Below are positions 1 through 64,000 of a stretch of 64,000 nt of DNA, in pieces. The stretch spans positions 1-64,000 of the forward strand of contig JAPLFD010000017.1 in assembly GCA_026390835.1 (NCBI GenBank), given 5' to 3'. The notes below the pieces were generated by a model. The model was not told where the DNA came from, did not search any database, and saw only the letters and a program-made list of their open reading frames with translations. This DNA is from Sphingobacteriales bacterium. GTDB taxonomy: Bacteria; Bacteroidota; Bacteroidia; Sphingobacteriales; Sphingobacteriaceae. Both the position numbers and the translations under genes were made by a program. The first letter of the stretch is position 1. The number at the start of each line of letters is the position of its first letter.

Positions 1-1763
1 GTTGTTTGTGCATTTCTGTAACCATATTTTTCTCCTAATTTAACTGCATCATCCCAAGCTTTGGTTGCTGCTTTCAATAAATAGTCAGGAGTGAATTGTG
101 CTTTAATACCTTGAGGCTTAATTTCAATGCCTACATAAGCGTCTTCTGCATCATAAGCAGCTGCACGGTGGTTACGCATTACACGTAACATGTGTTTTTT
201 ATTTTCTTCGTATCTAGTAAAGGTACCTAATTCTTTAGCCATTTCTGCTGAAGTTGCGTAAGCGGTACCGGTCATAATAGCGGTAATAGAACCACCAATG
301 GCACGGGCTTGCTCACTATCGTACGGAATGCCGGCAACCATTAACATAGAACCTAAGTTGGCGTAACCTAAACCAAGTGTACGGTAATCGTATGATAATT
401 GGGCTACTTCTTTTGATGGGAATTGTGCCATCAATACAGAAATTTCTAATACTACGGTCCATACACGGCAGGCATGCTCAAATCCTTTTACATCAAAAAC
501 CAAGGTTTCTTTGTTGAAAAAGTGTGCTAGGTTAATAGAGGCTAAGTTACATGCGGTATTATCTAAGAACATGTACTCAGAGCACGGGTTTGATGCATTG
601 ATGCGTCCACCTTCTGGGCAAGTATGCCACTCGTTAATGGTAGTATCGTATTGTACACCTGGATCGGCACATGCCCAAGCAGCAAAGGCAATATCTTGCC
701 ATAATTTTTCTGTCGAGATAGATTTAATTACATCGCCTTTAATACGACCGATTAAATCCCAACTTCCGCCAGTTTCTAACGCTTTAAAGAATGTGTTTGG
801 AATACGAACCGAGTTGTTTGAGTTTTGACCAGATACGGTGCGGTAAGCCTCACCCTCGTAATCGGAAGAGTAACCGGCAGCAATTAAGGCAGCTACTTTT
901 TTCTCTTCTTCTACTTTCCAGTTTACAAAACCTTCAATTTCTGGGTGATCTAAATCTAAACAAACCATTTTGGCTGCACGACGGGTAGTACCACCAGATT
1001 TGATGGCTCCTGCTGCACGGTCGCCGATTTTCAAGAACGACATTAAGCCTGATGAATAACCACCACCAGATAATTTTTCGTTTTCGCCACGAATTTGTGA
1101 GTAATTGGTACCCACGCCCGAGCCATATTTAAAAATACGGGCCTCACGAACCCAAAGGTCCATGATACCACCATCGTTTACTAAATCATCACTTACCGAA
1201 AGGATAAAGCAGGCATGTGGTTGCGGACGCTCATAAGCTGAGGTCGATTTGCTTAACACTTCGGTTTCTGGATCTACGAAATAGTGCCCTTGTGGCTTTC
1301 CGGTAATGCCATAAGAACTGTGTAACCCAGTATTAAACCATTGCGGTGAGTTTGGCGCTGCCAACTGACCCACGATGGTGTACACCAATTCGTCGTAAAA
1401 TACTTGTGCATCGGTAGGGCTTGCAAAATAGCCATAACGTACGCCCCATTGTTTCCAACAGTCGGCCATACGGTGTGCTACTTGTTTGATGCTTTTTTCA
1501 GAACCCAAGCTACCGTCTGCTTGTGGTACTCCGGCTTTCCGGAAATACTTTTGTGCTAAAATATCGGTTGCTACTTGACTCCAACTGGCTGGCACTTCTA
1601 CATCGTTCATTTCGAACACGGCATCACCTGCCGGATTGCGAATTACTGAAGAGCGCTTTTCGTATTGGAAAAGATCATAAACGTTCACCCCATTTTTGGT
1701 GAAATAACGTGGAAAGCTTAAACCTTTACCGGTAGCTTTTGCTTTTGTAGGAGTTTTACCCAT
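1..1763 (-). CDS. nrdJ: Adenosylcobalamin-dependent (class II) ribonucleotide reductase, partial
   Basis: Reduces ribonucleotides to deoxyribonucleotides using a B12 radical. The gene runs off the left window edge; 587 codons from the N-terminus are visible. The active-site NPCSE motif (N392, C394, E396) matches the N-x-C-x-E of class I R1 proteins, followed by a TACNLASIN segment; an N-terminal CFILSV segment is the likely redox-cysteine position. The start is ATG at 1763, because an in-frame TAA lies six codons upstream. The gene is transcribed away from pyk across an AT-rich gap with a promoter and two DnaA-like boxes. The name is confident from these motifs; the C-terminal redox tail is outside the window. 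Confidence 0.93.
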   Translation of the reverse strand, partial: MGKTPTKAKATGKGLSFPRYFTKNGVNVYDLFQYEKRSSVIRNPAGDAVFEMNDVEVPASWSQVATDILAQKYFRKAGVPQADGSLGSEKSIKQVAHRMADCWKQWGVRYGYFASPTDAQVFYDELVYTIVGQLAAPNSPQWFNTGLHSSYGITGKPQGHYFVDPETEVLSKSTSAYERPQPHACFILSVSDDLVNDGGIMDLWVREARIFKYGSGVGTNYSQIRGENEKLSGGGYSSGLMSFLKIGDRAAGAIKSGGTTRRAAKMVCLDLDHPEIEGFVNWKVEEEKKVAALIAAGYSSDYEGEAYRTVSGQNSNNSVRIPNTFFKALETGGSWDLIGRIKGDVIKSISTEKLWQDIAFAAWACADPGVQYDTTINEWHTCPEGGRINASNPCSEYMFLDNTACNLASINLAHFFNKETLVFDVKGFEHACRVWTVVLEISVLMAQFPSKEVAQLSYDYRTLGLGYANLGSMLMVAGIPYDSEQARAIGGSITAIMTGTAYATSAEMAKELGTFTRYEENKKHMLRVMRNHRAAAYDAEDAYVGIEIKPQGIKAQFTPDYLLKAATKAWDDAVKLGEKYGYRNAQT

Positions 1764-2033
1764 GCCTTGTACTGCGAATTAAAATGTTATTGAATTAAAC
1801 TGACCCTTTCGACAAAAAATCTACGGGGTTTTTCTCCAAATTTATCTTTTAGATTCTATGCGCTAAATTTGAGTTTTCCACAAGTCGAAGTTCAATCAAT
1901 CACCACGTAAAAAATATTTTTATAAGTACTTGTTTTGTAAGTTATTATGTCTGTGGAAAACTCGGAAAAAAATAATTTTTAGTTATAGTTTGTGAGCCAC
2001 CAATTAGGTATCTGTTGCAGCATTTTTTCCGAC
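1764..2033. other. AT-rich nrdJ-pyk intergenic region with inverted DnaA-box-like pair
   Basis: Non-coding stretch upstream of nrdJ. GAGTTTTCCACA at 1871-1882 and TGTGGAAAACTC at 1952-1963 form a perfect 12-bp inverted repeat 69 bp apart. Each holds TTTTCCACA, one base off the strict DnaA box TTATCCACA. The proximal copy sits just upstream of the predicted -33 element. The sequence between and beyond them is very AT-rich. I see no ORF and no cobalamin-riboswitch B12 box here. Confidence 0.55.
1837..1867 (-). promoter_or_regulatory. Predicted nrdJ promoter
   Basis: On the minus strand TAAATTTG (1844-1837) fits the Bacteroidota -7 consensus TAnnTTTG. A TTTA (1867-1864) lies 19 nt upstream, close to the TTTG expected at -33. 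Transcription would start near 1831 and leave a leader of roughly 70 nt before the nrdJ ATG. Confidence 0.5.
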
Positions 2034-2064
2034 TAAAAAAGCCCCTAGTAAAATGTCAGGGGCT
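2034..2064 (-). terminator. Intrinsic terminator of pyk
   Basis: AGCCCCT (2040-2046) and AGGGGCT (2058-2064) form a 7-bp stem. On the minus strand it is followed by a run of T (complement of 2034-2039). It lies 26 bp past the pyk stop. Confidence 0.8.
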
Positions 2065-2089
2065 TTGCTTTATAAAAGGGTTAGTTTTT

Positions 2090-3520
2090 TTAATCTATCA
2101 CGGTCACTTTTACCATATTGGTTTTGCCTTTATTTTTAATAGGTATGGCGGCGGTATTAATTACTACGTCGCCGGCTGTTACTAAGTGCTCGGCTTTGAG
2201 TATGGCATTTACTTCGCTAATGGTATTGTCGGTACTTTCAAATTTATCGTAATAAAATGCTTTTACGCCCCATACTAAACTTAAGGCGTTTAGGAGATTT
2301 TGGTTACTGGTAAAAATAAAGGTACTGGCTTTGGGCCGGTGACTAGAAATTTCGAAGGCGGTATAACCCGAGTAGGTCATAGATACAATACCTACGGCGT
2401 GGGTTTGTTCGGCTAAATGTACTGCGGTTCCACAAACTGCATCAGCCATGTAGGTGCTTGAGTTTTGGTCGAGTATTTTTTGGGTATTGTAGTGGTATGC
2501 ATTTTCTTCTACGTTGGTGATAATTTTCTGCATCGTTTCAATTACAATTAGCGGAAATTCACCTACCGAGGTTTCACCGCTAAGCATTACGGCATCGGCG
2601 CCGTCTAAAACCGAGTTGGCCACGTCGTTTACTTCGGCACGGGTTGGGCGTGGTGTGGTAATCATGCTTTCGAGCATTTGGGTAGCCACAATTACGGGTT
2701 TACCCGCTGCACGACATTTTTTAGCAATCATTTTTTGTAATACCGGCACTTGCTCCATGGGCATTTCTACTCCCAAATCGCCACGTGCTACCATAATCCC
2801 ATCGGTTACCGAAATAATCTCATCTATATTTTCAATAGCTTCTGGCTTTTCTATTTTGGCAATTACACGAGCTGGTTTTCCGCTTTGGGCAATAATATGC
2901 TTTAATTCCACAATATCGTTGGCATCACGCACAAATGAAAGACCAATCCACTCAATATCATTTTTAAGGGCAAAATGTAAATTACTTAAATCTTCTTCGG
3001 TTAAACTAGGTAGCGATACCTTAGTGTTGGGTAGATTTACCCCTTTTCTAGATGTTAAAATACCGCCATGCACCACTTCGCAAAGCACTTCATCTTTATT
3101 ATTAGTAGTGAGCACACGCAATTGTAGCTTGCCATCATCTAATAAAATAATTTCTCCTTGGCGTACATCGTTCGGGAAAGTATCGTAGGTTATGTATATT
3201 TTTTCGTTATCGCCAATTTGCTCGGTGGTTGTAATGGTTATTTGTGTGCCATTTACGAGTTGTATACCGCCTTCTTGTACCATTCCAATACGAATTTTTG
3301 GTCCTTGTAAATCGGCCAAAATACCCACATTGGTTTTATATGCTGCGTTGATTTCGCGAATGGTATCAATGGTTTTTTGATGAACTTCTTGGCTACCATG
3401 CGAAAAGTTTAAGCGGCATACGTTCAATCCGGCTTCTATCATACTTATGAGCATTTCTTTTTGAGAAGATGCTGGGCCCATGGTGGCCACAATTTTAGTT
3501 CTACTTTGAACTTGCTTCAT
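2090..3520 (-). CDS. pyk: Pyruvate kinase
   Basis: Converts phosphoenolpyruvate and ADP to pyruvate and ATP in glycolysis. The N-terminal SRTKIVATMGPASS, the NFSHGS substrate loop, the active-site signature IEKPEAIENIDEI followed by MVARGDLGVEMP, and VATQMLESM are all present. The C-terminal domain ends normally, giving 476 aa. The open frame extends 16 codons further upstream to 3568, but the family normally begins at the MKQVQSRTKI methionine, so I place the start at 3520. A hairpin terminator follows. With pckA in the same window it covers both directions of the PEP/pyruvate node. Confidence 0.95.
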   Translation of the reverse strand: MKQVQSRTKIVATMGPASSQKEMLISMIEAGLNVCRLNFSHGSQEVHQKTIDTIREINAAYKTNVGILADLQGPKIRIGMVQEGGIQLVNGTQITITTTEQIGDNEKIYITYDTFPNDVRQGEIILLDDGKLQLRVLTTNNKDEVLCEVVHGGILTSRKGVNLPNTKVSLPSLTEEDLSNLHFALKNDIEWIGLSFVRDANDIVELKHIIAQSGKPARVIAKIEKPEAIENIDEIISVTDGIMVARGDLGVEMPMEQVPVLQKMIAKKCRAAGKPVIVATQMLESMITTPRPTRAEVNDVANSVLDGADAVMLSGETSVGEFPLIVIETMQKIITNVEENAYHYNTQKILDQNSSTYMADAVCGTAVHLAEQTHAVGIVSMTYSGYTAFEISSHRPKASTFIFTSNQNLLNALSLVWGVKAFYYDKFESTDNTISEVNAILKAEHLVTAGDVVINTAAIPIKNKGKTNMVKVTVID

Positions 3521-3585
3521 GCAGGGAGTGTTTGAATGGTATTTTAAAAATGAGTGTATGAGATACACCTATATTGTAAACAGCG

Positions 3586-4005
3586 CTAAAATAGCAGATT
3601 TTCTTTGGATTTCAACTTTTTAACATCAACTTCTACGGCAGCTAGCACTTCAGGAATTTGTTTCAGATGGTTTATCCAAGCTTCTAAATCTTCCTCATCA
3701 ATAAAATTTTTAATCACTAAAAAGTAATCTACGCGGTTCATTTCAGGTATTAATAAACCCTCCGAACCCTTATTACTCAAGAGATAAAATTCTGTATCGC
3801 TATTTTCTGGCAGATACGTATATCTATTAAATAATGCTACAGTATGATTATCGGATAAGGGTATGGCCAATTCATCAACCCGCATAAAGTTGGCTGGAGC
3901 GAATTTGTTGAGGTGAAAACACAGCCTATAATCTTTTAAGGAAGTAGTTATAGCCAGTACTATGAAATCAAAATCGAGTTCTAGTTTTAGCGTAATTTTA
4001 TTCAA
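3586..4005 (-). CDS. IPExxxVDY family protein
   Basis: A 139-aa cytoplasmic protein with no signal peptide or membrane segment. It carries the family's naming motif as IPEMNRVDY at residues 86-94. The family is a Bacteroidota group of small proteins of unknown function that I know to be often encoded near acpP, fabF, rnc and pyk, as here. It sits 65 bp upstream of the pyk start on the same strand, so it may be co-transcribed with pyk. The start ATG at 4005 faces acpP divergently across 148 bp. The family assignment is firm; the function is unknown. Confidence 0.85.
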   Translation of the reverse strand: MNKITLKLELDFDFIVLAITTSLKDYRLCFHLNKFAPANFMRVDELAIPLSDNHTVALFNRYTYLPENSDTEFYLLSNKGSEGLLIPEMNRVDYFLVIKNFIDEEDLEAWINHLKQIPEVLAAVEVDVKKLKSKENLLF

Positions 4006-4088
4006 GGTTTTTATTTCGATTTATTTCTATACAAAAGTAACATCATTTGCGTTTAATTGGCGATGTGCATAAGACAAAAACAAAAAGG

Positions 4089-4119
4089 TTTGATATTTGA
4101 TATTATTTATTTTTCTTTG
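4089..4119 (+). promoter_or_regulatory. Predicted acpP operon promoter
   Basis: TTTG at 4089-4092, then 19 nt, then TTTCTTTG at 4112-4119, one base from the TAnnTTTG -7 consensus. It precedes acpP by about 35 bp and would drive the acpP-fabF-rnc run. Confidence 0.5.
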
Positions 4120-4153
4120 CACAGAATTATTTAACCCTTAAATCATAAAAACT

Positions 4154-4390
4154 ATGTCTGATATCGCATCAAGAGTCAAAGCAATTATCGTTGAAAAATT
4201 AGGAGTTGATGAAGCAGAAGTTACCCCAGAAGCTTCTTTTACCAACGATTTAGGCGCAGACTCATTAGACACCGTAGAGCTTATCATGGAATTCGAAAAA
4301 GAATTCAATGTGGCTATTCCTGATGAGCAAGCTGAAACCATCGGTACGGTTGGTCAAGCTATTGCCTACTTAGAAACAAACGTAAAATAA
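4154..4390 (+). CDS. acpP: Acyl carrier protein
   Basis: A 78-aa acidic carrier protein that holds growing fatty acyl chains on a 4'-phosphopantetheine arm. The attachment site is Ser37 in the [10 protein letters not shown] motif. Size and charge pattern are standard for AcpP. It is followed after 9 bp by fabF, whose product uses acyl-ACP, and preceded by a predicted promoter. Nothing unusual is seen. Confidence 0.97.
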
Positions 4391-4399
4391 TACGCTCCA

Positions 4400-5653
4400 A
4401 TGGCGCTTAAAAGAGTTGTTGTAACGGGTTTAGGTGCACTTACTCCAATCGGTAATACGGTTCCTGAGTTTTGGAATAACTTGCTGAATGGAGTAAGTGG
4501 TGCCAATCCAATAACCCATTTTGACACCACTCTTTTTAAAACCAAATTTGCTTGTGAGGTTAAAAACTTCGATCCAGAACAATTTATGGATCGCAAAGAT
4601 GCCCGCAAGTTAGATCCCTTTGTCCATTTTGCCCTAGCCTCTACCGATGAGGCCGTAAAAGATGCGGGTTTAGATTTCGAAAATCTAGATACCAACCGCA
4701 TTGGTGTAATTTGGGGATCGGGTATTGGCGGTTTAAAAACGTTTTCAGACGAGGTAACCAATTTTGCCGGTGGCGATGGGACCCCTCGTTTCAACCCCTT
4801 CTTTATTCCAAAAATGATTTTGGATATTGCCCCAGGCCATATTTCTATTAAATATGGCTTACGCGGTCCCAACTTCTCTACCGTTTCTGCTTGTGCTTCT
4901 TCTACCAATGCTTTAATTGATGCATTTAATTATGTGCGTTTAGGTATGGCCGATATAATTATTTCGGGTGGTTCGGAAGCTATAATTTACGAAGCAGGTA
5001 TTGGAGGTTTTAATGCGATGCATGCCCTTTCTACTCGGAATGACGATCCTAAAACGGCTTCACGCCCGTTTGATAAAGACCGCGACGGCTTTGTTGCCGG
5101 CGAAGGTTCTGGTACTTTAATTTTAGAAGAACTAGATCATGCTTTGGCACGTGGCGCTAAAATTTATGCTGAATTGGTTGGCGGAGGCATGAGTGCCGAT
5201 GCAAATCACATTACAGCTCCACATCCAGATGGTTTAGGTGCCAAATTGGTAATGACTAACGCTTTGAGAGATGCAGGTATGAGCACTTCGGATATTGATT
5301 ATATCAATGTACACGGAACCTCAACCCCATTGGGCGATATTAGCGAAACTAAAGCCATACAAAGTTTATTTGGTGAAGATGCCTACCGCTTAAATATCAG
5401 CTCTACCAAATCTATGACTGGCCATTTATTAGGTGCAGCCGGTGCTGTAGAAGCCATTGCCTCGGTATTATCGGTACAAAACGATATTATCCCTCCAACT
5501 ATCAACCACTTTACGGATGATCCAGAAATTGATCCGAAATTGAACCTTACCTTTAACAAGGCGCAAAAACGTGAAGTACGTGCTGCACAAAGCAATACTT
5601 TTGGCTTTGGGGGACATAATGCCTCGGTGATATTTAAAAAATATCAAGCCTAA
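4400..5653 (+). CDS. fabF: Beta-ketoacyl-ACP synthase II
   Basis: Condenses malonyl-ACP with acyl-ACP in fatty acid elongation. The 417-aa protein has the thiolase-fold catalytic triad: Cys165 in TVSACASSTN, His305 in NVHGTSTPLGD and His342 in TKSMTGHLLGAAG. The C-terminal NTFGFGGHNAS is typical of the family. The length fits FabF rather than FabB-like divergent forms. It is 9 bp after acpP and surely co-transcribed with it. Confidence 0.96.
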   Translation: MALKRVVVTGLGALTPIGNTVPEFWNNLLNGVSGANPITHFDTTLFKTKFACEVKNFDPEQFMDRKDARKLDPFVHFALASTDEAVKDAGLDFENLDTNRIGVIWGSGIGGLKTFSDEVTNFAGGDGTPRFNPFFIPKMILDIAPGHISIKYGLRGPNFSTVSACASSTNALIDAFNYVRLGMADIIISGGSEAIIYEAGIGGFNAMHALSTRNDDPKTASRPFDKDRDGFVAGEGSGTLILEELDHALARGAKIYAELVGGGMSADANHITAPHPDGLGAKLVMTNALRDAGMSTSDIDYINVHGTSTPLGDISETKAIQSLFGEDAYRLNISSTKSMTGHLLGAAGAVEAIASVLSVQNDIIPPTINHFTDDPEIDPKLNLTFNKAQKREVRAAQSNTFGFGGHNASVIFKKYQA

Positions 5654-5717
5654 TTCCCTTACTTTCTCTTACATTCGTTGTAATTAATCGTACAACTCGA
5701 TTCACTAACGTTTTTAG

Positions 5718-6446
5718 ATGCCCATTTTTCAAGCATACAATCTCTATTTATCTCCGCATCGTAAGTTTGCAAAGAGCCTAAAAAATATGTTGGGCTTTGT
5801 GCCAAGTAATTTAAATTTATACCGAATGGCCTTTCGCCACCGATCGGTAGCTATTTCTCTAAAAAATGGTACCAAAAGTAGTAATGAACGTTTAGAATTT
5901 TTGGGCGATGCCATTTTGGGAGCTGTTGTAGCCGAAATGCTCTTTAAACGCTATCCCTATAAAAATGAGGGCTTTTTAACCGAAATGCGTTCTAAAATTG
6001 TAAGTAGGGTAAACTTAAACCAACTGGCCCGTAAACTCGGCTTTAACGAGCTCATAGAATACGACGCTAAAATGGTAAACTACGGCAATAAACAAAGTTC
6101 GCTTTTGGGCGATGCCTTTGAGGCTTTTATTGGTGCCGTTTACCTAGATAAAGGCTATAATTTTACCAAAGATCTCATTCTGAACCGCATAATACAAGAC
6201 CACGTAGATGTGCACCAATTGGAATTAACCGAAACCAATTTTAAAAGCAAGCTTATAGAATGGTGCCAACGCGAAGGGAAAGAGTTTGCTTTTGAACCGC
6301 TTGTAAATGAAGTTGGCGAATCCGAAAAATTATTTTGTATACAGGTCCTTGTTGATGGCGAAGTAGTAGGATTGGGCCGTGATTTTAACAAAAAAAACGC
6401 CGAAAAAATGTCTGCCGAAAAGGCCTGCGAAACGTTAAGTATTTAA
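5718..6446 (+). CDS. rnc: Ribonuclease III
   Basis: A double-strand-specific endoribonuclease for rRNA and mRNA processing. The 242-aa protein has the RNase III signature SNERLEFLGDA at residues 55-65 and the second metal-binding block GDAFEAFIGAVYLDKG from 131 (D132, E135). A C-terminal double-stranded-RNA-binding domain spans about 167-240. It lies 64 bp after fabF with no terminator visible between, matching the common acpP-fabF-rnc order. The N-terminal extension of about 25 residues is seen in Bacteroidota homologs. Confidence 0.95.
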   Translation: MPIFQAYNLYLSPHRKFAKSLKNMLGFVPSNLNLYRMAFRHRSVAISLKNGTKSSNERLEFLGDAILGAVVAEMLFKRYPYKNEGFLTEMRSKIVSRVNLNQLARKLGFNELIEYDAKMVNYGNKQSSLLGDAFEAFIGAVYLDKGYNFTKDLILNRIIQDHVDVHQLELTETNFKSKLIEWCQREGKEFAFEPLVNEVGESEKLFCIQVLVDGEVVGLGRDFNKKNAEKMSAEKACETLSI

Positions 6447-6449
6447 ACC

Positions 6450-7196
6450 ATGCGCATCATCAGAAATATTTTTGCCAGTTTGTATTTGCTTTGGGGCTTA
6501 ATAGTATTCATCAGCTTTATGCTCTTGATGTTTCCTTTTATCATTCTCATTCAACTCTTATTTAAAGGCAAAAAAGCACAAGCCTTATCTTTTACCTGTT
6601 TGCGTATTTGGGCTAAGGCGGTAGCCATTTTATGCTTGTACCGCATTAAAATAAAAAATAGAGAGGTCGTAGATACCTCTAAATCCTACATTTATGTGTG
6701 TAACCACGGTTCCTATCTCGATGCTATTTCGGTAGTATTGGCAGCCCCCCAAGCTTTTAAGCCTTTGGGTAAGATAGAAATGGCCAAAGTGCCCATTTTT
6801 GGTCTACTGTACAAAAATGTTGTAGTTATGCTCGACCGCAAAAACCCTGAAAGTAGAGCAGCTAGTGTACAAGCCCTAAAAGTAGAAATTGCCGCCGGAC
6901 AATCTATTTTCATCTTTCCGGAGGGTACTATGAATACTACCGATGAGATTTTGGGTAATTTTTACGATGGCGCTTTTCGTATAGCTATTGAAACGCAAAC
7001 CCCCATTGTGCCCATGGTGCTGGTTAATGCCCGAGAGCTTATGCCCCGTAAAGCCCCATTATTGGTAAAACCGGGAACCATTACGTGTATATTTCTTCCA
7101 CCAATACACGTGAAAGGCTTAACGGTTTTAGATGTAGAAACCCTAAAGGCTACCGTAAAAGAGCAAATGGCTCAAGCTATTTTGGCAAATCACTAA
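6450..7196 (+). CDS. plsC: 1-acyl-sn-glycerol-3-phosphate acyltransferase
   Basis: Acylates lysophosphatidic acid to phosphatidic acid at the inner membrane. A hydrophobic N-terminal segment (about residues 12-38) anchors the 248-aa protein. The family motifs are the catalytic HxxxxD (H86-D91, NHGSYLD) and the substrate-binding FPEGT at 156-160. It starts 3 bp after rnc, so the two are co-transcribed. The acyl-donor preference cannot be read from the sequence. Confidence 0.9.
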   Translation: MRIIRNIFASLYLLWGLIVFISFMLLMFPFIILIQLLFKGKKAQALSFTCLRIWAKAVAILCLYRIKIKNREVVDTSKSYIYVCNHGSYLDAISVVLAAPQAFKPLGKIEMAKVPIFGLLYKNVVVMLDRKNPESRAASVQALKVEIAAGQSIFIFPEGTMNTTDEILGNFYDGAFRIAIETQTPIVPMVLVNARELMPRKAPLLVKPGTITCIFLPPIHVKGLTVLDVETLKATVKEQMAQAILANH

Positions 7197-7242
7197 GCGC
7201 CCTACGCTTCGGCTAGAATCAAATTTATAGTATCTTTACCCG

Positions 7243-8118
7243 ATGATTAAATCAATGACCGGTTTCGGTTTAGCCACTCGTGATACGGGAAATAGTAAAA
7301 TTACCGTAGAAATTAAATCGCTAAACAGTAAATTTTTAGAGCTTTCTTTAAAAATGCCCAAAGCCTATTCTGATAAGGAATTGCTCTTGCGAAACGAATG
7401 CAGTAAAAGCATTGAACGAGGAAAGGCCTATGTGGCCCTAACCGTTGAAAATAATCAAACCGATACCAAAACCGCACAAATAGATCAGGCTAAATTGGCA
7501 GCGTACTACACGCAATTGAAAGCTGCTGCGGCCAATTTGGGCGATACAAGCAATAATCTATTCTCTTTGGCATTGCACCTGCCCGAGGTAATTAGCTATA
7601 CCGATGAAACGGGTAGTGATGAAGAGTGGGCGCTCATTTTAGACACCTTTCAGCAAGCTTCTAAAGCCTTTCAGCAGTTTAGAGCCGATGAAGGTGCCGT
7701 GCTTAAAAAAGATCTAGAGCTACGCATTCAGCATATTTTAAGTGGCCTAGCCGAGGTAGAAATAGCGGAGAAAAAACGCATACCGGCCATTCGCGAACGC
7801 TTATCAACTATTTTAAACGAACATCTTTTAAACGAACACATCGATGAAAACAGGTTCGAACAAGAACTCATTTATTACATCGATAAATTAGATATTACGG
7901 AAGAAAAAATCCGCTTAAAAAGTCATGCCGACTATTTTTTAAGCACCCTCAACCATGCCGATGCGAATGGCAAAAAATTAGGATTTATTTCCCAAGAAAT
8001 AGGCAGAGAAATTAATACCATTGGTTCTAAAGCAAACGATGCACATATGCAACAACTGGTGGTAAACATGAAAGAAGAATTAGAGAAAATTAAAGAACAA
8101 TTACTCAACGTACTTTAA
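7243..8118 (+). CDS. yicC: YicC/YloC family endoribonuclease
   Basis: A 291-aa protein with the N-terminal MIKSMTGFG block and the C-terminal DUF1732-type segment KKLGFISQEIGREINTIGSK characteristic of YicC. Family members have been described as endoribonucleases involved in small-RNA turnover and stationary-phase survival. The middle is charged and helical. It is followed 14 bp later by gmk, the usual yicC-gmk pairing. A TATCTTTA at about 7225 could be a weak promoter. Confidence 0.92.
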   Translation: MIKSMTGFGLATRDTGNSKITVEIKSLNSKFLELSLKMPKAYSDKELLLRNECSKSIERGKAYVALTVENNQTDTKTAQIDQAKLAAYYTQLKAAAANLGDTSNNLFSLALHLPEVISYTDETGSDEEWALILDTFQQASKAFQQFRADEGAVLKKDLELRIQHILSGLAEVEIAEKKRIPAIRERLSTILNEHLLNEHIDENRFEQELIYYIDKLDITEEKIRLKSHADYFLSTLNHADANGKKLGFISQEIGREINTIGSKANDAHMQQLVVNMKEELEKIKEQLLNVL

Positions 8119-8132
8119 TTATAGATAGCGGT

Positions 8133-8702
8133 ATGCAACAAGGTAAACTCATTATATTTTCAGCCCCGTCGGGTGCAGGTAAAACTACCATTGTACACCA
8201 TTTATTGGGTAAAATACCGCAATTAGCCTTCTCGGTGTCGGCTACCACTCGTGCCAAAAGAGGCAACGAAGTTGATGGCAAAGACTATTATTTTATAAGC
8301 AAAGAAGAGTTTTTGCACCGTATTGCCAAAAAAGAATTCGTAGAGTTTGAGGAGGTTTATACCGATAATTTTTACGGCACCCTACGTTCAGAAATTGAAC
8401 GTTTATGGAACGAAGGCAAGCACGTTATTTTTGATATTGATGTTGAAGGTGGACTTCACTTAAAAAAGAAATTTGAAGAACATGCGTTGGCCGTTTTTGT
8501 GCAACCCCCATCATTAGAAGTGCTTGTTGAGCGTTTAACAAGTAGAGCTACCGATAGCGCTGAGAAATTAGCCGAACGCATAGAAAAAGCAGAAAAAGAG
8601 TTAAAATATGTCAGCAAATTTGATGTCATTTTACACAATAACGATTTGCAACTAGCTTGTACGGAAGCCGAACAATTGGTTCGGGATTTTCTGGCTAACT
8701 AA
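8133..8702 (+). CDS. gmk: Guanylate kinase
   Basis: Phosphorylates GMP to GDP with ATP. The 189-aa protein has the P-loop SAPSGAGKTT at residues 10-19, and the GMP-binding block SATTRAKRGNEVDGKDY. Length is typical. It sits between yicC and nadD with short gaps of 14 and 16 bp, so it is an internal cistron of the same plus-strand run. Confidence 0.96.
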   Translation: MQQGKLIIFSAPSGAGKTTIVHHLLGKIPQLAFSVSATTRAKRGNEVDGKDYYFISKEEFLHRIAKKEFVEFEEVYTDNFYGTLRSEIERLWNEGKHVIFDIDVEGGLHLKKKFEEHALAVFVQPPSLEVLVERLTSRATDSAEKLAERIEKAEKELKYVSKFDVILHNNDLQLACTEAEQLVRDFLAN

Positions 8703-8718
8703 TTCTTGTAACATACCT

Positions 8719-9291
8719 ATGAAAATTGGTTTATTCTTTGGTTCATTTAATCCTATACATGCCGGGCATTTAATTATAGCCAATTACATGGCTACGTATA
8801 CAGGCCTCGATCAGGTTTGGTTGGTAGTATCGCCACACAATCCCTTAAAAGAGAAAGAGAGCCTAGTACATACTTACGACCGGCTAGAAATGGTGCGCTT
8901 GGCAATAGATGATACCGAGAATTTACGAGTTTGCGATGTGGAGTTTCAATTGCCACAACCTTCATACACCATTGATACGCTTACCCATCTAAAAGCAAAA
9001 TATCCAGAACATAACTTCAACTTAATTATGGGCTCCGATAATTTGGCCTCCTTAAAAAAGTGGAAAAATTATGAAATTTTGCTTCGCGATTATCATATCA
9101 TCGTCTATCCACGCCGAGGAACCGAGCTACCCGAATTAGCTACCCATCCTTCGGTAAGTATAACCGAAACGCCTATAATGGAATTGTCGGCTACCTTTAT
9201 TCGTCAAGCCATTAAAGACAAAAAGAGTATTCGCTTTTTCGTTCCCGATTCGGTTATCGAGTTTATAGAAAGTAAAAGTTTATATAGCTAG
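8719..9291 (+). CDS. nadD: Nicotinate-nucleotide adenylyltransferase
   Basis: Adenylates nicotinate mononucleotide to deamido-NAD in NAD synthesis. The 190-aa nucleotidyltransferase has GSFNPIHAGH at residues 8-17 with the HxGH signature (H14, H17). The C-terminal ELSATFIRQAI replaces the more usual ISSTxIR block but keeps the Ser-x-x-x-Ile-Arg pattern. miaE begins 2 bp after its stop, so expression is coupled. Confidence 0.95.
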   Translation: MKIGLFFGSFNPIHAGHLIIANYMATYTGLDQVWLVVSPHNPLKEKESLVHTYDRLEMVRLAIDDTENLRVCDVEFQLPQPSYTIDTLTHLKAKYPEHNFNLIMGSDNLASLKKWKNYEILLRDYHIIVYPRRGTELPELATHPSVSITETPIMELSATFIRQAIKDKKSIRFFVPDSVIEFIESKSLYS

Positions 9292-9293
9292 AA

Positions 9294-9896
9294 ATGGCCA
9301 AAACGGGAACCATTCTTAAATTAAAATTACCCACCGACCCGCTGTGGGTTAAAAATGTGGTAGAAAGTAATATCGAAGAAATATTGGTTGATCATGCTTT
9401 TTGCGAACAGAAAGCCGCTACCAATGCCATTACCATTATTGTTCAAAATCCGAATTTATCTGATTTGGTAAACGAAATGGCCCTATTGGCGCAAGAAGAA
9501 ATGGAGCATTTTAAACGGGTGCACGATATTATTTTGGCTCGTGGCTTTGTATTGGGCAAAGAACGTAGAGACCATTACGTAAACGAATTGTTTCAGTTTT
9601 TAGTAAAAGGGGGTAGTCGCGAACAACAATTGGTAGATCGTTTGCTATTTTCGGCCATGATTGAAGCCCGCAGTTGCGAACGATTTAAGGTGATGTCGGA
9701 ACATATAAACGATGCGGAATTGGCAGCTTTTTACCACGAACTGATGATTAGCGAAGCTGGACATTATACCATGTTTTTACGTATGGCAAAAAAATATGCC
9801 GGAAGCATCGATGTAGATAAACGTTGGCAAGATTTTTTAACCTACGAAGCCGGGGTCATTCAACGTTACGGCAAATCAGAAACCATACACGGTTAA
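9294..9896 (+). CDS. miaE: tRNA-(ms2io6A)-hydroxylase
   Basis: A non-haem di-iron enzyme of the ferritin-like fold that hydroxylates the isopentenyl side chain of ms2i6A37 in tRNA. The 200-aa protein shows the carboxylate/histidine iron-binding blocks EEMEHFKR, EARSCERF and SEAGHYTMF. It starts 2 bp after nadD. Its stop codon directly abuts the stop of the convergent methyltransferase gene, leaving no room for a terminator between them. Confidence 0.92.
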   Translation: MAKTGTILKLKLPTDPLWVKNVVESNIEEILVDHAFCEQKAATNAITIIVQNPNLSDLVNEMALLAQEEMEHFKRVHDIILARGFVLGKERRDHYVNELFQFLVKGGSREQQLVDRLLFSAMIEARSCERFKVMSEHINDAELAAFYHELMISEAGHYTMFLRMAKKYAGSIDVDKRWQDFLTYEAGVIQRYGKSETIHG

Positions 9897-10610
9897 TTAG
9901 CCTCGTTTGTAAAGCAGAAAAATAGTTGGTTTTTTGTGTAAATCGGGCACCTGCGTTTTCCATTCGGCTACGGTTTTGGTTTTTACAAACTCTTCAGCCG
10001 AGGTAAGATTGCAGGCAATACACAATAAGGTTTGTGGGTGGCAGCTTCTCAACACTTCGTCTAATACTTGATTGTTGCGAAAAGGTGTTTCAATAAACAA
10101 CTGGGTTTGATTTAAGCGTTCTGCCAAGCCCTCTAACTCTTTAATACGTTTGGCTCTTGCCCCTCTATCAATAGGAAGATAGCCCTGAAAAGCAAAGCTT
10201 TGCCCGTTAAAGCCCGAACCCATAAGTGCCAATAAAATCGAACTTGGGCCGACTAGCGGAACCACCTCTATTCCCAAGCGGTGTGCTTCGGCAACCAGTT
10301 CCGCACCGGGATCGGCTACACCGGGGCAGCCAGCTTCACTCATTAAGCCTACATCGTTTCCGGCTTTTATGGCTTTAAAATAAGATGCCAATTGTTGCTT
10401 GTTACTTCGTTTATCGAACACCAAAATATCCAATTCGCTTTGAGGTGTTTTAAGGCCCATGTATTTTAGCCAACGCCGAGCTGTTTTCTCGTTCTCTACC
10501 ACATAGTGTTTTATCTGGTTAATCAGGCTGCTTTGTTCCAAAGGAATAACAGCGGCAACCGTTTCATCAGCTAATGGAACAGGAATAAGGTAGAGTTTTC
10601 CGAAAGCCAT
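9897..10610 (-). CDS. RsmI-like SAM-dependent methyltransferase
   Basis: A tetrapyrrole-methylase-fold protein of 237 aa related to RsmI, which 2'-O-methylates C1402 of 16S rRNA. Family features are the start KLYLIPVPL, the SAM-loop region LMSEAGCPGVADPG and VPLVGPSSILLALMGSGFNG. It is shorter than typical RsmI and lacks its C-terminal extension. Bacteroidota often carry this second short paralog, whose target I cannot name, so I give no gene symbol. It begins 3 bp after the aminotransferase gene on the same strand. Confidence 0.85.
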   Translation of the reverse strand: MAFGKLYLIPVPLADETVAAVIPLEQSSLINQIKHYVVENEKTARRWLKYMGLKTPQSELDILVFDKRSNKQQLASYFKAIKAGNDVGLMSEAGCPGVADPGAELVAEAHRLGIEVVPLVGPSSILLALMGSGFNGQSFAFQGYLPIDRGARAKRIKELEGLAERLNQTQLFIETPFRNNQVLDEVLRSCHPQTLLCIACNLTSAEEFVKTKTVAEWKTQVPDLHKKPTIFLLYKRG

Positions 10611-10613
10611 GGT

Positions 10614-11870
10614 TTAGCGTAATTTTTGTAAGGCCGATTTTAGCCGAGGTAGCATTTCTTCAATATCGGCCAAAGAACAACCACCTACCGAAGCTCTAAA
10701 CCAGTTTACATCGGTATCGGTACCAAAGGCCGAAAAAGGAACTAAGCCAATTTTTGCTTCTTGAATAAGGTAAAAATTAATATCGGCACTGGTTTTTAAA
10801 ACGGTTCCATCGGGAGTGGTTTTACCGGCATACTCTAACTGCACCGTAAGGTAAATGGCTCCCATAGGTTCAATAGCATCAACAGAAAAACCTTCCGATT
10901 TTAATTGTTTGATGCCTTGGTAAAGGGTATCTAAACTTTTCTGAATTTGCAATTTAAAGGCATGCAGGTACGTGTTTACCGAAACGGTATCTTTTAAAAA
11001 ATGAGCGGTGGCAATTTGCTCTGCCTTTGGCGACCAAGCGCCTACGTGGCCCAAAATCGATTTCATTTTACCAATAATAGCCTCTGGGCCAAATCCCCAG
11101 CCTACACGTACTCCAGTAGCAGCAAAACATTTAGATATACCATCAATGTACACCACGTACTCTTTTAACTCGGGGCGTAAGCTTACCGGGTCTACGTGTT
11201 CCGTATTGTTAAACGTAAGCATGGAATAGATTTGATCATACAACAGATACAAAGGCTTTTCGCCTGCTTTGCGTTTTTTATTTTCTTCGAGAACCAAGTC
11301 GCAAATTTCCGTTAAGGCTTGTTTACTAAACATGGTTCCGGTTGGGTTTAGTGGCGAACATAATGCCAATAAAGTAGCACCTGCTAATTGCGGACGCAAC
11401 TCGTCGGCCGTCGGCATAAACAAATTTTCGGGTTTGGTGGGTACAGCTATTCCCTCTGCTCCCGCAAGGTGGCAATAGTGGTTGTTGTTCCACGATGGTG
11501 CCGGATATACTACTTTATCTCCCGGATCTACCAAGGCTAAATACGTAGCATAAATTAGCGGACGAGAACCTCCGGCAATTAAAATTTCTTTGGCTGTATA
11601 GTGTAATGTATAACGTTCTTCTAAAAACACACTTACTTGTTCCCGTAAGCTACTCACCCCATCTGCCGGTGGGTAGTTGGTATGGTTGGCGTGGTAGGCA
11701 TCAATGATTCCGTGTTTTAATCCATTGGGTACAGGAAAAATAGCCGGATCAAAATCGCCGATAGTTAAATTGGCAATTTTTTCTCCCTGCTTCTTCAGCT
11801 CATTAATTTCCCCTCCGATTTTGATAATTTCGGATCCTTTAAGGGTTTGGGCCAACGCCGATACGCTCAT
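10614..11870 (-). CDS. PLP-dependent aminotransferase, fold type I
   Basis: An aspartate-aminotransferase-superfamily protein of 418 aa. The PLP Schiff-base lysine is K247 in DGISKCFAATGVRVGW; N175 in NPTG, D212 and Y215 in YDQIYS, and a C-terminal substrate-carboxylate arginine (FRASVGG) complete the site. The amino donor cannot be told from the sequence; class I/II enzymes acting on aspartate or aromatic substrates are possible. It is the first gene of a two-gene minus-strand unit with the RsmI-like methyltransferase. TATCTTTA on the minus strand just upstream is a possible -7 element. Confidence 0.88.
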   Translation of the reverse strand: MSVSALAQTLKGSEIIKIGGEINELKKQGEKIANLTIGDFDPAIFPVPNGLKHGIIDAYHANHTNYPPADGVSSLREQVSVFLEERYTLHYTAKEILIAGGSRPLIYATYLALVDPGDKVVYPAPSWNNNHYCHLAGAEGIAVPTKPENLFMPTADELRPQLAGATLLALCSPLNPTGTMFSKQALTEICDLVLEENKKRKAGEKPLYLLYDQIYSMLTFNNTEHVDPVSLRPELKEYVVYIDGISKCFAATGVRVGWGFGPEAIIGKMKSILGHVGAWSPKAEQIATAHFLKDTVSVNTYLHAFKLQIQKSLDTLYQGIKQLKSEGFSVDAIEPMGAIYLTVQLEYAGKTTPDGTVLKTSADINFYLIQEAKIGLVPFSAFGTDTDVNWFRASVGGCSLADIEEMLPRLKSALQKLR

Positions 11871-12156
11871 GTGTGTTTAAATTTTGGTAAAGATAATTAT
11901 TTGCTAGCCAAGTTTTCGAGTGCTTGCTTACTTTTGCATAGCCAAATGGATTTAAATAGCTACTCAAATTTTATGGTAATTTTGGTAGTATATAAATTCC
12001 CTGTGCATATGTTTAAAATCATTTTCTGAATTGCAAAAGAGCATCTAAAAAGATTAGGCAATATAAAATGTATTTAAACCTTGCAGTTTAAAATTTAGGT
12101 GTCAATTAAGGTCGTAAATCCGCACATTTTCATCCTTTTATGTACCTTTAAAGAGT
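11871..12156. other. Divergent intergenic region, aminotransferase/helicase
   Basis: A 286-bp AT-rich gap between divergent genes. Plus-strand promoter-like elements are TACTTTTG at 11929-11936 and TACCTTTA at 12143-12150, the latter only a few bases before the helicase ATG. A 27-codon ORF begins at 11946 but has no recognisable product. No terminator or riboswitch was seen. Confidence 0.35.
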
Positions 12157-15100
12157 ATGCAAATTCTCAATAAATACAACGAACACTTTAAGCAAGCCTT
12201 AGCCTCTTTAAACGAAAATCAATTAAAGGCTGTAAACCAATTAGATGGTCCGGTATTGGTAATTGCCGGTCCCGGAACGGGCAAAACCCAAATTTTAGCC
12301 GCCCGTATTGGTAAAATTTTGCTCGATACCGATACCCAAGCCCACAATATTTTATGTCTTACGTATACCGAAGCAGGTGCGGTGGCTATGCGTAAACGCT
12401 TGTTCGAGTTTATTGGTCCAGAAGCATATCGAGTAAACATTTATACTTTCCATGCTTTTTGCAACGATATCATTCAAGAAAATCTAGATTATTTTGGCAA
12501 GCTGGAGTTGGATGTGCTCTCCGATTTGGAGCGCATAGATTTGTTTCGGAAATTGGTAAACAGTTTTGATAAAGACCATCCGCTAAAGCGATTTAGAGGC
12601 GATGTGTATTACGAAATTAAACGCTTGCAAAATCTTTTTGCCACCATGAAACGAGAAGATTGGTCGGGCGAATTTATTAGTGATAAAATTGATGAATACA
12701 TTGAGCTGGTGCAAGATTCGGAGCCAGGAAGTTCTTATTATGCCGACTATAAATACCAGAAAAAATATAAAGATAAGCAGCCCGGTGAACTAAAACCGGC
12801 ATTTAATACCCTTTTAGAATCGCTCGAAAAATTACGTGCCGCTGCCAAGGAGTTTCCGGCCTACCGCAAACTGATGCAGCAGATGAATCGTTACGATTAC
12901 GACGATATGATTTTGTGGGTGCTAGAGGCCTTTAAAAAAGATGAATACTTATTGCTCAATTACCAAGAGCGTTTTCAATATGTCTTAGTAGACGAATACC
13001 AAGATACCAGCGGTTCGCAAAATGAACTCATCCAACTCTTGATTAGTTATTGGGATACCCCCAATATTTTTGTGGTGGGCGATGATGATCAATCTATTTT
13101 TAGGTTTCAGGGAGCCAACGTGCAAAATATAGAAGCCTACCACGCTACCTATGCGCATCAATTATACCAAGTGATGCTTACGGATAATTACCGTTCGTCG
13201 CAACATATTTTAGATACCGCACGGGTACTTATTGAACAAAATAAAGAGCGGGTAAAATTGCAGGGATTAAGCAAGCATTTGTTGGCTAAAAATGCAGCCT
13301 ATGCCCACTCCGAAGTAAAGCCCATAATTAGAGCCTATGGTAGCCAATTTCAAGAATTTGCTCATGTAAGCCGCCAGGTGGAAGACTTAATTTCGCAAGG
13401 GGTAGCTCCGCAAGAAATTGCCATTATTTATAAGGAACACCGTTCGGGCGAAGAATTGGCCCGCTATTTCCAACTTAAAGATATTGCCGTAAACACCAAG
13501 AAAAAGGTAAATATTTTAACGGAGCCATTCGGTAAAAAAATCATCAATCTATTGCGTTATGTAGCTGCCGAACAACAATTTCCGTATAGTGGCGATGGGT
13601 TACTTTTTGAGTTGATGCACTACGATTTCTACCAAATTGAACCGATGGATATTGCTAAGTTTAGCGTTGAGGTTAGCCAACAAAACCACGATGCCAAAGA
13701 ACGAACCTCCATCCGAAGAAAACTGTATGAACTTGCTCGTAAGCCAGAAGCGGAGCTTAATACCGAGAGTTTAAAACAAATTCAGCGCCTCAGTAACGAT
13801 TTAGAGTATTGGATTAAAGAAGCCGCCAACCTTACACTTCATAATTTGTTCGAAAAAATGATGGTTCGAGGCGGTTTATTGGCATATGTATTGCAATCGG
13901 CAGATAAAACGTGGTTGATGCAAATGCTCACTTCTATTTTTAATTTCTTAAAAGATGAAAGCCGCAAAAAGCCCGATTTAAGTTTGGTAGACTTTGTAAG
14001 TCTGCTCGATTCTTTAGAAGAGCACGATTTGCCTTTATCCTTAACACACTCCATTTTTAACGAAACTGGCGTACATTTTTTAACCTGCCATAGCGCAAAG
14101 GGCTTGGAGTTTGATTATGTGTTTTTGGTGGGCGCCAACCGCAAAGTTTGGGAACAGAAGCGTAAAAATACGAGTGGCGAATTTAAGCTTCCCGACACGG
14201 TATTTTCGTCGCTTGCCAATACCAGCGATTTGGAGGAATTGCGCCGTTTATTTTATGTAGCCATCACTCGTGCCCGTAAAGAATTGCTTATTTCGTACGT
14301 AAATGAAGATTCGAAGGGAAAACCACAAGAGCCCACCCTCTTTATTGGTGAAATTAAAGCCAGTACCGATTTGCAAGAAGAATTTGTAGAGGTGCCTACT
14401 GCAGATTTAGAAGCCTTTTTTGTATTGCAATTTAGCGCCGATGAACGGATTAATCCAGGCTTAATTGACGGGCCTTATATTGATCATTTATTAGAAAAAT
14501 ATAGCCTCAGCGTAACACATCTTAATAATTATTTAGACTGTCCGCTTAAATTCTATTTCAATAATTTAATTCGTGTACCAAGTGGTAAAAACGATACCAT
14601 GACCTTTGGTTCGGCAGTGCATTGGGCCCTGAACAAATTGTTTAGAACCTTGCCTGATAATAACCAGGAATTCCATTCTATTGAACGTTTTATGGATGAT
14701 TTTAGGTGGTATATGAAACGCAATCGCGAAGCCTTTACCGACGAACAATATACCCGCAGGTTGGAGCATGGCGATAAAATTTTGCCAGCTTATTACGAGC
14801 GTTATGTAGCCGAATGGAATAAAAATACCCTTACCGAACACAAAATTAAACAGGTAGAAATTGGCGGCATTCCGGTAAAAGGCGACTTGGATAAAATTGA
14901 ATTTGATGGCAAGCAAATTACTATTGTAGATTATAAAACGGGCAGCTACGAGAATGCCAAAGCCAAGTTAAAGCCTGCCGATGAGAAAAACCCATTGGGT
15001 GGCGATTATTGGCGTCAAGCGGTATTTTATCGCTTATTGGTAGAAAACGACCCCCGCCACGATTGGGAAGTAAATGCCGTTGATTTCGATTTTATAGAAC

Positions 15101-15321
15101 CCCATAACGATGAATACGTAAAAGCCAAGGTGCTTATTAAGCCCGAAGATTTAAAAATCGTACGCAGTCAGATAAAAGAAACTTTTGAGAATATTAAAAA
15201 CCACCGTTTTGATGGTTGTGGTAAAGAAGATTGTAACTGGTGTACTTTTGTACGCAACAACTTTCAGGCGCCCGATACCTTGTTAGAACTGGCCGGGGCC
15301 GACGAAAATAGTACAGATTAA
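12157..15321 (+). CDS. UvrD/PcrA-type ATP-dependent helicase with C-terminal PD-(D/E)XK nuclease
   Basis: A 1054-aa SF1 helicase-nuclease. Walker A is GPGTGKT at residues 38-44; then VDEYQDTSGSQ (motif II), GDDDQSIFRFQGA (motif III), NYRSS (motif IV), CHSAKGLEFDYVFLVGA (motif V) and FYVAITRARKE (motif VI). From about 790 there is a RecB/AddB-type nuclease: NYLDCPLKFYF, GSAVHWALN, then VKGDLDKIE and VDYKTGS with the metal-binding D...DxK. Its cysteines (one in DCPLKF and three in CGKEDCNWC) look like an iron-sulfur staple. It probably processes DNA ends or repair intermediates. It stands alone, so it is not a standard AddAB pair; whether it has a partner elsewhere is unknown. Confidence 0.88.
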   Translation: MQILNKYNEHFKQALASLNENQLKAVNQLDGPVLVIAGPGTGKTQILAARIGKILLDTDTQAHNILCLTYTEAGAVAMRKRLFEFIGPEAYRVNIYTFHAFCNDIIQENLDYFGKLELDVLSDLERIDLFRKLVNSFDKDHPLKRFRGDVYYEIKRLQNLFATMKREDWSGEFISDKIDEYIELVQDSEPGSSYYADYKYQKKYKDKQPGELKPAFNTLLESLEKLRAAAKEFPAYRKLMQQMNRYDYDDMILWVLEAFKKDEYLLLNYQERFQYVLVDEYQDTSGSQNELIQLLISYWDTPNIFVVGDDDQSIFRFQGANVQNIEAYHATYAHQLYQVMLTDNYRSSQHILDTARVLIEQNKERVKLQGLSKHLLAKNAAYAHSEVKPIIRAYGSQFQEFAHVSRQVEDLISQGVAPQEIAIIYKEHRSGEELARYFQLKDIAVNTKKKVNILTEPFGKKIINLLRYVAAEQQFPYSGDGLLFELMHYDFYQIEPMDIAKFSVEVSQQNHDAKERTSIRRKLYELARKPEAELNTESLKQIQRLSNDLEYWIKEAANLTLHNLFEKMMVRGGLLAYVLQSADKTWLMQMLTSIFNFLKDESRKKPDLSLVDFVSLLDSLEEHDLPLSLTHSIFNETGVHFLTCHSAKGLEFDYVFLVGANRKVWEQKRKNTSGEFKLPDTVFSSLANTSDLEELRRLFYVAITRARKELLISYVNEDSKGKPQEPTLFIGEIKASTDLQEEFVEVPTADLEAFFVLQFSADERINPGLIDGPYIDHLLEKYSLSVTHLNNYLDCPLKFYFNNLIRVPSGKNDTMTFGSAVHWALNKLFRTLPDNNQEFHSIERFMDDFRWYMKRNREAFTDEQYTRRLEHGDKILPAYYERYVAEWNKNTLTEHKIKQVEIGGIPVKGDLDKIEFDGKQITIVDYKTGSYENAKAKLKPADEKNPLGGDYWRQAVFYRLLVENDPRHDWEVNAVDFDFIEPHNDEYVKAKVLIKPEDLKIVRSQIKETFENIKNHRFDGCGKEDCNWCTFVRNNFQAPDTLLELAGADENSTD

Positions 15322-15375
15322 AGGAGAAGATACTAACGTTTCACATTCTAGCCCTCAGATTTCGAAAAACTAGAT

Positions 15376-15383
15376 TATATTTG
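15376..15383 (+). promoter_or_regulatory. Predicted pdhB -7 element
   Basis: TATATTTG matches TAnnTTTG and lies 26 bp before the pdhB ATG. No clear TTTG is seen at the -33 distance. Confidence 0.4.
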
Positions 15384-15409
15384 CCTTCCGAAAAATTGAT
15401 TTGAACACC

Positions 15410-16396
15410 ATGAGAGAACTACAATTTAGAGAAGCCCTTCGCGAAGCGATGAACGAAGAAATGAGAAAAGATGAAACCATCTTTTTAATAGGTGAAGAAG
15501 TGGCTGAGTACAATGGCGCCTATAAAGTGAGCCAGGGGATGTTAGAAGAGTTTGGCGAAAAACGTATAATAGATACTCCTATTGCCGAATTGGGTTTTAC
15601 AGGTATTGCAGTTGGTGCTGCCATGAATGGTTTACGTCCCATTGTAGAATTCATGACCTTTAACTTCTCTTTAGTAGCTATTGACCAGGTAATTAATTCT
15701 GCTGCCAAAATGCTCTCTATGAGTGGTGGTCAATTCCCTATGCCTATGGTATTTCGCGGTCCAACCGGTAATGCTGGACAATTAGGTGCCCAACACTCTC
15801 AAAATTTCGAAAATTGGTATGCCAACTGCCCGGGTTTAAAAGTGGTAGTTCCCGCCGACCCATATGAAGCAAAAGGCTTATTAAAATCAGCTATTATCGA
15901 TCCAGATCCGGTAATTTTTATGGAATCGGAAGTGATGTATGGCGATAAAGGCCTGGTGCCCGAAGAAGAATATTATTTACCTATTGGGAAAGCCCGTGTG
16001 GTAAAAGAAGGTAGCGATGTAACCATCGTAACTTTTGGTAAAATGTTAAGCCGTGTGGTTATGCCAGCGGTAGAAGAATTAACAAAAGAAGGAATTAATG
16101 CTGAAGTAATTGATTTGCGTACCGTACGCCCCATTGATTACGCTACCGTGATTGCCTCTGTAAAGAAAACTAACCGCATGGTATTTGTAGAAGAAGCCTG
16201 GCCTTTAGCCTCTATTTCAACCGAAGTAAGTTTTAAAGTACAACGCGAAGCTTTCGATTATTTAGATGCGCCAATTATTCGCATTACCTCTGCCGATGTG
16301 CCTTTGCCTTATGCCTCAACACTAATTCAAGAAGCCTTGCCAAACGCAGAACGTGTAATTAAAGCAGTTAAAGAGGTATTGTACTTAAATAAATAA
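15410..16396 (+). CDS. pdhB: Pyruvate dehydrogenase E1 component, beta subunit
   Basis: Beta subunit of the thiamine-diphosphate-dependent E1 of pyruvate dehydrogenase, 328 aa. Typical blocks are MRELQFREALREAMNEEM, IGEEVAEYNGAYKVSQGM, TPIAELGFTGIAVGAAMNG and the C-terminal transketolase domain with IDLRTVRPIDYATV. I start at ATG 15410, since the upstream TTG at 15401 gives only a three-residue non-conserved extension. No alpha subunit or E2 gene is adjacent, as is common in Bacteroidota. A 2-oxoisovalerate E1 beta is the alternative, but this sequence type fits PdhB best. Confidence 0.9.
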   Translation: MRELQFREALREAMNEEMRKDETIFLIGEEVAEYNGAYKVSQGMLEEFGEKRIIDTPIAELGFTGIAVGAAMNGLRPIVEFMTFNFSLVAIDQVINSAAKMLSMSGGQFPMPMVFRGPTGNAGQLGAQHSQNFENWYANCPGLKVVVPADPYEAKGLLKSAIIDPDPVIFMESEVMYGDKGLVPEEEYYLPIGKARVVKEGSDVTIVTFGKMLSRVVMPAVEELTKEGINAEVIDLRTVRPIDYATVIASVKKTNRMVFVEEAWPLASISTEVSFKVQREAFDYLDAPIIRITSADVPLPYASTLIQEALPNAERVIKAVKEVLYLNK

Positions 16397-16420
16397 ACGA
16401 TTTAACCAACCAATTGTAAA

Positions 16421-16456
16421 GAAAGCCTCGATAATTATCGAGGCTTTCTTGTTTTT
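16421..16456 (+). terminator. Bidirectional intrinsic terminator, pdhB / lrp
   Basis: A perfect 28-bp palindrome (16421-16448) starting GAAAGCCTCGATAA, followed on the plus strand by a T-rich tail. It lies between convergent pdhB and the Lrp-type gene and can serve both. Confidence 0.85.
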
Positions 16457-16931
16457 AAGCTATTTGAATTTGCCGCTTTATGCTTTCTTCTAAAGAGATA
16501 AACGTTTCTGTGCGCTGTATGCCGGGTGCGGCTTGTATGTCGTCGTTTAGTACTCTGCGTAAGTGGTTGGTGTCTTTACAAACAATTTTAGCAAACATGC
16601 TATATGCCCCGGTGCAGTAATGAAGTTCCACAATTTCTTTCACTTCCTTTAGGCGTTCTACCGCCTCGTTGTACTTCGATCCTTTTTGGAGATAAATTCC
16701 CAAGAACGCACAAATATCGTAGCCAATTTTTTGTGCATTTACATTCAACTGTGAACCCTCAATAATGCCCATATCTTGCATCTTTTTCATCCGAACGTGC
16801 ACCGTTCCGCCAGAAATAACTAATTTTTTGGCAATCTCGGTGTAAGGTATAGTGGCATCGGCCATTAAAATGGATAAAATCTCCTTATCTAAATTATCAA
16901 TTTCTAAATTTTGCGGCTTTTTTTCAGTCAT
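16455..16931 (-). CDS. Lrp/AsnC family transcriptional regulator
   Basis: A 158-aa regulator. The N-terminal winged helix-turn-helix spans about residues 12-60 (LDKEILSILMADATIPYTEI then KKLVISGGTVHVRMKKM), followed by an RAM ligand-binding domain (about 70-150). Members sense amino acids and bind DNA as octamers. Its target cannot be inferred; it faces pdhB convergently. An AT-rich upstream region separates it from the small RNA gene. Confidence 0.92.
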   Translation of the reverse strand: MTEKKPQNLEIDNLDKEILSILMADATIPYTEIAKKLVISGGTVHVRMKKMQDMGIIEGSQLNVNAQKIGYDICAFLGIYLQKGSKYNEAVERLKEVKEIVELHYCTGAYSMFAKIVCKDTNHLRRVLNDDIQAAPGIQRTETFISLEESIKRQIQIA

Positions 16932-17004
16932 TATTTGAAAAATTTGTTTCTATGTTAAGTTAATATTACAATTATATTAAAAATTAAATTAAATCATTAT
17001 CATA

Positions 17005-17036
17005 TTTGCAAAAAAAATCAATTTCACTTATATTTG
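17005..17036 (+). promoter_or_regulatory. Consensus Bacteroidota promoter of a small RNA
   Basis: TTTG at 17005-17008, a 20-nt spacer, then TATATTTG at 17029-17036. This is the best match to the -33/-7 consensus that I found in the window. It predicts a start at about 17043. No protein gene on the plus strand lies downstream within reach. Confidence 0.8.
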
Positions 17037-17042
17037 TCTCAA

Positions 17043-17205
17043 TGATTCGAAAGTATCATGCATCTGTGGGGAGTTTTTAACAGGTGAGAAAAGTCAAAAG
17101 CTTTTCTAGAGGTTCAACTCCTTACCCCATAGCAACCTTATTCATTAGGTTTATAATTGGTTAGTTCGAAAAAGTCCCAGACGCCCGTCAGGGACTTTTT
17201 TATTT
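17043..17205 (+). ncRNA. Standalone small RNA, possibly 6S-like
   Basis: About 160 nt between a consensus promoter and a strong terminator, with no ORF. It can fold as follows. Hairpin 1: ATGAT/ATCAT (17042-17059). Long irregular hairpin: CTGTGGG (17064-17070) with CCCATAG (17126-17132), continued by GAGTT (17071-17075) with AACTC (17116-17120), then an internal loop of 11/8 nt, then AGAAAAG (17087-17093) with CTTTTCT (17101-17107). Hairpin 3: AACCT/AGGTT (17134-17151). A closed stem interrupted by a central bubble is the layout of 6S RNA, and the size is similar, but I cannot confirm homology. A T-arm-like GGTTCAACTCC occurs but no tRNA cloverleaf forms. Confidence 0.6.
17169..17205 (+). terminator. 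Intrinsic terminator of the small RNA
   Basis: AAAAAGTCCC (17169-17178) pairs with GGGACTTTTT (17191-17200); inner GACG/CGTC may extend it. The T tract continues to about 17205. Confidence 0.85.
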
Positions 17206-17221
17206 TACACCCTTTTGCCCA

Positions 17222-17249
17222 CAAAAAAAACCCCCCGAAAATCGAGAGG
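17222..17249 (-). terminator. Probable terminator of the amidohydrolase pair
   Basis: On the minus strand CCTCTCG and CGGGGGG (complement of 17231-17249) form a stem with two G-T pairs around ATTTT, followed by a run of eight T. It is 20 bp after the downstream amidohydrolase stop. Confidence 0.65.
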
Positions 17250-17269
17250 CTTTTATTTAGAGGATGGAA

Positions 17270-18538
17270 TTATTTTACGCCGTATTTTTCTTGATAACGT
17301 TTATACAATTGCTTGTGAAGATTGTCAAGGTTAATAGTTCTACCCTGTATAAAGGCGTTTTCTACTTTATTGCCTAGCATATCTAGTGCATCACCACCAG
17401 AAATAAATAAGGTAGCATCTTTACCCACTTCTAAGCTACCGGTGCTTTTATCAATTCCTAATATTTTGGCTGTATTGAGGGTAATAAGCGCCAAGGCTTG
17501 TTCTTTGCTTAAGCCATAGGCAGCCGCAGTACCCGCCTGAAAAGGCAAGCTACGTACACGGTCGACACGGTTATTCCCACCTAGTGCTACCAATACGCCT
17601 GCATCTTGTAATATTTTTGGTAATGCGTAGGGTAAGTATACGTCATCATCGTTTTTATCGGGTAATGCCTGGGTTTCGGCAATAATTACCGGAACCTGGT
17701 TTTCTTTTCACACGTCGGCTACCAAATACGCTTCACTAGCACCAACAAGTACCAGGTTTAGGCCAAATGATTTGGCAAAGTTGATAGCCTGTAACATACC
17801 CGTTGCCTGGTTTACGTTTACAAACAGCTTTTTGCTTCCATCAAACAAACCCTTTAAGGCTTCGAAACGTGCGTTGGTAACCGTAGGTTTTGTGAGTTGA
17901 GCATAAGCCTTTGCTTCGGTAAAATAGCTGTTTAGTTTATCTATGACTTTCTGTCCAGCTTCGGCAGCCGTTCCGGTACCCTGTGTGCTCGGCCAATTTA
18001 CGTGTACAGCCATATCTTTTTTGTAAGCGGCATCTTCCCAATTCCATGCATCTAGCGTCACTACCGATGATTGTCCCGGAATTAAATCGCCTAGTGGAGT
18101 TGGCTGTGCCATCAAAATGCCATTGGAACGGGTGGTTGGAATGACTTTTGAATCGGTATTAAAGGCAATAAGAGAGCGTACATGTGGATTAATTTCTCCC
18201 ACTTCGGTTCCATCATCGGTACTACGAGCACCCAATTCAATTTCTACCAAACCTAAAATGGTGTTGGGTACAATAAAGCCTGGGTATACGTGTTTCCCAC
18301 TAGCATCAATAGTATTGGCACCGGCAATGCTCGGGGCTTCTCCTTCGCCTAGGGCGGTAATTTTACCTTCATTAAAAGCAATAAAACCATTATTAATTAC
18401 CAGCCCTGTTGCCGTGTGTATGGTAGCATGGCTAATAATAATAGGCTTATTTTGCGCCTTGCTTGGTAATATGTTGGCTTGGCCGAAACAAAAGGTGCTT
18501 AACACCAGTGCGGCAAGACTTAAACTATATCTTTTCAT
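17270..18538 (-). pseudogene. Secreted amidohydrolase-family protein interrupted by an in-frame TGA
   Basis: A 423-codon frame with a single TGA at 17710-17708 (codon 277). Upstream of it the 276-aa part has a signal peptide (first about 19 residues, ending CFGQ) and the N-terminal amidohydrolase composite domain. Downstream the same frame continues without other stops (KENQVPVIIAETQALPDK, then ALGGNNRVDRV) to the C-terminal KYGVK. The downstream part keeps GSLEVGKDATLFI, typical of the family. The PGF-x-D-x-H-x-H metal motif is absent (YPGFIVPNTILG), so it may be non-catalytic even when intact. It follows the 1007-aa paralog by 19 bp. A nonsense mutation or a base-call error is the simplest reading. 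Confidence 0.8.
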
Positions 18539-18557
18539 CTCTTTTTCTCTAAATTTT

Positions 18558-21500
18558 TTATCGATTGTTGTTTACAAATTGATCTTCTTCCAAGGTTTCG
18601 CATTCGTATAAACGCTGACGTTGCATGCTTGGACGTTGGGTAGCACTACCCCCATTTTTGGCATCCATCATTTTTTGGATAATGCGTCCTTTCTCGGCGT
18701 TCATTGTTTTTAGACTTTCGGCATTCTTGTTCAAATCCCAATATTGTATGCCATCTACAAAGGTTTTTTCTGCTAAGGCATAAACAGATAATGGGTTGGC
18801 AGACCAGAGTACCAAATCGGCGTCTTTACCTGCTTTAATACTACCTACACGATTATCAATGTGCAGCATTTTAGCTGGATTTAGGGTAACCAATTTAAAA
18901 GCTTCTTCTTCGCTCATACCGCCGTAGGTAATGGCTTTACCGGCTTCTTGGTTTAACCGACGGGCCATTTCGGCATCATCGGAATTAAAGCCAGTAACTA
19001 CACCCATTTGGTGCATTAAAGCACCATTGTACGGGATGGCTTCGAGTACTTCGCTTTTGTAACTCCACCAATCGGAGAATGTAGAAGCGGCAATTCCTCT
19101 TGCAGCCATTTTATCGGCCATTTTGTAGCCTTCTAAAATGTGGGTAAAGGTGTTTATTTTAAAGCCCATAGAATCGGCAACGTGCATGAGCATGTTAATT
19201 TCCGATTGTACATAAGAGTGGCATGTGATGAATCGTTTTTGATTTAAAATTTCTACCAAGGCATCTAATTCTAAATCTCTACGAACCGTATTTCCTTTTA
19301 CAGCACGTGCTGCTTCGTATTCTTTAGCACGGGTAAAGGCATCTACATATACTTGCTCTACTCCCATACGGCTTTGTGGGAAACGACTGGCATTGGATGG
19401 GAAACTAGATGAATTACTTTGTTTCACATTCTCACCCAAGGCAAATTTGATGAAGCCATCACTTCCTTCAAATTTTAATTCTTCTGGCGTTTTACCCCAA
19501 CGTAATTTAAGTATCTGAGTTTGTCCACCAATGGCATTGGCCGATCCGTGTAAAATATGAGAGGTAGTTACCCCACCGGCTAATTGGCGGTATATGTTTA
19601 CATCTTCTGAGTTGATGATATCGGCAATGCGCACTTCTGAAGTTACCGATTGTGCTCCTTCATTAATACCCCCCGATCCAGCAATGTGAGAGTGTTCGTC
19701 AACAATACCTGGGGTTAATTGTTTGCCTGTAGCATCAATTACTTTGGCGGTACCGGCCGCTAGGTTTTTTCCGATGGCTTTAATTTTTCCATTTTCAATC
19801 AGTACGTCGGTATTTGGTAAAATACCTTCTTTTTCATTGGTCCAAACCGTTGCATTTTTAAACAATACGGTTTCTGCTTTTGGCGCTTCGGTATAACCGA
19901 AAGCGGTAAACGGATAAATAATGGCTCCCGTTGTGTTTGCAGCTTTAGGGGTTTCTTTTTTAGGTGCGTCGGCTGTTTTAGCAGCTTCTTGGAAAGTAGC
20001 CGTCCATTTAGACGAACTACCATCGGCGGTAATAGCCTCACCTTTAAAACTTACTGGTGCTACCGAAGTAATGTAACCGCTCAGGCGAACATAGCCTGAA
20101 GGATTTTTCTTCAGATCGAAATAAAGATTTAACAAATCGCCGTTGCGGCTAAAGGTGGCTTTAGTTTTTAAACTATCAGCTCCTTGACGCTCTATACTTA
20201 CATCGTATGCATTGGCGGTGCCGGCTACTTTTAGTTTTAACTCTCCTATACCGCCTAAGCTAAGTGCATAGGTGCCACGTAAATCTTTCACATCCATTTT
20301 AGAAACTACAAACTGACGACCTTCCACCCAGTTTTCGTAAATGGCGCTTTCTTTTTTAAACACCACATCGGAGGTGATAATAAAGTTGGCCAATTTACCT
20401 GGTGCTAGGCTACCTACCTGATCGGCTACGCCCAATAAGCTAGCCGGTACTTCGGTAAGAGATTTTAAGGCTTGTTTTTCACTTAAGCCATTATCAATAG
20501 CGGTGCGAATATTTGCCATGAAATCTTTGCTACTTTCTAAACCGTATGAGGTAATGGCAAAGCGAACACCCGCTTTTTCTAAAGCTGCTAGGTTGCTTGG
20601 CGCCAATTCCCAATCTTTCAATTGGCTTAAGCTGATGTTACGAGCATCTACGGGATTTTCTACATCATATGGTTTTGGAAAGGTTACTGGAACGATGAAA
20701 CTACCGCCGGTTGCTTTAATAGCGGCTATGCGTTGGTATTCTTTTCCGTCGGTTTTAAAGATGAATTGTTTGCCAAATTCGTCACCAATTTTATCAGCTC
20801 TTAATACGCTTAAGGCATCGTTAACCTCAAATAGTTGAGGGAGACTTTGCGTTTTATTAAATTCGTCTAAAGAGATATTAAACTCTTCTTTCTGATTTTT
20901 ATACCATTGCGCATCGAAATAGGTTTGGCGCAACAAGGATATAGATCCCATTAATGATGAGGGATAATTGTTATTAGAGCTACCTTTATTAAAAGAGTAT
21001 TGCGCAGCGGCTATATCTTTAAGAAACACAGTATTTTCTTTTTCATCGTTAAGGCTAACCACGGCAGAGGTGCCACGAGCAATACCATCTCTATTGATGG
21101 CCTGTACAGCTCCAAATCCGTTTTTCTTTAATTCCTCAGCTTTCTTCGCATCTACGGCAAACATAGATTTTACAGCTATTTCGGGTCTGATGGCTTCGTT
21201 CCAATTGTAGGCCCCAACTTTGGTGCTGGTAAAAACTGTAGAACGCCCCTGGCCTCTAAATCCACCTTGTGGGCGGCTAGCTTCGGAGAGACCATAACTA
21301 CTAAAGGCATCGATAAATGAAGGGTAAATAAATTTCCCTTTCAAATCAATTACAACATAACCTTTTGGAATGGTTAAGTTTGGACCAACGGCCTCAATTT
21401 TACGATTCTTTACCAATAACGTTCCGTTGCTAATGGTTTGATCGGCATGGACCACAATGGTAGCGTTGGTAAATGCATACAAGCCTGGGCGCTTATCCCA

Positions 21501-21581
21501 CGACCCATTTACCGGGTAAGTTTCTTGCGCCATGGCTGTAAAACCTGTTAGGAGCAAACAAAAGAGTACGAGTTTTTTCAT
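18558..21581 (-). CDS. Large secreted protein with two amidohydrolase-like domains
   Basis: A 1007-aa exported protein: signal peptide MKKLVLFCLLLTGFTAMAQ, a first amidohydrolase-like domain (about 30-430), a linker with a small beta-rich segment (about 450-560), and a second domain (about 570-985). The second domain has the metal-binding DEHSHIAGSGG near residue 628, a later TSHILHGSANAIGGQ and a FNSDDAEMARRLNQEAG block, as in imidazolonepropionase-type amidohydrolases. The first has FIDAFSSYG at the equivalent place and lacks the HxH. Substrate unknown. It is the first gene of a two-gene unit with the downstream interrupted paralog. Confidence 0.85.
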   Translation of the reverse strand: MKKLVLFCLLLTGFTAMAQETYPVNGSWDKRPGLYAFTNATIVVHADQTISNGTLLVKNRKIEAVGPNLTIPKGYVVIDLKGKFIYPSFIDAFSSYGLSEASRPQGGFRGQGRSTVFTSTKVGAYNWNEAIRPEIAVKSMFAVDAKKAEELKKNGFGAVQAINRDGIARGTSAVVSLNDEKENTVFLKDIAAAQYSFNKGSSNNNYPSSLMGSISLLRQTYFDAQWYKNQKEEFNISLDEFNKTQSLPQLFEVNDALSVLRADKIGDEFGKQFIFKTDGKEYQRIAAIKATGGSFIVPVTFPKPYDVENPVDARNISLSQLKDWELAPSNLAALEKAGVRFAITSYGLESSKDFMANIRTAIDNGLSEKQALKSLTEVPASLLGVADQVGSLAPGKLANFIITSDVVFKKESAIYENWVEGRQFVVSKMDVKDLRGTYALSLGGIGELKLKVAGTANAYDVSIERQGADSLKTKATFSRNGDLLNLYFDLKKNPSGYVRLSGYITSVAPVSFKGEAITADGSSSKWTATFQEAAKTADAPKKETPKAANTTGAIIYPFTAFGYTEAPKAETVLFKNATVWTNEKEGILPNTDVLIENGKIKAIGKNLAAGTAKVIDATGKQLTPGIVDEHSHIAGSGGINEGAQSVTSEVRIADIINSEDVNIYRQLAGGVTTSHILHGSANAIGGQTQILKLRWGKTPEELKFEGSDGFIKFALGENVKQSNSSSFPSNASRFPQSRMGVEQVYVDAFTRAKEYEAARAVKGNTVRRDLELDALVEILNQKRFITCHSYVQSEINMLMHVADSMGFKINTFTHILEGYKMADKMAARGIAASTFSDWWSYKSEVLEAIPYNGALMHQMGVVTGFNSDDAEMARRLNQEAGKAITYGGMSEEEAFKLVTLNPAKMLHIDNRVGSIKAGKDADLVLWSANPLSVYALAEKTFVDGIQYWDLNKNAESLKTMNAEKGRIIQKMMDAKNGGSATQRPSMQRQRLYECETLEEDQFVNNNR

Positions 21582-21737
21582 GTGTTATTTTTTAATTTTT
21601 TCGAATGTTTAAATTAGCGATTCTGCTATTTGGGAATAACTTTTCGAGGTAATTTTGCTGTTACACCGAGTAAAGAAATTATCTTCCATTATTTCGCAAA
21701 TAATTCACGTAATTTGAATACACAAAATAGAAAAAAT

Positions 21738-22178
21738 ATGTATTCATTTCTTTTAAAATTTCACTCGGGTTTTAGATACGTGGTATTAGCCCTGGTGCTA
21801 TTGGCTATTGTTCAGGCATTGGCCGGCTGGTTGGGTAAAAAAGAGTTTACCGAAGGCAATCGTAAAGTGGCTTTATTTGCCATGATTTCTGCACATACGC
21901 AATTGCTATTGGGTTTGGCGCTGTTTTATTTCAGCCCATTGGTGCAATTTTCTGCAGCAGCCATGAAAAATAATAACTTACGTTATTGGACTGTAGAGCA
22001 TAGCGTGATGATGCTGTTTTCTTTGGTATTAATTACCATAGGCCATGGCCGTGCCAAACGTGCAGCCGAAGCTGCTAATAAACACCGTGCCATTCTACTT
22101 TTTTACGGATTAGCTTTGGTAGTTGTTATGGTTGCTATTATGCTAAGTGGTCGCGGTTTATTTGGCTCCGCTGCTTAA
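21738..22178 (+). CDS. Small four-helix membrane protein, cytochrome b-like annotation in relatives
   Basis: A 146-aa integral membrane protein with four predicted helices (about residues 10-30, 45-68, 85-105, 118-140). Histidines that could bind haem are present (H9, and those in MISAHTQ, EHSVMM, IGHGR). Related Pedobacter proteins are often labelled cytochrome B, but I see no decisive motif, so its function is unproven. The frame is open from 21630, yet the MYSFLLKFHSGFRY start at 21738 is the natural one: the upstream 36 residues are non-conserved and AT-rich. hflX follows after 58 bp. Confidence 0.75.
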   Translation: MYSFLLKFHSGFRYVVLALVLLAIVQALAGWLGKKEFTEGNRKVALFAMISAHTQLLLGLALFYFSPLVQFSAAAMKNNNLRYWTVEHSVMMLFSLVLITIGHGRAKRAAEAANKHRAILLFYGLALVVVMVAIMLSGRGLFGSAA

Positions 22179-22236
22179 CTAAATCCACCAATTCCCACCA
22201 AAAAAGCCTCGTAAATTGGTATCTTTGCTCATCTAA

Positions 22237-23415
22237 ATGGCAAAACAAAAATTTTACGACACCGCAATAAAACCGGAACGGGCTGTTTTGGTGGGAATTA
22301 TTACACCCGGCCAAAGCGATGCGCAAACTCGGGAGTACCTGGAGGAACTCGAGTTTTTGGTAGCAACGGCTGGTGGCGAAACCATATATTCTTTCACTCA
22401 ACGCATGCAAAGGCCCGATCGGGCAACCTTTGTGGGTACAGGCAAGCTGGAAGAAATTAAGGATTATATTAAAGCCGAAGAAATAGACATCGTGGTGTTT
22501 GACGATGAGCTTTCACCTTCTCAATTGCGCAACATTGAAAACGAGTTGCAAATCAAAATCTTAGATCGCAGTAATCTCATTCTTGATATTTTTGCCAAAA
22601 GGGCCCAAACATCGCAAGCGAAAACGCAGGTAGAATTGGCCCAATTGCAATACATGTTACCCCGATTAACCCGACTTTGGACTCACTTGGAGCGCCAAAA
22701 AGGAGGTATTGGTATGCGTGGTCCCGGTGAAACCCAAATTGAAACCGATAGACGGATTATTCTCAATAAAATCTCCTTGCTGAAAGAGCGTTTGGACGAA
22801 ATTGATAAACAAAATGCAACGCAGCGAAAAAACCGCCATCAATTGGTTCGGGTGGCTTTGGTGGGCTATACCAATGTGGGTAAATCTACCATTATGAACA
22901 TGCTCTCCAAATCGGAGGTGTTTGCAGAAAATAAATTGTTTGCCACACTAGATACCACGGTACGCAAGGTGGTAATAGATAATTTGCCTTTCTTGCTTTC
23001 AGACACAGTAGGGTTTATTCGCAAATTACCACATCATTTGGTGGAGTGTTTTAAATCGACTTTAGATGAAGTACGTGAGGCCGATATTTTAATTCATGTG
23101 GTTGATATTTCGCACCCTAACTTTGAAGATCACATGAATACGGTGAACGAAACACTTAAAGAATTGGGCGCTATTGATAAAGAAATAATTACAGTGTTTA
23201 ATAAAATTGATGCTTACCAAAATCTCGAAAAAGAAAACGATGAGCCCATCACTTTAGCCGATTTTGAGCATAGTTGGATGGCTAAAAACAGCAACCCGGC
23301 TTTATTTATTTCGGCCACCAAAAAGGAAAACCTAGAACAATTTAGAACGCTTTTGTACGATCGCATAAAAAATATTCATACACAGCGCTACCCGTTTGAT
23401 AAGCTCTTGTATTAA
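22237..23415 (+). CDS. hflX: GTPase HflX
   Basis: A ribosome-associated GTPase that splits stalled or stress-arrested ribosomes. The 392-aa protein has the HflX N-terminal domain, the glycine-rich linker KGGIGMRGPGETQIETDRR (about 155-173) and a GTPase domain with the P-loop GYTNVGKS at 210-217, DTVGF (G3) and NKID (G4). rbfA, another ribosome factor, follows 28 bp later. Confidence 0.95.
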   Translation: MAKQKFYDTAIKPERAVLVGIITPGQSDAQTREYLEELEFLVATAGGETIYSFTQRMQRPDRATFVGTGKLEEIKDYIKAEEIDIVVFDDELSPSQLRNIENELQIKILDRSNLILDIFAKRAQTSQAKTQVELAQLQYMLPRLTRLWTHLERQKGGIGMRGPGETQIETDRRIILNKISLLKERLDEIDKQNATQRKNRHQLVRVALVGYTNVGKSTIMNMLSKSEVFAENKLFATLDTTVRKVVIDNLPFLLSDTVGFIRKLPHHLVECFKSTLDEVREADILIHVVDISHPNFEDHMNTVNETLKELGAIDKEIITVFNKIDAYQNLEKENDEPITLADFEHSWMAKNSNPALFISATKKENLEQFRTLLYDRIKNIHTQRYPFDKLLY

Positions 23416-23443
23416 TTATAAATTAGCACTATAAAAAGCCAGC

Positions 23444-23815
23444 ATGGAAAGTAAACGTCAACAGAAATTTGCCGGAGTTATTCAGCAAGATTTAGCCGAA
23501 ATATTTCAACGAGAGGGCATGAACTTTTTGCCCAATACGTTGGTAACCATTACCAAAGTGCGTGTAACGCCCGATTTAGCAATTGCTCGGGTTTTTTTAA
23601 GCTTTTTTAATAGTACCGATGCCGCTGCTTCTTTAAGTTCGGTGAAAGCCCATGCCAGCGAAATACGCTATAAATTGGGCGCAAAAATTAAAAACCAAGT
23701 GCGTGTTGTGCCGCAATTGGAATTTTTTGTTGACGATACCAACGACTACGTAGAAAAAATGGATCAGCTTTTTGATCAGATAAGCAAAGAGCCCCGACAA
23801 GAAGATATTGATTAG
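23444..23815 (+). CDS. rbfA: Ribosome-binding factor A
   Basis: A 30S maturation factor acting near the 5' end of 16S rRNA. The 123-aa KH-like protein starts MESKRQQKFAGVIQQDLAEI and has the family block LVTITKVRVTPDLAIARVF; the C-terminal FFVDDTNDYVEKMDQLFDQI is also standard. Co-oriented with hflX. The next gene, a secreted protein, starts 29 bp later without a clear promoter. Confidence 0.93.
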   Translation: MESKRQQKFAGVIQQDLAEIFQREGMNFLPNTLVTITKVRVTPDLAIARVFLSFFNSTDAAASLSSVKAHASEIRYKLGAKIKNQVRVVPQLEFFVDDTNDYVEKMDQLFDQISKEPRQEDID

Positions 23816-23844
23816 CAAACAACGAACCTGTTATTTTCTGCATC

Positions 23845-24507
23845 ATGATTAAAAAATATTTACTTTTTATTGGAATGTGCATGGCCATGCAGCTACATGC
23901 ACAAACCGGCATTGGTACCACTACACCCGATGCTTCTGCAAAGCTTGAAATTTTTTCTACGGATAAAGGCTTACTTATACCCCGTATGACTTTAGCCCAA
24001 CGAACGGCTATTACCTCTCCCGCTAATGGCCTATTGGTATATCAAACTGACGGCGTAATAGGGGTTTATGTGAATTCAGGCACATCGGCATCACCAGCTT
24101 GGCTACGGGTGAATACAAATTGGACTCGTACAGGCAATGATATCGCTTATACCACGGGCAATATCTCTACCACGGGAACATTAACAGGGGGTAATTCAAG
24201 TACCTCTTCCATATCTGGATTTGCAGCGAATGTGGCAACTATCTCAGCTAATTATTCAATCACTGCTGCTGACAATGGCAAAGTGATACAGTCTACGGGC
24301 GGCACAGCGATCTCGGTAGCTATACCAACAGGATTACCCACTGGCTTTAATTGCACCGTGGTGCAAATGGGGGCTGGTCAAATTACTTTTACCGGAACGT
24401 ATTTGAACAGAACAGGTTTTAATAAATCAGCCAGTCAGTATTCAGTAGTGAGCATTTTACATTTAGGAAGTAATAGTATTATTGTTACAGGCGAAATGAG
24501 TAACTAA
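23845..24507 (+). CDS. Secreted protein with TGIGTTTPDASAKLEI-type N-terminus
   Basis: A 220-aa exported protein: signal peptide of about 20 residues ending LHAQ, then TGIGTTTPDASAKLEI and GLLIPRMTLAQRTAI. This N-terminal pattern is common in Bacteroidota surface and fibre-like proteins, some of which resemble the head-binding part of tail fibres. The rest is Ser/Thr/Gly-rich beta sequence without a domain I can name. It is 1 bp upstream of the LamG gene and so translationally linked to it. The two probably form one surface structure, but the role is unknown. Confidence 0.7.
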   Translation: MIKKYLLFIGMCMAMQLHAQTGIGTTTPDASAKLEIFSTDKGLLIPRMTLAQRTAITSPANGLLVYQTDGVIGVYVNSGTSASPAWLRVNTNWTRTGNDIAYTTGNISTTGTLTGGNSSTSSISGFAANVATISANYSITAADNGKVIQSTGGTAISVAIPTGLPTGFNCTVVQMGAGQITFTGTYLNRTGFNKSASQYSVVSILHLGSNSIIVTGEMSN

Positions 24508-24508
24508 G

Positions 24509-26428
24509 ATGTATCGACTATTTTTACTTTTTTTTCTATACTCCCTAAATGCTTGGTCGCAAATAAGCCTACCTATTCAGCAATCCTTATTGCCCAAAAA
24601 TAGTCTGGTTGTCAATTATGATTTTTCAAAATCAGCTACTTTCACAAGAGGAGGTACCACAGTGACAAATATAGCCGGAACTGCATCTGGTAATGCGTCC
24701 ATCGTAAATAGCCCTATTTTTATGAATTCGCTGGGCTTTGTTTCTCTTAATGGAACCAATCAATATGTAGTTACACCCAATATTAGGACTTATTTTAAAA
24801 CGGTTAATACAAGTATCCAAACAAGTTTTACCATGAGTTTTTGGGTCTATCCTACAGCTGCATCGGGTAATTTGGTTTATGAGTTAGATTCACAGACACC
24901 TAATTTTGCCTGGAATGCCTCTACTATTGAAATTGTAAATGGTTATGTGAAATACCGTGTTTGGAATGGACCAGCTATAACTTCAACTTCAACAGTGAAC
25001 TTAAATCAATGGTATCATATTGCCATGGTATATAATGGAGCATCCTTAAAAGGATATATCAATGGTGTTTTACAAGGCACACAAACAACTGCAAGAATCA
25101 TTCCTACGTCTGGCCAATTTTATGCTATTGGGGCAGGGGGAGATCAAAATTTGGGCACAAGTGCCTATGGGAAATTCAATTTAGCCCAATTCAAAATTCA
25201 TAATTTACCGTTTAGTGATAAAGATATTTTACAGGATTATGAATCAAGAAAAGATGAGTTTGATTATACCATACATAGCCCATCAACCAATTCAAGTCCG
25301 ACGTATTGGAGTATATCAAGTGCCTGGAATAATTCAACCGGGAGTTCTGGTGCATCTGATGCTTTTGGCGTATCCCATTTTACACCTTGGTTGAACTCTG
25401 ATTTAGGATGGGCAGCACAAACACTTGATGCCAATCAATTTATTACCTTAAATTATGATCAGCCCGCTTATATAAAAGGGGTGGTAATTCAACCTAGAGC
25501 AAATTCAGGAAATCAATTTGTAACTAGAGTACATGTTGAGACTAGCTTGACTGGTGCTGCCCCCTGGAATAGGGTTGTAAGTAATGTACCTATAAGTACT
25601 TCTATTAGTGATGATGCTCGTGTACTTTTCCCTAGTAGTGTTTTTGCTAAATTTGTTAAAGTTATACCCGTTTTATGGACAAATCACATTACTATGCGAA
25701 TGGGGATCTTGGTTAAGCCTACTAATCCAATAACAGATGGATTAGTACTTAATTTAGATGCTGCTAATAGTAGATCTTATATTGGCTCGGGAAGTACCTG
25801 GTCCGATTTATCTACGAGTAATAATCACGCAGCCTTGCCTGTTACCCCAACTTACAATGGATCTAACAGCCTTGTTTTCAATGGTACAACTCATTATGGA
25901 AGTATTCCTTCTATAAGCGGAGTTACTGATTTTACAAACACGCAGAAATATAGTATTGAAGTATGGTTTAATCCTTCAGCTGGTCAAGTAAATTCAGGTG
26001 AAGCAGAATTGCTTGAAAAATGGAATAAAAACAACGAATCTAGATATCCTTTTACAATAAGATACAACGAAGGTACAAGTAGTATGAGTGTAGCATGTTA
26101 TGACGGAACTACTTATAAGTTTGTTACTGTCACCGGTTTTCCCGTTAATACCTGGAAACAATTAGTAGGAGTATTTGATTTTGTTAACAAAACGCTTACA
26201 GTATACAGGGATGGGGTCTCTGTAGGAAGTACAAGTTTAGCCGGTATTAATCAAGTAAGTAACACAAGTCCAATTGCCATTGCGACCAGACTTACTTCGA
26301 CTGGTACAGCTCAGTCTAATATTATGTTTAAAGGATCTATTGGCGCCATAAGAATTTATAATACCGCTTTATCTTCAGCTCAAATTGAACAAAATTATAA
26401 TGAATATAAATTTAGATATGGGTTATAA
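24509..26428 (+). CDS. Secreted LamG-discoidin-LamG protein
   Basis: A 639-aa protein with a signal peptide ending near LNAWSQ (about residue 17). I read three jelly-roll modules: a LamG/concanavalin-like domain (about 25-245; FTMSFWVYPTAASGN, WYHIAMVYNGASLKGYINGV), a discoidin/F5-8C-like domain (about 255-410; QFITLNYDQPAYIKGVVIQP, AKFVKVIPVLW) and a second LamG (about 412-639; YSIEVWFNPSAGQ, LTVYRDGVSVGS). Such modules bind glycans or proteins, so adhesion or polymer binding is likely. There is no T9SS sorting domain that I can recognise. Codon use looks more AT-rich than the neighbours, suggesting a mobile accessory cassette. Confidence 0.8.
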   Translation: MYRLFLLFFLYSLNAWSQISLPIQQSLLPKNSLVVNYDFSKSATFTRGGTTVTNIAGTASGNASIVNSPIFMNSLGFVSLNGTNQYVVTPNIRTYFKTVNTSIQTSFTMSFWVYPTAASGNLVYELDSQTPNFAWNASTIEIVNGYVKYRVWNGPAITSTSTVNLNQWYHIAMVYNGASLKGYINGVLQGTQTTARIIPTSGQFYAIGAGGDQNLGTSAYGKFNLAQFKIHNLPFSDKDILQDYESRKDEFDYTIHSPSTNSSPTYWSISSAWNNSTGSSGASDAFGVSHFTPWLNSDLGWAAQTLDANQFITLNYDQPAYIKGVVIQPRANSGNQFVTRVHVETSLTGAAPWNRVVSNVPISTSISDDARVLFPSSVFAKFVKVIPVLWTNHITMRMGILVKPTNPITDGLVLNLDAANSRSYIGSGSTWSDLSTSNNHAALPVTPTYNGSNSLVFNGTTHYGSIPSISGVTDFTNTQKYSIEVWFNPSAGQVNSGEAELLEKWNKNNESRYPFTIRYNEGTSSMSVACYDGTTYKFVTVTGFPVNTWKQLVGVFDFVNKTLTVYRDGVSVGSTSLAGINQVSNTSPIAIATRLTSTGTAQSNIMFKGSIGAIRIYNTALSSAQIEQNYNEYKFRYGL

Positions 26429-26579
26429 AATATATTTACTTCTCGTTTTTAGTTGTTTGAGTTTTATTACTCAAGCTCAAACCGGCATAGGTACCACCAA
26501 TCTACGGTTTTACAGAATTACGTTAATGGTCGGACCTGGTTATACTAATAATTTCATTTCTATTGAACGCTTGTTATAA
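26418..26579 (+). pseudogene. Truncated paralog of the TGIGTT secreted protein
   Basis: The frame opens MGYKIYLLLVFSCLSFITQ followed by AQTGIGTTN: a signal peptide and the exact junction found in the 220-aa protein at 23845. It then turns into unrelated sequence and stops after 53 residues. It overlaps the end of the LamG gene by 11 bp. The likely history is a deletion that removed most of a second copy; a genuine small secreted peptide cannot be excluded. Confidence 0.55.
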
Positions 26580-26612
26580 ACGCCAGGTTCTTCTAAACTA
26601 TGCTACCCATCC

Positions 26613-27266
26613 ATGAAAAACATTCATAAAAAAATACGTCAACCGGTTAATTTTTACACCCACTTTGTGCCGGCTTTATTGGCCTTACCGGGGGCTTATA
26701 TTTTATTTGCCCAATCAATTAGCGACATTCAGCAGTTTGCTGCTATCGTATACGGCCTGTGCACAGTAGTATTATTTGGCATAAGCGCCACCTACCACGG
26801 CTACCCCAGTACCGAAAAAGAAATTCGCTTTTGGCAAAAATTCGATCACTGCTGCATCTATCTCATGATAGCCGGCTCGTATACCCCCACTATATTATTA
26901 GTGTTTGATGGTGGCCTACGTTGGACCATTTTTTCGGTGGTGTGGCTCATTGCCTTGGCTGGCTGTACCATTAAAATCTTTAACCGCCTACAAAACAAAG
27001 GCTTTTCCTTGGCCATTTATATAGGTATGGGTTTATTAATTGTGCCTTTATTAAACCAAATGCTATTAAAAGTGCCTCTGGAGGCTATTTTATGGCTCAT
27101 GTTGGGCGGTGTGTTTTACATTGGTGGAACGGTGTTTTACTACCAAGATAGAGCCTACCATAAATGGGTACACAGCCACGAAGTTTGGCATGTATTTGTA
27201 GTAGCCGGAGCGGCCAGCCACTATGTGTATAATTACGTGTATTTGTTTCAGCCGGGCTTAGCGTAG
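26613..27266 (+). CDS. trhA: Hemolysin III / PAQR family membrane protein
   Basis: A 217-aa seven-helix membrane protein. Family hallmarks are ATYHGYPSTEKEIRFW followed by KFDHCCIYLMIAGSYTP, and the C-terminal HSHEVWHVFVVAGAASHY, which supply the Ser/His/Asp metal site of the PAQR fold. Bacterial members (TrhA) act in membrane-energy homeostasis. Its last 9 bp overlap the convergent SNF2 helicase gene. The symbol is the current family name and less certain than the family. Confidence 0.88.
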   Translation: MKNIHKKIRQPVNFYTHFVPALLALPGAYILFAQSISDIQQFAAIVYGLCTVVLFGISATYHGYPSTEKEIRFWQKFDHCCIYLMIAGSYTPTILLVFDGGLRWTIFSVVWLIALAGCTIKIFNRLQNKGFSLAIYIGMGLLIVPLLNQMLLKVPLEAILWLMLGGVFYIGGTVFYYQDRAYHKWVHSHEVWHVFVVAGAASHYVYNYVYLFQPGLA

Positions 27267-30134
27267 CAACTCTTCAATATCGGCCGCACTTAGCGATTTT
27301 TCGAAGTGATCTTCGGTGGTTATAAGTGCTTGTGCCACCTTCTTCTTACGATCTTGTAGGGCTAAAATTTTCTCTTCCACCGTATTTTTGCTAATGAATT
27401 TATAAATAAACACGTTTTTTTGTTGCCCAATGCGGTGGGTGCGGTCAATGGCTTGTTGTTCAACCGCCGGGTTCCACCAAGGGTCTAGCATAAATACATA
27501 ATCGGCTTCGGTAAGGTTTAAGCCTACGCCACCGGCTTTTAAAGAAATTAAAAACAACTGAATATCTTTTTCTTGTTTAAAGGAGTCCACCACTTCGCTG
27601 CGGTTTCGGGTTTGTCCATCTAAATACGCATAGCGAATATGCTCTTTATCGAAATGTTTGCGGTAAATATCTAGCTGGCGTACAAACTGTGAAAACACCA
27701 GCACCTTGTGCCCATTGGCCAAAATATGATCGAGCGTATGAATCACGTTTTCAAACTTACCCGATTCACCTTCATAATCGGGCTGAATTAATTTTGGATG
27801 ATTGGCAATTTGACGGAGTTTGGTTAAGCCTTGCAACACTTCCACTTGTTTTTTGGCCACCGTTCCATCGGCTATGCTTTGCATCAATTCGTTGCGGTAG
27901 CTCGATTTTATTTCTTCGTATATATTGGCTTGCTCAGCACTCATTTCGCAATAAAATACATGCTCAGTTTTGGGTGGCAATTCGGTAGCCACTTGGTCTT
28001 TGGTGCGGCGCAACACAAAAGGCTTAATAAGCGCTTGTAATTTTTGCGCTTTTTCTTCGTCTTTCTTTTTTTCAATGGGGTATACAAACTCTTCTTGGAA
28101 ATAATGTTGCGAACCCAATAAGCCCGGGTTTATAAACGACATCTGTGTCCATAAATCGTTTACCGAATTCTCAATGGGTGTTCCACTTAAAATCAATCGG
28201 TTTTTTGCTTTAAACTGACGAATAGCTTTAAAAGCTTTTGAAGCTGCATTTTTAATATTTTGGCTCTCATCTAAAATGATGTAGTGAAAATAAAATGCAC
28301 TCAACAAATCGGCATCTACCCGGCTAATGCCATAGGTACTCAGTACTACATCGTATTGGCTAAACCGACTGATATCTTTATTGCGAAGCGCTCCGGCGTA
28401 CACTAAAATCTTCAGTTTAGGAGCAAATTTGGCAGCTTCTCGTTCCCAATTGTAAATGAGGGAAGTAGGCATAATAATTAAAGAAGTAGCACCTTCTTCA
28501 GCATGCTCTTCCTTTACTTGTTGAAGCAAAGCCAAGGCCTGCACGGTTTTCCCCAAACCCATATCGTCGGCCAAGCAACCACCAAAGTGGTATTTGCGTA
28601 AAAAGTTAAACCAGTGATAACCTGCTTCTTGATAGGGGCGCAAGGTGCCCTTAAAACCCTTAGGCATGCTTACTGATTCGATACCTTCAAAATTGGCCAG
28701 TTTCTGCAATTTCCGGTCCATACTAATGGCCGCTAATTCGGAGTTGGCAATATCGTTTACCAAGCCTATATGATGTTTTTTGAGTTTTAACTCGTGTTTG
28801 TCTTCGCTAAAATGGAACAGATTGCCGTATTGGCTAAACCACTTTTCGGGAATGACGGCAATTTCGCCCCCTGGCAACGTAAACTCTTTTATACGTTTTA
28901 AAATATGATTTTTTAGCGCCATGAACGGGATTTCGTAGGGTCCAAACCATACAGTGGCTTCAATATCAAACCAATCGTTACTTTCTTTTACATCTAAATT
29001 AATACGACTACTCCCTAGCACAAAGATTTTATCGCCGCCACTTTGCTCTAACTCAAATCCTTGAAAAATGAGCCAATCGTGGTGCGTATTAATCCACTCA
29101 ATTGGGCTGGTACTTTCATCCTGGTTTGTGTTTACTTCTAGGTGGGCATACAAACCACCCACGGGTCGCAACCCTTGTTCCACTAGTGCATCAATTTTGG
29201 TTTTTTCCCAGGTAAGCGATCGCTTTACCCGGTGAAAAACAGTTTCTTCGCCCTGTTGTTCCATACGTACCGAAACACGTTTACCCGTATCGGCCTGAAA
29301 CACGTAATCTCCATATTTAAAATGCAGTTGCAGTTGCGTAAAATCGCCTAATTGAACTACTTTGAGCACGGGCACCGCTTCGTAGCGTTCTGGAATAATG
29401 GTAAATCCCTCGGCATACACATGGTGTTTTTCAATCAGCGGAGCCACAAATTTTTCGAAATAGGTTTTCTCCGAAGCTCTTGGAATGGCAATAAAGCGTT
29501 TGTTTAAAAAGGGCTGTAATTTTTTCCCTTCCATATCGTCTTCAAAAAAGTAGAGCAAATTTTCTACCAAAAGCCAAGCAGGCTGGTTGCAAATTACTTG
29601 CGCATCTTTAAACATAAATTCAATACGCTGTCCCTGGTATTTAATAGTTGGGAAATAGCGGGTTTCTGTTTCGTTGCGCCTAAAATGAAACAATACGGTT
29701 GCCCCTTCGCTGGCTAGCTGGATGCGTTTTTCTACCGGCCAGCCTTCTTTGCCCATGAGGTATAAAGGCTTGTTCCCTAGCAGGGCCAAGGCCTCCACCA
29801 TTCTTTTTTCAATTTTGGGTCGGTACACTTCGAATAATTGAGGCGTAAATACTTTGGAGAAAAACTCTACGGGTCGGATGCTTTTTTTATAGTATTTCTT
29901 AATAAGATAGGTTTGCTCCATCTCTTCTAAAAGTTTAATTAGTTGATAGTCGGTTTCATCCAATATAGAGGCAAACTCTTTGGCGGTATTGCTAAATAAA
30001 CGTTGGTAGGTAAGCGAAAAACTCCCATTGGCATTTAATTGCACCACGTGGGGTTCAATTACATAGCCTAGGTATTCGTGTTTGCAGAGTGCATATACGA
30101 GTTTGCAGGGTTTATCGCTTTGTAGACGGAGCAT
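27258..30134 (-). CDS. SNF2-family DNA helicase / ATPase
   Basis: A 958-aa Swi2/Snf2 ATPase of the bacterial RapA-like group. The N-terminal 480 residues are family-specific. The motor has Walker A in LADDMGLGKTVQALALL (about 520), motif II as LDESQNIKN (about 622) and GTPIENS. The C-terminal lobe has SLKAGGVGLNLTEADYV and WWNPAVEQQAIDRTHRIGQ (about 860-890). It translocates on double-stranded DNA and may remodel protein-DNA or RNA polymerase complexes. The start ATG at 30134 is the only reasonable one. Confidence 0.9.
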   Translation of the reverse strand: MLRLQSDKPCKLVYALCKHEYLGYVIEPHVVQLNANGSFSLTYQRLFSNTAKEFASILDETDYQLIKLLEEMEQTYLIKKYYKKSIRPVEFFSKVFTPQLFEVYRPKIEKRMVEALALLGNKPLYLMGKEGWPVEKRIQLASEGATVLFHFRRNETETRYFPTIKYQGQRIEFMFKDAQVICNQPAWLLVENLLYFFEDDMEGKKLQPFLNKRFIAIPRASEKTYFEKFVAPLIEKHHVYAEGFTIIPERYEAVPVLKVVQLGDFTQLQLHFKYGDYVFQADTGKRVSVRMEQQGEETVFHRVKRSLTWEKTKIDALVEQGLRPVGGLYAHLEVNTNQDESTSPIEWINTHHDWLIFQGFELEQSGGDKIFVLGSSRINLDVKESNDWFDIEATVWFGPYEIPFMALKNHILKRIKEFTLPGGEIAVIPEKWFSQYGNLFHFSEDKHELKLKKHHIGLVNDIANSELAAISMDRKLQKLANFEGIESVSMPKGFKGTLRPYQEAGYHWFNFLRKYHFGGCLADDMGLGKTVQALALLQQVKEEHAEEGATSLIIMPTSLIYNWEREAAKFAPKLKILVYAGALRNKDISRFSQYDVVLSTYGISRVDADLLSAFYFHYIILDESQNIKNAASKAFKAIRQFKAKNRLILSGTPIENSVNDLWTQMSFINPGLLGSQHYFQEEFVYPIEKKKDEEKAQKLQALIKPFVLRRTKDQVATELPPKTEHVFYCEMSAEQANIYEEIKSSYRNELMQSIADGTVAKKQVEVLQGLTKLRQIANHPKLIQPDYEGESGKFENVIHTLDHILANGHKVLVFSQFVRQLDIYRKHFDKEHIRYAYLDGQTRNRSEVVDSFKQEKDIQLFLISLKAGGVGLNLTEADYVFMLDPWWNPAVEQQAIDRTHRIGQQKNVFIYKFISKNTVEEKILALQDRKKKVAQALITTEDHFEKSLSAADIEELLR

Positions 30135-30210
30135 ATAGACACAAAATTTTCAGAAGGTAACACTGAAAAAAATGTTAAATCTAAGCTATTTTACTCGGAA
30201 AGCAAAGTTT

Positions 30211-30993
30211 TTAGTGCTGAATTTCGCCTTCGAATACTAAGGTGGCGGGCCCTTCTAAAAACACCTCGGTAAAGGTGCTACCATCAAAGGTAAAGCGTAC
30301 GTTGAGCGCACCCCCACGAACAGAAATGGGTGTATTGTGCGTACCTATTAGCCCTTTTTCTTTGGCCATAGCCAACGCTACAGCGGTAACGCCGGTACCA
30401 CAGGCCAAGGTTTCATCTTCTACGCCACGCTCGTAGGTGCGTACAGCGTAACCTGCAGCATCTTCTTCAATAAAATTCACATTGATACCCTTTTCGGCAT
30501 AGGTGTTATTGTAGCGTATGGCTTTTCCACAGGTATACACATCGATTTGGGCTAAGTTTTGTACCTGGCTTACATAATGCGGAGAGCCGGTATTTAATAC
30601 CCAAGCTTCGCCATCTCTTTCTAGTACCGAAACATCAATCATTTGCAAACTTACCCAGCTTCCATCCTCGTTACTATGGGCATAATGTGGGCCATCTACC
30701 GCTAAAAAAGTAGTTTCATTGTTAATAATACCCAACTTTTTGGCAAAAGCCACCGCACAACGCCCGCCATTGCCACACATGCTGCTCGGCTGCCCATCGG
30801 CATTGTAATACACCATTTCAAAATCAAAATCGGCATGACTTTGCAGTAAAATAAGGCCATCGGCACCTATTCCAAAACGGCGGTCGCATAGGCCTTGCAC
30901 CCAGCTAGGCTCTTGGTGATGTATGGCTCCCGACCGGTTGTCGAATACGACAAAATCGTTACCTGCACCTTGATATTTGTAAAAATGTAGCAT
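30211..30993 (-). CDS. dapF: Diaminopimelate epimerase
   Basis: Interconverts LL- and meso-diaminopimelate for lysine and peptidoglycan. The 260-aa protein has MLHFYKYQGAGNDFV at the start and the two catalytic cysteines in SMCGNGGRC and ETLACGTGV. Two ATGs are possible, 30999 and 30993; I chose 30993 because homologs begin at this point and because a TAAATTTG -7-like element (31022-31015) leaves a very short leader for the first. It is divergent from htrA. Confidence 0.94.
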   Translation of the reverse strand: MLHFYKYQGAGNDFVVFDNRSGAIHHQEPSWVQGLCDRRFGIGADGLILLQSHADFDFEMVYYNADGQPSSMCGNGGRCAVAFAKKLGIINNETTFLAVDGPHYAHSNEDGSWVSLQMIDVSVLERDGEAWVLNTGSPHYVSQVQNLAQIDVYTCGKAIRYNNTYAEKGINVNFIEEDAAGYAVRTYERGVEDETLACGTGVTAVALAMAKEKGLIGTHNTPISVRGGALNVRFTFDGSTFTEVFLEGPATLVFEGEIQH

Positions 30994-31131
30994 GGTCATG
31001 AGTACACAAGATTACAAATTTATAGCCAAAAAAGAGTATTTGGAGCAAGGTTAGGTTTACTAAAATTAGCTTTAACATAATTTAACAATTTTATAGCGTT
31101 ACAGCTATAGGAAATTAGCTGCTTCTGGTAG

Positions 31132-31139
31132 TAAATTTG
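31132..31139 (+). promoter_or_regulatory. Predicted htrA -7 element
   Basis: TAAATTTG fits TAnnTTTG and lies 23 bp before the htrA ATG. The -33 region has no clear TTTG. Confidence 0.45.
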
Positions 31140-31162
31140 ACTCAACAAAATCAAACCGAAAG

Positions 31163-32659
31163 ATGGATATGAAAAAATTTGGATTTATGTTACTTACCGC
31201 CTGCTTAGGTGGTGTAATTACCTTAGGTGCGTATAAATTGGTAGAAACAAAAATTACCGACAGCACCTCAATCGATAACAAGCAACAGACATTTTTTGCA
31301 AGCAACCCAAGCGGAGCACTTTCTTCAACAGGAAACCCAGATTTCACACAAGCCGCTGCTTTGGTTACGCCTGCAGTAGTGCACATTAAAACTACCTACT
31401 CCTCATCGAGCAGAAGCGGTGGAACTGACCCCTTTGACGATATGTTCCAAGATTTTTTTGGTCGCCGCATGCCACAACAACGTTCGCCACAAATGGCTTC
31501 CGGCTCTGGAGTTATTTTATCGGAAGATGGTTACATTGTAACCAACAACCACGTGGTAGAAAATGCCGATAAAATTGAAGTGGTGTTGAACGATAAACGT
31601 TCTTTTTTGGCCAAAGTAATAGGCCGCGATGCGAATACGGATTTGGCCTTATTAAAAGTAGCCGCTAAAGGCTTGCCTATTGTAAAAATGGGTAATTCAG
31701 ACGATGTGCGTGTAGGCGAATGGGTATTGGCCGTGGGCAACCCTTTCAACCTAACCTCCACCGTTACAGCAGGTATTGTAAGTGCCAAAGCTCGTGCCAT
31801 TGGCATTTTAGGTGATGGACAAGATCCAGCCATTTCAAAAAGCCGTCCCATCGAGTCCTTTATTCAAACCGATGCTGCCATTAACCGCGGAAACAGTGGC
31901 GGTGCGTTGGTAAATACCAACGGGGAGTTAATTGGTATTAATGCGGCTATTGCTTCTCAAACCGGAAATTATGAAGGCTATGGATTTGCTATTCCGGTAA
32001 ACTTAGCGAAGAAAATTTTAGATGATTTCCAAAAATTTGGCTCGGTACAGCGTGGTTTTTTGGGTATACAAATAGGTGAAGTAGATGCAGAGTTGGCAGA
32101 GAAAAAAGGCTTAAAATCTACCCAAGGTGTGTATGTAGATAAAGTAGTAGATGGTGGCGCTGCCCAAGCTGCCGGTGTGAAAGAGGGAGATGTAATTATT
32201 AAACTCGATAACGTAGCGGTAAATGCCTCTTCAGAATTACAAGAACAGGTTGGCCGTCACCGCCCGGGGGATAAAATTGCCATAGCTTTGGTCCGAAATG
32301 GCGTCGAAAAAACGCTAACTGCCGTGCTAAAAGCTGATGAAGGCGCCAAAATAGCTTCTTCAAAATCAACTGAAGAAGTGTTTAATAAATTAGGTGCAAG
32401 TTTTGCGCCTATTTCTGAAAGCACCAAGAAAAAATTCGGACTTAATGCTGGTTTAATCGTTTCAGAAGTACGTAATGGCGGCCTGTTTGATCAAGTTGGC
32501 TTGCCTAAGGGAACCATTATTACTGCGATAAACGGAAAAACCGTTGCTAAAGTTGATGATTTAGACGAAGCCCTTGGCAATCGCAAAAACGATATGTTGC
32601 AAATCACCGGTATTGCTCCGGATGGTGCACGAATAAATTATACCTTCCAGGTACGTTAA
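31163..32659 (+). CDS. htrA: Do/HtrA-family periplasmic serine protease
   Basis: Degrades misfolded envelope proteins. The 498-aa protein has an N-terminal membrane/signal segment (about 4-25), a trypsin-like domain with triad H130 (NNHVVE), D160 (NTDLALLK) and S245 (GNSGGALV), and two PDZ domains (about 290-385 and 405-495). All catalytic residues are intact. A second ATG at 31169 is an equally good start. A strong bidirectional terminator follows. Confidence 0.94.
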   Translation: MDMKKFGFMLLTACLGGVITLGAYKLVETKITDSTSIDNKQQTFFASNPSGALSSTGNPDFTQAAALVTPAVVHIKTTYSSSSRSGGTDPFDDMFQDFFGRRMPQQRSPQMASGSGVILSEDGYIVTNNHVVENADKIEVVLNDKRSFLAKVIGRDANTDLALLKVAAKGLPIVKMGNSDDVRVGEWVLAVGNPFNLTSTVTAGIVSAKARAIGILGDGQDPAISKSRPIESFIQTDAAINRGNSGGALVNTNGELIGINAAIASQTGNYEGYGFAIPVNLAKKILDDFQKFGSVQRGFLGIQIGEVDAELAEKKGLKSTQGVYVDKVVDGGAAQAAGVKEGDVIIKLDNVAVNASSELQEQVGRHRPGDKIAIALVRNGVEKTLTAVLKADEGAKIASSKSTEEVFNKLGASFAPISESTKKKFGLNAGLIVSEVRNGGLFDQVGLPKGTIITAINGKTVAKVDDLDEALGNRKNDMLQITGIAPDGARINYTFQVR

Positions 32660-32670
32660 GTACCCTTTAC

Positions 32671-32707
32671 AAAAAAGCCCTCCCGAAATTTCAGGAGGGC
32701 TTTTTTT
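32671..32707 (+). terminator. Bidirectional terminator between htrA and the DUF1569 gene
   Basis: AGCCCTCC (32676-32683) pairs with GGAGGGCT (32694-32701); an inner GAAATTTC palindrome extends it. A6 precedes and T7 follows, so it works on both strands. It is nearly identical to the hairpin at 36910-36945. Confidence 0.9.
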
Positions 32708-33164
32708 ATACGCCAAACTGCCGCAAATGGTGGTCTAGGTGTTTGTAAAGTAAATTATTCCATTCTAGGGCTTTTAGCATACCCAATGCTTGGTGTTTTT
32801 GTTTTACTAAGCCATCAGCCCCTAATTGCTGGCACTTATTAATATAGTTTAACAAACGTTTTTGTTCCTTCTCAAAGTCTTTATCATCGGCCATAATAAA
32901 AAAGGGAGCCGTTGGTAAGGATTGTTTGTACGGAACTTCGTTTACCATACTCTTTTTGAATACATAGCACATCAAAAATTTCATGATACCAGAAATCCGA
33001 TCGTTTCTCTCTCCAAAAATTTGCTCATAGGGTATGCAGCAGTGTGCTAACATTTGGGCTACATTCATTTTACCCCAATTGGCCGAACTATGCTTGCTTA
33101 GTTTTCCAATACGTTGCGCTAGCGCCTCAACTGTTTTTTGTTCATAAATAGAAGGGTATGCCAT
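32706..33164 (-). CDS. DUF1569 (DinB-like) protein
   Basis: A 152-aa four-helix-type protein. WGKMNVAQMLAHCC near residue 50 and the C-terminal LLYKHLDHHLRQFGV supply the histidines typical of DinB/DUF1569 metal-binding proteins. The biochemical role is unknown; related DinB-like enzymes use thiols as co-substrates. It is a single-gene unit convergent with htrA. Confidence 0.8.
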   Translation of the reverse strand: MAYPSIYEQKTVEALAQRIGKLSKHSSANWGKMNVAQMLAHCCIPYEQIFGERNDRISGIMKFLMCYVFKKSMVNEVPYKQSLPTAPFFIMADDKDFEKEQKRLLNYINKCQQLGADGLVKQKHQALGMLKALEWNNLLYKHLDHHLRQFGV

Positions 33165-33334
33165 ATCGGTTTAATTTTATACTTAAAGTTACGCAGCCGC
33201 TTTCTTAATCGCAAAAACGCCCATTCCTAAGACTTTAGTATGCAGCTTTTCGCACCACTTGATTAGAATCGTTCTAAATAAAAAAAATCTTGAAATGAGC
33301 TACTCTAATCTTTATTTTTTTGCTTTTTATTAGA

Positions 33335-33342
33335 TACTTTTG
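33335..33342 (+). promoter_or_regulatory. Predicted sdh operon -7 element
   Basis: TACTTTTG fits TAnnTTTG and is 27 bp before the sdhC ATG. It overlaps the TTG at 33340, which argues against that TTG as a start codon. Confidence 0.5.
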
Positions 33343-33369
33343 AGCACCAAAAAACTTATAAAAACGGTA

Positions 33370-34143
33370 ATGAGTACTTTCGCAAAAACATTCTCATCCT
33401 CTCTAGGAAAAAAATTAATTATGGCCCTTACAGGCCTATTTCTTTGCACTTTCTTAGTAGTCCACCTCATCGGAAATATCCAACTATTCAAAGCAGATGG
33501 CGGCAAGGCTTTTAATGAGTACGCTTATTTTATGACGCATTTTCCGCCAATTAAAATTGTATCGTATTTGTTGTACACTTCCATTGTGGTACATGCTCTT
33601 TATGCTTTAATACTTACTATAGGCAATCGTAAAGCACGTAAGGTGCCGTATGGTGCCTATAAAGGATCGGCTAACAGCCCATGGACCTCTCGTAATATGG
33701 GAATTTTGGGTACGGTTTTGCTTATTTTTATTAGTGTACACATGTCCAATTTTTGGTATGAATACCACTGGGGTAAAGTGCCTTATGTGGAGTACCGCAC
33801 CGATTTAAATACGTTACAAACTACCCAACACGAATTGCCCGCTGCCGAGTTTAAAGAATATGTAAAATACCAAGAACAAGGAGTAGAAATTATCAAAGCC
33901 AAAGATTTGTATGCCACTACCGCCTTTGCATTTAAAAATTGCTGGTTGGTGGCTTTATACCTTTTAGGTATGGCTGCGCTTTCTTTCCATTTAATTCACG
34001 GTTTTCAAAGTGCGTTTCAAACCTTTGGTTGGAACCACAAAAAATTTATGCCCTTAATTAAGTGCATTGGCGTTTGGGGCTTTGGTGTTTTAATACCATT
34101 AGCCTTTGCTGCCATGCCACTTTATTTTTTCTTTTGTAAATAA
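33370..34143 (+). CDS. sdhC: Succinate dehydrogenase cytochrome b subunit
   Basis: Membrane anchor of the succinate:quinone oxidoreductase, 257 aa with five helices, as in the diheme single-subunit anchors of Bacteroidota and epsilonproteobacteria. Histidines for haem b are seen in FLVVHLIGN, IVVHALY, SVHMSNFWYEYHW and FHLIHGFQ. The start is ATG 33370. No separate sdhD is present, consistent with this anchor type. sdhA follows after 41 bp. Confidence 0.92.
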   Translation: MSTFAKTFSSSLGKKLIMALTGLFLCTFLVVHLIGNIQLFKADGGKAFNEYAYFMTHFPPIKIVSYLLYTSIVVHALYALILTIGNRKARKVPYGAYKGSANSPWTSRNMGILGTVLLIFISVHMSNFWYEYHWGKVPYVEYRTDLNTLQTTQHELPAAEFKEYVKYQEQGVEIIKAKDLYATTAFAFKNCWLVALYLLGMAALSFHLIHGFQSAFQTFGWNHKKFMPLIKCIGVWGFGVLIPLAFAAMPLYFFFCK

Positions 34144-34184
34144 GCTATACACTACGGTTTAACCGCTAAAAAATACGTTCTGAC

Positions 34185-36119
34185 ATGAAGTTAGATGCCA
34201 AAATTCCAGAAGGACCATTAGCCGAAAAATGGTCGAAACACAAGTTTAACCTAAAATTGGTAAACCCATCCAATAAACGGAAATACACCGTTATTGTAGT
34301 GGGAACCGGTTTGGCAGGGTCTTCTGCGGCCGCTTCCTTAGCCGAATTAGGCTACAATGTAAAAGCATTCTGTTACCAAGATTCTCCACGTAGAGCACAC
34401 TCTATTGCTGCTCAAGGGGGTATTAATGCCGCAAAAAATTACCGCAACGATGGCGATAGCGTGCAACGTTTGTTTTACGACACCATTAAAGGTGGCGATT
34501 ACCGTGCCCGTGAAGGAAACGTATACCGCTTGGCCGAAGTTTCTGTCAACATCATCGATCAGTGTGTGGCACAAGGCGTACCTTTTGCCCGCGAATACGG
34601 CGGCTTGTTAGATAACCGCTCTTTCGGTGGTGCCCAAGTGTCGCGTACATTTTACGCCCGTGGCCAAACCGGACAACAATTATTATTAGGCGCTTACTCG
34701 GCCCTAAACCGCCAAATACACGAAGGCAAAGTTGAGATGTTCAGTCGTCATGAAATGCTAGATGTAGTAACCGTTGATGGCAAAGCCCAAGGAATTATTG
34801 CCCGTAACTTGGTTACTGGCGAAATCGAAACACATGCTGCCCATGCAGTATTGTTGTGTACTGGTGGTTACGGAAACGTATATTACCTATCTACCAACGC
34901 TATGGGCTGTAACGTAACGGCTGCTTGGAGAGCCCACAAACGTGGTGCTTTTTTTAGTAACCCTTGCTTTACCCAAATTCACCCAACTTGTATCCCCGTA
35001 TCGGGCGATCATCAATCGAAACTGACTTTAATGTCAGAATCTTTGCGTAACGATGGACGTGTGTGGGTGCCCAAAACCAAAGAATTAGCCGCACAACTTC
35101 GTGAAGGTAAAATCAAAGCAACGGAACTTAAAGAAGACGAACGCGATTACTTCTTAGAACGCAAATATCCATCATTTGGTAACCTGGTTCCACGTGATGT
35201 GGCTTCTCGTAATGCCAAAGAAATGGTTGATGAAGGAAAAGGTGTGGGTACTTCGGGCGTTGCCGTTTACCTCGATTTTGCCGATGCCATCAGCCGTTTA
35301 GGCGAAGATGCCGTTCGTGCCAAATACGGAAACCTATTTGATATGTATTATCAAATTACCGACGAAAATCCGTACAAACAACCCATGCGTATTTACCCAG
35401 CCGTACACTATACCATGGGCGGTTTATGGGTAGATTATAATTTACAAACCACCGTACCGGGCTTATACGCCTTGGGCGAAGCCAATTTCTCCGACCACGG
35501 TGCAAACCGTTTAGGAGCCTCTGCCTTAATGCAAGGTTTGGCCGATGGTTATTTTGTGATTCCGTATACGTTGGGCGATTATTTAGCAACCATTGGTCCA
35601 AAAGCAATAGATGTAAAACATCCAGCTTTTACCGAAACCAAAAAAGCGGTAGAAGAGCGTTTGCAAAAATTATTATCCCTTAAAGGAAATAAGACGGTTG
35701 ATGAATACCACCGCGAATTGGGTAAAATTATGTGGGAATACTGCGGCATGTCACGTTCTGAAGAAGGCTTGAAAAAAGCGAAAAAACTCATCCAAGATTT
35801 AAAGACCGATTTCTGGAAAAATGCCATCGTTTTAGGAACCAACGAAGAATTCAACATGTCATTAGAAAAAGCCGGCCGTGTAGCCGACTTTATTGAATTG
35901 GGTGAATTGATGATTGATGATGCCTTAGATCGCAACGAATCTTGTGGTGGTCACTTCCGTGTAGAAAGCCAAACCGAAGAAGGTGAAGCACTGCGTGACG
36001 ATGAAAAATTTGCCTACGTAGCCGCTTGGCAGTATACCGGTGAGAACAAACCAGAAGCTTTACACAAAGAAGACTTGAAATTTGAAAACGTAAAACTCTC
36101 TCAGCGGAGTTATAAATAG
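34185..36119 (+). CDS. sdhA: Succinate dehydrogenase/fumarate reductase flavoprotein subunit
   Basis: Oxidises succinate to fumarate on covalently bound FAD. The 644-aa protein has the dinucleotide fold [15 protein letters not shown] (about 39-53), [15 protein letters not shown] with the likely FAD-linking His72, and the C-terminal [20 protein letters not shown]. Part of the sdhCAB operon feeding electrons from the TCA cycle into the quinone pool. Confidence 0.95.
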
Positions 36120-36127
36120 TAGCATAT

Positions 36128-36892
36128 ATGAGTGGAAATATGAATTTAACACTTAAAGTTTGGCGTCAGCCAAACGGAAATACCAAGGGTACTTTTGTAA
36201 GCTATCCGGCACCAGGCATTTCTCCCGACATGTCGTTTTTAGAAATGTTGGACGTGGTAAACGAAGGTTTGGTGAAAAAAGGCGAAGACCCCATTCACTT
36301 CGATCACGATTGCCGTGAAGGAATTTGTGGGATGTGCTCTTTACACATCAATGGCCGTCCGCACGGACCTAAACAAGCCATTACCACCTGCCAATTGCAC
36401 ATGCGTAGTTTCCATGATGGCGAAACCATTGTGATTGAACCATGGAGAGCATCGGCATTTCCGGTAATTAAAGATTTGGCCGTAGACCGTTCGGCTTTCG
36501 ATCGCATTCAGCATGCAGGTGGTTTCGTATCGGTAAATACCGGTGGTGTACCCGATGCCAATGCCATTGCCATTCCGAAACCAGTGGCCGATGAGGCTTT
36601 TAACTCGGCCACCTGTATTGGTTGCGGAGCTTGTGTGGCTGCTTGTAAAAATGCGTCGGCTATGTTGTTTGTATCGGCAAAAGTTTCACAATTGGCGTTA
36701 TTGCCTCAAGGCCAGCCCGAGCGTTACCAACGTGCGCAAGCCATGGTTAACCAAATGGATACTGAAGGTTTTGGTAGCTGTACCAATACCGGTGCTTGCG
36801 AAGCCGAATGCCCGAAAGAAATTAAGATTACCAATATTGCCCGCATGAACCGCGATTATTTTACGGCCAATTTCTTTAAAGAAGAGGCCTAA
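36128..36892 (+). CDS. sdhB: Succinate dehydrogenase/fumarate reductase iron-sulfur subunit
   Basis: Carries electrons from FAD to quinone through three iron-sulfur clusters. The 254-aa protein has the 2Fe-2S cysteines C62, C67, C70 and C88 in [10 protein letters not shown] and TTCQLH, then [12 protein letters not shown] and [14 protein letters not shown] for the 4Fe-4S and 3Fe-4S clusters. An internal ATG at 36140 is an alternative start. It is 8 bp after sdhA, and a strong terminator follows. Confidence 0.95.
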
Positions 36893-36909
36893 GCAAATTT
36901 AGGAACTAC

Positions 36910-36945
36910 AAAAAAGCCCTCCCGAATTTCGGGAGGGCTTTTTTT
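36910..36945 (+). terminator. Terminator of the sdh operon
   Basis: AGCCCTCCCGAA (36915-36926) pairs perfectly with TTCGGGAGGGCT (36928-36939) around a single T, flanked by an A run and a T7 tract. It is bidirectional, and serves the convergent 105-aa gene too. Confidence 0.92.
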
Positions 36946-36958
36946 ATGGTTGAAATAC

Positions 36959-37276
36959 TTATTTTTTGAGGGTGATCTGAATTACTCCGTTTTTTCCGGC
37001 TTTGCCATAAGCGTTCACTGCATTCTTCCCTTTTAACACACTAATAGATTCAATGGCATCGGGATTTATTTTATCTAGTTCTGATTTAGAAATTACCTTA
37101 CCCTCCAAAACACATAGAGGAGCATTTTTATCTGCCTTTGGAGTGCTCTTGGTACTGTCTTGCAAAGATGTATCGTAATTTTGATGTTGGTGCTGCGTTA
37201 CAGTAACAGGTTTCATTGCAAAACCTAATACAACCATTAGCCCCATTAAGAAAAAAAGTAGTCGCTTATTTGCCAT
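36959..37276 (-). CDS. Free-standing TonB-plug-like small exported protein
   Basis: A 105-aa protein with an N-terminal hydrophobic segment (about 5-21; likely a signal peptide or anchor), a His/Gln-rich and Lys-rich stretch, and a C-terminal block DAIESISVLKGKNAVNAYGK then NGVIQITLKK. That block is the motif at the end of the plug domain of TonB-dependent receptors, here without a barrel. Similar stand-alone plug peptides occur in Bacteroidota, some fused to BlaR1-type sensors. Role unknown. It is a single-gene unit. Confidence 0.75.
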   Translation of the reverse strand: MANKRLLFFLMGLMVVLGFAMKPVTVTQHQHQNYDTSLQDSTKSTPKADKNAPLCVLEGKVISKSELDKINPDAIESISVLKGKNAVNAYGKAGKNGVIQITLKK

Positions 37277-37336
37277 ATCTTTAGATTGATTTTATAGCTA
37301 AATATACACATTTAGTTCATCTAACACCCATCACCT

Positions 37337-38740
37337 ATGAACATAGCCTTCCACGGAGCTGCCCGAACCGTTACCGGTAGCAAGCACCTTATTACCCTCG
37401 ATAATCAAACCCAAGTATTATTAGATTGTGGTATGTTTCAGGGCAGAGGCGCTTCTACCGATGAGTGGAACAAACACTTTGGCTTTAACCCAGCCGATGT
37501 GTCGTACGTGATACTTTCGCATGCGCACATCGATCACTCGGGCTTATTGCCCAAATTAGTTGCCGAAGGGTTTAAAGGCCCCATCTTTTGTACCGCCGCT
37601 ACACTCGATTTGGTACGAATTTTATTGTTAGACTCGGCCAAAATACAAGAGCAAGATGCTTTTTACGAAAATAAGCGTAGGGCCAAAGAGCACAAGGAGC
37701 TAATAAAGCCGCTCTATATAGAAGAAGACGTAGAAACAACCCTTAGTCGGTTTAAGGTGGTGCCTTACGATACCCCAACGGTTATAGATGAAAACATCAT
37801 CGTATACTTTACCGATGCAGGTCATATTTTGGGCAGTGCCGCCGTTCATTTATCCATCACCGAAAACAACAAAACCACCCGACTTACCTTTAGTGGTGAT
37901 GTAGGCCGCTACGGCGATTTGTTATTACGGGCTCCGCAAACTTTCCCGCAAGCCGATTATATTTTAATTGAATCAACCTACGGCGATCGCTTGCACGAAG
38001 AGGTAATACCACCCGAAGAAACCTTGCGCCAAATTATCGAAGAAACCTGTATAAAACATGGCGGAAAAGTGGTAATACCCGCATTTAGTGTGGGTCGTAC
38101 GCAAGAATTGCTGTATGCGCTTAATGCCTTAGAAGTTGACGGGAAATTGCCCGATGTGCCTTATTATGTAGATAGTCCGCTATCTTCTAAAGCTACGGCG
38201 GTAATTAAAAGCCACCCCGAAGTTTACAACCGTGGGGTAAAAGAACTCATGAAAAAAGATCATGATCCATTTGATTTTAAAGGCTTGGTATTTATTGAAG
38301 ATGTACAAGATTCTATTGCCTTAAATGACGATAAAACACCTTGCGTTATTATTTCTGCTTCGGGCATGGCCGATGCCGGACGGGTGAAACACCACATTCG
38401 CAATACCATTGATAACCCGAACAATACCATTTTAATTGCCGGTTATTGCGAACCCCGGTCTTTGGGTGGCAGATTGGTTTCTGGACAGCCCTTTGTACGT
38501 ATTTTTGGCGAAGAGCATGTGGTTAAAGCCCAAGTTCGCGAAATCAAATCGATGAGTGCGCATGGCGATCGCGACGATTTATTAGGCTTTTTATCATGCC
38601 AAAATCCGGCACTGGTAAAAAAACTATTCATTATCCACGGCGAATACGAATCGCAAATTAACTTTAAAGCTACGCTAGAAGCCGAAGGATTTCAATCGGT
38701 AGACATACCCGATATGCACCAATCGGTAGAGTTGGTTTAA
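37337..38740 (+). CDS. MBL-fold/beta-CASP RNA-processing exonuclease
   Basis: A 467-aa metallo-beta-lactamase protein of the RNA-specific beta-CASP group. The zinc motif is SHAHIDHSGLLPKL (about 60-73), with DAGHILGSAAV and FSGDVGRYG further on. The beta-CASP part has IESTYGDRLH, IPAFSVGRTQELLYAL and SASGMADAGRVKHHI. Family members process RNA 3' ends or act as 5'-3' exonucleases. A strong terminator follows. Confidence 0.9.
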   Translation: MNIAFHGAARTVTGSKHLITLDNQTQVLLDCGMFQGRGASTDEWNKHFGFNPADVSYVILSHAHIDHSGLLPKLVAEGFKGPIFCTAATLDLVRILLLDSAKIQEQDAFYENKRRAKEHKELIKPLYIEEDVETTLSRFKVVPYDTPTVIDENIIVYFTDAGHILGSAAVHLSITENNKTTRLTFSGDVGRYGDLLLRAPQTFPQADYILIESTYGDRLHEEVIPPEETLRQIIEETCIKHGGKVVIPAFSVGRTQELLYALNALEVDGKLPDVPYYVDSPLSSKATAVIKSHPEVYNRGVKELMKKDHDPFDFKGLVFIEDVQDSIALNDDKTPCVIISASGMADAGRVKHHIRNTIDNPNNTILIAGYCEPRSLGGRLVSGQPFVRIFGEEHVVKAQVREIKSMSAHGDRDDLLGFLSCQNPALVKKLFIIHGEYESQINFKATLEAEGFQSVDIPDMHQSVELV

Positions 38741-38743
38741 GTA

Positions 38744-38778
38744 TAAAAAAAGAGGCCCGAAAAACGGGCCTCTTTTTT
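38744..38778 (+). terminator. Bidirectional terminator, beta-CASP gene / M28 peptidase
   Basis: AGAGGCCCG (38751-38759), loop AAAAA, CGGGCCTCT (38765-38773), with A and T tracts on either side. It sits between the convergent genes. Confidence 0.9.
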
Positions 38779-38794
38779 GTACGTGTTTTTATTT

Positions 38795-40360
38795 TTAGTT
38801 CTGACGGGCCGGTGCTGGCGTAGGCAAAGGCTTACGAGGCAACAAATCGGCACGTTGTGCACTGTGGTAAACAAAGGAAGCCACAATGGTAGCTGCTTGC
38901 TTTAAATCGGCTTCAATTAAGCGATCGTAGGTATCCATATTGGTGTGGTGGGTACGTGTATTGTATTCAATAGCATCCTGAATGAATTGAAAGCCCGGAA
39001 TGCCCACTGCATCAAAAGAAAGGTGATCGGTACCACCTGTATTTCTTGCAGTTAAGGTTGTAGCGCCTAGATCAGCAAAAGGGGCTAACCATGATTTAAA
39101 GATAGGCGCAATGGCTTCGTTTCCCTGCAAGTATACCCCTCTAATTTTTCCGGTTCCATTATCTAAATTATAATAGGCCGAAACTTTTGCTTGCTCTGGC
39201 GTTAAAACCATGGTTTTTGGATCGCCAAAATGTTTTAAAACATAATTTCTAGAGCCGTATAAACCTTGCTCTTCGGCACTCCATAAAGCCATTCGAATGG
39301 TACGTTTTGGTTTAAAACCAATAGATTTAAGGATGCGCATGGCTTCCATCATTACGGCAGAACCTGCAGCATTGTCGGTTGCTCCGGTAGCGGCATGCCA
39401 AGAATCTAAGTGGGCACCAATCATAACGACTTGGTCTTTCAATTTTTTGTCGGTACCCGGAATTTCGGCTACTACATTATAACCGGTTAAATCACTATCA
39501 ACAAAACGGGTTTGGATATCCGCTTCAATTTCCACTTTTTGCCCAGCTTTTACCAAGCGTAACAAACGTAAATAATCTTCTTGCGACATTTCTACTTCTG
39601 GCGCAACCGCTTTTGCATCGGCAGCGTAGGAAGCACCATTGCTGGTAAAGAAGGTACCGTGGGTACCACGTCCGTTGCTCAGTATTAAGCCCACATTTTC
39701 TTGAATTAATAGGTCGTTTATTTGGCTGCGTAAAGCACGTTGTTTACGCATGGCTTCCATGGCTGCAGGAGCTGGTCCGACAGCATTTGGGTTTCTAGGA
39801 GCAGCAGGCTCGGTCATTTTAGCCAACTCTTCATCGGTATAGCGGCTACCATCCGATTTAAAACTAGTAGTTATGGCGGTGTTTACATCAAAAATAACAA
39901 TCTTACCGGCCAAGGTGCCTTTGTATTTAGCTAAATCGGCAACAGAATCTGCTTTCACTAAAACTAATTCAGCTTTAATTGGGCCCTTGGTACTTGGAGC
40001 CCATGCCTTAGGCGAAGCAATAAGTGCGTGGTAATAGGGAGCACTCATAGCAAAATAGCTTTTTTGTACTTCCCAACCTCTGCCAAAAGTACCCCAAGGC
40101 TCTAAGGCTACATTTTGTAAGCCCCAGGTTTTTAGGGTAGCTGCAGCCCATTCCTCGGCTCTTTTTAAACCGGGGGAATTCGCTAATCGTGGTCCAGCTA
40201 CATCGGTTAGGTAAAAGGCCGTTTGCATTACCTGCGATTTATTAAGGCCTTCTTCTTTAATTTTTTGGATAGCAGTTTGGTCTACTGCTTCTTCTTGAGC
40301 TAGTGCGCTGGTGGCGAAACCTAAAGCAAGAATAATGGAAAATATAACTGATTTTTTCAT
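38795..40360 (-). CDS. Secreted M28-family zinc peptidase
   Basis: A 521-aa exported aminopeptidase-like protein. Signal peptide of about 21 residues ending ALAQ, a PA-type inserted domain (about 130-270), then the M28 catalytic domain: HLDSW (about 315) with ATDNAAGSAVMMEA, SAEEQGLYGS (about 359) holding the catalytic and metal-binding glutamates, and TDHLSFDAVGIPGF. The zinc ligands H, D, E, D and H are all recognisable. Likely a periplasmic or outer-surface peptide scavenger. It is divergent from a second M28 gene. Confidence 0.88.
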   Translation of the reverse strand: MKKSVIFSIILALGFATSALAQEEAVDQTAIQKIKEEGLNKSQVMQTAFYLTDVAGPRLANSPGLKRAEEWAAATLKTWGLQNVALEPWGTFGRGWEVQKSYFAMSAPYYHALIASPKAWAPSTKGPIKAELVLVKADSVADLAKYKGTLAGKIVIFDVNTAITTSFKSDGSRYTDEELAKMTEPAAPRNPNAVGPAPAAMEAMRKQRALRSQINDLLIQENVGLILSNGRGTHGTFFTSNGASYAADAKAVAPEVEMSQEDYLRLLRLVKAGQKVEIEADIQTRFVDSDLTGYNVVAEIPGTDKKLKDQVVMIGAHLDSWHAATGATDNAAGSAVMMEAMRILKSIGFKPKRTIRMALWSAEEQGLYGSRNYVLKHFGDPKTMVLTPEQAKVSAYYNLDNGTGKIRGVYLQGNEAIAPIFKSWLAPFADLGATTLTARNTGGTDHLSFDAVGIPGFQFIQDAIEYNTRTHHTNMDTYDRLIEADLKQAATIVASFVYHSAQRADLLPRKPLPTPAPARQN

Positions 40361-40497
40361 GTTGTTTTGGGTTGTTGTTAAACAAACTTATTATTAATTC
40401 TGATTTTTTAGGCAATCCTTTGTATAACATTTTTAGTATAAAGCTTGATTTTAGCCGAAATAAAATTAAGTTTAGGCTTGTAATTCGATCTCAATTC

Positions 40498-41847
40498 ATG
40501 AAAAAGACCCTATTCTGTTGCTTAGTAATAGCCACTACCTTGGCAAAGGCCCAACCCGCTACGATTAAAAAAGATAGCGTGGTACAAGTGATGCTTGATG
40601 AAGTATCTGCCAAAAATATAGAAGCCACCGTGCGAAAATTAGTTTCTTTTCAAACACGGCATACGCTGAGCGATACCCTGAGCACAAAAACAGGTATTGG
40701 TGCAGCCCGTAATTGGATAAAAGCTGAATTTGAAAAATACGCCAAAGAATCGGGTGGTCGCTTGCAAGTAAGTTTTGACACGTTTACCCAAGCCGCCGAT
40801 GGTCGTAGAGTAACTAGTCCAACAATACTAAAAAACGTGTTGGCCATTCTACCCGGAACGGATCCTTTAGATACCAGGGTATTTATAGTTTCCGGACATT
40901 ACGATTCTAGAGCTTCGGATGTGCTAGATGCCCAAATTGCTGCACCGGGCGCCAACGATGATGCTTCGGGTACGGCCGTTGCCATGGAATTGGCACGAGT
41001 AATGAGCAAAAAACAGTTTAATTGCACCCTTATTTTTGTGGCCATGGTGGGCGAAGAGCAAGGTTTGTACGGTGCTACCAATTTGGCAAAACGTGCTAAA
41101 GAAGAGAAATGGAACCTAACCGGCATGATTACCAACGATATTGTGGGCAATACCTATGGCATTGAAACCGATTTAAAAGATAACCGCAGCGTCCGCATTT
41201 TTAGCGAAGGGGTTTCGCAGGCAGAAACTGCCGCTCAGGGAACCTTACGAACCAGTATTGGTTCTGAAAACGATGGTTTTGCCCGTCAATTTGCCCGCTA
41301 TTGCAAAGAAGTGGGAGAGCGCTATGTAGATCAATTGGATGTGAAACTCATTTTTAGAAGAGACCGGTATTTACGTGGTGGCGATCATACGCCTTTTTCT
41401 CAGCAAGGTTTTGCGGCCATACGGGTTACCGAAATGAATGAGAATTTTAATCGGCAGCACCAAAACGTTCGCCAAGAGAAAGGGGTAGATTATGGCGATA
41501 CCCCCGATTTTGTAGATTATGCCTATACCCAAAAAGTGGCCCGCATGAATTTAGCAGCTTTGGCCAATTTGGCTTTGGCGCCCCAAGAGCCGCAGCAAGT
41601 TAAAATACTAACTACCGAACTTACCAATAAAACAAGTTTGAAATGGATAGCCCCTTCAGGAGAAAAACCGTTGGGATATTATGTGGTAATGAGAGAAACG
41701 AGTAGCCCCATTTGGGAGCGCAAGTTTTTTGTAAGCGATACCCAAGCTACTTTCAACTACTCTAAAGACAACTACATTTTTGGCGTACAAGCCGTAGATG
41801 CAGACGGGCACGAAAGTTTGGTGGTTTTGCCTTTGCCAGGCAGATAA
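40498..41847 (+). CDS. Secreted M28-family zinc peptidase, second copy
   Basis: A 449-aa protein with a signal peptide (MKKTLFCCLVIATTLAKA). The catalytic domain has GHYDSRASD (about 133-141), GANDDASGTAVAMEL, GEEQGLYGATN (about 184) and GGDHTPFSQQGF (about 294). A C-terminal fibronectin III-like segment (about 365-449) follows, absent from the first copy. The frame is open from 40372, but the signal peptide fixes the start at 40498. The two peptidases differ in architecture, so they are not a recent duplication. Confidence 0.87.
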   Translation: MKKTLFCCLVIATTLAKAQPATIKKDSVVQVMLDEVSAKNIEATVRKLVSFQTRHTLSDTLSTKTGIGAARNWIKAEFEKYAKESGGRLQVSFDTFTQAADGRRVTSPTILKNVLAILPGTDPLDTRVFIVSGHYDSRASDVLDAQIAAPGANDDASGTAVAMELARVMSKKQFNCTLIFVAMVGEEQGLYGATNLAKRAKEEKWNLTGMITNDIVGNTYGIETDLKDNRSVRIFSEGVSQAETAAQGTLRTSIGSENDGFARQFARYCKEVGERYVDQLDVKLIFRRDRYLRGGDHTPFSQQGFAAIRVTEMNENFNRQHQNVRQEKGVDYGDTPDFVDYAYTQKVARMNLAALANLALAPQEPQQVKILTTELTNKTSLKWIAPSGEKPLGYYVVMRETSSPIWERKFFVSDTQATFNYSKDNYIFGVQAVDADGHESLVVLPLPGR

Positions 41848-41848
41848 A

Positions 41849-42040
41849 CTATTTCCAGCTAAATAAAGCGTATACAGATTTAACCAATACTTCGGTAGAG
41901 GGCATTTGGAAACGAATGCTAGCGCTGTATTTTTCCATAGGAATTTGCATATCACTTTGCGTAGCCAAATACACAACACCCACTAACACAGGAATTAATA
42001 CCAAGATAAAGGGAGAAACAGCAGCTTTTTTATTTTTCAT
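41849..42040 (-). CDS. Small single-pass membrane protein, unknown
   Basis: A 63-aa protein with one hydrophobic segment (about residues 9-25) after a Lys-rich start, suggesting an inner-membrane anchor with the rest outside. I do not recognise a family. It lies 72 bp downstream of the LamG gene on the same strand and ends 1 bp from the convergent peptidase stop. Real coding is likely from the neat fit between genes but unproven. Confidence 0.5.
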   Translation of the reverse strand: MKNKKAAVSPFILVLIPVLVGVVYLATQSDMQIPMEKYSASIRFQMPSTEVLVKSVYALFSWK

Positions 42041-42112
42041 GGCGCAATATTTTTACAAATAACGGATTTTTTCTGCAAAAAGTATTGTTAAAAAATGTAA
42101 AATACAGATAGC

Positions 42113-43543
42113 CTATAAACCGTAGGTGTTTCGGAGTACCCCAAAGTTTGTTGTAATTTCGGCACTGCTTAAGGCTCTGTTGTATACCCTCATGCTGTAA
42201 TAGGTACCCGGACAAGCATCGGAGAAGCTAGTTCCATCGTTTGTATGCCGGGCTCCAAAGTACAAACCAGTAGTGCTTACTCCGCCACTTGGTGCGCTAA
42301 ACGTGCCACTATACACACTTGTTCCATTTTTGTAAATGATAAGAGAGGTTCCACTTACCACATAGTCCCAAATATTGATGCTGCCTATGCCACTGATGCT
42401 GTAAAAAGCGTCTACATATGTTGGGCTACCTACGGCTAAGTTTGTACTGCTAAACAAATAGGCCAAATAACCTTTACTAGCAAACCAATTCTCATTTCCC
42501 CAAACGGTTGCCCAATAGCTACTCGGGTTTAAGCTGCAGGCCATGCTTAAAGTAAAGTTGGTTCCCAAATTATAACTTGTTTTAATATAGCTACTGGTGT
42601 TGGTGGTAATTCCACCGCCACTGGTACTCACATAACTGGTGGTGCCGGTAACCGTACCATGGTTTCCATTGCCGCTCATATCTGTCCATGCTGTGCCAGA
42701 TGAGGTTGGAGGTGCTAGCGCCAAATTCATCATTAAGCCAGAGGAAACAATTTCTGCAAACCGCAGTCTGGTAGCGTTGTAGTTTTGTAATACTTCGCTT
42801 GCACTAAGTGGTCTGGTATAAAATCGGGCAATGGCCATGTTCCCGTTAAAGGGGTATATACTCGTATTATCGAATGCACCTAATACAAAATTAGTAGTAG
42901 TGCTAGTAGTAGAACTTAAGGGTGCACTAGCTTCTAATACCCCATTTCGGTAGAGCCTAGCGGTGGTGCCATCGTATACACCTGTAAAGTGGTACCAAAC
43001 ACCGGCAGTTAAATTGTTGGTACCTGTAATAGATTGCCCAGCGTTTACTTCCCAACGCATGCCTGCTCCACCCCCTTTATAAAAGTTAATGTATTTTCCT
43101 AAACCAGTATTGTTAAATGTGAGTAAAGCTTGTGCCCCACTAATGGAATTAAACTTAGCAACCACCTCTACGGTAAAACCTGTAGGATAAGAAAGCGTAA
43201 TGGAACCGCTTGTTGCATAATCGTTGGTACCATCAAAAGTCATCATGCCGCCATAGCTCGATGAAAAAACCGGTCCATTGGTGAGTGTGGCATCGGCATT
43301 GGCCTTTAAATCTTTCCAAGTGGTACCCGTACGGGGGTAAGAATTGGTGTTACCTGCATCGTAATGCACCGCTAAATTATCGCTTACAATATTGGGAATG
43401 GTGGTACCCCCTGAAGAGGTGTTAACACGTGAATAAACCCCATAGTAGGCGGGCATAACTTGACCGCAGAGTGTGCCTATTAAACCAAGTTGTATGGCTA
43501 TCAGTAAACTAAATTTTAGTCGATAGAACTGACAGGGGCGCAT
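42113..43543 (-). CDS. Secreted protein with two LamG domains
   Basis: A 476-aa protein with an N-terminal hydrophobic export signal (about 8-27). Two LamG/concanavalin-like domains follow: about 50-265 (VSDNLAVHYDAGNTNSYPRT, WYHFTGVYDGTTARLYRNGV) and about 270-476 (SGLMMNLALAPPTSSG, LIIYKNGTSVYSGT). Each ends with an ALSSAEI or PLSASEV block followed by N(Y/F) and an R-containing tail, as in the cassette protein at 24509. It starts 24 bp after metK with no terminator between. Probable role in surface binding; ligand unknown. Confidence 0.78.
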   Translation of the reverse strand: MRPCQFYRLKFSLLIAIQLGLIGTLCGQVMPAYYGVYSRVNTSSGGTTIPNIVSDNLAVHYDAGNTNSYPRTGTTWKDLKANADATLTNGPVFSSSYGGMMTFDGTNDYATSGSITLSYPTGFTVEVVAKFNSISGAQALLTFNNTGLGKYINFYKGGGAGMRWEVNAGQSITGTNNLTAGVWYHFTGVYDGTTARLYRNGVLEASAPLSSTTSTTTNFVLGAFDNTSIYPFNGNMAIARFYTRPLSASEVLQNYNATRLRFAEIVSSGLMMNLALAPPTSSGTAWTDMSGNGNHGTVTGTTSYVSTSGGGITTNTSSYIKTSYNLGTNFTLSMACSLNPSSYWATVWGNENWFASKGYLAYLFSSTNLAVGSPTYVDAFYSISGIGSINIWDYVVSGTSLIIYKNGTSVYSGTFSAPSGGVSTTGLYFGARHTNDGTSFSDACPGTYYSMRVYNRALSSAEITTNFGVLRNTYGL

Positions 43544-43567
43544 GTTTTTAGGATATTCTTTGGCTAA

Positions 43568-44821
43568 TTAACAGCCGAAAGTACTTTTAATTTTCTCCAA
43601 ATAGTCTAGTTTCTCCCAGGTAAATAATTCCACCTCAAGGGTTTTGCTTTCGCCATTGGCGCCAATAAAGGTTTTACGTACGGTTTCATTTTTACGTCCC
43701 ATATGTCCGTAGGCAGCAGTTTCTGCATACATGGGGGTGCGTAATTTTAAGCGGGTTTCAATGCCGTAAGGAGTCATATCAAAAATCTCCTCAATTTTCT
43801 TAGCAATTTCGCCATCGCTTAGGGCCACTTTGGCGGTGCCGTTGGTATTTACATAAATGCCCATTGGGTTTTTTACGCCAATAGCATACGATACCTGAAC
43901 CAATACCTCATCGCATACGCCGGCAGCTACTAAATTTTTGGCAATGTGCCGGGTGGCGTAGGCTGCAGAGCGGTCTACTTTCGAAGGATCTTTTCCTGAA
44001 AATGCACCACCACCGTGTGCGCCTTTACCGCCATAGGTATCTACAATAATTTTGCGTCCGGTTAAGCCGGTATCGCCGTGTGGGCCACCAATAACAAATT
44101 TGCCGGTTGGGTTTATGTGGTAGATAATTTTATCGGTAAATAAGGCTTGAAGCTCTGGTTTTAGGTGTTTTTTAACACGAGGAATTAATATGTTGATGAT
44201 GTCTTTTTTGATTTGCTCTTGCATGGCTTTCTCTTCCGCAAAATCATCGTGTTGGGTAGATATTACTATGGCATCAATGCGAAGGGGTTTATGATTGTCG
44301 CTGTACTCAATCGTTACTTGCGATTTTGCATCGGGGCGCAAATAGCTAATTTCTTTTCCTTCTCTACGTAGGGCCGCTAATTCAATTAATAGTTTGTGCG
44401 ACAAATCGAGTGCCAATGGCATGTAATTGTCGGTTTCGTTGGTGGCATATCCAAACATCATGCCTTGGTCGCCGGCACCTTGATCTTGCTTGTTTTGGCG
44501 CTCAACACCTTGGTTAATATCGCCCGACTGCTCGTGAATGGCCGATAAGATACCGCAAGATTCTGCTTCAAACATGTATTCCGATTTGGTATATCCAATT
44601 TTTCGGATAACCTCACGGGTGATTTTTTGAACATCTAAATACGTGCTCGATTTTACCTCACCAGCTAAAATTACCTGGCCGGTTGTAACCAAAGTTTCGC
44701 AGGCTACCTTCGAATCGGCATCCCAAGCTAAAAAATTATCAATTAAAGCATCTGATATTTGATCCGCTACTTTGTCTGGGTGACCTTCTGATACAGATTC
44801 TGATGTAAATAAATAAGGCAT
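43568..44821 (-). CDS. metK: S-adenosylmethionine synthetase
   Basis: Makes S-adenosylmethionine from methionine and ATP. The 417-aa protein has [17 protein letters not shown], the ATP-binding [13 protein letters not shown] and the signature [19 protein letters not shown]. Length is slightly above the common 390-400 aa, mostly through loop insertions usual for the phylum. The leader carries a SAM-II riboswitch, so the product represses its own synthesis. The start ATG at 44821 is clear. Confidence 0.96.
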
Positions 44822-44889
44822 GTTTTTCTGGTTTAAACGTTTTTATTGTTTTAAAGCAGAAAATGGAGGGTTAAATAGGTTGAAAAACC

Positions 44890-44946
44890 TTGGGGTTTTA
44901 GCAATTTTTTAACGTGGTTGCAAGCAACTCAAATCGATCCACTTTT
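44890..44946 (-). promoter_or_regulatory. SAM-II riboswitch in the metK leader
   Basis: On the minus strand the conserved pieces appear in order: GTGG (44942-44939), GATTTGAG, GCTTGCAACCAC, GTTAAA and GCTAAAA. P1 pairs GTGG with CCAC (44917-44914). The pseudoknot can form between GAGTT (44930-44926) in the loop and AACCC (44897-44893), with one A-C mismatch. This is the compact H-type pseudoknot of SAM-II. It begins at the predicted transcription start and ends about 70 nt before the metK ATG. An AAAACC/GGTTTT hairpin overlaps its 3' strand. Confidence 0.85.
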
Positions 44947-44953
44947 TGCATCA

Positions 44954-44961
44954 CAAAAGTA
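44954..44961 (-). promoter_or_regulatory. Predicted metK -7 element
   Basis: TACTTTTG on the minus strand fits TAnnTTTG. The expected start, near 44948, puts the SAM-II aptamer at the very 5' end of the transcript. Confidence 0.55.
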
Positions 44962-45023
44962 CAACAATTTTTAAATTCTTAAATATTTGGCCTTAATTTG
45001 TCTAGAATTAATAAATCAACTCT

Positions 45024-45896
45024 TTGAGCAAGCAATTACTTTTCCTCATCAATCCTATAGCTGGCGGTAAATCTAAAACCCGAATACCCGGGCTGATACG
45101 GGAGCACCTAGATGCTAGTAAATTTGACTATCGGTATCGCTTTACCGAGTATGTGGGTCATGCTCGTGAATTGGCTAAGGAAGCTATTGAACAAGGAGTA
45201 GATATGGTAGTGGCTGTGGGTGGCGATGGTACCATTAATGAGGTGGCCTCAGCTTTGGTAGGCAGCTCGGCAAGTATGGCTATTGTTCCCATGGGTTCGG
45301 GCAATGGCTTGGCAACGGCTTTAGGTATTTCGCTTCATCCGGCAAAAGCTATTCAGCAATTAAACACCTGTTCGGCGCATTTGGTAGATTCGGCTAGTAT
45401 TAACGGCCATCCTATTTTTAATGTAAGCGGTATGGGTTTTGATGCTGAAATAAGTGCGCTTTTTGCTAAAGAAACCGATAGGGGTTTGTGGGGATATATT
45501 AAAAACACACTTTCGGCCATTATAAAGTATCAACCGCAAGAGTATACCCTAGAATTAAATGGTGAGACCTTTCAACGGACTGCCTTTATGATTACTTTGG
45601 CTAATTCTTCTCAGTTCGGAAATAACGCTCACATTTCGCCGGAGGCTTCTATTACCGATGGTTTGTTGGATATTTGTGTGGTTAAACCTTTTCCCTTATA
45701 TAAATTTCCGCTATTGGCGTATAGGTTATTTAGTCGCACGGCACATAAATCATCGTTTATAGAAATTTATAAATCAACAGAAACCACCATTACTCGTAGC
45801 CAAGAAGGCCCGGTGCATTTAGATGGGGAGCCTATTGTATTGGGCACCAAATTACATATTGTACTGCATCCGGCTAGTTTATATTTAATGTATTAG
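45024..45896 (+). CDS. Diacylglycerol/sphingosine-type lipid kinase (YegS/DgkB-like)
   Basis: A 290-aa kinase of the DAGK catalytic family. It begins [16 protein letters not shown] and has the nucleotide-binding [11 protein letters not shown] at residues 66-76. Substrate may be diacylglycerol or another lipid; not decidable here. The start is TTG at 45024: TAA codons lie just upstream in frame and no ATG precedes the conserved N-terminus. The SUI1 gene begins 2 bp after its stop. Confidence 0.87.
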
Positions 45897-45898
45897 GC

Positions 45899-46243
45899 AT
45901 GTCAAAAAAGAATAATTCTTGGGGTGGTATTATGTTTTCTACCGATCCAGATTTTACCTATGAACCAGAAAGTGATGCGGGAGAAGAAACGCTACCCACA
46001 TCGCAACAAGATTTACGTGTACAGCTCGATCGTAAACAACGGGGAGGCAAATCGGTAACCTTAATTACCGGCTTTATTGGCAACTCTGCCGATTTGGAAG
46101 CACTGGGTAAAAAACTAAAGCAAAAATGCGGAGTGGGTGGTAGTGCGAAAGACGGAGAGATTCTAATTCAAGGGGATTTTAGAGAAAAGGTACTGCAATT
46201 GCTTGTGGCCGACGGGTACAAAGTAAAAAAAATCGGCGGCTAG
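45899..46243 (+). CDS. SUI1/eIF1-family translation factor (YciH-like)
   Basis: A 114-aa protein. The C-terminal SUI1 domain (about 40-112) has [27 protein letters not shown] and [13 protein letters not shown], the eIF1 fold core. Bacterial members affect start-codon discrimination under stress. The N-terminal 35 residues are acidic and probably disordered. It is coupled to the lipid kinase gene by a 2-bp gap. Confidence 0.92.
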
Positions 46244-46399
46244 TTAATCCATCAAAAAAGCCTTATCAGCTTATTTTTAGCAGTTTTTGGCTTAGTGTTT
46301 TCTGTACAATTAGCTATTTTTTTAACTAATTTTTAGCCTAAATCGTTGTAGTTCTTCTTAATTTTAAACGTTTTCTAAACTTATTCGAAAACATAATTT

Positions 46400-48004
46400 A
46401 TGAGCTACAACGTAATTGCTACCCCCGATTTGTCCTATTTGCAAATCCAAGCTAGCCAGCCAGTTTATTATCAACTATCGGCCTCCGAATTAGTGGCCCA
46501 TGCACTAAAAAATGGCGAAGGCACCTTAGCTGATTCAGGCGCTTTGGCAGTAGATACAGGAAAATTTACGGGTCGATCTCCCAAAGACCGATTTATTGTA
46601 GAAGATGAGTTAACCAAAGACGCTGTTTGGTGGGGAGATATCAATCAAAAATTTGATGCGGCTAAATTTGATGCACTCCATCTAAAAGTGGCAAATTATC
46701 TTGCCTTGCGAAAGTTGTATGTTCGTGATGCCTATGCTTGTGCCGATCCGGCGTATAGGCTTAGTATTCGGGTGCTTACCGAAATGGCTTACCAAAACCT
46801 ATTTGCCCATCATATGTTTCTTAGGCCTGCAGTTACTGAGCTAGGTGCTGTGCCTGAGTGGACTATTTTGGCAGCTCCGGGATTTATGGCTGAGCCCGAG
46901 CTAGATGGTACCCGTCAGCCTAATTTTTGCATACTCAATTTTAGCAAACGCATAATCTTAATTGGCGGTACGGGTTATACCGGCGAAATAAAAAAAGGAA
47001 TTTTTGCAGTCTTAAATTTCTTATTGCCTCATACAAAAGATGTACTTTCTATGCATTGCTCCATTAATGAAGGTAAAGCGGGAGATACGGCAGTGTTTTT
47101 TGGCTTATCGGGTACGGGAAAAACCACACTTTCTGCCGACCCAGCTAGAGATTTAATAGGCGATGATGAACATGGTTGGAGTGAAAACACGGTATTTAAT
47201 TTTGAGGGTGGATGTTATGCAAAATGTGTAGACCTTAGCCCCGAGAAAGAACCAGAAATTTATAAAGCCATTAAAACGGGGTCTTTATTAGAGAATATCA
47301 ATTACTTCCCTGGTACCAATACAGTAGATTTTTCGAATATTGAAAAAACAGAAAACACCCGAGTAGCCTATCCCATTGAGTATATAAGTCATGCTAAGGT
47401 GCCTTCTATTGGCCCAGCACCAAAAAACATTTTTTTCTTAACAGCAGATGCATTTGGCGTATTGCCTCCCATAGCAAAACTAACTAGTGCCCAGGCTATG
47501 TATCACTTCATTTCGGGCTATACGGCTAAAGTTGCCGGCACAGAAGCGGGCATTGCAGAGCCTCAGGCTACCTTTTCGGCCTGTTTTGGCAAAGCCTTTA
47601 TGCCACTTCACCCTACTGTTTATGCGCATTTATTGGGCGAAAAATTAGAAAAAGAGCAAGTAAAGGTTTGGCTGGTTAATACCGGTTGGACGGGCGGACC
47701 CTATGGTATAGGTACCCGAATGAAACTTGCATACACTCGAGCTATTATTACGGCGGTGCTTACTGGCGAATTAGAAAATGCTTCGTTTGAGCAAGATCCT
47801 TTATTTGGCTTTGCTATACCAACTTCGTGCAGCGGTGTACCCTCAGAAGTATTAAATCCACGCAATACTTGGGCCGATAAACGAGCATATGATGCAAAAG
47901 CTAGTGCATTGGCTCAAGACTTTATTGCCAACTTTACACAATTTGCTAATTTTGCAAATGCCGAAATACGATTGGCTAGCCCAATAACATCCCTTTCAGT
48001 ATAA
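46400..48004 (+). CDS. pckA: Phosphoenolpyruvate carboxykinase (ATP)
   Basis: Converts oxaloacetate and ATP to PEP and CO2 for gluconeogenesis. The 534-aa protein has FTGRSPKDRFIV, the P-loop GLSGTGKT at 235-242, the Mg/Mn-binding LIGDDEHGW (252-260) and the C-terminal NTGWTGGPYG. The ATP-type P-loop and length distinguish it from the GTP enzyme. The 156-bp upstream gap has no obvious consensus promoter. A TTGCAATTGCAA palindrome lies after the stop, but is too AT-rich to be called a terminator. Confidence 0.96.
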   Translation: MSYNVIATPDLSYLQIQASQPVYYQLSASELVAHALKNGEGTLADSGALAVDTGKFTGRSPKDRFIVEDELTKDAVWWGDINQKFDAAKFDALHLKVANYLALRKLYVRDAYACADPAYRLSIRVLTEMAYQNLFAHHMFLRPAVTELGAVPEWTILAAPGFMAEPELDGTRQPNFCILNFSKRIILIGGTGYTGEIKKGIFAVLNFLLPHTKDVLSMHCSINEGKAGDTAVFFGLSGTGKTTLSADPARDLIGDDEHGWSENTVFNFEGGCYAKCVDLSPEKEPEIYKAIKTGSLLENINYFPGTNTVDFSNIEKTENTRVAYPIEYISHAKVPSIGPAPKNIFFLTADAFGVLPPIAKLTSAQAMYHFISGYTAKVAGTEAGIAEPQATFSACFGKAFMPLHPTVYAHLLGEKLEKEQVKVWLVNTGWTGGPYGIGTRMKLAYTRAIITAVLTGELENASFEQDPLFGFAIPTSCSGVPSEVLNPRNTWADKRAYDAKASALAQDFIANFTQFANFANAEIRLASPITSLSV

Positions 48005-48130
48005 ACAATAAATTAAATTTTCGTGTACACTTGCAATTGCAAAAAAAAATAGTTTTCATTGCATATTATTAGCGACAAAAATAATTAAGTAACAAAAGCG
48101 TCACTAAGTATTTTTTTAGGTTGAAAAGCA

Positions 48131-48138
48131 TATTTTTG
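48131..48138 (+). promoter_or_regulatory. Predicted exbB operon -7 element
   Basis: TATTTTTG fits TAnnTTTG, with a T-rich block about 18-20 nt upstream. It leaves a leader of about 65 nt that is extremely AT-rich. Confidence 0.4.
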
Positions 48139-48210
48139 TGATCCAGTAAAAAAATAAAAAACTAATTAATTTATAATTTAAACAAAATCAAAAACTAAAA
48201 TTTTAAAACA

Positions 48211-49039
48211 ATGGCAAACGCAACCAAAGCAGCAACTGCTAAAAAAGAGAATTCTGGTTCAAATCTTTTTGCAAGTTTATCAATCGTAATCTGTATCGTA
48301 GTAGGTATCATTTTATGGAAATTCGTTATGGGAAATTCTTCAAACTTTGAAGGCGGAGACGCAGAGAACGGTCACCCACTACCTGGCAATTATTTCGGAA
48401 TGGTATACAAAGGTGGTGCAGTAGTACCCGTATTAATGGGCTTATTTTTAATGGTAGTAGTATTCTCATTTGAACGTTTCTTTGTAATTAGCAAAGCTGC
48501 AGGAAAAGGCAACGTTGATGCATTCGTTAAAAAAATCCAAGGCTTTTTAAGCGCTGGTAATATTGACGCTGCTTCTGCCGAGTGCGATAAACAAGAAGGA
48601 TGATGATGCACGCGTGATCAAATCAGGTTTGAAAAAATACAAAGAAGTAGAATCTGAAAAAAATATGGATACTGAGCAAAAATGCTTGGCTATTCAGAAA
48701 GATATAGAAGAAGCTACAGCCTTAGAAATGCCAATGTTGGAGCAAAACTTAACCATTATCGCTACCTTGGTATCTATTGGTACGTTGATGGGTCTATTGG
48801 GTACCGTAACTGGTATGATTAAAGCCTTCTCGGCTTTGGCAACTGCTGGTGCACCAGATCAATCTCAACTAGCAAATGGTATTTCTGAAGCCTTAATTAA
48901 TACTGCAACTGGTATTGCTACTTCAACTGTAGCCATTGTTATGTACAATGTATTTACTTCTAAAATCGATAAATTAACTTATTCTATCGATGAGGCAGGT
49001 TTCTCAATTGTACAAACTTACGCCAGTACACATAAATAG
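48211..49039 (+). pseudogene. exbB: ExbB/TolQ/MotA proton-channel protein, frameshifted
   Basis: Channel subunit that powers TonB. Residues 1-130 (start MANATKAATAKKENSG, two membrane helices, ending CDKQEG) are read in one frame to a TGA at 48601. The rest (VIKSGLKKYKEVESEKNM, then the two C-terminal helices with GLLGTVTGMIKAF) is in the next frame to 49039. Removing one base near 48601 joins them as QEGDDARVIKSGL, which aligns with the usual family sequence and gives 275 aa. The indel sits in a GATGATGAT run. Since exbD, exbD and tonB downstream are intact, a sequence error or very recent mutation is more likely than a decayed operon. Confidence 0.85.
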
Positions 49040-49056
49040 TTTTTTGTTTATAGAAT

Positions 49057-49085
49057 ACCCCAAGGTTATTTCCTTGGGGTGTTTA
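49057..49085 (+). terminator. Hairpin between exbB and exbD
   Basis: ACCCCAAGG (49057-49065) pairs with CCTTGGGGT (49072-49080). It is followed only by GTTTATAT, a weak T tract, so it may act as a leaky terminator or an mRNA processing/stabilising element within the operon. Confidence 0.6.
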
Positions 49086-49135
49086 TATGCATTAACTAAT
49101 CATTTTGTACGTTTAATAGTAAAATAAGACATACT

Positions 49136-49750
49136 ATGCCAAGAGTAAAAGTTCCAAGAAAAAGTACAGCAATTGACATGACCGCCATGTGTGATGTGGC
49201 TTTCCTATTGCTTACGTTTTTCATCTTAACAGCCACTGCACGTCAGCCTGAACCATTGCCTGTTGATACCCCGGCATCAACTGTAAAAATTAAATTACCA
49301 GAAACCGATGTAGCTACTGTTACTATTGGTCAGGGTAAAATTTTCTTTGGTGTAAAAGGTCAGCAAATCCGTATAAACATGTTAGATCGTATTTCTAAAC
49401 GCTATAACCTGCAATTTACAGAACAAGAAAAAGTACGCTTTTCTGTTGTAGAGACCTTTGGTGTACCTGTTGCTAATTTAAAGCAGTTTATTGCGCTAAG
49501 TAACGACGAACGTAACCAAGCAGGCTTACAACCCGGTATCCCGGCAGACTCAACCGATAATCAACTGCACGAATGGATCTTGGCTGCTCGTTATGCAACA
49601 AAAGAGCTGAACAATAAAGATCTACGTTTAAGTATTAAAGGCGATTCTAAAGAAGAATATCCAGAAATTAAAAAAGTGATTGATATTTTTCAGAAGCAAA
49701 AAATTAACAAGTTTAGCTTGATTACCTCTTTGAGACAAGCAGAAAAGTAA
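49136..49750 (+). CDS. exbD: Biopolymer transport protein ExbD, first copy
   Basis: A 204-aa single-pass inner-membrane protein with a periplasmic domain. The helix (about 15-34) carries the proton-path aspartate D20 in DMTAMCDVAFLLLTFF. The periplasmic part is longer than classical ExbD (about 140 aa), usual for the first of the two Bacteroidota paralogs. It acts with ExbB to energise TonB. Confidence 0.92.
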   Translation: MPRVKVPRKSTAIDMTAMCDVAFLLLTFFILTATARQPEPLPVDTPASTVKIKLPETDVATVTIGQGKIFFGVKGQQIRINMLDRISKRYNLQFTEQEKVRFSVVETFGVPVANLKQFIALSNDERNQAGLQPGIPADSTDNQLHEWILAARYATKELNNKDLRLSIKGDSKEEYPEIKKVIDIFQKQKINKFSLITSLRQAEK

Positions 49751-49776
49751 AATTTTAAACATCAAACTATAACACG

Positions 49777-50328
49777 ATGGCAGAATTAGATACCTCCTCC
49801 GGTGGCAGTAAAAAAGGTGGAAAAGTTAGAAGTAAGAAGCAGTCTACCCGTGTAGATTTAACCGCTATGGTTGATTTAGCTTTCTTACTTATTACCTTTT
49901 TCATGCTTACCACTACCTTAGCAAAACCACAGGCCATGGATTTAGCCATGCCTGATAAAGATAAAGATAAGCCTGAATCTAAATTAGAAATTGCCGATAA
50001 CCGCACCATGACTATTTTGTTGGGTCAAAATAATAGAATAGAGTGGTACATGGGATTAGTGGATAATCCTAAAACACCTACCGTAGATAATTTTGGTCGT
50101 GATGGTATTCGTAAAGCCCTTATCGAAAAAATAAAAGAAGTAAGAGGTATTACCGGAGATCCTAAAAAAGGATTAATCGTTTTAATTAAGCCAAGCGATA
50201 AGTCTACTTACAGAAATTTGGTAGATATTTTAGATGAAATGAAAATCTCCGATGTGCAAACATATGCCATTGTAGATATCACCAATCCAGAAATAGGATT
50301 GATGAAACGTGATGGTATTTATAAGTAA
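49777..50328 (+). CDS. exbD: Biopolymer transport protein ExbD, second copy
   Basis: A 183-aa paralog of the preceding protein. A basic N-terminus (KKGGKVRSKKQSTR) precedes the helix with D33 in DLTAMVDLAFLLITFF. The periplasmic domain includes KGLIVLIKPSDKSTYRNLVD. Two different ExbD proteins next to one ExbB suggest a hetero-oligomeric stator. It is 26 bp after the first copy. Confidence 0.92.
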   Translation: MAELDTSSGGSKKGGKVRSKKQSTRVDLTAMVDLAFLLITFFMLTTTLAKPQAMDLAMPDKDKDKPESKLEIADNRTMTILLGQNNRIEWYMGLVDNPKTPTVDNFGRDGIRKALIEKIKEVRGITGDPKKGLIVLIKPSDKSTYRNLVDILDEMKISDVQTYAIVDITNPEIGLMKRDGIYK

Positions 50329-50382
50329 AACCGGACGTTTAAATAATTAGTTTATAGTCCTTTAATTGAAATAAAAGACAAT

Positions 50383-51186
50383 ATGTCAAAATTAGATATT
50401 TTTAAACTAGAGTGGATTGATTTGGTATTCGCCGGGCGTAACAAAGCCTATGGCGCCTACGAGCTTCGTAAGGAAAATCCAAAAACAACTAGCAGAGCCC
50501 TATTAGTAGGTAGCCTGTTGTTTATTGCAGTGGTAACTCTTCCATTAATTATTAGGTTCATTGCTGGCATTATTCCAGATAATTCAGATCAGTTTAAACA
50601 AACCGAAGTGGTATTGGCAGCACCACCTCCCATTGATAAAGACACCCCGCCACCTCCCCCTGAACCACCAAAACCAAAGGTAGATCAGGTGCGTTTTCCG
50701 CCACCGGTTGTAGTACCTGCCGAAAAAGTGCGTGACGAAGAACCGCCAACAGTAGAGGAATTGAAAAAAGCTGATCCGGGCCAGAAAACAATTGAAGGCG
50801 ATCCAAATGCCGAAATTAAAATTGAAGAACCTGCCGGAAACGCAGAAGTTACAGAAGACAACGGTATTAGAGATTTTGCTAGTGTAGAAGTTATGCCCGA
50901 ATTCCCTGGAGGTCAATCAGGTTGGGGTAAATACCTGCAAAAAAATATGAAATATCCACCAATTGCTCGTGAAAACAACATTACCGGTCGTGTAATTGTG
51001 AGTTTTGTAGTAGAGAAAAACGGTGATTTAACAGATATAAAAGTATTAAGAGGAATTGGTGGTGGTTGCGATGAAGAAGCTGTACGAGTGTTGAAAGCTG
51101 CCCCATCCTGGAAACCAGGTATACAAAATGGCCGTTCGGTACGGGTTCAGTACACCATGCCAATTTTCTTCCAATTAGCACAATAG
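50383..51186 (+). CDS. tonB: Energy transducer TonB
   Basis: A 267-aa protein spanning the periplasm. A cytoplasmic start (FKLEWIDLVFAGRNKAYGAY) typical of Bacteroidota TonB, one membrane helix (about 43-64), a Pro-rich region with PPPPPEPPKPK (about 85-130), and a C-terminal TonB domain (about 172-267: EFPGGQSGWGKYLQKNMKYP, ITGRVIVSFVVEKNGDL). It transmits ExbBD energy to outer-membrane receptors. A strong terminator lies 32 bp past its stop. Confidence 0.94.
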   Translation: MSKLDIFKLEWIDLVFAGRNKAYGAYELRKENPKTTSRALLVGSLLFIAVVTLPLIIRFIAGIIPDNSDQFKQTEVVLAAPPPIDKDTPPPPPEPPKPKVDQVRFPPPVVVPAEKVRDEEPPTVEELKKADPGQKTIEGDPNAEIKIEEPAGNAEVTEDNGIRDFASVEVMPEFPGGQSGWGKYLQKNMKYPPIARENNITGRVIVSFVVEKNGDLTDIKVLRGIGGGCDEEAVRVLKAAPSWKPGIQNGRSVRVQYTMPIFFQLAQ

Positions 51187-51191
51187 TTTTC

Positions 51192-51416
51192 ATGACTAAT
51201 TATGCTGCTGATTCTAAACAGAAATCGCCTATTGGGCGATTTCTGTTTTTTTTAAAGCTATTGATGTTTTCTTTTTATTTCATCTTGGGCTTGCTCGTAA
51301 TTTTTTGGAAAGGCTTACCCATAGATATTTCTCAAAACTATCGGATACTTTTTGGCGTTGTACTCATAGTATATTCCTTTTTTAGGTTTATCCGAATAAA
51401 ACAAGAAAGCGTATAA
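51192..51416 (+). CDS. Small two-helix membrane protein of the tonB locus
   Basis: A 74-aa protein with two hydrophobic segments (about 17-41 and 49-66). Unknown function. Proteins of this kind often sit between tonB and a PstS-like gene in Sphingobacteriaceae. It starts 5 bp after tonB and ends 2 bp before the lipoprotein gene. Codons 9-21 (KQKSPIGRFLFFL) coincide with a perfect intrinsic terminator, so full-length transcripts may be rare. An internal ATG after the hairpin (near 51264) would give a shorter form starting MFSFYFILG. Confidence 0.65.
   Translation: MTNYAADSKQKSPIGRFLFFLKLLMFSFYFILGLLVIFWKGLPIDISQNYRILFGVVLIVYSFFRFIRIKQESV
51218..51253 (+). terminator. Intrinsic terminator of tonB inside the next ORF
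   Basis: ACAGAAATCGCC (51218-51229) pairs perfectly over 12 bp with GGCGATTTCTGT (51235-51246) around a 5-nt loop, followed by T8 (51246-51253). It lies 32 bp past tonB, the normal place for an operon terminator, yet is within the open frame 51192-51416. Confidence 0.85.
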
Positions 51417-51418
51417 GT

Positions 51419-52321
51419 ATGAATACCAACCACATTTTCTGGTCATTGGGCTTGTTGGTTCTATCTTTTTTTGGAGCTTGCCAAAGCAAAAGTACCGTAC
51501 AAGATTATACGCATGGGCGTACAAGCTTGGTGGTTGATGAAAGTTTGGCTCCAATTATAGAAGATCAACTATTAATTTTTCAAAGCGCTTATCCAGAAGT
51601 ACAAGTAAACACGCTATATAAACCAGAGAACGAACTACTTAAATTTTTGCTCACAGATAGTATTCGTGTAGCTGTGATGGCTAGAACGCTTACCTCTCAA
51701 GAAGCAAAATTTTACGAGCAAAAACAAATAAAAATACGAGTAACCCGCTTTGCCATAGATGGCATTGCCTTAATTACCCATATAAATAATGCAGATAGTT
51801 TACTAAGCGAAAACGATATTATAAACCTCATGCAGGGCAAAGAAAGTGCCATTAAAAGCTTAGTTTTCGACAACCCCAACTCAAGCACCGTACGTTATTT
51901 AAAAGAATTGGCAAAAGTCACCACCCTGCCTAGCAAAGGAATATATGCGCTAAAAACCAATGCAGAAGTAATTTCCTATGTAGCCACCAATCCAGGTAGC
52001 ATAGGGGTGGTGGGTGTAAACTGGTTAATACAACCTGATGCAAGTATTAGTACTGCTGTAGAGCAATTAAAAATAATGGGAGTATGCAAAGGCAATCGTA
52101 AAAATGATGCTACAAGCTACTTTAAACCCACTCAAAGCGATTTAGCTTTGGGAAATTACCCATTAATGCGTAATTTGTACCTTATTAACTGTGAGGGAGG
52201 CCCCGGACCAGGAACAGGTTTTACAAGCTTTGTTGCCGGCGAACGTGGTCAGCGCATTGTATTAAAGTCTGGCTTACTGCCCGATAGTATCCCGCCCAGA
52301 GAAGTGATTATTAGAAAATAG
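51419..52321 (+). CDS. PstS-like phosphate-binding lipoprotein
   Basis: A 300-aa periplasmic-binding-type protein. Lipobox SFFGAC with the lipidated cysteine at C21. The family's PstS-like blocks TRFAIDGIALITH, LSENDIINLMQGK and PGTGFTSFVAGERGQRIVLK are present. No pst ABC genes are nearby, so it is a member of the PstS-like group found in TonB loci rather than a proven phosphate transporter component. It is 20 bp before the TPR gene. Confidence 0.82.
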   Translation: MNTNHIFWSLGLLVLSFFGACQSKSTVQDYTHGRTSLVVDESLAPIIEDQLLIFQSAYPEVQVNTLYKPENELLKFLLTDSIRVAVMARTLTSQEAKFYEQKQIKIRVTRFAIDGIALITHINNADSLLSENDIINLMQGKESAIKSLVFDNPNSSTVRYLKELAKVTTLPSKGIYALKTNAEVISYVATNPGSIGVVGVNWLIQPDASISTAVEQLKIMGVCKGNRKNDATSYFKPTQSDLALGNYPLMRNLYLINCEGGPGPGTGFTSFVAGERGQRIVLKSGLLPDSIPPREVIIRK

Positions 52322-52341
52322 AATAAAAAACAAAACGAACC

Positions 52342-54033
52342 ATGGAAATGATGAAAAAAGTGCTAAAATCGACCCTATTGTTGATTTTTGTAGGTTCAGC
52401 CCTTTACGCCCAAACCTTAGGTGATGCTCAAAAAGCACTAGATGCTGAGCAATACCAAAATGCGAAATCGCAATTAAAAAGTTTAATAGCCCTTCAGCCA
52501 ACTGTTGCCGAAAACTATTTCTATTTAGGTCAAGTGTACCTAAAAACAGACTATGCAGATTCGGCCAAAGCAGAGTTTAACCAAGGAATTACCATAAATC
52601 CGGCTTTCCCACTCAACTACGTAGGTTTAGGTCAGGTTGATTTAGATGACAACCAAGCCGCAGCCGCCAAAGCTAATTTTGAGAAAGCCATAGCTGTATC
52701 GGATAAAAAAGATGCCCGTGCCTACTTATTTATTGGCAAAGCTTATACCTATGCCAAAAAACCAAATTATGCCGAAGCTATTAATATACTCAATGCAGGC
52801 AAGCTCATTGTTGAAAAACAAAAAGGAGTAAATGGGTTTTTAGCCGATTTAAATCTTGCCTTCGGCGATGCTTATCGCGGTCAACTAAAAAATTCGGAAG
52901 CCTATAGTGCCTATCGTACCGCTTTTGAATTAAATAGTAGCCTTATTCGTACCAAAGTAGAATTAGGCGTAATCAATAAAATGTCAAAGGCTTATCAAGA
53001 ATCGGCCGATGAATTTAATGCCGTTTTAGTCATTAACCCCAATTATGGTCCGGCTTATCGCGAATTAGCCGAAACCTACTACTTATGGGCTAAAGATCAG
53101 GCCAAAGATTACGATGCTAAAATAAAGCAAGCCTTGGAGTATTATAAAAAATACTTAGAGCTAACCGATAAATCATTGGAATCACGCATGCGTTATGCCG
53201 ATTTCTTGATTTTGGCCAAAGATTACAAGTCATTGCAAGCAGAAGCGCAAGCAATGGCTCAAATGGATAAAGCCAATAAGCGAATTTTACGTTACTTGGC
53301 TTATGCAGCTTACGAAAATGGAGATTACCCAGCAAGTATTCAAGCCATTAAAGATTTTATGGCTAAGGTAGAAGCTAAACGTGTTATTGGTAGAGATTAT
53401 AGCTACTTAGGTCGTGCTTTAATTAAATCTGGCCAAGAAGCTGAAGGCTTTCAAACCGTAAAAAAAGCCCTAGCCATTGATTCTTCTTTGGTAAGTGGTA
53501 TGAGCGATATAGGTAAAGAATTATTTAATTTAAAAAAGTATAGTAAAGCAGCCGAAGCTTATGAACTTGCTGTTAAAAATCCGCAACGTAACCTTTTAGA
53601 TTATTTCTATTTGGGCTCTTCGTACTACTTTGATTATGGTGCGAAAAAAACAGCCGGCTTAGAAGCAGATAAATCCTTATTGGTAAAAGCCGATTCTGCC
53701 TTTAGTTATTTAGCACAACGTTCACCAAATACCAATGCAGCATGGCAGTTCAGGGGGCGTATCAACCGTCAGTTTGATGATGCCAACGATAGTCAAGGAT
53801 TGGCCGTTCCGTTCTACGATAAATACGTAGAGTTGGTAACCGTAACTAAACCGGAACTAGCATCCAAAAATGGTCCAGGACTTATAGAGGCTTATATTTA
53901 TTTAGGTTCGGTTTCTGCTCGTAAAGATAAAGACACCGAAAAAGCTAAAGAGTATTTTAATAAGGTATTAGCCCTTGACCCTGCCAATGCCGTAGCCCTA
54001 GAAGTGCTCAAAGCATTGGGCACAACAAAATAA
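52342..54033 (+). CDS. Exported TPR-repeat protein
   Basis: A 563-aa protein with a signal peptide (cleavage near ALYAQ, residue 24) followed by many tetratricopeptide repeats (about 27-300 and 345-560), e.g. AENYFYLGQVYLKTDYADSA and the final EKAKEYFNKVLALDPANAVA. It probably acts as a periplasmic scaffold. Its place after tonB and the PstS-like gene is shared by related bacteria, suggesting a link to envelope transport; no enzyme activity is expected. Confidence 0.85.
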   Translation: MEMMKKVLKSTLLLIFVGSALYAQTLGDAQKALDAEQYQNAKSQLKSLIALQPTVAENYFYLGQVYLKTDYADSAKAEFNQGITINPAFPLNYVGLGQVDLDDNQAAAAKANFEKAIAVSDKKDARAYLFIGKAYTYAKKPNYAEAINILNAGKLIVEKQKGVNGFLADLNLAFGDAYRGQLKNSEAYSAYRTAFELNSSLIRTKVELGVINKMSKAYQESADEFNAVLVINPNYGPAYRELAETYYLWAKDQAKDYDAKIKQALEYYKKYLELTDKSLESRMRYADFLILAKDYKSLQAEAQAMAQMDKANKRILRYLAYAAYENGDYPASIQAIKDFMAKVEAKRVIGRDYSYLGRALIKSGQEAEGFQTVKKALAIDSSLVSGMSDIGKELFNLKKYSKAAEAYELAVKNPQRNLLDYFYLGSSYYFDYGAKKTAGLEADKSLLVKADSAFSYLAQRSPNTNAAWQFRGRINRQFDDANDSQGLAVPFYDKYVELVTVTKPELASKNGPGLIEAYIYLGSVSARKDKDTEKAKEYFNKVLALDPANAVALEVLKALGTTK

Positions 54034-54050
54034 AAAAATATCCTTTTTTT

Positions 54051-54085
54051 AAGCGCCTTAATCATAAGATTAAGGCGCTTTCTTG
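54051..54085 (+). terminator. Terminator before the nuo operon
   Basis: AAGCGCCTTAATC (54051-54063) pairs over 13 bp with GATTAAGGCGCTT (54068-54080) around ATAA, followed by TCTTG. It separates the tonB block from nuo. Confidence 0.85.
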
Positions 54086-54086
54086 T

Positions 54087-54094
54087 TATATTTG
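54087..54094 (+). promoter_or_regulatory. Predicted nuo operon -7 element
   Basis: TATATTTG fits TAnnTTTG and lies 18 bp before the nuoA ATG, giving a leader of only about 12 nt. Its -33 region overlaps the preceding terminator stem and has no TTTG. Confidence 0.5.
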
Positions 54095-54112
54095 CGCCAC
54101 CAAACCAAACAT

Positions 54113-54484
54113 ATGGAAGCACAAAGTACCCCAATTAATTATTTGCCCATTTTTTTTCAAATGATTGTTGCTATGGGTTTCGTGGTACTAACCATGGTAG
54201 TTACCCATTTAGTAGGCCCCAAACGTAAAACAGCCGATAAGTTAACCCCCTTTGAATCAGGAATTGAGTCTGTGGGCAATGCCCGTCAACCCTTTTCTAT
54301 CAAATACTTTTTGGTGGCTATTTTATTTGTCCTTTTTGACGTCGAGGTGATCTTTATGTACCCCTGGGCTGTTAATTTTAGAGAGTTGGGGTGGACAGGT
54401 TTAGTGGAGATGTTCATCTTTATGGGAACACTTTTGGCGGGATTTATTTACATCCTTAAAAAAGGTGCATTAGATTGGGAATAA
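54113..54484 (+). CDS. nuoA: NADH-quinone oxidoreductase subunit A
   Basis: A 123-aa membrane subunit with three helices. Family blocks are TPFESGIES and LFDVEVIFMYPWAV. The ATG at 54113 is used; an upstream TTG at 54083 would start inside the promoter. First gene of a plus-strand nuoA-L run. Confidence 0.93.
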   Translation: MEAQSTPINYLPIFFQMIVAMGFVVLTMVVTHLVGPKRKTADKLTPFESGIESVGNARQPFSIKYFLVAILFVLFDVEVIFMYPWAVNFRELGWTGLVEMFIFMGTLLAGFIYILKKGALDWE

Positions 54485-54513
54485 AGCATATAACAGAAAA
54501 TAATAACGGCATT

Positions 54514-55056
54514 ATGAGCGAATTAACAATTGTTGAAGCTCCTCCCGGTATAGAGGGATCAGGATTTTTTGCAACGTCACTAGATAAGGTGGTGGGCTTA
54601 GCCCGCTCACACTCCTTGTGGCCTTTGCCATTTGCCACTTCTTGTTGTGGTATTGAGTTTATGGCTACTATGGGCTCTCACTATGATTTTGCTCGTTTTG
54701 GTTCCGAACGTCCAAGTTTTTCGCCACGCCAAGCCGATTTATTAATGGTAATGGGCACCATTGCCAAAAAAATGGGCCCGGTATTGCAGCAAGTATATAC
54801 ACAAATGGCCGAACCCCGTTGGGTAATTGCCGTAGGTGCTTGTGCATCTAGCGGCGGTATTTTCGATACCTATTCGGTTTTGCAGGGCATCGATGAAATT
54901 ATTCCGGTTGATGTATACGTACCCGGTTGCCCCCCACGCCCTGAAGCCATTATCGATGGGTTTAATAAAATACAAGAGTTGGTGAAAAACGAGTCACTTC
55001 GTCGTCGCGAATCGCCAGAGTACCAAGCACTTTTAGCCAAATACGGAATTCAATAA
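54514..55056 (+). CDS. nuoB: NADH-quinone oxidoreductase subunit B
   Basis: A 180-aa subunit holding cluster N2, the electron donor to quinone. Ligand cysteines lie in ATSCCGIEFMA, VGACASSGGIFD and VPGCPPRPEA. I use ATG 54514; the frame is open to a TTG at 54475 within nuoA, but homologs start near MSELTIVEAPP. It overlaps nuoC by one base (TAATG). Confidence 0.95.
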   Translation: MSELTIVEAPPGIEGSGFFATSLDKVVGLARSHSLWPLPFATSCCGIEFMATMGSHYDFARFGSERPSFSPRQADLLMVMGTIAKKMGPVLQQVYTQMAEPRWVIAVGACASSGGIFDTYSVLQGIDEIIPVDVYVPGCPPRPEAIIDGFNKIQELVKNESLRRRESPEYQALLAKYGIQ

Positions 55057-55559
55057 TGGGCACGCTAAGTAACCAAGTAGTCATTCAAAAACTAACTGCA
55101 CGTTTTGCCGATAAGATATCGGTTCCAACCGAGCCGTTTGGCCTATTAACTCTTGAAACGAATGCAGAAACCATTGCCGAACTACTACGCTTTTTAAAAG
55201 AAGATAAAGAACTTCAGTTTAATTATCTTACAGATATTACCGGCATCCACTATCCCGAGCAAGAATTAGCCATCGGGGTGATTTACCATTTGCACAGCTT
55301 AACGCACAATGTGCGTATACGCATTAAAGTATTTCTCTCAGCTGCAAATCCAAGCATTCCTACTGCTACTACCTTATGGGAAGGATCCAATTGGATGGAG
55401 CGTGAAACCTATGATTTTTATGGAGTGCAGTTTGAAGGACACCCAGATTTACGCCGCATTTTAAACGTAGATGATATGACCGTTTTCCCGATGCGTAAAG
55501 AATACCCATTAGAAGACCCTAACAGAGTAGATAAAAAAGACCTTTTCTTTGGAAGATAA
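55056..55559 (+). CDS. nuoC: NADH-quinone oxidoreductase subunit C
   Basis: A 167-aa peripheral-arm subunit. The 30-kDa-subunit signature ERETYDFYGVQFEGHPDLRR is present, near the C-terminal PLEDPNRVDKKDLFFGR. Separate from nuoD, unlike the fused NuoCD of enterobacteria. Start codon overlaps the nuoB stop. Confidence 0.94.
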   Translation: MGTLSNQVVIQKLTARFADKISVPTEPFGLLTLETNAETIAELLRFLKEDKELQFNYLTDITGIHYPEQELAIGVIYHLHSLTHNVRIRIKVFLSAANPSIPTATTLWEGSNWMERETYDFYGVQFEGHPDLRRILNVDDMTVFPMRKEYPLEDPNRVDKKDLFFGR

Positions 55560-55560
55560 G

Positions 55561-56772
55561 ATGAACAACCATCCGGTATATACAGATAACGATCCACAAA
55601 AAGAGACCATCACCCTAAATCTTGGTCCTACCCACCCGGCTACGCATGGTGTTTTCCAAAACGTACTCGAGTTGGATGGCGAACGCATTGTAAGTGGCGT
55701 ATCCACTATTGGCTACATTCACCGTGCATTCGAAAAAATTGCCGAGCATCGTCCATTTTATCAAATAACCCCACTAACTGATCGCTTAAACTACTGCTCA
55801 TCGCCAATTAATAATATGGGTTGGCACATGACGGTAGAAAAGTTGCTCAATATACAAACGCCTAAACGGGTAGATTACCTCCGTGTAATTATCATGGAGC
55901 TTTCTCGTATATCCGATCACTTAATTTGTAACGGAATTTTAGGAGTAGATACCGGTGCCTTCACTGGTTTCTTGTATTTAATGGAGGAGCGGGAGCACAT
56001 TTATGAAATTTTTGAAGAAGTATGTGGTGCCCGATTAACCACTAACATTGGTCGTATAGGTGGCTTCGAACGCGATTTCAACGACATCGCTTTTGCTAAA
56101 ATTCGTCAGTTTTTAGTGAAATTTCCACCTATATTAAAAGAATTTGAAACCCTCTTTAATCGTAACCGTATTTTTATTGAACGTACCAGCGGCGTAGGAG
56201 CAGTAACAGCCGAAACAGCCTTAAATTACAGTTGGAGCGGCCCTATTTTAAGAGCTACCGGTGTAGATTATGATGTACGAGCCAATGAACCTTACGCTTC
56301 TTATCAAGATTTTGATTTCGATATTCCTGTAGGAACCACCGGCGATGTATACGACCGTTATATAGTCCGCAACGAAGAAATGTGGCAAAGCTTGCGCATT
56401 ATTGAGCAGGCTATGCAAAAACTAGAAAAAGAGCCAAAGGGCGTTTTTCATGCCGATGTTCCAGAATTTTATCTGCCGGCAAAAGAAAGTGTGTACAACA
56501 ATATGGAAGCATTAATTTACCATTTCAAAATTGTAATGGGCGAAATTGATACTCCAAAAACAGAAGTTTACCACGCCGTTGAAGGCGGTAATGGAGAACT
56601 TGGTTTCTATTTAGTAAACGATGGTGGTCGTTCACCGTATCGTTTGCACTTCCGCAGACCAAGCTTTATCAATTACCAAATGTATGCCCCAATGAGTAGC
56701 GGTATGTTACTATCTGATGCCATTATTAATATGAGTAGTTTAAACGTTATTGCCGGAGAATTAGATGCTTAA
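55561..56772 (+). CDS. nuoD: NADH-quinone oxidoreductase subunit D
   Basis: The 49-kDa subunit forming much of the quinone site, 403 aa. It has LNLGPTHPATHGV with the quinone-site histidine, and the C-terminal RLHFRRPSFINYQMYAPMSS. ATG at 55561 is directly after the nuoC stop; an in-frame TTG four codons earlier is unlikely to be used. Its last 8 bp overlap nuoE. Confidence 0.95.
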   Translation: MNNHPVYTDNDPQKETITLNLGPTHPATHGVFQNVLELDGERIVSGVSTIGYIHRAFEKIAEHRPFYQITPLTDRLNYCSSPINNMGWHMTVEKLLNIQTPKRVDYLRVIIMELSRISDHLICNGILGVDTGAFTGFLYLMEEREHIYEIFEEVCGARLTTNIGRIGGFERDFNDIAFAKIRQFLVKFPPILKEFETLFNRNRIFIERTSGVGAVTAETALNYSWSGPILRATGVDYDVRANEPYASYQDFDFDIPVGTTGDVYDRYIVRNEEMWQSLRIIEQAMQKLEKEPKGVFHADVPEFYLPAKESVYNNMEALIYHFKIVMGEIDTPKTEVYHAVEGGNGELGFYLVNDGGRSPYRLHFRRPSFINYQMYAPMSSGMLLSDAIINMSSLNVIAGELDA

Positions 56773-57283
56773 AGTAACCGAAACTCAAGAAATCACCTTC
56801 TCCAAAGAATTGCTTAAACAGTTCGATGAGATTCTTACCCGCTATCCGGAAGGCAAGCATAAATCGGCCTTATTGCCTATTTTACACTTGGTACAAGCCG
56901 AATTTGGCTGGGTAAGTACCCCCGCTATGGATAAAGTAGCGGCCTATTTACATATTTTACCAATTGAAGTATATGAAGTAACCACTTTTTACACCATGTT
57001 TTTCTTGCAGCCGCAAGGTAAATATGTTTTAGAAGTGTGCCGAACCGGCCCCTGCACTTTAGTAGGAGCCGAAAAAATGATGCAACACATCGAGAAAAAA
57101 TTAGGGGTAAAAGAAGGCGAAGTAACCAAAGATGGCTTGTTTAGCTGGAGAGGCGTAGAATGTTTAGCGGCATGCGGCATGGCACCGGTATTACAAATTG
57201 GTCCAGATTATACTTACTATGAACATCTAACCACAGAAAAAGTAGATGCATTGGTAGACGAACTAAAAAGCAAAAAGGCGTAA
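56765..57283 (+). CDS. nuoE: NADH-quinone oxidoreductase subunit E
   Basis: The 24-kDa subunit of the NADH-oxidising module, 172 aa. The 2Fe-2S cluster N1a cysteines are C92, C97, C133 and C137 in VCRTGPC and CLAACG. Translation overlaps the nuoD end by 8 bp. Presence of E, F and G shows a full NADH-accepting complex I, unlike Bacteroidota that have only the core modules. Confidence 0.94.
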   Translation: MLKVTETQEITFSKELLKQFDEILTRYPEGKHKSALLPILHLVQAEFGWVSTPAMDKVAAYLHILPIEVYEVTTFYTMFFLQPQGKYVLEVCRTGPCTLVGAEKMMQHIEKKLGVKEGEVTKDGLFSWRGVECLAACGMAPVLQIGPDYTYYEHLTTEKVDALVDELKSKKA

Positions 57284-57287
57284 TAAG

Positions 57288-58652
57288 ATGGCTCGTAAAC
57301 TATTATTAGAACATATTGATGTAGCCGGTATAAACACCTTGGAGGTGTACCGTAAACAAGGCGGTTACCGTGCTGTAGAAAAAGCCTTAAAGAAACTTTC
57401 GCCAGAAGACGTGGTGGATGAGGTGAAAAAATCAGGACTTCGTGGTCGTGGTGGGGCAGGTTTCCCAACCGGCATGAAATGGAGTTTTTTGGCTAAACCC
57501 GAAGGTAAAGCACGCTATTTGGTATGTAACGCTGATGAGTCTGAGCCAGGTACCTTTAAAGACCGTTATTTAATGACAAACATTCCTCACTTATTAATTG
57601 AAGGAATGATTGTGTCTAGCTATGCCTTGGGCGCCAATACCTCGTACATTTATGTTCGCGGCGAAATGATGCCTCAAATTCGTATTTTGGAAAAAGCCAT
57701 TGCCGAAGCCAAAGCAGCCGGATTTTTAGGTAAAAATATTTTAGGCTCTGGCTACGATTTAGAATTGTATGTTCAGCCTGGTGGCGGTGCCTACATTTGT
57801 GGCGAAGAAACCGCTTTAATTGAATCATTGGAAGGGAAACGTGGAAATCCACGTATTAAACCACCATTCCCGGCTATTTCGGGAGTTTGGGGTTGCCCAA
57901 CGGTGGTTAACAACGTAGAATCTATTGCCGCTGTAGTTTCTATTATAAATGACGGAGGCGATGAATACGCAAAAGTAGGTATTGGTCGCAGTACCGGAAC
58001 CAAACTCATTTCTGCTTCGGGTAATTTAGCCAAGCCGGGTGTATACGAAATTGAATTGGGTCTTTCGGTAGAAGAATTTATCTACTCAGAAAAGTATTGT
58101 GGCGGTATGGCCAATGGCAAACGCTTAAAAGCGGTGGTAGCAGGTGGTTCATCGGTGCCTATTTTACCAGCCAACTTAATTTTAAAAACCACCAACGGCG
58201 AAAACCGATTGATGAGTTACGAATCTTTAGCAGATGGCGGTTTTGCTACCGGCACCATGTTGGGTTCGGGCGGATTTATTGCATTTGATGAAGACGCTTG
58301 TATTGTACGCAATACGTGGAATTATAGCCGTTTCTACCACCATGAAAGCTGTGGTCAATGTTCGCCTTGCCGCGAAGGTACCGGCTGGATGGAGAAGGTA
58401 TTACACCGGTTAGAATACGGTCATGGTGCCATGAGTGATATTGATTTATTGGTAGATGTAGCCAAAAATATTGAAGGAAATACCATTTGCCCTTTGGGAG
58501 ATGCTGCTGCTTGGCCAGTTGCTTCAGCCATTCGCCATTTCCGCGATGAGTTTGAGTGGCACGTAAAACATCCCGAAAAAGCATTAAAAGGAAACTATGG
58601 TTTGGCGCATTATGCCGATCCATTGCCACCAGTAGTAGTTGAAACTGTTTAG
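57288..58652 (+). CDS. nuoF: NADH-quinone oxidoreductase subunit F
   Basis: The 51-kDa NADH- and FMN-binding subunit, 454 aa. GRGGAGFPTGMKW (53-65) is the glycine-rich nucleotide loop, CGEETALIESLEGKRG is a family block, and CGQCSPCREG (from about 355) binds cluster N3. 4 bp after nuoE. Confidence 0.96.
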   Translation: MARKLLLEHIDVAGINTLEVYRKQGGYRAVEKALKKLSPEDVVDEVKKSGLRGRGGAGFPTGMKWSFLAKPEGKARYLVCNADESEPGTFKDRYLMTNIPHLLIEGMIVSSYALGANTSYIYVRGEMMPQIRILEKAIAEAKAAGFLGKNILGSGYDLELYVQPGGGAYICGEETALIESLEGKRGNPRIKPPFPAISGVWGCPTVVNNVESIAAVVSIINDGGDEYAKVGIGRSTGTKLISASGNLAKPGVYEIELGLSVEEFIYSEKYCGGMANGKRLKAVVAGGSSVPILPANLILKTTNGENRLMSYESLADGGFATGTMLGSGGFIAFDEDACIVRNTWNYSRFYHHESCGQCSPCREGTGWMEKVLHRLEYGHGAMSDIDLLVDVAKNIEGNTICPLGDAAAWPVASAIRHFRDEFEWHVKHPEKALKGNYGLAHYADPLPPVVVETV

Positions 58653-58678
58653 AATTTAAAGAGAAAGATCTTTTAACC

Positions 58679-59683
58679 ATGTCAGATAAAGTGAAGGTTA
58701 TTATAGACGGAATTTCCGTAGAAGTAGCGCCCGGTACCACCATCTTAAATGCTGCAAGGCAAATTGGTGGCGATATTGTTCCGCCGGCCATGTGTTACTA
58801 TTCTAAACTAGAAGGTAGTGGCGGTAAATGTCGCACCTGTTTGGTAAAAGTGAGCAAAGGCTCAGAAGCCGACCCTCGTCCGATGCCAAAATTAGTAGCC
58901 AGTTGCCGCACCACCGTTATGGAGGGTATGGAAGTTCAAAATATTACATCGCCCGAAGTAGTAGATGCTCGTAAGGGTGTAGTAGAAATGCTACTCATTA
59001 ATCACCCATTAGATTGCCCGGTATGCGACCAAGCCGGTGAGTGTGATTTGCAAGATTTAGCTTTTAATCATGGAGCTGCCGAAACTAGATACGAATTTGA
59101 GCGCAGAACGTTTGATCGGATAGATATTGGTGATAAAATTCAGTTGCACATGAACCGCTGTATTTTATGCTACCGTTGTACCTATGTAGCCGATCAATTA
59201 ACCGATTGTCGCCAACAAGGTATAGTGGGCCGTGGCGATCATGCAGAAATTTCAACCTACATAGAAAAAGCCATTGATAACGATTTTTCGGGTAATATGA
59301 TTGATGTGTGCCCGGTGGGTGCACTAACCGATAAAACGTTCCGCTTTAAAAGTAGAGTGTGGTTTACCAAACCGGTAGATGCACACCGCGATTGCCCAAC
59401 GTGTAGCGGTAAAGTTATGCTGTGGTATAAAGGCGATGATGTGATTCGAGTAACGGCTCGTAAAGATGAAAACCACGAGGTAGAGGAATTTATTTGCAAT
59501 ACCTGCCGCTTTGATAAAAAGGCGACTAAAGATTGGGTAATTGAAGGCCCTAGCCGTATTGAGCATACCTCAGTTATTTCATCTAACCATTACGATACCT
59601 TAAAACCACTGCCGGTTATACAAGAAAATAAAGCCCTTATGGCGGCCAACAAAGAAGAATTAGAACGCACGAAGAAAAGCTAA
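58679..59683 (+). CDS. nuoG: NADH-quinone oxidoreductase subunit G, short form
   Basis: Iron-sulfur subunit of 334 aa. It has the N-terminal 2Fe-2S ferredoxin fold (AMCYYSKLEGSGGKCRTC), the His-ligated cluster N5 block (HPLDCPVCDQAGECDLQD), CILCYRC and CPVGALTDKTF, then an extra CPTC. The molybdopterin-oxidoreductase-like domain of the usual 700-900-aa NuoG is missing. The gene is not truncated: it ends with a stop shared with the nuoH ATG (TAATG overlap), and short NuoG is the rule in this group. Confidence 0.93.
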   Translation: MSDKVKVIIDGISVEVAPGTTILNAARQIGGDIVPPAMCYYSKLEGSGGKCRTCLVKVSKGSEADPRPMPKLVASCRTTVMEGMEVQNITSPEVVDARKGVVEMLLINHPLDCPVCDQAGECDLQDLAFNHGAAETRYEFERRTFDRIDIGDKIQLHMNRCILCYRCTYVADQLTDCRQQGIVGRGDHAEISTYIEKAIDNDFSGNMIDVCPVGALTDKTFRFKSRVWFTKPVDAHRDCPTCSGKVMLWYKGDDVIRVTARKDENHEVEEFICNTCRFDKKATKDWVIEGPSRIEHTSVISSNHYDTLKPLPVIQENKALMAANKEELERTKKS

Positions 59684-60720
59684 TGGAAATTGCATTTGTA
59701 CTAGAGAAATTTGTTTTTATCACGGTAATTTTTGCCTTGAGCTTGGTGGTGGCTATGTATTCTACCCTAGCCGAGCGTAAAATTGCTGCTTTTTTACAAG
59801 ATCGGGTGGGGCCAAACCGTGCCGGACCCGGTGGCATGTTTCAACCTTTGGCCGATGGGGTAAAAATGTTTTTAAAAGAAGAAATCATACCAACTCAGTC
59901 GAGTAAATTCTTATTTATTGCAGGCCCTTCTTTGGCTATTTTAACCGCTTGTATTGGTTCTGCAGTAATTCCTTGGGGGCAAGATATGGTGCTTTTTGGC
60001 CGAACCATTGCCTTACAAGCTACTGATATTAATGTAGGTATTCTGTATATTTTCGGCGTGGTATCTTTAGGTGTTTATGGTGTAATGATTGGGGGCTGGG
60101 CATCTAACAATAAGTTCTCTTTAATGGGAGCTATTCGTGCAGCTTCGCAAAACATTAGCTACGAAATCCCGATGGGTTTATCCATCATAGCCTTGTTATT
60201 ATTAACCAATTCCTTGAGTTTAAAAGATATTGCCGAGCAACAGCACGGCTTTAATTGGAACGTATTTTATCAGCCTGTAGGTTTTTTAATCTTTTTGATA
60301 TGTTCTTTTGCCGAGACCAATCGTACGCCTTTCGATTTACCGGAATGTGAAACCGAGTTAGTTGGCGGTTACCATACCGAATATTCATCTATGAAATTAG
60401 GTTTTTACCTCTTTGCAGAATACATCAACATGTTTGTGTCTTCGGCAGTAATGGCTACCCTATATTTTGGTGGCTATAACTATCCGGGTATGGATTTTGT
60501 AAACAGCCTCATAGGCCCAACATGGGGACCTTTGTTAGGCATGGGCGTGTTGTTCTTAAAAATATTTGCCTTCATCTTCTTCTTTATGTGGGTACGTTGG
60601 ACTATTCCACGTTTCCGTTATGACCAGTTGATGAACTTAGGCTGGAAAGTATTAATTCCTTTAGCTATTGCCAACATTGTACTTACCGGTGTGGTAATTG
60701 CATTAGTGAACAAATTTTAA
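59683..60720 (+). CDS. nuoH: NADH-quinone oxidoreductase subunit H
   Basis: A 345-aa membrane subunit of eight or nine helices linking the quinone site to the proton pumps. Family blocks are ERKIAAFLQDRVGPNRAGPG and AETNRTPFDLPECETELVGG. Its start overlaps the nuoG stop by one base. Confidence 0.95.
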   Translation: MEIAFVLEKFVFITVIFALSLVVAMYSTLAERKIAAFLQDRVGPNRAGPGGMFQPLADGVKMFLKEEIIPTQSSKFLFIAGPSLAILTACIGSAVIPWGQDMVLFGRTIALQATDINVGILYIFGVVSLGVYGVMIGGWASNNKFSLMGAIRAASQNISYEIPMGLSIIALLLLTNSLSLKDIAEQQHGFNWNVFYQPVGFLIFLICSFAETNRTPFDLPECETELVGGYHTEYSSMKLGFYLFAEYINMFVSSAVMATLYFGGYNYPGMDFVNSLIGPTWGPLLGMGVLFLKIFAFIFFFMWVRWTIPRFRYDQLMNLGWKVLIPLAIANIVLTGVVIALVNKF

Positions 60721-60722
60721 TC

Positions 60723-61226
60723 ATGGAAGCATTAAGTAATAGAAAGAAAGTATTAGAACAGAAACCGATGAATTTCTGGGAGCGCATATACCTCCCGGCA
60801 ATTTTTCAGGGTATGGCCATTACTTTCCGTCACATGTTCAAGAAAAAAGAAACCATCTATTATCCAGAAGTTCAGCGTGAGTTTTCGGAAAATTGGCGTG
60901 GTATGCATTCGTTAAAAAGAGATGAAGATGGTCGCGAACGTTGCACCGCCTGCGGTTTGTGTGCTTTATCGTGTCCGGCCGAAGCGATTACCATGGTAGC
61001 TGCCGAACGCAAAAAAGGCGAAGAAGCGTTATATCGCGAAGAAAAATACGCTGCTGTATATGAAATTAACATGTTGCGTTGCATTTTTTGCGGTTTATGC
61101 GAAGAAGCTTGCCCCAAAGAAGCCATTTATTTAGATGGCCCCATTGTACCATCTGATTATTTGCGTAAAGATTTTATTTACGGGAAAGACAAATTGGTAG
61201 AACAACCTTTTAATTCAAAAGTCTGA
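60723..61226 (+). CDS. nuoI: NADH-quinone oxidoreductase subunit I
   Basis: A 167-aa ferredoxin-like subunit with clusters N6a and N6b: C74, C77, C80, C84 (CTACGLCALSC) and C120, C123, C126, C130 (CIFCGLCEEAC), each chain followed by proline. 2 bp after nuoH, and overlapping nuoJ by one base. Confidence 0.95.
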   Translation: MEALSNRKKVLEQKPMNFWERIYLPAIFQGMAITFRHMFKKKETIYYPEVQREFSENWRGMHSLKRDEDGRERCTACGLCALSCPAEAITMVAAERKKGEEALYREEKYAAVYEINMLRCIFCGLCEEACPKEAIYLDGPIVPSDYLRKDFIYGKDKLVEQPFNSKV

Positions 61227-61714
61227 TGAATCTATTTTATGTAGTCGCCTTTTTATCCATCTTTTTTTCCTTGCTGGTAATTTTTTCGAAAAATCCGGTA
61301 CATAGTGTATTGTACCTCATTGTTACCTTTTTCACTTTTACCATCCACTACATTTTACTCAATGCCCAATTTTTGGCCATTGTAAACTTTATAGTGTATA
61401 TGGGAGCCATTATGGTTTTATTCCTATTTGTGCTCATGTTGCTCAATTTGAATGAAGAAACCGAACCGCTTAAACCTACTTTATTAAAAGTGATGGGCGT
61501 AGTGGCTGGCATGTGTTTGTTGGTTACCCTGGCGGGGTCGCTAAAGGCTTTATCGGTTTCAGAACCGGTGGTATTACAAAATGTCAATTTGGGTTTGGTA
61601 AAAAATCTAGGTAAAGTATTGTTTAATCAATTTTTATTGCCCTTCGAAATTTCATCCTTGCTGCTATTATCGGCCATGGTAGGAGCGGTATTATTAGCTA
61701 AAAAAGAAGCCTAA
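61226..61714 (+). CDS. nuoJ: NADH-quinone oxidoreductase subunit J
   Basis: A 162-aa membrane subunit with five helices. The family core IVNFIVYMGAIMVLFLFVLM with its pi-bulge helix is present, and SILLLSAMVGAVLL-like sequence ends the protein. It starts at the nuoI stop. Confidence 0.92.
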   Translation: MNLFYVVAFLSIFFSLLVIFSKNPVHSVLYLIVTFFTFTIHYILLNAQFLAIVNFIVYMGAIMVLFLFVLMLLNLNEETEPLKPTLLKVMGVVAGMCLLVTLAGSLKALSVSEPVVLQNVNLGLVKNLGKVLFNQFLLPFEISSLLLLSAMVGAVLLAKKEA

Positions 61715-61719
61715 GTTCT

Positions 61720-62049
61720 ATGGAAAATATCACACAAGCCATACAAGGCATTCCCCTAAACCATTACATCTTATTGAGCAGTATTATTTTTGCTATTGGC
61801 GTAATGGGCGTATTAATTCGTCGCAATGCCATCGTCATTTTTATGTCGGTTGAGTTGATGTTAAACGCTGTTAACTTATTGCTTACTGCTTTTTCGGCCT
61901 ACCGTGGCGATGCTGCCGGACAGGTATTTGTATTTTTTATTATGGCTCTGGCTGCGGCCGAAGTAGCCGTTGGCTTGGCTATTATTGTGATGGTATATCG
62001 CAATACCAACTCTGCCGATATTAATGTATTGAATAAATTAAAGTGGTAA
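61720..62049 (+). CDS. nuoK: NADH-quinone oxidoreductase subunit K
   Basis: A 109-aa, three-helix membrane subunit. FMSVELMLNAVNLLL holds the conserved helix-2 glutamate and AAAEVAVGLAIIV the helix-3 glutamate of the proton path. 5 bp after nuoJ. Confidence 0.94.
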   Translation: MENITQAIQGIPLNHYILLSSIIFAIGVMGVLIRRNAIVIFMSVELMLNAVNLLLTAFSAYRGDAAGQVFVFFIMALAAAEVAVGLAIIVMVYRNTNSADINVLNKLKW

Positions 62050-62060
62050 ACCTAGCATAC

Positions 62061-63974
62061 ATGATAAATTTAGTTTGGTTAGTTCCTGTTTTCCCCTTAA
62101 TAGGTTTTCTTATTAATGGCTTGGGCCGCAATTTTTGGTCGAAAACACTTGTATCTTGGATAGGTAGTGTAGCCATCTTGGCCTCTTTTGCGCTAAGCCT
62201 AGGCATCTTTTTAGAACTGAATGCATCGGATGTAAAATCGTTCACCGTTCCATTATTCGATTGGATTCAGGTAGGCGCTTTACGCATTCCGTTCTCCTTT
62301 TTAGTAGATCCTTTGAGTAGCATTATGTTGCTTATAGTTACGGGAATAGGCTTTTTAATCCATGTATATTCTGCAGGCTACATGCACAACGATGGCGGTT
62401 TTGCTAAATTTTTCGCTTACTTAAACCTCTTCATCTTTTTCATGCTTTTGCTTGTTTTGGGCAGTAATTACGTGGTCTTATTTATTGGTTGGGAAGGTGT
62501 AGGCTTGTGTTCCTACCTATTAATTGGTTTCTGGTTTACCAATGCAAACTACGCCAGTGCCGCCAAGAAAGCATTTATAATGAATCGTATTGGCGATTTA
62601 GGTTTTCTATTAGCAGTTTTCTTTATCTACAGCACTTTTGGCAGTGTAGAATTTGCCAATGTGTTCCCCCAAGCTGCTTTATTACCTTCAGGAAGCACCA
62701 TTTTAGTAGTAATTACGCTCTTGTTATTTGTGGGAGCCACCGGTAAATCGGCACAATTGCCTTTGTTTACCTGGTTACCCGATGCCATGGCTGGTCCAAC
62801 ACCTGTATCGGCCTTAATTCACGCTGCTACCATGGTTACAGCTGGTATCTATATGATTGCTCGTTCGAATATTTTATTTACCCTGGCGCCACTCACTATG
62901 GATATTGTGGCCATTGTGGGTTTAAGTACAGCCATTGTCGCTGCTTTAATTGCCATCACCCAAAACGATATTAAAAAGGTATTGGCTTACTCTACCGTTT
63001 CGCAATTGGGCTATATGTTTTTAGGTTTAGGCGTAGGTGCCTATACCGGAGCTTTTTTCCATGTAATTACCCACGCCTTTTTTAAAGCCTTGTTATTCTT
63101 AGGAGCTGGTTCGGTAATTCATGCCATGCACCACGAACAAGATATGCGCAACATGGGCGGCTTAAAAGTGAAACTGCCTATTACTTTTTTCACCATGTTG
63201 ATGGGAACCATTGCCATTTCGGGCTTGCCTCCGTTTTCGGGTTTCTTCTCAAAAGATGAAATTTTAGCTCATGTGTACGAGCACAATCCAACCCTATGGG
63301 TAATTGGAGTGATTGGCGCCATGTTAACCGCTTTTTACATGTTCCGCATGTTGTTCTTAACTTTTTGGGGTTCGTTCCGTGGTACTAAAGAACAAGAAAA
63401 ACACCTGCACGAATCACCAAAATCAATGACCATCCCGTTGGTGGTATTGGCTATACTTTCGGTGTTTGGCGGATTAATTGGCGTTCCTGAAGTGTTGGGA
63501 GGCCACCACTGGTTAGCTCAATTCTTAAGCCCGGTGTTGGTGTATACCAAAGCCGTATCTGGAGAAGCAGTACCATTAGATCATGCTACCGAATACCTGT
63601 TAATGGGCATTTCTGTGGGTGCAGCATTGCTGGCTATTGGTATTGCCTATGTAACTTACGTAAGCCGAAAAGTATTACCTATTAGCGATGCAGAAAATCG
63701 TTCGTTTTTATCCAAGCTTTCGTATCATAAATTTTATATTGATGAAGTGTACGAAGCGCTCATTACCCGTCCATTAGATGCTATTTCTACCTTCTTTTAT
63801 AAGGTAGTTGATAAATTGGGTATTGATGGTTTAGTAAACGGAGCCGGAACTACGGCTAAGGAGGCCAGCAAAACCTTACGCCTTATTCAAACAGGAAACG
63901 TAGGCTTTTATATTTTTATGATGGTGGCCGGCATTGTGGCCCTATTGATTTACGGATTTTACTATTTAGCATAA
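62061..63974 (+). CDS. nuoL: NADH-quinone oxidoreductase subunit L
   Basis: The largest antiporter-like subunit, 637 aa with about 15 helices and a C-terminal lateral helix. FIGWEGVGLCSYLLIGFWF and SALIHAATMVTAGIYMIAR (with the key lysine region VGATGKSAQLP) are typical. I start at ATG 62061; a GTG at 62043 inside nuoK gives a six-residue extension. The next gene starts 3 bp after its stop. Confidence 0.95.
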   Translation: MINLVWLVPVFPLIGFLINGLGRNFWSKTLVSWIGSVAILASFALSLGIFLELNASDVKSFTVPLFDWIQVGALRIPFSFLVDPLSSIMLLIVTGIGFLIHVYSAGYMHNDGGFAKFFAYLNLFIFFMLLLVLGSNYVVLFIGWEGVGLCSYLLIGFWFTNANYASAAKKAFIMNRIGDLGFLLAVFFIYSTFGSVEFANVFPQAALLPSGSTILVVITLLLFVGATGKSAQLPLFTWLPDAMAGPTPVSALIHAATMVTAGIYMIARSNILFTLAPLTMDIVAIVGLSTAIVAALIAITQNDIKKVLAYSTVSQLGYMFLGLGVGAYTGAFFHVITHAFFKALLFLGAGSVIHAMHHEQDMRNMGGLKVKLPITFFTMLMGTIAISGLPPFSGFFSKDEILAHVYEHNPTLWVIGVIGAMLTAFYMFRMLFLTFWGSFRGTKEQEKHLHESPKSMTIPLVVLAILSVFGGLIGVPEVLGGHHWLAQFLSPVLVYTKAVSGEAVPLDHATEYLLMGISVGAALLAIGIAYVTYVSRKVLPISDAENRSFLSKLSYHKFYIDEVYEALITRPLDAISTFFYKVVDKLGIDGLVNGAGTTAKEASKTLRLIQTGNVGFYIFMMVAGIVALLIYGFYYLA

Positions 63975-63977
63975 GCG

Positions 63978-64000
63978 ATGAACCACTTATTACTTATTAT
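63978..64000 (+). CDS. nuoM: Start of the next nuo gene, probably nuoM
   Basis: Only the first seven codons (MNHLLLI) are in the window. The hydrophobic start, the 3-bp gap after nuoL and the standard gene order point to subunit M, the next antiporter-like protein. Identity rests on context alone. Confidence 0.5.

Follow-up and report, generated by a model that had tools for sequence, protein, structure and literature searches.

The small RNA gene studied here is composed of two parts: a reduced tRNA-like structure (TLS) at the head of the transcript and, behind it, a small RNA module closed by an intrinsic terminator. The module belongs to a family present in multiple copies in Sphingobacteriaceae and also found in their phages; by synteny, the TLS is orthologous to a full class-II cloverleaf carried by other genera of Sphingobacteriaceae. 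The evidence for the family and for the anatomy of the two-part RNA is strong, and so is the case that this RNA family, TLS head and multicopy module together, is not described in Rfam. Processing and targets of the small RNA are what we infer: on balance we favor the idea that tRNA enzymes cut the TLS off, releasing a trans-acting small RNA of the Lrp circuit.

The gene lies in a window (the whole stretch of DNA that was analysed) of 64,000 nucleotides from a Sphingobacteriales bacterium, contig JAPLFD010000017.1, with the following features:

16455-16931, minus strand: lrp, divergent gene of an Lrp/AsnC-family regulator (Pfam AsnC_trans_reg, 65 bits; HTH_AsnC-type, 49 bits)
17005-17036, plus strand: promoter with -33 element TTTG (17005-17008) and -7 element TATATTTG (17029-17036), from sequence and scan
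17042-17059, plus strand: 5' leader hairpin ATGAT...ATCAT ahead of the tRNA-like part, from folding
17064-17132, plus strand: reduced TLS, from genus consensus fold, minihelix covariation and synteny with the full TLS at lrp
17064-17071 with 17125-17132, plus strand: TLS acceptor, from genus consensus fold
17087-17107, plus strand: TLS hairpin, from genus consensus fold
17109-17123, plus strand: TLS T-arm with loop TTCAACT, from genus consensus fold
17133-17144, plus strand: 12-nt spacer CAACCTTATTCA, from the distance between nt 73 and core and the homology boundary between TLS and non-TLS copies
17145-17164, plus strand: family core TTAGGTTTATAATTGGTTAG with two GGTT motifs, identical in hundreds of copies
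17169-17201, plus strand: intrinsic terminator hairpin with C-rich loop (inner GAC-GCCC-GTC), from folding and stem covariation in relatives
17270 onwards, minus strand: amidohydrolase gene, the other flank of the locus

An earlier note on this DNA had read the locus as a standalone small RNA gene on the plus strand between two minus-strand genes, with a TTTG-N20-TATATTTG promoter, no ORF and an intrinsic terminator, and all of this is borne out. The promoter, with 20 nt between TTTG and TATATTTG, is also returned by a sigma-70-type scan, and the same -33/-7 layout precedes most orthologs and TLS paralogs. No ORF of at least 50 amino acids is present on the plus strand between lrp and the amidohydrolase gene. 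The element is found in all five other genomes of the genus (DNA search in 100 related genomes), where synteny is conserved. Complementary arms other than those of the window leader, such as AAGCAA...TTGCTT, occur in the leaders of many TLS copies. The fold of the 165-nt transcript is much more stable than those of its shuffled versions (z = -4.1, 0 of 200 shuffles as good); much of this score is due to the terminator, since the z-score is only -2.2 after its removal. Within 17134-17149, pairing is possible between AACCT in the spacer and AGGTT in the core, which would hide one GGTT; this arrangement is invariant in the six sequences of the window genus. The neighboring amidohydrolase gene contains an in-frame TGA (17708-17710, minus strand) where five relatives from the genus have a sense codon, reflecting either decay or an assembly error.

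The fold proposed in the earlier note fared less well. A 12-bp closing stem with a bulge, a central bubble and a 7-bp apical stem had been described and likened to 6S RNA. This layout is indeed the minimum-energy fold of the window sequence, which alone slightly prefers it (-21.1 kcal/mol against -18.8 kcal/mol for the tRNA-like fold), hence the stem-bubble picture; it is not kept in relatives, and the consensus of six sequences folds otherwise. In four related loci (L003, L005, L006, L007) acceptor, hairpin and T-arm form the best energy fold, and the same three elements, with compensatory changes in the acceptor, make up the de novo consensus of the six window-genus sequences. Covariation among relatives, suggested as a check, is present and supports the tRNA-like acceptor/T-arm fold, not the 6S bubble; the terminator stem (helix 7) covaries in relatives as well. 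The other suggested check, a search with covariance models of 6S and 6S-Flavo (RF00013, RF01685), gave no match in 16900-17300 at E-values up to 5, and RF01685 had no match in the genome itself and none above cut-off in 60 relatives. Identity with 6S or 6S-Flavo was thus rejected. That the RNA is a 6S-like open-promoter mimic, as the window sequence taken alone, with its long stem and its bubble, would suggest, is extremely improbable, given the missing Rfam match, the absence of the bubble from folds of relatives and a 3' part which, unlike 6S, is multicopy and carried by phages.

The note's alternative, that this may be a new RNA, agrees with the Rfam search, in which the window RNA matched none of the 4227 families searched. 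Neither ARAGORN nor the Rfam tRNA model (RF00005) calls a tRNA in the window copy or in the full TLS. Selenocysteine tRNA was rejected, as the TLS scores only 16.7 bits against a cut-off of 47, and so was tmRNA, which ARAGORN detects neither in the window nor in 20 related loci. The window gives no support to the core acting on a downstream gene as a riboswitch or attenuator, the next gene being convergent. Elsewhere in the window, at 44888-44948 on the minus strand, a SAM-II riboswitch aptamer scores 59.7 bits and exceeds the gathering score.

The tRNA-like nature of the head is best seen in the full TLS, a class-II cloverleaf of 110 nt with a tRNA-Leu-like body that stands ahead of the module in many copies. 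It consists of acceptor TGTAGGG/CCCTACA, U8, tRNA-Leu-like D-arm, anticodon stem of five pairs with a U.U mismatch, loop TTGTCNC with anticodon GUC, giant variable arm, T-arm GAAGG-TTCGACT-CCTTC and G73; CCA is not encoded. Among 35 distinct sequences, 99.4% of cells are paired (48-59% in slid controls) and 13 pairs show double changes (7.1 in shuffles), with 0 of 500 shuffles as good on every measure. Acceptor, variable arm and T-arm are therefore supported by covariation; D- and anticodon stems do not vary and are backed by tRNA homology only. The near-invariant CACACCTCCTTGTC (A1 columns 30-43) of the full TLS holds a 9-nt anti-Shine-Dalgarno string, CACCTCCTT, known from 3' ends of 16S rRNA. 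It lies partly within the D-stem and is absent from the window genus, and the likeness may be a matter of chance.

In the window genus the D- and anticodon arms have been lost. Covarying acceptor and T-arm with a TTCRA loop, a hallmark of tRNA, were found in 28 distinct sequences: the 13-bp minihelix of window genus and full TLS has 29 double-change cells, against 6.7 expected. Orthology of the reduced and the full form follows from their shared neighbor, as lrp adjoins the element in all six loci of the genus and also adjoins full-length TLS copies of other genera. Among all fetched loci, lrp lies within 1.5 kb, always head-to-head, of 40 of the 61 T-arm-bearing copies versus 2 of the 134 other copies, and the lrp-linked TLS copies span 10 genera. 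Elsewhere, TLS paralogs occur near hscA-like and rpoN-like genes (names read from translations), and tandem arrays of TLS and small RNA, up to five in a row at spacings of about 310-370 bp, were seen in L131, L017, L066 and L020.

These data bear on two other explanations. The element could be a decayed tRNA gene with a terminator and nothing functional beyond that, which would suit the failure of ARAGORN and Rfam to see a tRNA and the loss of arms in the window genus; compensatory acceptor changes within the genus, kept synteny, separate promoters of module-only copies and a core identical across the family and in phages make this very unlikely. Alternatively, the RNA could work uncut, the TLS staying in place as a binding site for a tRNA enzyme or ligand and informing the lrp locus of amino-acid or charging state. 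Linkage to this amino-acid regulator speaks in its favor, and so do G73, G2-C71, G10, G34-U35-C36 and C38, none of which varies among 35 full TLS, in contrast to nt 37; we take this set to be tRNA-Asp-like (AspRS) identity. However, the window genus has kept TLS and module without the anticodon arm and G2-C71, mini-TLS and real tRNAs precede the module too, and CCA is not encoded; we consider this explanation unlikely.

The module part of the window RNA (17133-17201) is a conserved single-stranded stretch followed by the terminator. Short pieces around 17110-17170 match many further family loci, and what the matches have in common is TTTAGGTTTATAATTGGTTAG with a terminator hairpin behind it. 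An exact scan of species genomes returned at least 120 stretches with the module, and single genomes hold up to about 20 copies (G008). Among the matches listed, named records are nearly all Sphingobacteriaceae, besides a Sphingobacteriales MAG and the unclassified 'bacterium A37T11'. When 295 genomes of the class were surveyed with a tolerant core pattern, it was found in 7 of 9 other genomes of the family versus 1 of 285 genomes of other families. A loose module pattern gave 182 matches, 144 of them with CCC, CTCC or CCTC in the terminator loop and 150 with one fixed form of GGTT-GGTT spacing (variants AA, AATAA and AATTAATAA). In host genomes the module stands behind its own promoter, behind a full or reduced TLS, and once behind a real tRNA-Cys. 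The -7 box (TAnnTTTG) of short promoter-driven copies ends about 12 nt upstream of the core. On its own the module makes up a complete transcript, since the start of some promoter-driven copies is no more than about 10 nt from the core. Many module-only copies (L035, L037, L044, L057, L065 and others) have an inverted repeat TAGTGT-N7-ACACTA in or beside the promoter, pointing to control by a single shared repressor or activator.

The exact 19-nt core was also found in 34 IMG/VR contigs, most of them with the whole module. Three inspected contigs carry terminase, portal and further phage genes and are therefore true tailed phages. Phage modules stand behind a hairpin, a protein gene or tRNA-type T-arms. 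Provirus L247 matches a Sphingobacterium mizutaii copy (L041), and judging from the shared module and the proviruses, hosts of these phages are probably Sphingobacteriaceae. Phage tRNA or tRNA-like genes are located directly upstream of the module in L252 (a tRNA-Asp(gtc)), L265, L266, L268 and L256; two phage tRNAs upstream of the module are read by ARAGORN with a two-base anticodon. A match in a Tenacibaculum phage was discarded, as it is to all appearance the start region of an opposite-strand HNH gene, and plasmids gave no real match.

The junction of the two parts is what points to processing. A T-arm motif lies at most 75 nt from the core in 59 of 194 host copies and 9 of 37 phage copies (0.34% by chance), so that in these copies the module directly follows a tRNA or tRNA-like element in the manner of a tRNA trailer. 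In 58 of the 59 host copies, nt 73 and the core are 11-16 nt apart. In Mucilaginibacter and its close relatives, copies that have the CTTCTCATAA leader share TCTTCTCATAA and the core regardless of whether a TLS is present, and homology between TLS and non-TLS copies breaks exactly at TLS nt 73/74. Shared homology thus starts right after the 3' end of the TLS, which we count in favor of small RNA release at that boundary. Fixed distance, boundary and the case of L179, where the module follows a tRNA-Cys(gca), are what release through tRNA 3' processing would predict. On the other hand, the gap to the core in L179 is 31 nt, which counts against the processing model, as may the reduced window minihelix as a cleavage substrate lacking D- and anticodon arms. 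The genome has an RNase Z gene, whose score of 271 bits falls somewhat short of the curated cut-off (293).

We propose that the locus gives one transcript of about 160 nt, reduced TLS first and small RNA module second, and that RNase P together with RNase Z (or RNase E) would take the acceptor/T-arm minihelix as a tRNA end. A cut at about 17132/17133 would leave a 70-nt small RNA reaching from just before the core to the terminator. With less confidence, we suggest that this RNA acts in trans, its single-stranded core pairing FopS-like with mRNAs near start codons, that pairing would proceed without Hfq or RbpB, and that the RNA may be part of the divergently encoded Lrp/AsnC regulator's amino-acid circuit, much as GcvB is part of that of GcvA.

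The target search was unconvincing. Complementarity of the core to start regions is at chance level in sampled family genes and in the genome itself. The 31-nt family module is enriched at start regions (83 versus 33 at -14 kcal/mol), but only through a generic anti-start part, CUUUUCAU being complementary to any ATGAAAA start; the window copy is without the exact CUUUUCAU stretch. The top conserved candidate between two genus genomes was hmgA, which carries CTAACCAATTAT in four of five genus genomes; it was rejected, the site being broken in the closest relative. Among 40 shuffled cores, three equalled the best pair and one the best five. Perfect antisense targets were likewise rejected, as the matches read at up to one mismatch over 18 nt are small RNA copies; at two mismatches, sites in the window genus are little above the reversed control. 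An rnc site at 6233 of the window lies in coding sequence, and susC start regions are weak (24 of 300 shuffles as good), L205 (-20.4) being the only strong case among them. A contiguous seed would not be expected to vary in its GGTT spacing, as it does in some copies.

The module might instead be a protein-binding decoy, the GGTT pair titrating an RNA-binding protein with the terminator loop as a second contact and the TLS serving for release or stability only. Many paralogs per genome, C-rich terminator loops (the 144 of 182), the AA, AATAA and AATTAATAA spacing variants and a conserved 20-nt core without mRNA complementarity beyond chance are in line with such a role; the single fixed GGTT spacing of most copies (150 of 182) is not, and the candidate protein is missing. 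RRM_1 (RbpB) is absent from the genome itself, four genus genomes and four of five other family genomes tested, most of the tested multicopy genomes being without it, and Hfq is absent from the window genome, other genus genomes tested and most multicopy genomes. We regard the decoy as possible, at lower probability than release of a trans-acting small RNA.

Release of such an RNA would mean that bacteria, like a herpesvirus, have a regulatory RNA processed by way of a tRNA mimic, and that this RNA is tied to Lrp; it would also account for the odd tRNAs with a module trailer in some Sphingobacteriaceae phages. The locus points to an RNA family without an Rfam model in Mucilaginibacter, Sphingobacterium, Pedobacter and others, a large environmental group in which Hfq is missing where tested and RbpB is missing for the most part. 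More speculatively, and with considerable doubt on our part, the class-II scaffold with its tRNA-Asp-type set might, together with Lrp/AsnC, couple amino-acid state to release of a trans-acting small RNA, and phages might have taken up the module as a means of steering this host circuit, often placing it behind tRNAs of their own, some of them defective in the anticodon.

Several known systems share traits with this RNA. In GcvA/GcvB, the gene of an amino-acid-related transcription factor is likewise divergent from a small RNA gene; GcvA is a LysR-type regulator, GcvB is bound by Hfq, and there is no sequence relation to the present pair. The FopS small RNAs of Bacteroides thetaiotaomicron are multicopy paralogs that pair with mRNAs near start codons (PMC11697453). 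Like the module, they are a multicopy family in Bacteroidota, with intergenic copies under their own promoters and a single-stranded stretch followed by a terminator; they differ in sequence and taxon, are described without a tRNA-like head, and have in RbpB (RRM_1) a partner that the window genus and most multicopy genomes analysed here lack. 3'ETS-leuZ of Escherichia coli (PMC6191717) is also a regulatory RNA that originates as the 3' trailer in a tRNA transcript and ends with a Rho-independent terminator, but it is a RyhB sponge released by RNase E from behind a working tRNA, whereas here a conserved paralogous module follows degenerate tRNA-like elements. A similar architecture is that of the tRNA-miRNA-encoded RNAs (TMERs) of MHV68 (PMC4838037), in which a tRNA-like element lies directly 5' of a regulatory RNA, in several copies. 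TMERs belong to a eukaryotic virus, with Pol III, miRNA hairpins and Dicer, in place of bacteria and phages, and are released by tRNase Z, a route which for the present family we propose.
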